A DNA stretch of 34,344 bases, taken from contig CAMOEE010000002.1 of NCBI GenBank assembly GCA_946611835.1, positions 1 to 34,344 of the forward strand, given 5' to 3'. Origin of the DNA: an uncultured Treponema sp. (GTDB lineage Bacteria; Spirochaetota; Spirochaetia; Treponematales; Treponemataceae). Within the stretch, counting starts at the first letter, position 1; the number at the start of each line of letters is the position of its first letter. The position numbers and the translations under genes are program-made. Shown here one piece after another: positions 1-34,344 of the stretch. Under the pieces are notes generated by a model, which worked only from the letters and a program-made list of their open reading frames with translations, had not been told where the DNA came from and searched no databases.

Positions 1-183
1 AAAGTCTACACAATCGGAAAAGACCCGAAAAAAGACTGGTTCTCAAAGGAAGTCTGCGGTGGTCCTCATGTCCAGCACACAGCCCAGATTGGTGACTTCA
101 AAATCCAGAAGGAGCAGTCTTCTTCAGCTGGAGTTCGCCGAATCCGTGCTGTAATTTCCGGCGGCCTTCCATTGGAAGCCTGA
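1..183 (+). CDS. alaS: Alanyl-tRNA synthetase, C-terminal fragment (5' end outside window)
   Basis: The open frame enters at base 1 and ends at TGA 181-183, giving the last 60 residues. It carries the CGGPHV metal-binding motif of the threonyl/alanyl second additional domain (the usual AlaS form is CGGTHV), followed by [21 protein letters not shown], which is typical of the AlaS editing region. The enzyme charges tRNA-Ala, and this domain removes mischarged Ser or Gly. The protein stops shortly after the SAD domain, with no C-Ala oligomerisation domain. As I recall, spirochaetal AlaS is characteristically short, so this looks like a natural end and not a truncation. The PPIase gene follows after 93 bp, as in T. 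pallidum. Confidence 0.9.
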
Positions 184-276
184 TGCATCGCATGAATGTG
201 GTGTAAATTTTCGCCAGGTGAAAATGTAACGAAAACGGGATAAGATTGTTCTTATTCTTTAGAGGAAAAATGTAAT

Positions 277-1359
277 ATGAAAAAAACTTTACTTGCTGCA
301 ACACTTGCAATCTCAATGGCATTCGGGGCTTTTGCTTTGTCGGATGACTTACAGCCCCTGGCTGTCGTAAAGCTCAACAAAACTGAGACAATTACTCTTA
401 AACAGCTCAAAAACCGTGTTGAGACTTATCAGAAACAGAACAATCTCCAGTCTTTCACTGTAGATCAGAAAAAAGAAATACTTGATGCCATGATTGACGA
501 AAAACTCGTTGTTCAGGCTGCCTCAAAAGCCGGCATGAATATCACTGACACTCAGGTCAATCAATATTTCTTGCAGAATATCAGCCAGCAGGTTGGCCGT
601 TCTGTAACTGAGGCAGAGTTCTCAGAAATCGTCAAAAAAGAGACAAACCTTTCACTTGATGATTTTATGAAACAGCAGGTAGGAATGGGAGTAAGCGATT
701 ATAAGGCTTATCTCAAAAATCAGCTTTTGGCTCAGCAGTATGTAATTCAGCAGAAGCAGGGCGAGCTTACAAAAGTCGCTCCGTCGGATGAGGACATCCG
801 TAAATTCTACGACCTCAACAAGGCTTCTTTCGTTCAGAATGACATGGTCAAACTCTTCCTCGTTGTCGTTCCAAAGGCAGGAAACGCAGAAGGTGCAAAA
901 ATTAAGGCTGAGGCAATGCTCAAAGCCGTAAAAGATAAGTCACTTTCATTTGATAAAATCAAGGCTGATTCTGGCAAAGACTATCAGGGTGGAGACCTGT
1001 TCATCGGAAAAACAGCACAGCACGCTCAGCAGCTTGGAATCTCTTACAATGATTTGCTCGAGCTTTTCACCCGGGATATAAATTACATTTCTAGCCTCAA
1101 TGAAACAGAGACGGATTTCCAGTTCTATGTTGTACGACAGAAGTACGCTGCAAAAATGCTCTCAATTTCTGATCTCGTTCAGCCGGAGACAACAATTACT
1201 GTTTATGATTACATCAAGCAGAACCTTACCAATCAGATGCAGAGCCAGGCTCTTGTAGCTGCGGTACAGGATATTACAAAGGGACTTCGCACTCCCAGCA
1301 ACTTTGAATACAAGCAGAAAGATGAAAAACTCAAAAAACTGCTTGATTGGGAAAAATAA
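277..1359 (+). CDS. Exported SurA/parvulin-like peptidyl-prolyl isomerase or chaperone
   Basis: This 360-residue protein has a clear Sec signal peptide (MKKTLLAATLAISMAFGAFA, cleavage near residue 20). A SurA_N-like helical region follows (residues about 30-160; QKKEILDAMIDEKLVVQAASKAG). A degenerate parvulin-type rotamase region lies around residues 185-270, with a GGDLFIG loop. It probably acts in the periplasm as a chaperone for outer-membrane proteins. It corresponds by position to the T. pallidum Tpn39b-type protein next to alaS (recalled, not searched). A GAGGA sequence about 10 nt upstream supports the ATG at 277. The stop codon overlaps the nusB start (TAATG), so the two are translationally coupled. 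Isomerase activity is not certain because the rotamase domain is divergent. Confidence 0.8.
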   Translation: MKKTLLAATLAISMAFGAFALSDDLQPLAVVKLNKTETITLKQLKNRVETYQKQNNLQSFTVDQKKEILDAMIDEKLVVQAASKAGMNITDTQVNQYFLQNISQQVGRSVTEAEFSEIVKKETNLSLDDFMKQQVGMGVSDYKAYLKNQLLAQQYVIQQKQGELTKVAPSDEDIRKFYDLNKASFVQNDMVKLFLVVVPKAGNAEGAKIKAEAMLKAVKDKSLSFDKIKADSGKDYQGGDLFIGKTAQHAQQLGISYNDLLELFTRDINYISSLNETETDFQFYVVRQKYAAKMLSISDLVQPETTITVYDYIKQNLTNQMQSQALVAAVQDITKGLRTPSNFEYKQKDEKLKKLLDWEK

Positions 1360-1790
1360 TGTCACGAAGAAAATCTAGAATTACCGCATTCCAGGGGCTT
1401 TATTCCTGGGATGTTGGTGGAATGACTGAAAAGGATGTTCTCGAACTTTCATGGTTGAAGCAGAGTTCTTCTGAGTCAGAAGAAGCTGAAAAGGCTCCTC
1501 TTGATGAAGAGGGGCTTGCCTTCACAAGAATGCTTATCGCCGGAACAATCGAAAATGTCGAAAAAATTGACGAGACGATAAAGGCTCATCTTACCAACTG
1601 GGAATTCGACCGTGTAAACAAAGTCACGATTGCGATTCTCAGAATGAGCGTTTATTCCCTCATGTTCACAAAAGACATCGATTCTTCTGTCGTAATTGAT
1701 GAGGCAATTGACATTGCAAAAAATTACGGCCCTGACGATTCTTACAAATTCGTGAACGCAATCCTTGATAACATCAAAAAAGATTTGTAG
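1359..1790 (+). CDS. nusB: Transcription antitermination factor NusB
   Basis: The protein is 143 residues and all helical, the usual NusB length. It has the N-terminal signature SRRKSRITAFQGLYSWD (compare RRxAREaAlQaLYxwd) and the C-terminal signature VVIDEAIDIAKNYGPDDSYKFVNAILD, both diagnostic of the family. NusB pairs with NusE (S10) at boxA RNA for rRNA antitermination. The ORF track extends to a GTG-type start at 1347, inside the PPIase gene. I chose ATG 1359 because it begins at the conserved N-terminus and overlaps the upstream stop as TAATG. It sits in an operon with the upstream PPIase and probably the lipoprotein downstream. Confidence 0.93.
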   Translation: MSRRKSRITAFQGLYSWDVGGMTEKDVLELSWLKQSSSESEEAEKAPLDEEGLAFTRMLIAGTIENVEKIDETIKAHLTNWEFDRVNKVTIAILRMSVYSLMFTKDIDSSVVIDEAIDIAKNYGPDDSYKFVNAILDNIKKDL

Positions 1791-1824
1791 AAATCACAAG
1801 AGGAATGACAAAACGGAGTTCCAA

Positions 1825-3759
1825 ATGAAAAAATTTCCTGCCACACGAAAAATAATCGCATTTTGCTCAATTCTTTTTCTGGCAGGAATTTTTTTTGCCT
1901 CATGCTCTAAATCTGATGACGCTTCCTTTATGAGCGCAATGGAAAGCGTTGATATTTTCATAAAAAACGGTGACACGGCCGAGGCAATGCGTCTCCTGAA
2001 AAAATCCGAAAAAAAAGCTTTCAGTTCTTTTGCCAGACTTGGAATTTTCAGCCGTTACCAGCTTTTGGGCGAGGACAAAAGGGCTGAGAATGTTCTTGTA
2101 AACGGCCTTAAAAAACTTCCCGAAAATCCGGAACTTTCTGCAATCTACTCACACTTCCTGCTGCGGGCAAACCGGCTTTCAGAGGCAATAGATGTTTCAA
2201 AATGTCTGGAAGGAACAAAATATGGCTCAATCCGCTCCGAAGCGATAATGAAAAAGCTTTTGCAGAGCGAAGATTTCAATGATTTTGCCAGTCCTTTCTT
2301 TTCTCAGGAAATTTCTTCTGCCTACTACGATACTTATGTTGGTACTAATGATTCCCGCTGGCTGAGAAACTGTGCGCTGATTTACCTTCTTCGCGGTGAA
2401 TACTCCATGGCTTCTTCTTTGCAGCGCGATTTAGAAGATTCCCAGGACGCCCTCTTCTGGGCTTTTGTTCAGTATGATTCTGGAAACTATGACATTGCGG
2501 CCCAAAATCTTAAAGGGGTTTCTTCACCCATGCTTAAGGGGGCTGCCTCGCTCCTTGCATCCGACGCATACATGATGCTGGGGGATGAAGAGTCTGCCGA
2601 AGAATACCGGACTAATTACATCGAGGCGGCAAAAAATTCCGGGTCAAAACTTCTTCCTTCAATTCTTGTTAATTCATCGCTTTATTCTTTCCGGCATGAG
2701 CAGTACCGCAAGTCTTATGAATATCTCATCGATGCCTTTATTGTGGAGCCGGATTTTATCCCAGCCTTGATTTCTTACGGAAAACTTTCCTGGAAGGATT
2801 CCCGGCCTGTAGAAATGTCCGACCTTGAGAAGGCTCTACGCAAAACTTCACTGCGAACCAGCAAAATGCGTGAATACGATGAACGCCCGAAATTCACGAT
2901 TACAGATGCCCTTTATCGCATGGAAGAAACTCTGGAACGAGAGAGCAGGGCAGGCCTGAAGCATGATGACAATCTGATTGTTGAGCGGCTCAGCCTCTAC
3001 CTAAAGAATAATCCTGAGCTTAACCTTACTCAGAAAACGGCTGCGATTTGGACGGAATTGGAGCAGAACCGGGTTGGAACAAACCTTTATCCGCCTCATC
3101 TCGTGCAGTTTGCCGTTCAGAAATTCCTGTCTTATGGCTTGATTGAAGAAGGTCGGGAACTTTTTATGAATTACATCGATGCTAAATTCGATTTGAATTA
3201 CCGCCGCCAGCAGACAGAAGCAGGAACGACAAAAAATGTTAAACTCGACATTTTTGGCGGCGAAAAGACTGAAAAGCTTCCGGTGATTCCAGAAAGCGTT
3301 GCCCGCCTTGCCTTTGGGGATCGTGCGGCTGACAAAACGGATCGAATGGAAATTTGGGAAGTAGAATTTGCCGCATATTTCTCGCTTTTAGAAAAGAATA
3401 TTTCCGCCGCAAAAAGGCTTTATGAATATGTGATTTTTGAAACCGGCGGTGTAAAAAGAGCGAATGCCAGCGGAAACCTTACTTCTGTTTCGCCTCTTGC
3501 AGCTTCTTCAAGTGCTGCAAACCTTGCGATGATTTATTCAAGCACAGGTGAGCGGAAAAAGGCTATGGATTTGTACTCTCTTGCTGCGGGAAAAACGAGG
3601 TCGTCGGAAATTAAATCTAAATTGCTTTATAGAACTGCGAAACTGCAGGCTGATTCTGGGGATTTGGACTCGGCAAAGACTTCGCTTGCATACAGCCTTA
3701 GCCTTGATAGAAGTAATGCTGACGCCCGATTGCTCAAGCGTCAGCTCGAAGCAAAATAA
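1825..3759 (+). CDS. Large TPR-like repeat lipoprotein
   Basis: The protein has 644 residues from ATG 1825; the ORF-track start at 1765 lies inside nusB. The N-terminus is a lipoprotein signal: basic MKKFPATRK, a hydrophobic stretch, then FFASC with the lipidated Cys near residue 25. The remainder is rich in helix-turn-helix pairs of TPR type (for example GDTAEAMRLLKKSEKKAFSS, ANRLSEAIDVSKCLE, STGERKKAMDLYSLAAGK, DSGDLDSAKTSLAYSLSLD), so a scaffold for protein-protein contacts in the periplasm or outer membrane is likely. ACGGAG 5 nt upstream supports the start. It is probably cotranscribed with nusB (34-bp gap). The gene ends at 3759, directly abutting the convergent groES stop. No catalytic motif is visible. 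Confidence 0.75.
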   Translation: MKKFPATRKIIAFCSILFLAGIFFASCSKSDDASFMSAMESVDIFIKNGDTAEAMRLLKKSEKKAFSSFARLGIFSRYQLLGEDKRAENVLVNGLKKLPENPELSAIYSHFLLRANRLSEAIDVSKCLEGTKYGSIRSEAIMKKLLQSEDFNDFASPFFSQEISSAYYDTYVGTNDSRWLRNCALIYLLRGEYSMASSLQRDLEDSQDALFWAFVQYDSGNYDIAAQNLKGVSSPMLKGAASLLASDAYMMLGDEESAEEYRTNYIEAAKNSGSKLLPSILVNSSLYSFRHEQYRKSYEYLIDAFIVEPDFIPALISYGKLSWKDSRPVEMSDLEKALRKTSLRTSKMREYDERPKFTITDALYRMEETLERESRAGLKHDDNLIVERLSLYLKNNPELNLTQKTAAIWTELEQNRVGTNLYPPHLVQFAVQKFLSYGLIEEGRELFMNYIDAKFDLNYRRQQTEAGTTKNVKLDIFGGEKTEKLPVIPESVARLAFGDRAADKTDRMEIWEVEFAAYFSLLEKNISAAKRLYEYVIFETGGVKRANASGNLTSVSPLAASSSAANLAMIYSSTGERKKAMDLYSLAAGKTRSSEIKSKLLYRTAKLQADSGDLDSAKTSLAYSLSLDRSNADARLLKRQLEAK

Positions 3760-4032
3760 TTATTCAACGATAGCGATGATGTCGCTGTTCTTTACGATGA
3801 GATAATCATCGCCATCCATTTTGACCTGAACTCCGGCATATTTGTCGTACATTACACGGTCACCAACTTTGACAGTGATTGGATCCTTTTCTGTTCCTGG
3901 ACCAACGGCTTCAACTGTTGCGGTCTGTGTTTTTTCCTGAGCTGTCTCCGGAATAATGATTCCAGATGCTGTTTTTGTTTCGGCCTTTTCCTGTTTGAGA
4001 AGGACTCGGTCTGCCAATGGTTTAAGTTTCAT
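3760..4032 (-). CDS. groES: Co-chaperonin GroES
   Basis: The protein is 90 residues, close to the normal GroES length. It contains the family signature [11 protein letters not shown] at residues 4-14, a mobile loop with SGIIIP, and [34 protein letters not shown]. It caps the GroEL folding chamber in the cytoplasm. A strong Shine-Dalgarno (GGAGG) lies just upstream on the minus strand. groEL is not adjacent; the neighbour on the other side is a divergent response regulator. Separation of groES and groEL also occurs in T. pallidum, as I recall. I see no CIRCE operator (TTAGCACTC-N9-GAGTGCTAA) in the 156-bp upstream region, so HrcA control of the usual kind is not supported. Confidence 0.96.
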
Positions 4033-4152
4033 ATATTTCCTCCAATATTAATACATTTTGATACAATAAAAATATAGAATTTTTCGCTGGTCGGCAAGAA
4101 AAATATTTATTTTAACCTGCATTTTTTCCTATGAAAAATAAAAAAGCTGGTG

Positions 4153-4158
4153 TATAAT
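4153..4158 (+). promoter_or_regulatory. Probable -10 box for the two-component operon
   Basis: A perfect TATAAT lies 30 nt before the ATG at 4189, leaving room for a short leader containing an AGAGG Shine-Dalgarno (about 4178-4182). No good -35 is visible 16-18 bp upstream. The ORF-track GTG start at 4150 would overlap this box and is less likely than ATG 4189. Confidence 0.5.
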
Positions 4159-4188
4159 GAATTCTTAGAAAAAATTAAGAGGATTTTC

Positions 4189-4950
4189 ATGGAACGAAGC
4201 ATACTATTTGTGAGCGAAACGCAGAACTTTTTGGTTACGGCAATGATCAAAGCGCTTAAGGAAGCACGCTTTGAGGTTTCAACTGCTGAGCCTGATATGG
4301 TTGAAATATCGCTTATTCAAAATATTCCAGACATCTATCTTGTCTATCTTGAGGGAGATTTAAACAAATTCAACGGCACTTTAAAGTACCTCAAAAAACT
4401 TGTCACCGAAGACGGACACGACAGGGTTCTTTACCTTATTGGAAATCCAATGGAAATAGAAGCTGCCTACGATGTTTACCCAAAATCGCTTGTTTCAGCT
4501 TCATTCAGCCGGCCGGTCAATATTCAGGATGTCATTCAAAAACTTAATATGCTCATTACCAGCGAAGCCGGTGCTACTCCAGGCCGCAAAAAGATTCTCG
4601 TTGTTGACGATGACAGCGTTATGCTCCGAACAATGAAAATCTGGCTTTCAAAAAAATACGATGCCTACATGGCTAATTCAGGTCTCAACGCCCTTCAGTT
4701 CCTTTCTACAAATCATGTCGACCTGATTCTTCTTGATTATGAAATGCCGGTTGCTTCAGGCCTCCAGATTTTTGAGATGCTTAAGCACGATCCAAACCTC
4801 TGTAACATTCCTGTCATCTTCCTCACCTCAAAAGATGACAAAGAAACCGTTATGAAGGTTCTTGCGGCAGGTCCAGAAAAATACATGCTTAAATCGAGCG
4901 AACCGGACTTGCTCCTTAAAACCGTTGATGATTTCTTCAAAGGAAAATAA
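4189..4950 (+). CDS. Response regulator with degenerate N-terminal and intact C-terminal receiver domain
   Basis: The protein has 253 residues from ATG 4189, preceded by AGAGG. Residues about 1-125 look like a receiver fold but lack the acidic pocket: ILFVSET replaces the DD pair, and LVYLEG occupies the phospho-acceptor strand. Residues about 135-253 are a classical receiver: ILVVDDDS, phospho-acceptor Asp183 in LILLDYEMP, the Thr in IFLTSKDD, and Lys in KYMLKSS. There is no DNA-binding or enzymatic output domain, so it probably acts through protein contacts or as a phosphorelay intermediate. The hybrid kinase begins 2 bp after its stop, so kinase and regulator are almost certainly partners. 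Confidence 0.85.
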   Translation: MERSILFVSETQNFLVTAMIKALKEARFEVSTAEPDMVEISLIQNIPDIYLVYLEGDLNKFNGTLKYLKKLVTEDGHDRVLYLIGNPMEIEAAYDVYPKSLVSASFSRPVNIQDVIQKLNMLITSEAGATPGRKKILVVDDDSVMLRTMKIWLSKKYDAYMANSGLNALQFLSTNHVDLILLDYEMPVASGLQIFEMLKHDPNLCNIPVIFLTSKDDKETVMKVLAAGPEKYMLKSSEPDLLLKTVDDFFKGK

Positions 4951-4952
4951 AC

Positions 4953-7862
4953 ATGCCAAATAAGGATCAGGGTGCATTCTTCTTTCTGAACGATATAAAA
5001 TTCAGAATTTCGATTCCGCTTACCACAATAATCTGCTTCTTCCTGCTTTTTTTTATTGAATATGCCGGCGGAAGAGGTATTCAGGATTTTTCTTTTAACG
5101 GATGGATGATATACCGGGCCAGAGTTTATTTGCAGCTTCTTCCTGTGATGCTGCTTACGACTCTTTCTGGTTATGGAGTCGGCGCCTTTGTCGTTCTTCT
5201 TTTTTTCTGTAGCGAAGCTCTTTTAACCCGTGTTTTTCCTTACCACACTTATGTTCTTTTGATTGGCTCGCTGATTGCGAATATTCCGGTCTTTCATCAG
5301 TGGTACAGGCGATGGCTGAAGTCTTTGCTTGCCTTTATTGTTTTCGCTGTTTTGATTACATCCTGTACCAGCATTCTGCTTCCTGTTCTTGACGGGCGCA
5401 GAGTTGAGTCCGGAGCATGTCTTTTCTACTTCATCCTTGCCTTGATTCCTTCTTTTATCGTGGCTGGATTTGGATATCTTTATTACAATTTTTTTCCTGC
5501 AAAAATCAAGTCTCTTTTTTTTACTAGCGTCTATGAATCAGAAAATATAATAAGATTCAGGGATGAATTCAGCAGAGAGAGGGGCGGGAGAATCAGAAAC
5601 AAGCTTACCCTGCTGATTTTAGCGATTATTGTCATTCTTTTGTTTGCAGGGTTTGGATTTGCTAATTTTTTGCTTGCGGACTTCAGAAATATCACTGGCT
5701 GGCAGCAGATTATTTTTGCGACAAGGCTTGTGACTTTGATGTCAATCATTGCGACACCAGTTATCATCATTGCTTTTGCCTATACCAATCAATCAATTTC
5801 CTACCCTTTGCAGCTTCTCACAAAAGCCGTTGAGGATTCAAATGTCTGTAATATAACTGAGCACACACGGGACATTCCCCGTCTGGACTTAAAGTCTCTC
5901 AAAATCAATGCATCCGGTGAAATAGGCATCCTCCATCACTCTCTGGTTGATATGGTCTCCACCACCGAAAGTTACATCAAGAATCTTGAGAGATCCCAGC
6001 TTCTTGAGACACAGCTGGCCACTGCAAAAGCTGCGAGCAAGGCAAAATCAGACTTCCTTTCTAATATGTCCCATGAAATCCGAACCCCAATCAATGCGGT
6101 TCTTGGCCTAAACGAGATGATTCTTCGTGAAAGCCACGATGATGTGATTTCAAATTATGCAAAGGATATTGAGAATGCCGGGAAGAGCCTTTTAAGTATC
6201 GTAAACGACATCCTTGATTTCTCAAAAATTGAGGCCGGTAAGCTTGAAATTGTGCCTACAAACTACGATTTGAGTTCTTCTGTCAATAATATCGTAAACA
6301 TGATTTCAAAGCGGGCTGCAGACAAAAATCTTGCCCTTAATGTTGACATCGATCCCAACTGCCCCCACTTCCTCTATGGTGACGATGTTCGCCTGGGTCA
6401 GTGTTGTCTCAATATTCTTACAAATGCTGTCAAATACACCAATGAAGGTTCCGTTACCCTTTCAATCAGAGGAAAAAAGGTCGATTATTCTCATGTTATG
6501 ATTACATTCCATGTTATTGATACCGGTATTGGTATCCGTGACAAGGATATTCCAAAACTCTTCACCGCATTCCAGAGAATCGACGAGGAGCGAAACCGTA
6601 CAATCGAAGGAACCGGTCTTGGCCTTAACATCGTTCAGAGTCTTCTCACCCTTATGAATTCTCACCTTGAGGTCGAAAGTTCTTACGGAAAAGGTTCGGA
6701 TTTCCACTTTTCTGTCCTGCAGGGTGTAATTGACTGGGATCCGATCGGTGATTTTAAAGAAACTTACCGAAAATCCCTTGAAAACACAATTGAGTATCAT
6801 GAATTGTTCACGGCACCAAGGGCAAAGATTCTTGTCGTTGATGATACGGAACTTAATCTTACGGTCGTCCGGGGCTTATTAAAGCAGACAAAAGTCCAGA
6901 TTGACACAGTCCTGAGCGGTTATGATGCTCTTGAGTCTGTGAAAAAACAGCATTACGATGTGATTTTCCTTGACCACCGGATGCCCGGTATGGACGGAAT
7001 CGAAACTTTCAACAATATGCTCAAACTTCAGGATAACCAGAGCAAGGGAGTGCCTGTAATCGCCTTGACGGCAAATGCAGTTTCTGGTGCAAAAGAAATG
7101 TTCCTTACGGCCGGCTTCAGTGATTATATGACAAAACCAATTGAGGGCAAAAAACTTGAAGAAATGCTCGAAAAGTATCTCCCGCCGGAACTGATTGAGC
7201 ATGTCGAAATTCCAAATGATGACGGAGAAATCAAGTCTCTTGATGAAAACGGTGAGATTGACGAAGATGACACTTCTGCCGTTTCTGAGAAGTTTGCTGC
7301 ACTCAAAGGCGTTGATGTTGAAGAGGCTCTAAAATACACCGGCGGTGCGGAAATCCTTGAGGAGACTCTCAAAGAATTCTACAAGAATATTGATAAAAAC
7401 GCCGCAAAAATACAGAAATTCGTTGACGAGGGAGACTACAGGAACTACACGATTCTTGTTCACGCATTAAAGTCTTCTGCCCGCCTGATTGGGGCTGCCA
7501 AACTTTCTGACGATGCGAAATATCTTGAAAAGTGCGGCGATGACGAGAATGAGGCCGAAATCCTTGGGAAAACACCGGCCCTGCTTGAATTGTACCGGAC
7601 CTACAAAGAGAACCTGGCTCCACTTTGCGCAGAAAACGAGGATGATATCAGCAAGGAAGAAATGACTCTGGAGCAGTATGCTGAGGCAATTTCAAACATA
7701 AAGGAATGCATCGAGGCTTTTGATTTTGATACAGCCGACCAGATTGTAGCAATGGTCAAAGGGTACAGAATTCCAGATGAAAAGAAAGAGCATTTTGCAG
7801 CACTGACAGAGGCAATTTCTGAAGTTGACAGAGACAAAATCCTGAAAATCGTGCTACAATAA
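4953..7862 (+). CDS. Membrane hybrid histidine kinase (7TM-HisKA-HATPase-REC-Hpt)
   Basis: The protein has 969 residues. About seven hydrophobic segments fill residues 15-285 with only short loops and no sizeable periplasmic sensor, so signals are probably read in or near the membrane. A HAMP-like linker precedes the HisKA box SNMSHEIRTPINAVLGL (His about 374), the N box NILTNAVKYTNEG (about 487), DTGIGI (about 522) and GTGLGLN (about 552). A receiver starts near 622 (KILVVDDTE) with phospho-acceptor Asp about 674 in FLDHRMPGMDG. A C-terminal Hpt has HALKSSARLIGA with His about 836. All phosphorelay residues are present. An AAGGA Shine-Dalgarno overlaps the end of the upstream regulator gene. 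The input signal is unknown. Confidence 0.92.
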   Translation: MPNKDQGAFFFLNDIKFRISIPLTTIICFFLLFFIEYAGGRGIQDFSFNGWMIYRARVYLQLLPVMLLTTLSGYGVGAFVVLLFFCSEALLTRVFPYHTYVLLIGSLIANIPVFHQWYRRWLKSLLAFIVFAVLITSCTSILLPVLDGRRVESGACLFYFILALIPSFIVAGFGYLYYNFFPAKIKSLFFTSVYESENIIRFRDEFSRERGGRIRNKLTLLILAIIVILLFAGFGFANFLLADFRNITGWQQIIFATRLVTLMSIIATPVIIIAFAYTNQSISYPLQLLTKAVEDSNVCNITEHTRDIPRLDLKSLKINASGEIGILHHSLVDMVSTTESYIKNLERSQLLETQLATAKAASKAKSDFLSNMSHEIRTPINAVLGLNEMILRESHDDVISNYAKDIENAGKSLLSIVNDILDFSKIEAGKLEIVPTNYDLSSSVNNIVNMISKRAADKNLALNVDIDPNCPHFLYGDDVRLGQCCLNILTNAVKYTNEGSVTLSIRGKKVDYSHVMITFHVIDTGIGIRDKDIPKLFTAFQRIDEERNRTIEGTGLGLNIVQSLLTLMNSHLEVESSYGKGSDFHFSVLQGVIDWDPIGDFKETYRKSLENTIEYHELFTAPRAKILVVDDTELNLTVVRGLLKQTKVQIDTVLSGYDALESVKKQHYDVIFLDHRMPGMDGIETFNNMLKLQDNQSKGVPVIALTANAVSGAKEMFLTAGFSDYMTKPIEGKKLEEMLEKYLPPELIEHVEIPNDDGEIKSLDENGEIDEDDTSAVSEKFAALKGVDVEEALKYTGGAEILEETLKEFYKNIDKNAAKIQKFVDEGDYRNYTILVHALKSSARLIGAAKLSDDAKYLEKCGDDENEAEILGKTPALLELYRTYKENLAPLCAENEDDISKEEMTLEQYAEAISNIKECIEAFDFDTADQIVAMVKGYRIPDEKKEHFAALTEAISEVDRDKILKIVLQ
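7831..7860 (+). promoter_or_regulatory. Putative dnaE promoter giving a leaderless transcript
   Basis: GAGACA (7831-7836), an 18-bp spacer and TACAAT (7855-7860) lie within the last codons of the kinase gene. The -10 ends 8 nt before the dnaE ATG and there is no Shine-Dalgarno, so transcription would start at or next to the ATG. The -35 is weak. Confidence 0.4.
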
Positions 7863-7868
7863 TCTCCT

Positions 7869-10800
7869 ATGGCAGATTATCATGTGTTCGATAGTGCTCC
7901 GGAAGACACGCCGGTTGCTAATTTTGTTCATCTTCATGTTCATTCGGATTATTCTTTGCTCGATTCCTGTGCAAAAATTGATGATTTGGTTGCTAAGGCC
8001 AAACGGCTTAATATGCCGGCCCTGGCTCTCACTGACCACGGAAACATGTTCGGTGCCCTTAACTTTGAGCACCTCTGCCATGTAAACGGAATCAACCCTA
8101 TTGTCGGCGAAGAGTTTTATGTAGCTTACGGCTCACATCTGGAGAAAAATTCAGTTCCATATTCACACAAGGGCGAGGACGGCGACCGTCAGGCCCGCTA
8201 CTTCCATTTGATTCTCCTCTGCGAAAACGAGACCGGTTACAAGAACATGAGCTGGCTTTCTTCAATCGCCTACACAGAGGGAACCTGGTATAAACCCCGA
8301 ATCGACTTTGAGCTTCTCGAAAAATATCACGAGGGCTTAATCTGCTGTTCTGCCTGTATTGCCGGTGAACTTCCCCAGCTTTTGCTTGCAAACAAAGACG
8401 AAGAGGCGAAGGAACTTGCCCTCAAATACAAAAATCTTTTCGGTCCCGACCACTACTACATTGAGTTGCAGGATCACGGCCTTGAAGACCAGAAAATCGT
8501 CAACAAAAAACTGATTGCCCTGGCCCATGAGCTGGACATTCCCCTTGTCGTTACCAACGACATTCACTATGTAGAAAAAGAAGATGCCGAAGCCCAGGAC
8601 TGCCTCCGTTGCATAGGCTTTAAGAAGAACATGAATGAGCCTCATCAGACAATGGGTGAGGGGCGTGACGAATGGTATTTTAAAACCGAAGAGGAAATGC
8701 GCCTGCTCTTCCCGGATTGTCCAGAAGCCTACGACAACACAATTAAAATCGCCAATATGTGTAACCTTACGATTCATCAGTATAAAACGATGGAACTTAA
8801 AGGCACTTTGCCACGCTTTGCTTTGCCAGAGGAATTCCAGACCCACGGGGAAGATTACGCAAAAAATCAGGACGACTATATGCGTCACCTTGTTGAGGAA
8901 GGCTTGCGCAAACGCTATAAGGAAATTACTCCTCAAATCCGCCAGCGATGCGAATACGAAATGGCAATCATCCTTAAAATGGGCTTTTCGGGCTACTTCC
9001 TCATCGTCTGGGAATTCATCAACTGGTCAAAGTCAACCTACGACAATGTGAACAAGCGCCCCAAGCCTTACATGCCTATAGGCCCTGGCCGAGGTTCTGG
9101 TGCGGGTTCCCTGGTTGCCTACTGTCTTACGATTACGGACATCGACCCGTTCCGCTATAAACTGATTTTCGAACGATTTTTGAATCCTGAGCGAGTCTCC
9201 ATGCCAGATTTCGACGTTGACATGGACTTCGACTATCGCCAGGACATCATCCAGCACACCCGTGACTTGTACGGCGACAAAAAAGTCGGCCATATTGTCA
9301 CATTCGGTACCTTAAAGCCAAAGAATGTTATCGCTGATGTCGGACGCACTCTGGGCATTCCGCTTTCCGAAGTCAACATGCTCAAATCAAAAGTCTCTGA
9401 GAACTTAAAGACCAAGCTCAAAAACTGCTTTGAACCGCCTAACGAGAAATTCCCGGATGGCGGTCAGCTTGCGGAGTTCAGACACGACCCTCGCTACGAA
9501 AAACTCTTTGATCTTGCGATAAAACTTGAGGGCTGTAAGCGAAACACAGGTCTCCACGCTTCGGGAATGGTTATCGGACTCACCGAACTTCCGAACTGGG
9601 CACCGGTCTTCATGGATTCTAAGACTGGAAAAGTCGGCGTTCAGTACACAATGGATATTATCGAGCCGTGTGGTCTTGTAAAATTCGACTACCTCGGACT
9701 CAAAACGCTTTCTTTGATTCGATACGCTGAGAATATCATCAACAAGCACAAAAAGCCGGGTGAGCCGGATTTTGTCTGTGCAAATGTGAGCGAAACTGAC
9801 CCTAAAACTTTCGAGCTCTTTAAGCGGGGCGACTCAGCGGCTGTATTCCAGTTTGAATCCCCCGGCATGCAGAAAATTTTGCGACAGTTCCAGCCGGAAA
9901 AACTGGAGGATTTGGTCGCCTTGAACGCCCTTTACAGACCAGGCCCTATGGATTACATTCCGAACTATATCGACGGAAAATGGAAGCCTGAGACGATTCA
10001 CTATCCTGACCCCTGCCTGGAGCCAATCCTGAAGGAAACTTACGGCGTTATGGTCTATCAGGAACAGATTATGCAGGTTTCCCAGAAAATCGCAGGATTC
10101 TCCCTTGGAGGCGCGGATATGCTCCGCCGAGCCATGGGTAAAAAGAAACCTGAAGTCATGATGGGAAAAAAAGTTGAATTCGAGGAAGGTGCTATCAAAC
10201 AGGGCTTTACAAAAGAACATGCCGACGAAATTTTCGAAATCATGATTCCGTTCGCAGGCTATGGTTTCAATAAGTCTCATGCGGCGGCCTATTCTGTCCT
10301 CGCTTACCGCACGGGCTGGCTAAAGGCAAACAAGCCCGCTGAGTTTATGGCGGCAAACCTTACCAACGAAATTACCTCAACCGACGGTCTTCCGGCTTAC
10401 ATTGCCGAGGCCCGCCGAATCGGAGTTCCTGTTGACCCTCCAGATGTAAACCGCTCGGATGCGATTTTCGATGTCGTTGACGGCCACATCGTCTTCGGTT
10501 TCAAGGGAATCAAGGGAATGGGAGACCGGGCAGCCCGTGCAATCGTTTATGAGCGGGAGCAGAACGGCCCTTACAAGGATTTTATGGATTTCTTGATTCG
10601 TGTCATCAAGGTAAAGGAAATCCCTGGCGAAGAGCATGGTGAGGAAGAAGGAAAATCTGGCCGTGCGACTGCAATCAACAAAAAGGCTGTTGAAGTCCTG
10701 ATAAAATGCGGCGGCTTCGACAACCTTGACCAGAACCGCCCGACTTTGATTGCAAATCTTGATCGTGCCTATGCCTATGCCGAAAAAATCGCCTTTGGTG

Positions 10801-11579
10801 CTGATGACGGCCAGCTTTCGCTTTTTGGTGATACTGACGAAAAAGAATACGCTGATTTTGTCTTTGAAAAGGTCGAGGACTGCTCACGGCTCGAAAAACT
10901 CAATATGGAAAAAGAACTGATTGGCTGCTATGTCTCAGGTCATCCTCTTGATGATTATAAAAAAGCCTATGAAAAGGCGACGGTCAATTCGCTTACGATA
11001 AACCGGGTTGCAAAAGATGATAAGGCTGAAAAAGAGGCTATGGCGGCCAGCGGGCGAAATCCATGGCAGATGCGAAACTCTGGCAGGGTTCATTCGGCAG
11101 TCGGAATGCTCATGGAACTCCGCACAATCGTAACCAAAAAAGGCGTTCCAATGGCATTCGCAAAATTGCAGGATTATAACGGCTCCTTTGACCTTACTTT
11201 CTTCCCGAAAACATGGGAGACAATGAAAGATAAAATCGAAAATGACAAGGTTTATGCTTTCCGTGGAAAAATTGACTCCAGCCGCGAGACTCCGAGTATG
11301 CTCGTCGATTCAATTGAAGACCCCAGCGTACTGCAGGAAAAGGCAATTGAGGAAATCCATATTCAGCTTGACGGAAATTTCAGCGATGAAAGGCAGATTT
11401 TCAGCCTCAAAGAATACCTTTTTGGTGTGAGCGGAACCTGTTCTGTTTATTTCCACATTGACACTCCTACTGACACCTACATCGTGAAGGCCGCAAATCA
11501 GCTGCAGGCTCCCGCAACAAAAGAAGTTCTCGAAGATTTGAAAGGAATTCCGCTTGTTAAGGATGTCTGGACGGTGTAA
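7869..11579 (+). CDS. dnaE: DNA polymerase III alpha subunit
   Basis: At 1236 residues this is a DnaE1-type replicative polymerase. The PHP domain begins at residue 17 (FVHLHVHSDYSLLD, then ALTDHGNMFG, HLILL, CSACIAGEL, TNDIHY). The polymerase core has GPGRGSGAGSLVAY and the catalytic PDFDVDMDFD near residues 445-455. The fingers region includes ALYRPGPMDYIPNYI and FNKSHAAAYSVLAY. A tandem HhH follows (FKGIKGMGDRAARAI), then QLSLF near residue 981, which matches the beta-clamp binding consensus. An OB fold (GMLMELRTIVTKKG) and the C-terminal domain complete the protein. The PHP metal ligands look intact, unlike E. coli DnaE. It is not a PolC (no internal DEDD exonuclease). Confidence 0.97.
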   Translation: MADYHVFDSAPEDTPVANFVHLHVHSDYSLLDSCAKIDDLVAKAKRLNMPALALTDHGNMFGALNFEHLCHVNGINPIVGEEFYVAYGSHLEKNSVPYSHKGEDGDRQARYFHLILLCENETGYKNMSWLSSIAYTEGTWYKPRIDFELLEKYHEGLICCSACIAGELPQLLLANKDEEAKELALKYKNLFGPDHYYIELQDHGLEDQKIVNKKLIALAHELDIPLVVTNDIHYVEKEDAEAQDCLRCIGFKKNMNEPHQTMGEGRDEWYFKTEEEMRLLFPDCPEAYDNTIKIANMCNLTIHQYKTMELKGTLPRFALPEEFQTHGEDYAKNQDDYMRHLVEEGLRKRYKEITPQIRQRCEYEMAIILKMGFSGYFLIVWEFINWSKSTYDNVNKRPKPYMPIGPGRGSGAGSLVAYCLTITDIDPFRYKLIFERFLNPERVSMPDFDVDMDFDYRQDIIQHTRDLYGDKKVGHIVTFGTLKPKNVIADVGRTLGIPLSEVNMLKSKVSENLKTKLKNCFEPPNEKFPDGGQLAEFRHDPRYEKLFDLAIKLEGCKRNTGLHASGMVIGLTELPNWAPVFMDSKTGKVGVQYTMDIIEPCGLVKFDYLGLKTLSLIRYAENIINKHKKPGEPDFVCANVSETDPKTFELFKRGDSAAVFQFESPGMQKILRQFQPEKLEDLVALNALYRPGPMDYIPNYIDGKWKPETIHYPDPCLEPILKETYGVMVYQEQIMQVSQKIAGFSLGGADMLRRAMGKKKPEVMMGKKVEFEEGAIKQGFTKEHADEIFEIMIPFAGYGFNKSHAAAYSVLAYRTGWLKANKPAEFMAANLTNEITSTDGLPAYIAEARRIGVPVDPPDVNRSDAIFDVVDGHIVFGFKGIKGMGDRAARAIVYEREQNGPYKDFMDFLIRVIKVKEIPGEEHGEEEGKSGRATAINKKAVEVLIKCGGFDNLDQNRPTLIANLDRAYAYAEKIAFGADDGQLSLFGDTDEKEYADFVFEKVEDCSRLEKLNMEKELIGCYVSGHPLDDYKKAYEKATVNSLTINRVAKDDKAEKEAMAASGRNPWQMRNSGRVHSAVGMLMELRTIVTKKGVPMAFAKLQDYNGSFDLTFFPKTWETMKDKIENDKVYAFRGKIDSSRETPSMLVDSIEDPSVLQEKAIEEIHIQLDGNFSDERQIFSLKEYLFGVSGTCSVYFHIDTPTDTYIVKAANQLQAPATKEVLEDLKGIPLVKDVWTV

Positions 11580-11586
11580 TTTTTCT

Positions 11587-11615
11587 TTGTCTTTTTGTAA
11601 AGAAAGCATTATATT
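11587..11615 (+). promoter_or_regulatory. Putative yggT promoter (leaderless type)
   Basis: TTGTCT (11587-11592), a 17-bp spacer and TATATT (11610-11615), followed by 6 nt and the ATG at 11622. There is no Shine-Dalgarno. A 7-bp inverted repeat (TTTCTTT 11582-11588 / AAAGAAA 11599-11605) overlaps the -35 region and may be either a weak dnaE terminator stem or chance. Confidence 0.55.
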
Positions 11616-11621
11616 TAAAAT

Positions 11622-12212
11622 ATGAATATTTTTTCTATTTTGGCCTCGGTCGTTTCTATCTATACATTACTCTGTTTTGTGCGTGTTATGCTCAGCTGGT
11701 TCCCCGGTGCTGAGTATTCCCGTTTTGGGCAGGTTCTCTGCCAGATGTGCGACCCCTATCTTAATGTCTTCCGCCGTTTCCGCTTTCTGTGCTTCTCTTC
11801 TTTTGATTTTACTCCGGCAATAGCCCTTTGTGTTCTCATGGCGGCCCAGGCATTTTTTACCAGTCTTGCCACAGGAGCTGGTTTCAGGCTTTCAACGATT
11901 CTTGCGATGCTGGTAATGCTTGTCGGAAACATTTTTACATCTCTTCTGGGCTTTCTTGCAGTTATCGTTCTTGTGCGACTTATTGTCTATTTGATTGCTG
12001 GTGACGGTCAGGGGAGCTACACAATATGGACTGCCGTTGACCGTGCGATTTCCCCGATTATTTTCAGAATCACAGGGCTTATCTTCAGAAATCAGTCAAT
12101 TTCTTTTGTTAAGGCACTGGTTGTTTCATTCATCATGCTGGTAGTTTTCTCAGTCCTAATTTCCTACGCAATCCGAGTCTTAGGAACGCTGATTTCGATG
12201 ATCCCATTTTAA
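11622..12212 (+). CDS. YggT family integral membrane protein
   Basis: The 196-residue hydrophobic protein is built from two YggT-like repeats. The first ends in CDPYLNVFRRFRF (near residue 45) and the second in AVDRAISPIIFRITGLI (near residue 140). Each repeat has hydrophobic helices on both sides of the amphipathic D-P-R motif, about five to six membrane segments in total. E. coli YggT has the same two-repeat layout and length. The family has been connected with osmotic tolerance and, in other bacteria, with cell division or photosystem assembly, but the molecular role is not established. It lies between dnaE and recG with its own putative promoter, and its stop codon abuts a palindromic repeat. 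Confidence 0.82.
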   Translation: MNIFSILASVVSIYTLLCFVRVMLSWFPGAEYSRFGQVLCQMCDPYLNVFRRFRFLCFSSFDFTPAIALCVLMAAQAFFTSLATGAGFRLSTILAMLVMLVGNIFTSLLGFLAVIVLVRLIVYLIAGDGQGSYTIWTAVDRAISPIIFRITGLIFRNQSISFVKALVVSFIMLVVFSVLISYAIRVLGTLISMIPF

Positions 12213-12281
12213 AACCACAGATTACACAGATTACAAGAATTAAAATTTACATAATCTGTGACATCTGTGTAATCTGTGGTT
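12213..12281 (+). repeat. Palindromic array of CACAGATTA 9-mers
   Basis: The left arm is AACCACAGATTACACAGAT (12213-12231), perfectly complementary to 12263-12281. Each side is itself a tandem of 9-mers: CACAGATTA, CACAGATTA and a degenerate CAAGAATTA on the left; TAATCTGTG, ACATCTGTG and TAATCTGTG on the right. Transcribed, it would form a long hairpin directly after the yggT stop and 24 nt before recG. It resembles interspersed intergenic repeats with CACAGATTACACAGATT units that I recall from several bacterial genomes. It lacks a following T-run, so it is not a classical terminator. Confidence 0.85.
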
Positions 12282-12305
12282 AAAATCTTAAATAAGGGGA
12301 GTTAC

Positions 12306-14495
12306 ATGCATATTTCAGAATTAAACAATTCAATATCGACTCTCCCTGGCATCGGATCGGCCAAACAGGCTCTTTTTGCCCGCCTTAATATCTTTACTAT
12401 TTCGGATTTGCTTCAGTTTTATCCTCGTGATTACGAAGACCGCACGCAAAAATCCACTATTGCTCAGTCCATAGCGAATCAGAGCGGCAAAATTCATACG
12501 ATTGCTCAGATTGTCGGTCACGAATGGTTCGGTTATGGCAAAATGAAGACCTTGAAGCTGATTGCGACCGACGGTACGGGGCTTGTGGAACTTGTTGCAT
12601 TCAACCGGCCCTTTATGGAAAAAACTCACCCGGTCGGGCAAATCGCGGCCCTTACGGCAAAAGGCGAAATCAAATACGGCAAATACCAGTCAACATCTTT
12701 TGAGCTTGAAAAAATCTCGGATGGCGGAGAACTTTCGGCCTTCACGGGAATCGAAGTTCCCAACAGCAGGGTCTTCCCGGTTTATCCGCTTACAGAAGGA
12801 CTCACCAGCAAAATCCTGAGCAAAACGATACAGGCTGCTTTCAAACAGTTCTCGCTTGGACTTGAAAACGACCTTCCGTCACAAATCATCGAAAAAAGAC
12901 ACTTGCTTTCCAAAAAAGAAGCGATTCGTCAGATTCACTTTCCGAAGACTTTAAGTGAAGCAATCGGTGCTAGAAACACCCTCGTCTTTGAGGAACTTTT
13001 TCTTTTTCAGAAGACGCTGGCTGAGCAGGCGATAGCACACAGGGGAAAACTTCCGAAAATCGAAATTGATACGGCTGAAAGCACTCAAAAGCAGGTTCCC
13101 GAAGAAGAATTTGTAAAAAATCTTTCCACAAGACAAAAAAATCTCCTGGCCCGTCTGCCCTACAAGCTCACAGCCGACCAGATGAGCGTAATCGCCCTCA
13201 TGAACGAGGACATCGACAGAAATTACGGATTCTTTGATTTTAAGGGGCCTGCGCCGGCTAACGCTGCTGGTCCCTATTCCATGCGTACCCTTCTTCAGGG
13301 TGATGTCGGCTCCGGAAAGACACTCGTTTCCTTTTTTGCATCCCTCCGTGTGATTGACTACGGCGGCCAGGTTGCGCTCATGGCACCAACAGAGCTTCTT
13401 GCCCGTCAGCATGCGGAAAATGCCGCAAAGCAGCTTGAGGCGCTTGGGGTGAGCGTGGCATATCTAACGGGAAATATCAAAACGAAGGGTCGGAACAATC
13501 TTCTTGAAGCCCTCAAAAAAGGCGACATCAATCTTGTGATAGGAACCCACGCCCTGTTTTCAAAAAATGTGCAGTATCATGATTTGGCCCTGGCAATAAT
13601 TGACGAGCAGCACCGTTTTGGCGTAATGCAGCGGTCTGCAATCCTGGACAAAGGACGCACTTCCGTCCTTGCGACTGACAAATATGCCCAGCCGCCTTTC
13701 CGTGAGCCAAACCTGCTTATGATGAGTGCTACCCCGATTCCACAGACCCTTGCCCTGACTGTTTTCGGTGACCTTGATGTCCGCACCATCCGCACCATGC
13801 CCCAGGGCAGAAAACCTGTGGTAACATATCTTTCAAAGGCAGGCAACGAACGGAACGCTTATGATGCCGTGCGGAAGGAACTCAGGGTCGGACATCAGGC
13901 ATATTTTGTTTATCCTGCAATCGACTCTTCCAGCTCCTTCAGTGCCTTTGATGAATCGGGCGGCTCCTTGCAAAGTCTAAAGTCAGCAGAAGAAAGCTTT
14001 AATTTCTTGCAAAGCCAGGTTTACCCGGATTTCAGATGCGCATTGATTCATTCAAAAATTGACGAGGAAAGCCAAAATCAGATTTTGCGTGATTTTCGTG
14101 AAAACAAAATTCAGGTTCTTGTTGCGACGACAGTCGTCGAGGTCGGAGTCGATGTTCCCAACGCCACCTGCATGGTAATTGAACAGGCTGACCGCTTTGG
14201 CCTTGCAGCCCTGCATCAGCTGCGGGGAAGGGTAGGCCGTGGAGACTCTCAGTCATACTGTTTTTTGATTTACCGTGCCGGCATCACCGAAAACGGAATA
14301 GCCCGAATGAAGGCCCTTCACGAAACTACAGACGGCTTTAAAATCGCCGAAGAAGACCTGCGCCTCAGAGGTCCGGGCGAAATCACAGGAACAGCCCAAA
14401 GCGGCGACCTGCAGTTCAAAATCGCCAACCTGGCCCGTGATGAAAAAATTATGCTCGAAGCCCGCAAAGAGGCTTTCTCGCTTTACGCTACATAA
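12306..14495 (+). CDS. recG: ATP-dependent DNA helicase RecG
   Basis: The protein has 729 residues from ATG 12306, which has AAGGGGAG just upstream; the ORF-track start at 12276 lies in the palindromic repeat. The N-terminus has the RecG opening (LPGIGSAKQALFARLNIFTISDLLQFYPRDYEDR), followed by the wedge/OB domain. The SF2 helicase core carries Walker A GDVGSGKT near residue 333, a DEQH box (IIDEQHRFGV, near 430), MMSATPIPQTLALT, VVEVGVDVPNA and HQLRGRVGRG. RecG reverses stalled replication forks and migrates Holliday junctions. The 3' end overlaps the convergent sigma-factor gene by 13 bp. Confidence 0.96.
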   Translation: MHISELNNSISTLPGIGSAKQALFARLNIFTISDLLQFYPRDYEDRTQKSTIAQSIANQSGKIHTIAQIVGHEWFGYGKMKTLKLIATDGTGLVELVAFNRPFMEKTHPVGQIAALTAKGEIKYGKYQSTSFELEKISDGGELSAFTGIEVPNSRVFPVYPLTEGLTSKILSKTIQAAFKQFSLGLENDLPSQIIEKRHLLSKKEAIRQIHFPKTLSEAIGARNTLVFEELFLFQKTLAEQAIAHRGKLPKIEIDTAESTQKQVPEEEFVKNLSTRQKNLLARLPYKLTADQMSVIALMNEDIDRNYGFFDFKGPAPANAAGPYSMRTLLQGDVGSGKTLVSFFASLRVIDYGGQVALMAPTELLARQHAENAAKQLEALGVSVAYLTGNIKTKGRNNLLEALKKGDINLVIGTHALFSKNVQYHDLALAIIDEQHRFGVMQRSAILDKGRTSVLATDKYAQPPFREPNLLMMSATPIPQTLALTVFGDLDVRTIRTMPQGRKPVVTYLSKAGNERNAYDAVRKELRVGHQAYFVYPAIDSSSSFSAFDESGGSLQSLKSAEESFNFLQSQVYPDFRCALIHSKIDEESQNQILRDFRENKIQVLVATTVVEVGVDVPNATCMVIEQADRFGLAALHQLRGRVGRGDSQSYCFLIYRAGITENGIARMKALHETTDGFKIAEEDLRLRGPGEITGTAQSGDLQFKIANLARDEKIMLEARKEAFSLYAT

Positions 14496-15319
14496 GCTTC
14501 CAATCGTCTTCTGCGTGATGGCGACTGAAGCATCTGAACAGCACCTTTTTCAATCTGGCGGATTCTCTCTTTTGTAAGGCCACATGCATCACCAATTTCT
14601 TTGAGCGACATTGCCTTGTAACCGCCGATTCCGTATCGCATACGCAAAACTCTTTCTGCTTTTGGTTTGAGGGTCTTGAGGGTAGTCTCAACATCGCTTT
14701 TAAGGGCGGAAGTAAGGGCCTGCTGCTCTGGTGTGGGGTTGATATCGTCTTTGAAGGCATCACCGACGGCTGTCTCGCTCTTCGTTGCGTCAATCGGAGC
14801 GTCAAGGCTGATCATGTCACGGTTGAAGTTGAGAAGTTCCCGTACATAAGAAACTTTCATACCGAGCATTTTTGCGATTTCCCGAGTCTGCTCTTCCTCA
14901 GTTTTGTCAGTTTCAAGGAGACTTCGGGTCTTTTCAATCTGGTAAAGTTCGTTGACTTTGTTCATCGGCAGGCGGATTGCACGGCTCTTGTCGCTCAATG
15001 CTTTCTGAATGCTCTGGCGAATCCACCAGACCGCATAAGAGATAAATTTGTATCCTTTTGACACATCGAAGTGGTCGACCGCACTCATCAGTCCTATGTT
15101 TCCTTCGCTGATTAAGTCCATGAGCTCAATGCCCCGCCCCTGATAAGTCTTGGCAATGGCCACAACGAAACGGAGATTTGCGTTTACGAGCTTGTTTTTA
15201 GCGGATTTTGAGCCATTTGCAGCCTTTTCTGCCAGTTCTTTTTCCTCTTCTGCTGTCAAAAGCGGGATTCTGTTGATGTCTTTGAGGTAAGCATCCATTG
15301 TCTCGTCGTCAAATTTCAT
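14483..15319 (-). CDS. Sigma-70 family RNA polymerase sigma factor, short RpoD/RpoS-like (group 2 type)
   Basis: The protein has 278 residues from ATG at 15319. AAGGAG lies 7 nt upstream, so the longer ORF-track start at 15400 is rejected. Region 1.2 (MDAYLKDINRIPLLTAEEEKELA) is followed by region 2 (NLRFVVAIAKTYQGRGIELMDLISEGNIGLMSAVDHFD, YAVWWIRQSIQKAL), region 3 and region 4 (MRYGIGGYKAMSLKEIGDACGLTKERIRQIEKGA). Region 1.1 and the long non-conserved insert of primary RpoD are missing, so this is an alternative sigma of RpoS/SigB-like size. T. pallidum has a comparable second sigma-70 gene near groES, as I recall. An excellent sigma-54 promoter lies 32 nt upstream of the ATG. The stop overlaps recG by 13 bp, tail to tail. 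Confidence 0.92.
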   Translation of the reverse strand: MKFDDETMDAYLKDINRIPLLTAEEEKELAEKAANGSKSAKNKLVNANLRFVVAIAKTYQGRGIELMDLISEGNIGLMSAVDHFDVSKGYKFISYAVWWIRQSIQKALSDKSRAIRLPMNKVNELYQIEKTRSLLETDKTEEEQTREIAKMLGMKVSYVRELLNFNRDMISLDAPIDATKSETAVGDAFKDDINPTPEQQALTSALKSDVETTLKTLKPKAERVLRMRYGIGGYKAMSLKEIGDACGLTKERIRQIEKGAVQMLQSPSRRRRLEAYVA

Positions 15320-15361
15320 GGCAAATCTCCTTAAAAAATACGATTTTTTCACTGAATATAT

Positions 15362-15378
15362 AGCAAGTTCCGTGCCAA
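15362..15378 (-). promoter_or_regulatory. Sigma-54 (RpoN) -24/-12 promoter of the sigma-factor gene
   Basis: Read on the minus strand, the sequence is TTGGCACG-GAAC-TTGCT followed by ATA. This matches every strongly conserved position of the sigma-54 consensus YTGGCACG-N4-TTGCW. Counting 12 bases from the GC of the -12 element puts transcription start near 15351, giving a 32-nt leader with AAGGAG (15327-15332) and ATG at 15319. Spacing is therefore correct at every step. No convincing sigma-70 promoter competes in the same stretch. An activator would have to bind upstream, in the roughly 300-bp intergenic region shared with pth. Confidence 0.85.
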
Positions 15379-15420
15379 GTTTCGCTAATTTATAGTTCAT
15401 AATGCATAATTCACAATAAA

Positions 15421-15546
15421 AAGGGCGTTTCCGCCGCTACTTCACTCCGTTCCGTAACGCAGCGGTCGGGCTATCCAAGGTTCCGCTGTCGCTTCATTCC
15501 TCCGCTTCGCTAATCGCTACGCTTCGGAACGGCTAACGCCGCCCTT
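15421..15546. repeat. Intergenic repeat element, about 126 bp, with nested inverted repeats
   Basis: The sequence is bounded by AAGGGCG (15421-15427) and CGCCCTT (15540-15546), with an inner pair CCGTTCCG (15447-15454) and CGGAACGG (15525-15532). The interior contains GCAGCGGTCGGGCTATCC and runs of CGCTTCGCT/CGCTACGCT, more GC-rich than its surroundings. It has no good ORF. The style matches interspersed palindromic or MITE-like elements that I recall from gut Treponema genomes. It sits between the sigma-54 promoter and the pth promoter, and it shares TCGCTACGCT with the element at 34111-34235. Confidence 0.6.
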
Positions 15547-15571
15547 ACTATCCCTAACGCTCAATTTTTTC

Positions 15572-15628
15572 TGTATCAAAATGAACCATAGAGGCCTCCG
15601 GTCTCTTCTTCTGTGTCATTTTGATACA
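15572..15628. repeat. Perfect 13-bp inverted repeat with 31-nt loop
   Basis: TGTATCAAAATGA (15572-15584) is the exact reverse complement of TCATTTTGATACA (15616-15628). The spacer contains a further small palindrome, GAGGCCTC. The element lies upstream of the pth promoter and about 250 bp upstream of the predicted sigma-54 start site, so it could be a regulator site for either gene, or a hairpin. A 14-bp match to the right arm (CATTTTGATACAAT) also occurs upstream of groES near 4053-4066. Confidence 0.7.
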
Positions 15629-15659
15629 ATCAGCCTTATCTTTGTGTCTGGCTAACAAT

Positions 15660-15688
15660 TTGCAAAACTTAACATTTATCCTTATAAT
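15660..15688 (+). promoter_or_regulatory. pth promoter (leaderless type)
   Basis: TTGCAA (15660-15665), a 17-bp spacer and a perfect TATAAT (15683-15688). Six nucleotides separate the -10 from the ATG at 15695, and no Shine-Dalgarno exists, so transcription should begin on or next to the start codon. Confidence 0.75.
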
Positions 15689-15694
15689 ATCCGC

Positions 15695-16354
15695 ATGATT
15701 AAACTTGTCGCATTTTTAGGAAATTACGGTGAAGAATACAAGAATTCACGGCACAATGTAGCCTGGCAGTTTGCAAGCCAGCTTCCTTTTTACAATAAAT
15801 TTTACTTCCAGAACAAATTCAAGGGCGATTATGCAGTCGTTGAGACACGAACTCTGGCCGAATGGATGGGCGAGACAGGCGTATATACCACAAAAGATGG
15901 CGGTGTACCACGAGTCCCGGAAGAAGCTCCCGATAAAATCTACTTTCTCAAACCCCTTACCTACATGAATCTTAGCGGGGAGTCTATCGGCGAGCTGGCA
16001 CACTTTTTCAAAATCAAGAACGATGAGATTCTTGTCGTGCATGACGAGCTGGAGCTTCCCATCGGCACCGTGAGCCTCAAATGGAGCGGGGGCCTGGGCG
16101 GTCACAACGGTCTCCGCTCTGCAAAAGCCGTTTTGGGTACAGCCGATTTCTGGCGGCTCAGGTTCGGAATCTCAAAGCCTGCCAATGTCAACATCGCTGA
16201 CTATGTGCTCTCAAACTTTAGCGCTGACGAGCGGATAATCCTTGCCCAGGAATTTGTTCCCACAAACGAGATGTTCTGCAAGCTTTTGCTTTCCACCGAG
16301 CCAAACCGTATCTTACAGGGCTGGAGCAAAAAGAAAATCGTGGAAAATTCCTGA
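15695..16354 (+). CDS. pth: Peptidyl-tRNA hydrolase
   Basis: The 219-residue protein cleaves peptidyl-tRNA released from stalled ribosomes. It carries the family landmarks: FLGNYGEEYKNSRHNVAWQ near the N-terminus with the catalytic His in SRHN, KPLTYMNLSGES, VVHDELELPIG, and GGLGGHNGLRSAKAVLGTADFWRLRFGI. It is somewhat longer than the usual 185-195 residues because of an insert at about residues 50-80 (ETRTLAEWMGETGVYTTKDG) between the N-terminal strand region and the KPLTYMN motif. It starts a transcription unit with its own promoter; mazG follows after 27 bp with a separate promoter. Confidence 0.95.
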   Translation: MIKLVAFLGNYGEEYKNSRHNVAWQFASQLPFYNKFYFQNKFKGDYAVVETRTLAEWMGETGVYTTKDGGVPRVPEEAPDKIYFLKPLTYMNLSGESIGELAHFFKIKNDEILVVHDELELPIGTVSLKWSGGLGGHNGLRSAKAVLGTADFWRLRFGISKPANVNIADYVLSNFSADERIILAQEFVPTNEMFCKLLLSTEPNRILQGWSKKKIVENS

Positions 16355-16359
16355 TACTG

Positions 16360-16368
16360 TGTTATAAT
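16360..16368 (+). promoter_or_regulatory. Extended -10 promoter upstream of mazG
   Basis: TGTTATAAT (16360-16368) is an extended -10 (TGn-TATAAT) in the pth-mazG gap, and the -35 is poor. The ATG is 13 nt downstream with no Shine-Dalgarno, so the leader would be only about 7 nt. The same TGTTATAATATTT string occurs before the cyclase gene at 24746. Confidence 0.6.
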
Positions 16369-16381
16369 ATTTTTACTAGCT

Positions 16382-17248
16382 ATGAAAGAAAATTCATTCG
16401 CACATTTTTTTGAAATCGTAAAAGCTGTCCGCAAAGGCTGTCCCTGGGATAAAGAACAAACACCACTTTCTCTCCGAAGCACTTTTTTTGAAGAAACTTG
16501 TGAGGCAATCGACGCAATCACTCAGGATGACCCGGCCCATGTAAAAGAAGAGCTGGGTGATGTCCTTCTTAATGTAGTTCTTATCGCATATCTTTTTGAG
16601 GAAAAGGGGCTTTTTACCGTCGAGGAAACAATCAATGCAATCGCTGATAAACTCGTCCGCAGGCATCCCCATGTTTTTGCCCAAAGCGAGGGTGCTTCCG
16701 AGCTAACTGAAGACCTTTCCGGTAGTCCCGAAAAGGTTCTGGGCCAGTGGGAACGAATCAAGCAGAATGTCGAGGGGCGTAAGTCAGATTCAATTCTCGA
16801 CTCAATTCCCGAAAATTTCCCGCCGATTCTAAGGGCTTACAAGGAGCTTAAAAAGGCCGCCAAGCTAGGTTTTGACTGGAATTCCCTTGCCGAAGTCAAA
16901 ATGAAGTTCTGCGAGGAGCTTGCGGAAATGCAGGATGCTTTCATTGATGTCGAGCGCCTTCACAACTACGATGGAAAGGCTCCTTTTTCTGCCACAAACC
17001 TCACCGAAGAGCAAAAAAAAGCCCAACTTCACCTGGAAGAAGAATTTGGCGATGCCCTTCACTGCCTCATAAATTACGGCCGCTGGCTCGGCCTTGATCC
17101 GAATGTTGCCCTTCAAAAAACAATGAAAAAATTCGAGAACCGTTTCCGCTACATCGAAGAAAAAATGAAGGTCCAGGACATTCCTTTTGACCGTGCCCAT
17201 CACCGTGACATGATGGAGTTTTGGGCGGCCGCAAAAAAAATCTGGTAA
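16382..17248 (+). CDS. mazG: Nucleoside triphosphate pyrophosphohydrolase MazG
   Basis: The 288-residue protein is close in length to E. coli MazG (263). It shows the MazG opening VRKGCPWDKEQTPLSLRSTFFEETCEAIDAI, then KEELGDVLLNVVLIAYLFEEKGLFT and KLVRRHPHVF. These include the EExxE...ExxD Mg-binding pattern of the all-alpha NTP-PPase fold. A second, more degenerate MazG-like half follows (ELAEMQDAF, LEEEFGDALHCLINYGRWLGLDPNVALQKTMKKFENRFRYIEE). The enzyme hydrolyses (d)NTPs to monophosphates and pyrophosphate, cleaning the nucleotide pool. No mazEF toxin genes are adjacent. Confidence 0.95.
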   Translation: MKENSFAHFFEIVKAVRKGCPWDKEQTPLSLRSTFFEETCEAIDAITQDDPAHVKEELGDVLLNVVLIAYLFEEKGLFTVEETINAIADKLVRRHPHVFAQSEGASELTEDLSGSPEKVLGQWERIKQNVEGRKSDSILDSIPENFPPILRAYKELKKAAKLGFDWNSLAEVKMKFCEELAEMQDAFIDVERLHNYDGKAPFSATNLTEEQKKAQLHLEEEFGDALHCLINYGRWLGLDPNVALQKTMKKFENRFRYIEEKMKVQDIPFDRAHHRDMMEFWAAAKKIW

Positions 17249-17276
17249 ATGCCCGCGCGGTGCCTTCAAACGGCAA

Positions 17277-17305
17277 TTTACTTTTTGACTTGATTTAGGT
17301 ATATT
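17277..17305 (+). promoter_or_regulatory. Putative clpP promoter
   Basis: TTTACT (17277-17282), a 17-bp spacer and TATATT (17300-17305), then 6 nt to the ATG at 17312. A TTGACT at 17285-17290 with TATAGT (17306-17311) is an alternative, but its spacer is 15 bp and the -10 would touch the ATG. No Shine-Dalgarno is visible. Confidence 0.4.
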
Positions 17306-17311
17306 TATAGT

Positions 17312-17908
17312 ATGAGAATTTTTAACGACAACGAAGAAGAAAAAAAATCTGAGCAGAAGGAAGATTCACTCTCAGAGAAATTTTTGAAAACCCGCCAGAT
17401 TATTTTGAGCGGCGAGATTAACGAAGAAAACACTGCAAAGGTTATAAAACAGCTTCTTTTGCTCGAAGCAGACAGCGACAAGCCGATTTACATTTACATC
17501 GACTCTCCTGGAGGCTCGATCGATTCAGGTTTCGGCATTTACGACATGATTCGCTTTATCAATGCCCCGGTTTACACAATCGGCACAGGCCTTATCGCCA
17601 GCATGGGCTCAATCATCCTGCTTTCAGTTCCAAAAGAGCGCCGTTTTGCCCTTCCCAACAGCCACTACCTCATTCACCAGCCATTGATTGGTGGTGTTGC
17701 CCGTGGTGTTGCCACAGATTTGGAAATTCAGGCCGAGGAAATCGCAAAATCAAAAAAGAAGCTTATTAAGCTCATCGCCGAAGAAACTGGTAAGAGCGAG
17801 GCACAGGTCGAAAAAGACTGTGATCGTGACCACTGGCTTACTGCCGAAGAGGCCCTTGAATACGGCCTTGTAAGCAAAGTAATTTCTAAACGAAGCGAGT
17901 TAAAATAA
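17312..17908 (+). CDS. clpP: ClpP-family ATP-dependent protease proteolytic subunit
   Basis: The 198-residue protein contains a complete serine-protease triad: Ser97 in IASMGS, His122 in LIHQP and Asp173 in CDRDHWLTAEEALEYGLV. SPGGSIDSGFGIYDMI forms the oxyanion-hole region. It departs from canonical ClpP1: GLIASMGSIILL instead of GQAASMGAFLL, and a charged N-terminus (NDNEEEKKSEQKEDSLSEKFLKTRQI). This suggests the second, divergent ClpP paralogue that treponemes carry. ClpP tetradecamers degrade substrates fed by ClpX or ClpA. No Clp ATPase gene lies in the window, and no other clpP is visible here. Confidence 0.9.
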   Translation: MRIFNDNEEEKKSEQKEDSLSEKFLKTRQIILSGEINEENTAKVIKQLLLLEADSDKPIYIYIDSPGGSIDSGFGIYDMIRFINAPVYTIGTGLIASMGSIILLSVPKERRFALPNSHYLIHQPLIGGVARGVATDLEIQAEEIAKSKKKLIKLIAEETGKSEAQVEKDCDRDHWLTAEEALEYGLVSKVISKRSELK

Positions 17909-17934
17909 CAGGCTTCACGAACCACAGAAACTTT

Positions 17935-18858
17935 ATGGCATTCGAGCTTACGAAATCTCTTATCGATGACATTATTTTCTCGATGGAAGATCAAAATGCA
18001 GAGTTCGTTTTTGATGCCGAAAGTGCCTGTCTGGTCCCGCTTGATTCCCTTGAAGGGAGTGAGAGTGAAAACCTGGAAGAAAACGAAAACATTTATCCCT
18101 TGCCTGACTGGAGTTCGGACGATGGATTTGAAATTATGGAAAAATTTGCTGAGAGCGTGCGTATTCCAAAAATTCAGCATGAGTTGCAGCAGGTTCTTTC
18201 AAATGGAAGGGGGGTGTTCAGGAATTTTAAAAATGTGCTAAAGCAGTACCCGCACATCGAAAAGCGTTTTCATGCTTTCAAAGAGGCTAAAATGCGGTCG
18301 GTTGTTGTCGAATGGTACAACTCACTCCGGGATTCTTGGGGTCTGGAGAAACTGAGCCAGGATTTTGAAGATTATGAGGATTTGGTTCAGCAAGATTTTG
18401 AATTCAGACCGTACAATCACCAAAAGGACAATGATTGTATTCTAAAAGAGGCGGAGTTGATTTCTGGAGAATTAAAAGCAAGTTTTGACGGTGAAGCTGG
18501 CCAACTTGCCGCCCGACTTTGGATGCGCAAATTTGATTATGAAAAACTTGCCCTGCCGTGCGGAGTCGTATGCCGGACTTTATCCGGGGATTTTGCCGCT
18601 TGTCTTTTGTTCTCACAATACAAAGAGTCCTTCACAAAAAAAGCGGTGGCTCTCACCTCACTTTTTGTGAATCAGAATTACCGTGGCTTAGGGATTGCCA
18701 GAGAGCTTTTTTCACGCGGCATTTCCTACTTAAAAGAACAGGGAATTCAGAGCATTATTGCTGATTCTGTTTTACCAGATTTTTTTGAGCCTTTGTTTGC
18801 CCGTTGTGGCTTTGAAAAAAAAGGCTCGCTTTATGTTGCAGATTTAGCAGACAAATAA
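17935..18858 (+). CDS. UPF0158 domain fused to a GNAT acetyltransferase domain
   Basis: The protein has 307 residues. The first about 150 match the UPF0158 pattern: an N-terminal strand region (FVFDAESACLVPLDS), then DDGFEIMEKFAESV, LQQVLSNGRGVFRNFKNVLKQYPHIEKRFHAFKEAKM and VVEWYNSL. Residues about 155-307 form a GNAT domain: ACLLFSQYKES, then the acetyl-CoA pyrophosphate loop in VNQNYRGLGIARELF and a final FARCGFEKKGSLYVADL. The acetyl acceptor cannot be predicted. No Shine-Dalgarno is obvious; the gene starts 26 nt after clpP and is probably cotranscribed with it. UPF0158 proteins are uncharacterised and normally stand alone, so the fusion is informative. Confidence 0.75.
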   Translation: MAFELTKSLIDDIIFSMEDQNAEFVFDAESACLVPLDSLEGSESENLEENENIYPLPDWSSDDGFEIMEKFAESVRIPKIQHELQQVLSNGRGVFRNFKNVLKQYPHIEKRFHAFKEAKMRSVVVEWYNSLRDSWGLEKLSQDFEDYEDLVQQDFEFRPYNHQKDNDCILKEAELISGELKASFDGEAGQLAARLWMRKFDYEKLALPCGVVCRTLSGDFAACLLFSQYKESFTKKAVALTSLFVNQNYRGLGIARELFSRGISYLKEQGIQSIIADSVLPDFFEPLFARCGFEKKGSLYVADLADK

Positions 18859-18897
18859 AAAATAATTTTACGCCAGTTTTAAAAGGAGATTTTTATT

Positions 18898-19734
18898 ATG
18901 GCATTCAGACGCAATTTCAGAAGAAATTTCAGACAGAACAGAGAGATTGATCTCGATCAGGCAGCAAACTATCTCAAAGATGTTGTTTCAAAAGTAAAAG
19001 CTAATCCTGATGAACTTGAAGCACTCAAAAAGGTCTTCAAAAAGAATGTTCCTCTCACAATGCGTTCTTATGTAGCTGCATATCTTTTGCGAAATGCTGG
19101 TGGTGCAATCTTCCGTTTCAACAATTTCAAAGACCGGGAAGATTTCCACGCAAATCGTGAGGAACGATTCAAGGGCTATGAGCGAAATGAAAATCAGAAC
19201 GAAGAATCTAACGGCGAAGGAACAACACAGCGTGAGCGATTCACTCGTGTTCAGATTCCTGCAGAAAACTCAGAAGTCGTATTCGTAAGCATCGGCCGAA
19301 ACCGCCGTGTTTATCCTCGTGACCTCGTTGGTCTTTTCATCAGCGTTGCGGGCATCGAGAAAGAGCGAATCGGTGATATCCGTGTACTCGCAAACTACTC
19401 ATTCGTTCAGCTTTTCAAAGAAGATGCAGAAAAGGCAATCAGCGCATTGAACGGACATGTATATCGCGGCCGGGCATTGAGCGTAAGCTACTCAAAACAG
19501 CGTCCGGAGGGTGAGGAGATTGATTCTGAGGAAGAGTCAGTTGACGAGTACGAGAACAACGAGCCGGTTCCAAATGTATCAAACGAGTCAGCTCCAATCG
19601 TTGACAGCTACACATCAAGCAACAACGACACTGTAGCCCAGCAGGCAGCTTTTGCCGCAGCTCAGGCTCAGATGACTGACGAAGAGATTATGGCTGCCCG
19701 TGCACCACGCTCTTCATCTTCAGAAGACCTCTAA
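18898..19734 (+). CDS. RNA-binding protein with DbpA-type RNA recognition domain (no helicase)
   Basis: The 278-residue protein has three parts. The Arg/Asn-rich basic N-terminus (MAFRRNFRRNFRQNRE) is followed by a helical stretch. Residues about 125-205 match the DbpA RNA-binding domain (VVFVSIGRNRRVYPRDLVGLFISVAGIEKERIGDIRVLANYSFVQL, then GRALSVSY). The tail is acidic then Ala/Gln/Ser-rich and likely disordered. The domain normally ends DEAD-box helicases, where it recognises 23S rRNA hairpin 92, but no helicase core is present here. AAAAGGAG upstream gives a strong Shine-Dalgarno. A ribosome-assembly or RNA-chaperone role is an inference. Confidence 0.75.
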   Translation: MAFRRNFRRNFRQNREIDLDQAANYLKDVVSKVKANPDELEALKKVFKKNVPLTMRSYVAAYLLRNAGGAIFRFNNFKDREDFHANREERFKGYERNENQNEESNGEGTTQRERFTRVQIPAENSEVVFVSIGRNRRVYPRDLVGLFISVAGIEKERIGDIRVLANYSFVQLFKEDAEKAISALNGHVYRGRALSVSYSKQRPEGEEIDSEEESVDEYENNEPVPNVSNESAPIVDSYTSSNNDTVAQQAAFAAAQAQMTDEEIMAARAPRSSSSEDL

Positions 19735-19774
19735 TAAGAATTGTCCGGTTATTCCGGGCATGAATGGAGTTTTT

Positions 19775-20467
19775 ATGAACCTTCATCTTTTGCATACCGG
19801 GCCGCTGGCGGTCAATACTTATATTCTGCCTCTTTCAGAAAATGAGGTGCTTGTAATTGACCCCGCCGATTGTCCATTTTCGCAAGATGAAGGTTCTGTC
19901 ATTTCATACCTTGCTTCAAAAAATTTAAGACCCCTTGCCGTCCTTTTGACACACGGCCACTTCGACCATGTTTCAGGTCTTCCTTTTATTAAAAAATCTT
20001 TCCCCGATATTCCTGTCGCCATTCATAAGGCAGATTCTGCTATGATTGGCAAAGATTCCAAGGTTCAGCAGGGGAAATCTCTTTCTCAAATGGGATTCTT
20101 TGAATTTCTGCCTTTTGTAAGTGATTTGCCCGGGGCAAGTGCCTTTCTTGAAGACGGAAAAAATCTTCTTGAAATTCTGGGAAATTGTGAATGTTCCTCA
20201 GAAGCAAAGAAATCGCTTGAAGACTGGCAGGTTTTGCATACACCCGGTCACACCGAAGGCTCATGCTGCCTTTACAATGAAAAAGATTTTACCCTTATTT
20301 CGGGGGATACGCTTTTTTATCATTCCTGGGGGCGCACAGACCTTGCAGGCGGGAGTGAGCGAAAAATTCATCAGAGCCTTGCTAAAATCGCCGAATATTG
20401 CGAAGAAAAGACCCGTGTTTATCCTGGGCATGACCACGCAGGTTTTACCCTCGAAGAAAATTTCTAA
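19775..20467 (+). CDS. Metallo-beta-lactamase-fold hydrolase (glyoxalase II-like)
   Basis: The protein has 230 residues from ATG 19775, which is preceded by GGAG; the ORF-track start at 19700 lies inside the upstream gene. It has the MBL zinc motif THGHFDH near residue 60, the next metal ligands in HTPGHTEGSCC and SGDTLFYHSWGRTDL, and the last His in VYPGHDHAGF. This arrangement is typical of YcbL/GloB-type thiolester hydrolases, which act on S-lactoylglutathione or related substrates in the cytoplasm. Substrate is not determinable from sequence. The stop codon is 4 bp from the convergent metallophosphoesterase stop. Confidence 0.88.
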   Translation: MNLHLLHTGPLAVNTYILPLSENEVLVIDPADCPFSQDEGSVISYLASKNLRPLAVLLTHGHFDHVSGLPFIKKSFPDIPVAIHKADSAMIGKDSKVQQGKSLSQMGFFEFLPFVSDLPGASAFLEDGKNLLEILGNCECSSEAKKSLEDWQVLHTPGHTEGSCCLYNEKDFTLISGDTLFYHSWGRTDLAGGSERKIHQSLAKIAEYCEEKTRVYPGHDHAGFTLEENF

Positions 20468-20471
20468 AAAA

Positions 20472-21188
20472 CTAAAAGAGTTTGATTTCGCCCCTTGGAG
20501 TTGGCATTTCCTCAAAAGTGTAGTCACCGAATCTGTCCTGAATGATTCTGTAATAATGGCAGACATTCTTTTCTTCGTCACGGTGAACATCAACAATTGC
20601 AAAAGTGTTCGGCATTCCGCCGCGAGCCTCGGAGCAGCTTCCAGGATTCAGAATCCCGAGAAAGTCATTCCGCCCGTTTCTTGTGACATGACTTCGCACA
20701 GAATTAGGAACATGAGTGTGGCCGTACCAGGCAAGGTCCATGCCCCGGTTTATGGCTTCGGCTCTCAAGTCCTTGATTCCGTAGTAGACTCCGTAGCGGT
20801 GCCCGTGGGTCAAAAAAAGTTTTTTGCCGGCAATCTCAATTTCCTGGAATTCCGGGACCGTAACCGGTATTCGCTTGTCGGTGAAGATTGTTGCCCTTGA
20901 GTTGTCTCCGTTTCCCCGTACGAAATACACCACAGGCGGAATGTGACAACCGAAATCCTTGTCAAAGAATCCGAGTTCCAGCGTTTCAACCAGATCCAGA
21001 AGTCCGTCTCCACAAAAGCAGAGAAGATCGCATAAATGCCCGAAGTTTTTGATAATTGCCTGCATTACTCGTATGTTGCCATGAGAGTCAGAAATCACGA
21101 GGGCTTTGGCAAGTTCTTTTGCCGGAATAGAGGAAACTGCTTCAAATGATCCGATTGCCAGATTTTCCTGCTGCGTGAGTTCTATCAT
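20472..21188 (-). CDS. YfcE/MJ0936-type metallophosphoesterase
   Basis: The protein has 238 residues. After a roughly 25-residue extension come the calcineurin-like motifs in order: ISDSHGN, CFCGDGLLDL, RGNGDNSR, LTHGHRYGVYYG, WYGHTHVPN and the terminal strand LNPGSCSEARG. All metal-binding Asp, Asn and His residues expected for the YfcE family are visible. These enzymes are Mn-dependent phosphodiesterases with unknown natural substrates. The protein is longer than YfcE (about 180) at both ends. It begins 7 nt after the stop of the upstream lipoprotein gene and has only a weak Shine-Dalgarno, so it is probably translationally coupled. Confidence 0.88.
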   Translation of the reverse strand: MIELTQQENLAIGSFEAVSSIPAKELAKALVISDSHGNIRVMQAIIKNFGHLCDLLCFCGDGLLDLVETLELGFFDKDFGCHIPPVVYFVRGNGDNSRATIFTDKRIPVTVPEFQEIEIAGKKLFLTHGHRYGVYYGIKDLRAEAINRGMDLAWYGHTHVPNSVRSHVTRNGRNDFLGILNPGSCSEARGGMPNTFAIVDVHRDEEKNVCHYYRIIQDRFGDYTFEEMPTPRGEIKLF

Positions 21189-21195
21189 TGGATTT

Positions 21196-21993
21196 TTACT
21201 CGAAGATAAAGTGATTTATTGATTGCAGGCCGGTTTCGCCGTCAATGTAGCGAATGACCGTGCGGTTCTTTTCCAGGAGTTTTTGCACGAAGCCCTGCAG
21301 GTTTTTGTCGGCCTTTAGAGGCTGCCGGAGCTCTATCATTTCTGAAATTGCGTTGGTGAGGATTTGGTTCGCATCAAAATCGGGGATAAAATCCGTGACC
21401 TCACCCTCGATTGTGTTTGTTTTGTGCGCATAGTCGAGCACAAAGTCGGAAGTTGACTCTGAGCCGAGAACATCATCCTGTGAAAAGAAGGTGAAGATAG
21501 GGTAGGGAATTTTGCCACCCTCAGCTTTGTCCTGAATCTTTGAGAGCGCAATGTGAAGGCCTTCCGGAGCACCCATGATTATCATGCCGGCAAGGTTCTT
21601 GTCCTGGACTGTGTCTACGAGTGAGCTGATTCTCTCTTTGCCTGCGACCATAAAATCAGCCGGGTAAACGAGAATTGAGATAAGACCTGCTTTATCCTCA
21701 CTCTCAAGACCGAAATTTGAATCGAGCGACTGCGTGATTTTTGTGATATGCTCGACATCATTGTAGCCGTATCCCAAAATTACGATGATATTTTTGCCCT
21801 CGATATAGGCCTGTGTTTCCGGGGACAGTTTTCGGAGCTTGACCGGTGTTCCGTCATTTTCTGACAGCAAGTTTGTCGTAGAGTCATGTTTTTTGTCTTT
21901 TTTGCAGCTTGAAAAGGTGAATGCCGAACAAGCGGCGAGTGCAAGAAAAGCGAATTTAAGAAAACTTCTGTTTGTATGGAAAACTTTTAGCAT
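21196..21993 (-). CDS. Putative periplasmic lipoprotein, substrate-binding-like
   Basis: The 265-residue protein has a basic N-terminus and hydrophobic core, then FSSC with Cys about residue 30 and a charged KKDKKHD stretch, consistent with a lipoprotein signal. The mature part has alternating strands and helices (NIIVILGYGYNDVEHITKI, AGLISILVYPADFM, NLAGMIIMGAPEGLHIALSKI, YPIFTFFSQDD), reminiscent of a periplasmic-binding-protein fold such as the DUF3798 group. I do not recognise it firmly. No transporter genes are next to it; its operon partner is the metallophosphoesterase. A putative leaderless promoter lies directly upstream. Confidence 0.65.
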   Translation of the reverse strand: MLKVFHTNRSFLKFAFLALAACSAFTFSSCKKDKKHDSTTNLLSENDGTPVKLRKLSPETQAYIEGKNIIVILGYGYNDVEHITKITQSLDSNFGLESEDKAGLISILVYPADFMVAGKERISSLVDTVQDKNLAGMIIMGAPEGLHIALSKIQDKAEGGKIPYPIFTFFSQDDVLGSESTSDFVLDYAHKTNTIEGEVTDFIPDFDANQILTNAISEMIELRQPLKADKNLQGFVQKLLEKNRTVIRYIDGETGLQSINHFIFE

Positions 21994-21999
21994 GATTCA

Positions 22000-22026
22000 A
22001 TTTTAACAGATATGAAAGATTTGCAA
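22000..22026 (-). promoter_or_regulatory. Putative promoter of the lipoprotein-metallophosphoesterase pair
   Basis: On the minus strand TAAAAT (22005-22000) ends 6 nt before the ATG at 21993. A TTGCAA (22026-22021) lies upstream with a short 15-bp spacer. No Shine-Dalgarno is evident. It follows directly after the FecR-operon terminator, which fits a new transcription start. Confidence 0.4.
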
Positions 22027-22038
22027 AAGTCAAAAAGG

Positions 22039-22071
22039 AAAAAACAGCCGATTGCAAAAGCGAACCGGCTG
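22039..22071 (-). terminator. Rho-independent terminator of the FecR operon
   Basis: On the minus strand CAGCCGGTTCGC, a TTTT loop and GCAATCGGCTG form a stem of roughly 11 bp with one G-U pair and a one-base bulge, followed by TTTTTT. It lies 15 nt after the FecR gene stop. Confidence 0.88.
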
Positions 22072-22086
22072 GATTTAATTTGTTTT

Positions 22087-22938
22087 TTATATCTTTCCGA
22101 TGTAAACGATGACATTGAGAGCTCCCAATCCAGGCCTTATGTTTTTGCTGCCTGAATCAGAAGCTGCTGCCTGTGCCGGCATTTCGGCCTCGGAAGCTGT
22201 TTTTGTTCCTTCGCCGACTGAGTTTGAATCAGCCTGGGCTGTCTGTGACGGTGTAGTTACGCTTGAAGAATAAGCCTTTGCCGAAGCTGATTCGCCCTGA
22301 CTTACAGTGATTGCGTTTGCCGGAGCAAATTCTGAAATATCTCCAGGTTCGTTGTCTTCTGTCGCAGCCGCTGCTGGAACTTCTTCTGGAGTTTCTGCAA
22401 CTGCCTTGAGGATTGAATCCATGATTCGTTCGCTCTGCTTTGTGTTCTTCCAGAAAGCTACGATACCAGCACTTGTTGAGAGGGCTGTGCCTCGGAATCT
22501 GGTCGTGAAAACGAATTCTGTACCACGAACAGAAGCCGTTGCGACTGGCGAGCGAACCGTAAATCCGACCCGGCGGTCTTCTGATTTCTGGATATTTGAT
22601 TTGAGAGAGCCTGTGGCCAGTCTGATTGAAGTTTCATCTTTGCCGGATGCTCCGTTGACTCCCTGTCGTTCTGCCAGTGTCTGAATTGTGAGACGAGAAA
22701 GAGGTGCTACAGTTACGGTAGATTCCTTGATTTTAAGAACAAGCTCTGACTTGAAACCTGTCTGAATTACAGTTCCCTGGATGACGGTATCACCAGCTTT
22801 GAGGGCAATCCAGCTTCCGCCGCTCTGCATTTCGGCCTTTCCTTTGGCTGAGACAACAGTAGCCTTAATAGAATTTTGTGCCGCAAAAGAAGAGAAAGCA
22901 AATGCTGAGAAAACAAGTGCAAGAATAAGTTTCTTCAT
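22087..22938 (-). CDS. Exported FecR-domain protein
   Basis: The 283-residue protein has a Sec signal peptide (MKKLILALVFSAFAFSSFA). A FecR-type domain follows at about residues 30-150: VVSAKGKAEMQSGGSWIALKAGDTVIQGTVIQTG, LVLKIKESTVTVAPLSRLTI, SIRLATGSLKSNI and TVRSPVATASVRGTEFVF. Classical FecR is an inner-membrane anti-sigma regulator, but this protein has no membrane anchor after cleavage and no ECF sigma or TonB receptor is adjacent. The C-terminal half is Ala/Ser/Glu-rich and probably flexible. GGAGG 6 nt upstream is a strong Shine-Dalgarno. It is the last gene of the operon with the porin-like protein, divergent from a CHASE2 cyclase. A similar FecR/cyclase neighbourhood exists in T. 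pallidum, as I recall. Confidence 0.82.
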   Translation of the reverse strand: MKKLILALVFSAFAFSSFAAQNSIKATVVSAKGKAEMQSGGSWIALKAGDTVIQGTVIQTGFKSELVLKIKESTVTVAPLSRLTIQTLAERQGVNGASGKDETSIRLATGSLKSNIQKSEDRRVGFTVRSPVATASVRGTEFVFTTRFRGTALSTSAGIVAFWKNTKQSERIMDSILKAVAETPEEVPAAAATEDNEPGDISEFAPANAITVSQGESASAKAYSSSVTTPSQTAQADSNSVGEGTKTASEAEMPAQAAASDSGSKNIRPGLGALNVIVYIGKI

Positions 22939-22954
22939 GTTAAGCCTCCATTTA

Positions 22955-24178
22955 TTAGAATGCTATAGCAGCATTGATTTTAATCTGAGTTTTTGTGTCA
23001 CCGATATGTTTGATTGTATCGGCATCATCCTTTGCTATGTACTGACCGAAGCTTACTCCGACTGAGAAATCGCTGAGCACCTGCCAGTTGAGGCCGAGCG
23101 AATACTGAAGGCCGGCATATTTGATGCTTTCGCAGGCGTCGAATACAAGGTCGCCGTTTGTGTAAACAAGAAGGTTCGGAATAGGCTTAATTGAAGCCGC
23201 AAGACCTGCTTTTGTGAGTTCTTTGTACTCTGCTTCTGTTGTTGAGTTTACAGCAGTGCCGCTCGTGAAACCTTCGAATTTTTTGAAACTTCCCTGTTCT
23301 CCTGAGGCATAGAGACCGTCGAGGGCAATTGACATTGATTTGAAGCCCGGATAAACGACGATAGAAGCTTGTGATAGATTGCTTGTTTCCATATCCTGTT
23401 CATCAGCTTTTGAGAAAGCGAAAGTTGATGAAAGATTGTAGAAGACTTTCGGAACAAGAGGTCCATTGAGCGCCAAAGTTCCGTAATATCGGTTGAATTT
23501 TTTTGACTCAAGAGACTGTGCGATAAATCCTTCGGCTGAGATTGTCTGACTTGCGAAAAGGTTTGGAAGGGAGACTGTGAGAGTACCAACCAGATATTTG
23601 TTTGCAAGGACATAAAGTGTTTTTGCCTTGCCATTCATATCTGGCTGGTCATTTTTATCCTTTTCGAGAATCGTGATGTTCTTTGCGTTGAGAAGGCCTG
23701 TATATGCTCCGAAAAGCGAAACAGAGACTTTCGGAAGGTTTGCGGTAAACTTAACTCCGTCGGCGTTTTGTGTGTATGCAAGACCGCTCAAATCTGCGTT
23801 GAAAAACCGGCCTGCTGTGAAAACGAGGTCACCAGCATCAAGCTCTTTGTTGAGGACGAGTTTGAAAAGGTTTACATCAAGTGAGACCTTGAACTTGTCG
23901 TCGTCATCAGCGATGGAAGCATCGTATTCTGATTTAAATGCGCCCTCGGTTGTGAAGTAGCTTTTGCCGTCTTCGCTTAGAGGTGCTCTGAGCCAGAGGT
24001 TGATGGTATTCTTCTGGTCGAGCTTTAAATCAAACGGTTCGTTTTTATCAGAAGCATCTTTTTTGACATTGGCGAATTTGCTGTCATTGTTGATGAGACC
24101 GCCTGTTTCTAATGCGAAAACATTTACCGCAGAGAGAAGTGCGATGCAGCTAAAGATTTTTTTGACTGTGATTTTCAT
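22955..24178 (-). CDS. Putative outer-membrane beta-barrel (porin-like) protein
   Basis: The 407-residue protein has a signal peptide (MKITVKKIFSCIALLSAVNVFA). Alternating polar/hydrophobic strands run throughout (FKVSLDVNLFKLVLN, GVKFTANLPKVSVSLFGAYTG, YLVGTLTVSLPNLF, LQYSLGLNWQVLSDFSVGVSFGQYIA). The chain ends in IKINAAIAF, with the terminal Phe typical of outer-membrane barrels. It is therefore likely a pore or surface protein of the spirochaete outer membrane. I do not recognise a named family. The ATG overlaps the stop of the upstream gene (TAATG) and an AGGAG lies close by. The FecR protein starts 16 nt downstream, so the two are co-produced. Confidence 0.7.
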   Translation of the reverse strand: MKITVKKIFSCIALLSAVNVFALETGGLINNDSKFANVKKDASDKNEPFDLKLDQKNTINLWLRAPLSEDGKSYFTTEGAFKSEYDASIADDDDKFKVSLDVNLFKLVLNKELDAGDLVFTAGRFFNADLSGLAYTQNADGVKFTANLPKVSVSLFGAYTGLLNAKNITILEKDKNDQPDMNGKAKTLYVLANKYLVGTLTVSLPNLFASQTISAEGFIAQSLESKKFNRYYGTLALNGPLVPKVFYNLSSTFAFSKADEQDMETSNLSQASIVVYPGFKSMSIALDGLYASGEQGSFKKFEGFTSGTAVNSTTEAEYKELTKAGLAASIKPIPNLLVYTNGDLVFDACESIKYAGLQYSLGLNWQVLSDFSVGVSFGQYIAKDDADTIKHIGDTKTQIKINAAIAF

Positions 24179-24678
24179 TATTCAGCTCCTTCTACAATTT
24201 CAAGGCATGAAGTGAAGAGATCGATTGACTCGCGGCCAGAAAGCTTCATTGCCGGGTCTGTTTCGAGAGGAAGGATACCTTTTGCCTTAAGCTCCTTGAA
24301 AGCGTAGCGGGCAGAAGGAAATAGGGTGTAGAATAAGCCGCCTTTGATACCGAGCGCCTTCATGTAAACGAAGGAAGCCTGTGCCACAGTAACTTCTTTG
24401 TTTGCCTCTGTATCAGAATTGAAGAAATTGTTTGATTTTAGGGCCTCGAATGCCTCGACTGTTGCTGCCGAAGAATCTTTTGAAGCGCTCATTGCCCCTA
24501 GTGATTTTGCAGAGTCAGACTCGGTGATTAAATTTGCATATAGTGCCGGAAGGTAAGATATTTGTGCACATGTCGCTTTTTCGGAATCAATGATTTCTGA
24601 AATGACTTCGGAACTCTGTGAAAAAGCAAAGCTTGCTCCGAGCAAAAGTAAAACGCTACATAGCAGAGTCTTTTTCAT
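24178..24678 (-). CDS. Small exported protein of unknown function, first gene of the FecR operon
   Basis: The 166-residue protein has a signal peptide (MKKTLLCSVLLLLGASFAFS). The mature part is mostly helical (SSAATVEAFEALKSNNFF, VTVAQASFVYMKALGIKGGLFYTLFPSARYAFKELKAKGIL). I see no catalytic motif and do not recognise the family. The stretch on exported partners resembles SLH-like or S-layer-associated helical repeats only loosely, so no function is proposed. AAAGGAG upstream is a good Shine-Dalgarno, and the promoter 41-69 nt upstream is part of the bidirectional palindrome shared with the cyclase. Its stop overlaps the porin start by one base, implying coupled expression and perhaps a joint role at the outer membrane. 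Confidence 0.65.
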   Translation of the reverse strand: MKKTLLCSVLLLLGASFAFSQSSEVISEIIDSEKATCAQISYLPALYANLITESDSAKSLGAMSASKDSSAATVEAFEALKSNNFFNSDTEANKEVTVAQASFVYMKALGIKGGLFYTLFPSARYAFKELKAKGILPLETDPAMKLSGRESIDLFTSCLEIVEGAE

Positions 24679-24710
24679 TTTTAAACTCCTTTTCTTAAAA
24701 TAATTTTATT

Positions 24711-24747
24711 TTGAATCTATTATAACTTGTGTTATAATATTTGTCAT
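24711..24747. promoter_or_regulatory. Overlapping divergent promoters built on a 20-bp palindrome
   Basis: ATTATAACTTGTGTTATAAT (24719-24738) is a perfect 8-bp inverted repeat around TTGT. Plus strand: TTGAAT (24711-24716), 16-bp spacer, extended -10 TGTTATAAT (-10 at 24733-24738), then 7 nt to the cyclase ATG at 24746. Minus strand: ATGACA (24747-24742), 17-bp spacer, TATAAT (24724-24719), with start near 24712 and a 34-nt leader carrying a Shine-Dalgarno. Each promoter lies partly inside the other's spacer, so polymerase binding should be mutually exclusive. Confidence 0.75.
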
Positions 24748-27640
24748 GAAAAAAGAAAACAAAAATCAAAAAGATTCCAAAAAAAATCTTCCGAGAAAAA
24801 TTGTTGCTTTAATCATTGTGGCCGCCGCTTTTGTATTCTGGTCGCTTGTTTGTGCTATCGGAGCACTGGAAAAATTTGACTACCGAATTTATGATTTGCT
24901 TCTTGGATTTACGAAAAACCCTGAGACCAGGCCGGAAATTCTTCTTGTAGAGGCGGACAATGCTTCAACAAGCAATGATGCATATGACGAAATGAAAACC
25001 TGGCCCTGGCCCCGCGATATTTTTGCCAATGCGCTTCTCCGAATGAAGGAATTCGGAGCGGCGACAGCGGTATTCGATATTGAATATCTTTCGCCTTCAA
25101 GTCTTGCCGTCAATGAGGATGCCATTATCGAAGCAAACAATAATTTTGACGGAACAAAGCCTGATTTTACCAAATTCGTAAAGGACAATGACGATTATCT
25201 GGCACGGGCCATTCAGTTTTTTGGGAACACATGGCTTACAATCAATACGGATGACCTTGACTTTGACTATACCGAAGATGAAATCAATTATGTAAAAAGC
25301 CGTTTCCTTTACGAAGTAGAGGATAAACATGACTTGATTCTTAAAGATTACAGGCAGGGAAAGCTAGACAGCATTAAAACTTCATTTATCGATAATTTCC
25401 GGGAGCCAAAAGCAGACTGGGACAATGCGGAATTCCGTAAAAAATACCTTATTGGTTTTTCACCTGTGATGAATTTGTTCGCAAGTCATGCTTCGGGAGC
25501 CGGATTCACGAATGTCATTATCGACATGGACGGAACCCGGCGAAGAATCGAACTTTTGAACAAAAAAGACGGGGTCTATTCCGGCCAGCTGGCTTTTGCT
25601 CCTATCCTCAAAACCCTGAACCCGGAAAAAATCATACGAAAAAAAACTTCTCTTGATTTGACTAATTGCCGGGGCGTAGGCGGAAAAAACATTAATATTC
25701 CTCTTGATTCCAAAGGAAAAATGATAATCAACTGGCTTCATTCCCTTTATATCGATTCATTCAGACATGAGAGTATGCTAATTCTTGCCCAGCTTGATCA
25801 TCTTGAGAAGAATATAGTTTCAGAACTTAAGAACCTTGATACTTTCCTTGCTTCACTTGAAGGGGCTGAGGTAAAAGGTCTTGATTTGCCGCCTCTAGAA
25901 GCCGCCGCAAGTGTAAGACAGCTTGTTTCTGATTACTCGGACATCTCTGATTTCAAGGACTTCCTTCTTTCAAAATGTGAGGGCTTTGACATAGAAGGAA
26001 ATGCGATTGGCGGTGGCGTTGAATATGCTGATTATGTCCAGTATTTTCAGGCACGAAAAGATTTCTTTGCGAATGTGACCCGCTTTGTGGGCAAGGCCGG
26101 CCAGCAGAAGCTCCCTGCTTTTGATGAAATCTCTGAGCGGCTTATGGTTCTGTCTGACTATATTTCTACGGAAGAGCAAAAAACTATTTACGAAGACCTT
26201 GCCAATCTCTTTGATACCTTGCAGAACGAAAACAGCCTCTATAATTCAATTTTTGAGGACAAAAAAGAAGTCTACGCAAATTCCTTCTGTATTCTTGGTC
26301 ATACGGCCAGCTCAACAACAGATTTGGGTACAACTCCTTTTGAGCGGGCTTACATGAATGTCGGAACCCATGCCAGCGTCTACAACACGATTATGAACCA
26401 GAACTTCATTTATCCCTTAAACTGGATTTGGGGTGCACTTATATCCCTGATTTTTTCTATTTTAATGATTGTCATGCCTGCAAACAAAAAGGCTGTAATT
26501 CAGAATATAAGCGGTGTCAGCCTTTTTGTGATTTCACTGATTGTTCCTGTGGTTTTAATCGTGGCTTTCAGCGTGTATATTCCTGCCCTTGCGGCGATTT
26601 TGATTGCTTTCACTTCCTACCTTGGAATGACGATTTACAGGTTTGCAAACAGTGAAAAAGACAAAAAATTCCTGCAGACGACATTCGGTGCTTATGTTGC
26701 TCCGGCAGTCGTCGAGCAAATCGTAAAGAACCCGGAACTTGCAAGCTTGGGCGGTAAGAGCGACATGCTCACGGCCCTTTTCTCTGATGTAAAATCATTC
26801 TCGGCTTTCACTGAGGTAATTAACAATGAAGCAGGCGAGGACAAGGGCGCTGAAAGGCTCGTTGCCGTTTTGAACGATTATCTTGGCGTTCTTAGTGACG
26901 CTATCATGGATAACAATGGTACAATCGATAAATATGTCGGTGACGAAATCGTATCCTTCTTCGGCGCTCCTGTTCACGATGAAAACAACGCTTTTGATGC
27001 CTGTGTCGCCGGAATCCGCATGCTGCAGGCCGAAAAACGCTTCAACGAGGAAAACAAAAACCGGCTTCCAATCAACCCTCAGACCGGCGAGCCTTTCTTC
27101 CTGCATTCTCGGGTCGGTTTGAACACAGGAAACATGGTCGTCGGAAACATGGGCACGGTGAAAAAATTGAATTACACAATCATGGGTAACAATGTAAACC
27201 TTGCATCACGACTTGAAGGAACGAACAAGGCTTACGGCTCATGGATTATGTGTTCGGAGTCAACCTGGAATGCGGCCAACCGTGGCGAGAACGAGGGCAA
27301 GATTATCGCCCGAAAATTCGACTGCGTAAGGGTTATCAATGTCAAAAGGCCTGTGGGAATCTATTCGATAATCGGCCTGAGAAATGAGCTCAGCGAAAAA
27401 CGAATCAAGGCGACTGAGATTTTCAACGAGGGTATGAACTGGTACTTAAAGGGAATCGATACGCCCCAAGAACCGAAAGACATTGAGGACCTGAAAAAGG
27501 CATACCAGCTTTATAAAGAGGCTGACGCACTTTACCCCATGGACGAAAGCTCAAAAGTCTTCATGGAAAGGTGCGTGGACTTTATCAAAAACGGAATCCC
27601 TCAAATCTGGGATGGCGTTTATACAATGAAGAGCAAATAA
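24746..27640 (+). CDS. CHASE2-domain membrane adenylate/guanylate cyclase
   Basis: The 964-residue protein has an N-terminal membrane anchor (residues about 19-42). A long extracytoplasmic CHASE2 sensor follows (FDYRIYDLLLGF, EILLVEADNAS, WPWPRDIFANALLRMKEFGAATAVFDIEYLSP, later INWLHSLYIDSF and CILGHTASSTTDLGTTPF). Three membrane segments lie at about residues 556-635, and a class III catalytic domain from about 670 (LFSDVKSFSAFTE, IDKYVGDEIVSFFGAP, HSRVGLNTGNMVVGNMG, YTIMGNNVNLASRLEG). Metal-binding Asp residues, the purine-binding Lys and the Asn/Arg transition-state pair are present. The Thr in YTIMG points to a class IIIb adenylyl cyclase, so cAMP is the more likely product. The CHASE2 domain carries an unusually long helical insert near residues 345-500. 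Confidence 0.92.
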   Translation: MKKENKNQKDSKKNLPRKIVALIIVAAAFVFWSLVCAIGALEKFDYRIYDLLLGFTKNPETRPEILLVEADNASTSNDAYDEMKTWPWPRDIFANALLRMKEFGAATAVFDIEYLSPSSLAVNEDAIIEANNNFDGTKPDFTKFVKDNDDYLARAIQFFGNTWLTINTDDLDFDYTEDEINYVKSRFLYEVEDKHDLILKDYRQGKLDSIKTSFIDNFREPKADWDNAEFRKKYLIGFSPVMNLFASHASGAGFTNVIIDMDGTRRRIELLNKKDGVYSGQLAFAPILKTLNPEKIIRKKTSLDLTNCRGVGGKNINIPLDSKGKMIINWLHSLYIDSFRHESMLILAQLDHLEKNIVSELKNLDTFLASLEGAEVKGLDLPPLEAAASVRQLVSDYSDISDFKDFLLSKCEGFDIEGNAIGGGVEYADYVQYFQARKDFFANVTRFVGKAGQQKLPAFDEISERLMVLSDYISTEEQKTIYEDLANLFDTLQNENSLYNSIFEDKKEVYANSFCILGHTASSTTDLGTTPFERAYMNVGTHASVYNTIMNQNFIYPLNWIWGALISLIFSILMIVMPANKKAVIQNISGVSLFVISLIVPVVLIVAFSVYIPALAAILIAFTSYLGMTIYRFANSEKDKKFLQTTFGAYVAPAVVEQIVKNPELASLGGKSDMLTALFSDVKSFSAFTEVINNEAGEDKGAERLVAVLNDYLGVLSDAIMDNNGTIDKYVGDEIVSFFGAPVHDENNAFDACVAGIRMLQAEKRFNEENKNRLPINPQTGEPFFLHSRVGLNTGNMVVGNMGTVKKLNYTIMGNNVNLASRLEGTNKAYGSWIMCSESTWNAANRGENEGKIIARKFDCVRVINVKRPVGIYSIIGLRNELSEKRIKATEIFNEGMNWYLKGIDTPQEPKDIEDLKKAYQLYKEADALYPMDESSKVFMERCVDFIKNGIPQIWDGVYTMKSK

Positions 27641-27675
27641 CTTTTTGTTTTTTCTTTCATTATAACACTTTGTTT

Positions 27676-27704
27676 TTGAAACTTAGCAAAATCACCGATA
27701 TTAT
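27676..27704 (+). promoter_or_regulatory. Promoter of the RND efflux operon (leaderless type)
   Basis: TTGAAA (27676-27681), a 17-bp spacer and TATTAT (27699-27704), then 6 nt to the ATG at 27711 with no Shine-Dalgarno. The T-rich stretch 27641-27660 after the cyclase stop has no clear stem, so readthrough from the cyclase gene is possible. Confidence 0.6.
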
Positions 27705-27710
27705 TAAAGT

Positions 27711-29084
27711 ATGAGACGAACTTTAATGATACCGGCGATTTTTTTTGTTTCTGCCGGATTGATTTTTTCACAGGCGAACGATAAAAGCGGCGAAGGTGCT
27801 GAGACAACAGAGAAATCAGGAGCTGCTGAGACTGCTGAGACTTCACAGACAGTACGCTCGCTTTCAGTTGATGATGCGGTTGAGCTTGCAAAAAAAAATA
27901 ATGTTTCGATTGCACGAAGTCAGATTACACTGGATGCGGCCGGGCGGACTAAGGCTCACTCCTGGAACAGCATCAGCCCTACGGCGAGCCTTTCGGCCAC
28001 ATCTTCTCTTCCCGTTGATTCCCTGAGCGATGACAAGTCAAATTATTCGGCTTCCCTTGGAATTTCTGCGTCAGTATCCCTTTCCTTGAGCGCAAATCTT
28101 TATACGACTATGAACGCCGCTAAAATCGCTTATGAATCAGGAAAACTCACTTTTGATGATGCCGTAAAATCAGTGGAGCTTGGCGTGCGGGAGGCTTTCT
28201 ACGGCCTTTTGTATGAAAAAGAAAACATCACCCTGCAGGAAAAGAACCTTGAGATTGCGAAAACCCAGTACAACAACAATCTCGTGAAATACAATCAGGG
28301 ACGGCTGAGCGAAATTGATGTCCTTTCTGCCGAAGTCAATTACAAAAGCAAGATTCCAACTGTTGAGAGCGTCCTTACTACTTACCAGAACAATCTGGCC
28401 AGTTTCAAGCAGACTCTGGGCCTGCCCATTGACGAAAAAATTGAGCTTAAAGGTTCCCTTGACGACATGATAAACCTGAACAAAATCACCGTTGACGAAA
28501 AGACTATCAAGTCTTCTGAAATAAAAACGATGGAATACAATCTTGAGACTGCGAAAAACAAAGTCCTTGAAAAAAGATTTTCAGCTTTTGCACCGAGTTT
28601 GAGCGCAACTTTTAATTGGAGCGATTCCAGCTGGTATCTGGGTTACGATGGGACTGCCCCGGATCCAAAAAAGTCGGCTTCACTCTCGCTTTCCGCTTCG
28701 ATTCCCCTTGATGGCCTTCTTCCCTGGTCGAGCCGTAACGATGCCATTGATTCTGCAAAAGACAGCGTGAAGGATCTGGAACTTCAGCTTGAGGACAAGA
28801 AAAAGGATGTGCTGCGTTCGGTTCAGTCGAGCCTGCGCTCAATCAGACAGAGTCAGGAATCAATAAAATACAAGCAGGCCAATGTCACTCTGGCACAGAA
28901 AACCTACGACATGACTGCTGAGGCTTACAACCGGGGAACAAAAGACCTGCTCACATTGCAGAACGCTCATACATCGCTTTTGAATGCGCAGGTTACGCTA
29001 AAAAACGAGACACTCACGCTGATTAAGGCGATTCTTGAGCTGGAAAACACAATCGGTGTAGAATTTGGTACACTGGGTAAATAA
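27711..29084 (+). CDS. TolC-family outer-membrane efflux protein
   Basis: The 457-residue protein has a signal peptide (ending near FSQA, residue 22) and a Glu/Thr/Ala-rich linker. It then has the two internally repeated halves of the OMF fold: SLSVDDAVELAKKNNVSIARSQITLDAAGRTKAHSWNSISPTASLS, EAFYGLLYEKENITLQEKNLEIAKTQYNNNLVKYNQGRLSEIDVLSAEV, and in the second half TYDMTAEAYNRGTKDLLTLQNAHTSLLNAQ. It would form the trimeric channel-tunnel of the pump. Order here (OMF, adaptor, permease) equals that of BesC-BesA-BesB in Borrelia burgdorferi. The adaptor follows after 9 nt. Confidence 0.92.
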   Translation: MRRTLMIPAIFFVSAGLIFSQANDKSGEGAETTEKSGAAETAETSQTVRSLSVDDAVELAKKNNVSIARSQITLDAAGRTKAHSWNSISPTASLSATSSLPVDSLSDDKSNYSASLGISASVSLSLSANLYTTMNAAKIAYESGKLTFDDAVKSVELGVREAFYGLLYEKENITLQEKNLEIAKTQYNNNLVKYNQGRLSEIDVLSAEVNYKSKIPTVESVLTTYQNNLASFKQTLGLPIDEKIELKGSLDDMINLNKITVDEKTIKSSEIKTMEYNLETAKNKVLEKRFSAFAPSLSATFNWSDSSWYLGYDGTAPDPKKSASLSLSASIPLDGLLPWSSRNDAIDSAKDSVKDLELQLEDKKKDVLRSVQSSLRSIRQSQESIKYKQANVTLAQKTYDMTAEAYNRGTKDLLTLQNAHTSLLNAQVTLKNETLTLIKAILELENTIGVEFGTLGK

Positions 29085-29093
29085 GGAGAACTT

Positions 29094-30077
29094 ATGCGAC
29101 GATCTCACATCGTTATGATTGCAGCCGCTGCCACCATGGTGGCGGTCGTGGCTTTTGTTGGAATTTCTAAGAAGAATTCGGGAAATGCTGGTCCCGGAAA
29201 GGGAAAGGGCCGGGGCGGGAGCACGGTCTTTTCTGTCAAAACCCAGGTGGTTAAAAAAGACACTCTTCATGGCTATGTGATTGCTAACGGTGAGATTGAG
29301 AGCCAGAATTCAGTCAATGTTTATCCTGATGTATCGGGCAAAGTGATTGAGACTAATGTAATGCTGGGTTCAACTGTTCAGCGAAATGACATAATCGCAT
29401 ACATCGATCCTAGCGCTCCGGGTCAGTATTACAAAAAGAGTCCTGTTTATGCGCCGATTAACGGAAGCATTATCTCGACCCCGCTTAAAAACGGAACAAC
29501 GGTTTCCACAAATACAGTCGTTGCTATTGTGGGCGACATCTCAAACTTGCAGGTGAGCGCAGATATTCCTGAGCGCTATGTGGCCCTTCTGAAGCAGGGG
29601 CTTAAGGCAGAAGTCAGCGTTGAGGCCTACCCTGATCTGGTTTTCAACGCCACTGTTACGAGGGTAAGTCCTGTAGTTGATACGACTAGCCGGACAAAAG
29701 AAGTTATCCTGCATTTTGACGAGCGGGATTCCCGGGTAAATGCGGGAATGTTCGGAAAAATCAAGCTCTATACAAAAGATTATGCGGGTGAGGTAGTAAT
29801 GCCTGGCGATGCCCTGGTTTCGCTGAACGATGTTCTTTACGCTTATGTCGTCAAAGAGGGCGGCGAGACTGTTGAGAGACGAAAAGTAAAGACCGGCGAA
29901 AGTGTTGACGGCATGATTCAGATTCTTGAAGGCATTAGCGAAGGGGAAAAAGTCGTGGTTCAGGGACAAACTTCGCTCAATGACGGCTCAAAAATCCGGG
30001 ATATTACCGGCGGCGTTCAGAAAGCAGAAAGTGGTAAGATGAAAACTGAAAACGGGAAACAGCCGAAAAAGGAATAA
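29094..30077 (+). CDS. RND efflux periplasmic adaptor (membrane fusion protein), hairpin-less
   Basis: The 327-residue protein has an N-terminal membrane anchor (HIVMIAAAATMVAVVAFVGI) and a short Gly/Lys-rich linker. The first lipoyl half is VIANGEIESQNSVNVYPDVSGKVIETNVMLGSTVQRNDIIAYIDPSAP and the second YAPINGSIISTPLKNGTTVSTNTVVAIVGD. A beta-barrel (LQVSADIPERYVALLKQG) and a membrane-proximal domain follow. Only about ten residues join the lipoyl halves, so the alpha-helical hairpin that normally touches TolC is absent, as described for Borrelia BesA. AAGGAG precedes the ATG. The C-terminus is charged and probably disordered. Confidence 0.92.
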   Translation: MRRSHIVMIAAAATMVAVVAFVGISKKNSGNAGPGKGKGRGGSTVFSVKTQVVKKDTLHGYVIANGEIESQNSVNVYPDVSGKVIETNVMLGSTVQRNDIIAYIDPSAPGQYYKKSPVYAPINGSIISTPLKNGTTVSTNTVVAIVGDISNLQVSADIPERYVALLKQGLKAEVSVEAYPDLVFNATVTRVSPVVDTTSRTKEVILHFDERDSRVNAGMFGKIKLYTKDYAGEVVMPGDALVSLNDVLYAYVVKEGGETVERRKVKTGESVDGMIQILEGISEGEKVVVQGQTSLNDGSKIRDITGGVQKAESGKMKTENGKQPKKE

Positions 30078-30080
30078 TTT

Positions 30081-33000
30081 ATGAGCATAACAAAAAAGAC
30101 GCTTGAACATCCCGTTTTGACTCTGATTGTTTTCGTTCTGCTTGGAATCATGGGCTTGTTCACAATGAGCGATGTGGCGATTTCGCTTATGCCGGATGTT
30201 GACAGTCCTTACATCACAGTGCGAACGACTTACACCAATGCGGGGCCGGAATCTGTGGAAAAAACGGTCACCAAGGTCCTTGAAGGACAGCTGATTTCGG
30301 TGAGTGGGCTTAAAAAACTTACTTCAACTTCAAAAGAAGGCTCTTCTTCTATTTCAATGGAATTCAACTACGGAACGGACCTGGACATTGCGACCGATAA
30401 TGTCCGGGACAAAATCAATCGTGTTCTAAAAAAACTTCCGGATGATGCGGACAGTCCTACTATTTTTAAAATGGATGCGGATTCACAGCCGATTCTGCGC
30501 CTTGCCGTACGGGGAAATAGGAGCCGTGATGAGCTTAAAGTTCTCGCCGAGGATACAATCGTAAGTCTTCTTGAGCAGACTGACGGTGTTGCAGAAGCTA
30601 CGGTCTCGGGCGGACGAACTAAAATCGTGCGGGTTGACATCTCTCAGAACAGGCTTGCGGCCTACGGACTCACGCTGTCTTCAGTGAATTCTGCCCTTTC
30701 AAAACAAAACCTGGAGCTTGGCGGCGGAAAAATCACTGAGGGAAAAACTGACTATTCAATCAGGACTGTCGGTGAATTTGCAAGCATTGACGAGATTAAC
30801 GATGCCATAATCACAAAAAAGGGCGATTATGTCGTACGTTTAAGCGACATCGGGCGAGCCTACATGGGCTACAAGGACAAGACCAACGAAGTTTACATCA
30901 ACGGCGAGCCTGGAATTTATGTGAGCGTTACAAAACAATCGGGTAAGAATTCAGTAACTGTCGCCAACAAGGTTTATGAAAAGCTTGATGAGATTCAGGA
31001 ACTTCTTCCCACCGATGTCTCAATGGAAATAATTTCGGATACGACTGACTCAATCCGTGACACAATCAACACTCTGCTTGAAAGCTGCTATCAGGGCCTG
31101 ATTCTTGCGGTTCTTGTTCTCTTCCTCTTTTTGAAAAATTTCAAATCAACGATTATTATCGCAATCTCGATTCCTCTTTCTATCGTAATTACGATGTTGT
31201 GCATGCACTTTGCGGGAATCACCCTCAACATGATGACTCTTACGGGGCTTATCCTGGGGGTCGGAATGATTGTAGACGCCTCAATCGTTATGATTGAGAA
31301 CATCTATGTCTACAGGAGCCGGGGGGCAAAACCAAAAGTTGCGGCTGTCCTTGGTTCCAGCGAGATGGTAATGTCGGTTCTTTCGGGCAATCTCACAACA
31401 ATCTGCGTTTTCATTCCTTTCCTTTTCTTTATGGCGGATCTGGGATTCATGGGACAGATGTTCAAGGGAATCATCTTTACCGTCGTAATTTCTCTCGTTT
31501 CTTCGCTTTTTGTTGCGATTTTCCTTGTTCCGGTTCTTGCGGGAAAATTCCTTCCTCTTTCAAACCGAAATGAAAAACCCGTCACTTTCAAGCCTCTTAA
31601 AAAGTTTTATGAGCTTCTCGATGTTCCTCTGGTCAAGCTTACCGCTCTTTATCGCCGGGCGTTGAAGTGCGCTCTTGGTCACAGAAAGGCAACGGTCGTG
31701 ATTTGTTTTTCTGCCCTTGTGATTTCCCTTGCCCTGGCCACGACTTTGAATGTGAATCTCATGGCCAACGGAAAGGACGACAGCGTGACCATGAATGTTA
31801 CCCTGCCAATCGGAACGAACCTGAACGAAACACAAGCCTTGATGAACCAGTTCGAGCAGATTGTCCGTGAAGAAATAAAAGGATATAAAACGCTGATTTC
31901 CACCAGCGGCTCATCAAATTCTTACAACGGCCGGCTTGAAATAAAACTACCGAACTCAGACGAGCAGATTGACGATGCCCAGACCGTGCAGAACAAGCTC
32001 CGTGCTCATTTCAATGATTTTGCGGGAGCGAAATTCGGATTTAGGGCGGGTATGCGGGGACAGATGACGGGAAGCGACATCAAAATCAAAATCCGCTGCG
32101 ATGATTTGGAAAAATCCCTTGATGTGGCCGATCAGCTTTCTGCCGTTATGAAAACAATCCCGGATTTGGGCGAATCTTCCGTTGATATTGAGAAGGGCGT
32201 TCCTGAGGTTGAGATTGAGATTGACCGTCAGCGGGCCTACGCTTTTGGAGTTGATGTCACTACGGTCGCAAAAGAAATCAACTATGCCATGAACGGCGTC
32301 ACCTCAACGACTTACCGTGAGGGTGGAAAAGACTATTCGACTGTTCTCATGTACCAGAAGTCAGACCGAAAGCAGGTGATTGACCTGGAGCAGATTTTTG
32401 TGAACGGAACGAACGGAAAGGTCAGCGTGGCGAACTTTGCCAAAGTCAAGAAGGGCCTGGGACCTGTCAGCATCAAGCGGGAAAACCAGTCCCGAATCGT
32501 GACCGTAACCTGCGACATCATCACTGAGCGGAATGCCTACGAGGTCGAGCAGGACATAAAAGAAGGCATAGCGAATACTTTCATCGTGCCGGATGATGTT
32601 ACGCTCGTGTACGACGGAGCCTGGCAGAGTATGCAGGATCAGGGAAAGACCTATGGTTTAATCGCACTTATGGCCATTCTTCTCGTATTTGGCGTAATGG
32701 CCGGAACTTATGAGAGCTTCAAGGCACCATTCATCAACCTGATGACGATTCCCTTCCTCGTTATTGGTGTCGTAGCCATTTACAAGATTCTGGGTCAGGC
32801 GATTTCCATGGTCAGCGCGGTTGGCCTGATTATGCTGGTAGGAATCGTCGTTAATAACGGAATTATTCTGGTTGACTACACCAACCTTTTGATAGACCGG
32901 GGCTACAAAATGAAGGAAGCCTGTCTTGAGGCCGGGGCCAGCCGCCTGCGTCCTGTTTTGATGACGACTCTTACCACAGTTCTTGGAATGCTCCCCATGT

Positions 33001-33185
33001 GCTTCGCCACCAGCGGAAGTGCCGGCATGGTTCAGCCAATCGGCGTTGCTGTTGTGGGCGGTCTCCTTTCTTCAACCTTCGTAACCCTTTTCTTCATTCC
33101 GGTTCTCTACTCGCTGGTGATGAATGAAAAGAAACGGGAGAAGAGTAAAATCGAAGTGCTTTTGACGGAGGACAAAAATGACTAG
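30081..33185 (+). CDS. RND-family efflux permease (AcrB/HAE1-like)
   Basis: At 1034 residues this has the full RND length: TM1 at the N-terminus, a large periplasmic loop (MPDVDSPYITVRTTYTNAGPESVEKTVTKVLE), TM2-6, then a second repeat. TM4 reads GLILGVGMIVDASIVMIENI, with a single Asp in place of the DD pair of AcrB, as seen in other Gram-positive-like and spirochaetal RND pumps. TM10 is GLIMLVGIVVNNGIILVDY. It should export hydrophobic compounds by proton antiport with the preceding OMF and adaptor; heavy-metal specificity is less likely because no HME methionine signature is visible. AAGGA lies upstream. Its last 8 bp overlap the start of the PII-like gene. Confidence 0.93.
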   Translation: MSITKKTLEHPVLTLIVFVLLGIMGLFTMSDVAISLMPDVDSPYITVRTTYTNAGPESVEKTVTKVLEGQLISVSGLKKLTSTSKEGSSSISMEFNYGTDLDIATDNVRDKINRVLKKLPDDADSPTIFKMDADSQPILRLAVRGNRSRDELKVLAEDTIVSLLEQTDGVAEATVSGGRTKIVRVDISQNRLAAYGLTLSSVNSALSKQNLELGGGKITEGKTDYSIRTVGEFASIDEINDAIITKKGDYVVRLSDIGRAYMGYKDKTNEVYINGEPGIYVSVTKQSGKNSVTVANKVYEKLDEIQELLPTDVSMEIISDTTDSIRDTINTLLESCYQGLILAVLVLFLFLKNFKSTIIIAISIPLSIVITMLCMHFAGITLNMMTLTGLILGVGMIVDASIVMIENIYVYRSRGAKPKVAAVLGSSEMVMSVLSGNLTTICVFIPFLFFMADLGFMGQMFKGIIFTVVISLVSSLFVAIFLVPVLAGKFLPLSNRNEKPVTFKPLKKFYELLDVPLVKLTALYRRALKCALGHRKATVVICFSALVISLALATTLNVNLMANGKDDSVTMNVTLPIGTNLNETQALMNQFEQIVREEIKGYKTLISTSGSSNSYNGRLEIKLPNSDEQIDDAQTVQNKLRAHFNDFAGAKFGFRAGMRGQMTGSDIKIKIRCDDLEKSLDVADQLSAVMKTIPDLGESSVDIEKGVPEVEIEIDRQRAYAFGVDVTTVAKEINYAMNGVTSTTYREGGKDYSTVLMYQKSDRKQVIDLEQIFVNGTNGKVSVANFAKVKKGLGPVSIKRENQSRIVTVTCDIITERNAYEVEQDIKEGIANTFIVPDDVTLVYDGAWQSMQDQGKTYGLIALMAILLVFGVMAGTYESFKAPFINLMTIPFLVIGVVAIYKILGQAISMVSAVGLIMLVGIVVNNGIILVDYTNLLIDRGYKMKEACLEAGASRLRPVLMTTLTTVLGMLPMCFATSGSAGMVQPIGVAVVGGLLSSTFVTLFFIPVLYSLVMNEKKREKSKIEVLLTEDKND

Positions 33186-33474
33186 ATGCGAGATTATTGC
33201 CAATCAGTCCGTGCAGGATGAAATCGTCTCTCTCATGGAAGAGCACATTCCGGGCGTTTTGTACACAATAATTCCTACTGTCGTGGGGCGGGGAAAGGCT
33301 TCCTACAAAATGGGAAGCTCAACCTGGCCAGAGACAAATTTCGTTCTCATCTCCTACATTGAGGATGAGCATGTAGGGAAGATGAAAGCGATTGTAAAGG
33401 CTGTGAAAGAGCGTTTTAAGGGAGAGGGAACGAAATTGTTCCTGGTTAAGGCTGAAGAAGAGGCCACTTCATAA
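33178..33474 (+). CDS. PII-like signalling protein overlapping the RND permease
   Basis: The 98-residue protein has a ferredoxin-like beta-alpha-beta arrangement: RCEIIANQSVQDEIVSLMEEHIPG, LYTIIPTVVGRGKAS, then NFVLISYIEDEHVGKMKAIVKAVKERFKGEGTKLFLVKAEE. This is the spacing of PII/PII-like trimers, with the loop region (GRGKASYKMGSSTWPET) in the T-loop position. It lacks the canonical PII uridylylation motif and the classical signature, so it is a PII-like variant, not GlnB/GlnK. The ATG lies within the last codons of the permease gene, which implies coupled translation and a regulatory role on the pump. Ligand is unknown. Confidence 0.7.
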   Translation: MTRCEIIANQSVQDEIVSLMEEHIPGVLYTIIPTVVGRGKASYKMGSSTWPETNFVLISYIEDEHVGKMKAIVKAVKERFKGEGTKLFLVKAEEEATS

Positions 33475-33493
33475 TGCTCAATCCTGATTTTTA

Positions 33494-34096
33494 ATGCGCT
33501 ATAAAAAAATCCCCGCTCAATACCATTATTTTCTCATGAACAAGGCTTCTGGCGAGGTTTGCTCCACTGTCAGTGATTCTCATCACACGGTTTACGAGCA
33601 TTTTTCCCCGGAGCTGCTTTCATCGAAGGGGGCCAAACTCCACAGTGTGGGGCGGCTGGATTGTGACACTGAGGGAATCCTTCTTTTTACAAACGACGGA
33701 AAACTTTCTGATTTTTTGACCCGGCCTGAGAACAAAATCGAAAAAACATATTTCGTCCGTCTGAAAAATCGGGTAACAGAAATTCAACAGAAAGAATACA
33801 GGCAAAAGGCAGAGGAAGGACTGATCCTTCCGGCGGATAAAAAAGCAGCCGAGCAAAAATCAAAGGGTGCAAAAATTGTCTGGCGAGACCAAAATGAATG
33901 TGAAATCACCCTTACGGAGGGAAAATTCCACGAAGTCAAAAGAATCTTCAAGTCACTGGGAAACGAGGTCATTTACCTGAAACGGGTAAAATTTGCCGAC
34001 CTTGAGCTGGACAAAAACTTAAAAAACGGGGAATGGAGACCCCTTTCAGAAGCAGAAATCTCTATGCTGAAAAAGCAAGCCAGACAATACCCTTAA
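33494..34096 (+). CDS. Pseudouridine synthase, RsuA/RluB/E/F family
   Basis: The 200-residue protein has the catalytic motif GRLDCDTEGILLFTNDG (Asp near residue 57), the family motif KTYFVRL, and the C-terminal LTEGKFHEVKRIFKSLGNEVIYLKRVKFADLELD, which corresponds to the usual EGrnRQVRRM segment. It isomerises uridine in rRNA; the exact site cannot be told. The N-terminal S4 domain of RsuA and RluB is missing, as in the short RluE-type enzymes. No Shine-Dalgarno is evident. It begins 19 nt after the PII-like gene and may be cotranscribed with the efflux operon without functional connection. Confidence 0.9.
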   Translation: MRYKKIPAQYHYFLMNKASGEVCSTVSDSHHTVYEHFSPELLSSKGAKLHSVGRLDCDTEGILLFTNDGKLSDFLTRPENKIEKTYFVRLKNRVTEIQQKEYRQKAEEGLILPADKKAAEQKSKGAKIVWRDQNECEITLTEGKFHEVKRIFKSLGNEVIYLKRVKFADLELDKNLKNGEWRPLSEAEISMLKKQARQYP

Positions 34097-34110
34097 GAGA
34101 CCAAAAAATG

Positions 34111-34235
34111 CAAAAACAAGCGTAGGCGGGGTTACGGCACGAATCCACTTTGTGCGGGCGAGCGTAGCGAGTCCAATTTCCAAATCGCACAACCGTGGAT
34201 TCTAGTGCCGTGTTCCCGCCGGGAGCTTGATTTTG
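34111..34235. repeat. Large nested palindromic intergenic element, about 125 bp
   Basis: Three nested pairs are visible. The outer pair is CAAAAACAAGC (34111-34121) with GCTTGATTTTG (34225-34235), one mismatch. The middle pair is GGCGGG...ACGGCAC...GAATCCAC (34125-34148) with its complement at 34195-34220 (21 of 24 matching plus a 2-nt bulge). The inner pair is TTGTGCG (34150-34156) with CGCACAA (34186-34192). The loop contains GAGCGTAGCGAG. It follows the pseudouridine-synthase stop by 14 nt and could act as a transcription stop between convergent genes. No good ORF lies inside. Confidence 0.7.
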
Positions 34236-34260
34236 TTTTGCTTGTAATTCCCTATAAGGA

Positions 34261-34344
34261 TTAGTCTGACTCGCTTTCTTCCCTCGCATGTGCAATTTCC
34301 TTCATTGTGTACATGAGCTTGTCAGCGCTGGCAAGGAAAGTCGT
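34261..34344 (-). CDS. 3' end of a minus-strand gene, possibly a GGDEF-type protein
   Basis: The minus strand is open from the window edge to the TAA at 34263-34261 and encodes the last 27 residues. The segment SADKLMYTMKE resembles the final helix of GGDEF domains (consensus ADxxLYxAKxxGRN), followed by a charged tail ending ESESD. With so little sequence the family call is tentative, but the reading frame is natural for a convergent gene end after the palindromic element. Confidence 0.45.
   Translation of the reverse strand, partial: TTFLASADKLMYTMKEIAHAREESESD

Follow-up and report, generated by a model that had tools for sequence, protein, structure and literature searches.

Genes and promoter elements of the locus

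The window, that is, the whole stretch of 34,344 nucleotides that was analysed, contains a gene for a CHASE2 - class III adenylate/guanylate cyclase and, on the opposite strand, an operon which starts with a 166-aa protein and continues with a putative outer-membrane barrel and a FecR-domain protein. The two are separated by an intergenic gap of 67 bp (84% A+T), lying between the ATGs at 24678 (minus) and 24746 (plus). The features of the locus are presented in Table 1. The original prediction named a FecR/porin operon as the partner of the cyclase: the FecR domain is found by Pfam, but the identity of the 'porin' is unconfirmed, as the 407-aa putative barrel has no confident Pfam match, and the first gene of the operon (166 aa) matched no Pfam family.

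Table 1. Positions in the window of the genes and of the observed or predicted promoter elements
Feature	Position	Strand	Remarks
Palindrome TATTATAAC-TTGT-GTTATAATA	24718-24739	both	Pair of opposed -10s with 8 bp between them; direct reading
Plus -10 TATAAT, cyclase promoter	24733-24738	+	7 nt before ATG; promoter scan
TRTG extended -10 motif (TGTG), plus promoter	24728-24731	+	Column conservation, non-redundant divergent set
TTGAAT, plus -35 of the original prediction	24711-24716	+	16-bp spacer; in promoter scan; probably not required
Minus -10 TATAAT (ATTATA on plus), divergent operon	24719-24724	-	Promoter scan; comparison
Minus -35 ATGACA	24742-24747	-	17 bp from minus -10; overlaps cyclase ATG 24746-24748; promoter scan
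Predicted plus transcription start (= cyclase ATG)	24746-24748	+	-10-to-ATG gap of 7 nt; no Shine-Dalgarno
Predicted minus transcription start	24710-24712	-	Deduced from the minus -10; column -23 is T (A on minus) in 39 of 50
AAGGAG, Shine-Dalgarno of the 166-aa gene	24686-24691	-	Direct reading; 46/49 homologs have an SD core
CHASE2 - class III adenylate/guanylate cyclase, 964 aa	24746-27640	+	Pfam CHASE2 5.5e-29, Guanylate_cyc 4.3e-14
166-aa protein, signal-like N-terminus, first gene of divergent operon	24178-24678	-	Syntenic in 68 loci
407-aa putative outer-membrane barrel ('porin')	22955-24178	-	Syntenic
FecR-domain protein, 283 aa	22087-22938	-	Pfam FecR 2.6e-07; syntenic
265-aa protein, downstream	21196-21993	-	Same strand; syntenic in part of the loci
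Metallophosphoesterase, 238 aa, downstream	20472-21188	-	Same strand; Pfam Metallophos_2 3.3e-23; syntenic in part of the loci

The gap contains a palindrome whose perfect 9-bp arms (24718-24726 and 24731-24739, by direct reading) flank TTGT; the prediction that TATAAT stands on both strands within it is correct to the letter. In a promoter scan of 6 kb the two opposed promoters are the best two of 11 sites (11/12 and 10/12 matches), where 8.6 promoter-like sites are expected by chance. The plus core (24728-24738) is nested in the minus core (24719-24747), so that the two promoters share the same DNA on opposite strands, as overlapping divergent promoters do. An intrinsic terminator was also considered and rejected: the stem would have one G-C pair per arm, and the palindrome is absent among the terminator-like sites of the scan.

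Comparative survey of the genus

Of 200 genomes of the genus Treponema, mostly metagenome assemblies, 157 have a homolog of the cyclase at E < 1e-90. Upstream DNA was taken for about 125 homologous loci, of which 105 had a usable start; the cyclase start codon was picked by its distance to the first transmembrane segment. Based on tblastn, the divergent operon (166-aa protein, barrel and FecR) is in place in 68 of the 105 loci, while in 28 loci the upstream gene (at least 200 codons) is co-directional; two of these genes were translated and both are RNase III (by Pfam for one). The co-directional loci form a more distant branch (~39% identity) and are therefore no pure test of the loss of the partner, and related genomes in the survey are not independent.

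A plus -10 was counted when it had at least 5/6 matches and lay 5-9 nt before the ATG, and an opposing -10 was sought at each spacer from 0 to 25. Such a plus -10 is present in 60 of the 68 divergent loci (at exactly 7 nt in 52, absent in 8) and is kept in 23 of the 28 co-directional ones; in 8 of the 68 divergent loci, among alternative ATGs, the one with the better -10 was taken, and if the most upstream ATG is always used the counts become 53/68 and 21/28. The opposing -10 is found at a spacer of exactly 8 bp in 49 of the 60 divergent loci with a plus -10 (absent there in 11), against 0-8 of 60 at any other spacer, and in only one of the 23 co-directional loci with a plus -10. Four of these 11 divergent loci have it at spacer 9.

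The minus -35 was said to overlap the start codon of the cyclase. The element is present as described, and in the relatives it (TGTCAT or TGTCAA on the plus strand, 3 nt past the plus -10) is found in 45 of the 49 loci which have the left -10, but in only one of the 11 divergent loci without it and in none of the 23 co-directional loci. Both elements thus occur together in 45 loci, singly in 4 and 1, and in 10 there is neither (Fisher p=1.4e-7, with relatedness ignored). Across the 50 non-redundant divergent loci the flanks are saturated, with column information of about 0.1 bit, against 0.5-2 bits in the elements. Substitutions in both -10s are mainly TATAAT to TATACT or TATAGT, as expected for -10 hexamers. 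When the partner barrels were grouped at 45% identity, 32 clusters were obtained, and the complete interlock of the two promoters is found in 18 of them. A search for AKTATA-N8-TATAMT-N3-TGTCA in 196 genomes gave 53 matches, most of them at the cyclase locus, and the reversed control gave one.

As judged from this comparison, the interlocked layout is kept in about 45 species, and only where both gene sets stand back to back. The expectation that the palindrome would be conserved while the genes stay divergent mostly holds (spacer 8 in 49/60, spacer 9 in four more), and the reading of the site as a bidirectional promoter is strongly supported, as loci with no divergent gene lack the minus half. 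That only one direction is a promoter, the opposing -10 having arisen by chance in AT-rich DNA, is extremely unlikely: it is favoured by the base composition of the gap and by the chance counts given below, but it does not account for an opposing -10 at a single spacing in 49/60 loci against 1/23 in the control set, nor for its coupling to the minus -35. A natural variant of the interlock is seen in a sub-clade of five loci (L034, L036, L091, L093 and L094), where both -10s stand at spacer 9 (ATTATA-ACATGGGTT-TATAAT type) and the TGTCAT -35 at the start codon is missing.

Chance expectation of the palindrome

Dinucleotide shuffles of the 67-bp gap contain an inverted repeat with arms of at least 9 bp in 1.75% of cases and ATTATA..TATAAT in 0.5%. 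Only two perfect inverted repeats (arms of at least 9 bp, loop of at most 10) are found in the 34-kb window; the second, also with 9-bp arms, lies at 1466-1484 (TTCTTCTGAGTCAGAAGAA). The 2.5-Mb genome from which the window comes has 15 occurrences of ATTATA-N0-30-TATAAT and 11 of the reversed control. The spacer is 8 in only two of the 15 places, which indicates that the interlock is specific to the locus and no genome-wide habit; the second of the two (contig C142) has no -35 and no clear divergent gene pair. Since the motif alone is near chance genome-wide, the case for the palindrome rests on its conservation. In so AT-rich a gap chance alone could yield the palindrome (~2%), but the relatives show that it is under selection. 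A chance origin was rejected on the ground of the conservation across relatives.

The plus promoter and the predicted leaderless start of the cyclase gene

In the non-redundant divergent set, columns -5 to -2 before the plus -10 read T in 38/50, A or G in 50/50, T in 44/50 and G in 42/50 loci, i.e. TRTG. A plus -35 with at least 4/6 matches at spacers 16-18 is found in only 5-8 of the 50. The plus -35 proposed originally (TTGAAT, 16 bp) is therefore present in the sequence of the window, but it is rare in the divergent homologs and not kept among the relatives. A TG upstream of the -10 (42-44 of 50) together with a weak or absent -35 is what characterises extended -10 promoters, and on these columns the plus promoter is assigned to that type, as TRTGnTATAAT without a conserved -35; the original prediction had overlooked this. 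Co-directional homologs have a plus -35 at spacer 17 in 14/23 loci. It is plausible that the plus -35 was lost because its place coincides with the start site of the minus promoter.

No Shine-Dalgarno core is found upstream of the cyclase in any of the 49 interlocked loci, whereas the partner genes have one in 46/49. Leaderless genes are recognised by a -10 about 7 nt before the start codon and by the lack of a Shine-Dalgarno, and both are found here. As the plus -10 ends 7 nt before the ATG, the mRNA is expected to begin at the ATG; a start at 24745/24746 would leave no leader, a consequence that the original prediction did not draw. The cyclase mRNA is accordingly predicted from its sequence context to be leaderless, with a start at or within 3 nt of the ATG. 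It is highly unlikely that transcription starts further upstream, giving the cyclase a leader and leaving the ATG-adjacent -10 unused. Other weak promoter-like matches do exist at 24672-24723, but starts from them would fall inside the leader of the partner, and this reading is at odds with the missing Shine-Dalgarno (0/49 homologs), with the fixed distance of 7 nt in 52 loci, with the -10 before the ATG in co-directional loci too, and with a genus-wide excess of -10s at that distance from the ATG.

This excess was counted in ORFs of at least 200 aa in loci L031-L194 and in the window: among the other ORFs of the fetched DNA, 53 -10-like hexamers lie 5-8 nt before the ATG (four positions), against about 3 per position elsewhere, and a Shine-Dalgarno is found in only one of the 24 strict cases. 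The excess before ATGs without a Shine-Dalgarno makes leaderless genes look like a general class in the genus. One such gene in the window (15695-16351, plus strand, 219 aa; TTATAATATCCGC-ATGATTAAACTTGTC...) is probably leaderless too, and a -10 likewise immediately precedes the ATG of its homologs in L031 and L033.

The cyclase has yet another neighbour in a clade of 10 genomes (L142, L144-L148, L150-L152 and L044), where the divergent gene codes for a class I/II aminotransferase and the two start codons are some 46 bp apart. All 10 genomes have the arrangement CAT-N7-ATTATAGCG...CGCTATAAT-N7-ATG, in which both genes appear leaderless. The palindrome of this clade (ATTATAGCG-N11-15-CGCTATAAT) is conserved, with a -10 spacing of about 21 and no interlock. 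From these arrangements, the cyclase appears to keep its leaderless start with three different neighbours.

Geometry of the probable interlocked promoters

The layout is very probably that of two complete, interlocked sigma70-like promoters on the same 38 bp, reading in opposite directions: a leaderless extended -10 promoter on the plus strand and a leadered promoter with a -35 on the minus strand. The elements, their spacing, the dependence on a divergent partner and the absence of a cyclase Shine-Dalgarno are seen in the comparison itself, whereas the actual start sites and the use of sigma70 would follow from them. From the plus promoter, the cyclase mRNA would begin at the ATG or no more than 3 nt away. 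The minus promoter would combine the -10 in the opposite arm with a -35 (TGACA) that lies across the cyclase ATG, and would yield a normal leadered mRNA for the 166-aa/barrel/FecR operon. The palindrome would then exist because two -10s must face each other at a fixed distance: the plus -10 is held in place relative to the ATG by the leaderless start, and the minus -10, at 17 bp, by the overlap of -35 and ATG, so that exactly 8 bp remain between the two.

Operators, too, usually look like a near-perfect two-fold site between divergent genes, and some relatives have the fully symmetric 20-mer ATTATAACATATGTTATAAT. On such a reading a dimeric transcription factor would have its operator here, as the main role of the site, and the two TATAAT matches would be incidental or secondary; this is very unlikely. 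Its conservation is asymmetric, with TRTG strong on the plus side, and on the minus side a weaker TG but a -35 kept at 17 bp, which is the pattern of two promoters and not of one symmetric operator. Furthermore, co-directional loci retain the plus half in the absence of the minus half, the bases at the centre are variable (ACTTGTGT, AACTATGT, CTATATGA and CATCGTGA), and the position of the site is fixed relative to the ATG. The operator was rejected as the main reading because the conservation is both asymmetric and promoter-like.

An 8-bp interlocked pair of -10s is also found at an unrelated locus, where a gene for an HxlR-family regulator faces another gene (L181-L184 and L186, e.g. L184:2264-2291; genomes G097, G098, G219 and G221). 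There TTGACG-17-TATAAT stands against TTGACA-17-TATAAT, so that the pair is fully two-fold with near-consensus -35s on both sides. The presence of the geometry at this gene pair, in four genomes, means that it arose at least twice.

Predicted polymerase exclusion and possible regulation

The size of the polymerase footprint is established. With both cores on the same 38 bp, two polymerases should not be able to sit there together, and mutually exclusive binding would follow from the full overlap of the cores. The consequences of this overlap hinge on promoter strength: competition was negligible in five E. coli bidirectional promoters at their low basal level of firing, and set in when one of the directions was activated (PMC12825309).

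Speculatively, the site may act as a switch between cAMP signalling and the envelope operon. Such a switch would be a genus-wide conserved exclusion device without a regulator: polymerase loading at the cyclase gene would block the envelope operon and vice versa, and the start codon would double as the -35 of the partner; we put this forward tentatively, as a minority expectation. If it is true, coding start, transcription start and the promoter of the neighbour are one inseparable element. Plain compactness is an equally fair reading with respect to use as a switch, though not of the anatomy. That the promoters are real but their interlock is mere compactness, with basal activity too low for polymerase competition and no regulatory coupling, has a chance somewhat short of even. 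The low basal firing of the five E. coli promoters (PMC12825309) speaks for it, as does the clade which pairs the cyclase with an aminotransferase gene at spacer 21 and has no interlock; on the other hand, the interlock has survived deep divergence although separate promoters would seem easy to reach by drift, and both -10s are near consensus. The ~45 natural variants, the loci with one half only and the second, unrelated gene pair make promoter exclusion directly testable.

Comparison with known systems

Beck and Warren reportedly defined a class of overlapping divergent promoters. In Tn1721 tetR/tetA, a plasmid resistance module with Tet operators, a leaderless tetR mRNA lies beside overlapping divergent promoters; to our knowledge it is not known to share the Treponema interlock geometry. 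In the open-access literature we found no report of a start codon serving as a divergent -35 and no work on the cyclase/FecR locus in treponemes.

Concerning leaderless transcripts, the map of transcription start sites of Leptospira interrogans contains about 440 mRNAs with leaders of <10 nt (PMC5243855). In these a -10 immediately precedes the ATG and a Shine-Dalgarno is missing, as at the Treponema cyclase; however, Leptospira belongs to a different spirochaete order and its leaderlessness was measured (PMC5243855), whereas that of the cyclase is predicted and combined with a divergent interlock. No start-site map for gut Treponema was found in the open-access literature, and we predict that leaderless genes form a general class in this group. 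Leaderless translation would let the start codon double as the -35 of the neighbour, which a gene led by a Shine-Dalgarno could hardly do.

The bidirectional promoters described by Warman and Grainger have divergent starts 7-25 bp apart, with optima at 10, 18 and 23, and one shared -10 (PMC10268837, PMC12825309). The Treponema pair resembles them in its predicted divergent transcription from one short symmetric site, at which two polymerases should likewise be unable to bind at once (PMC12825309, PMC10268837), and, like those promoters, which are enriched between divergent genes, it lies between divergent genes. It differs in that it has two separate -10s, 8 bp apart and constant across relatives, in that its starts are predicted from the -10 positions to be about 35 bp (33-36 bp) apart, and in that the -35 position of each promoter falls on the predicted start of the other. 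The separate -10s and the predicted distance of the starts place the pair outside the published definition of bidirectional promoters. It would thus be an interlock class beyond the defining spacing, kept over deep divergence in one genus.

A closer likeness is seen to the promoters Pc and Pr of plasmid pLS20, which are likewise two distinct core promoters on the same DNA in opposite directions, one start being 6 bp from the -35 of the other promoter (PMC4207663). Unlike Pc/Pr, the Treponema pair has no known regulator or looping, its -10 pair is near-perfectly symmetric, the ATG of the leaderless gene lies inside the -35 of the other promoter, and the arrangement is conserved genus-wide. On its sequence features, the Treponema interlock is placed with pLS20 Pc/Pr among the overlapping divergent promoters, and what is new within this class is the combination of a symmetric -10 pair, a predicted leaderless gene, a start codon in the -35 of its neighbour and conservation across a genus.
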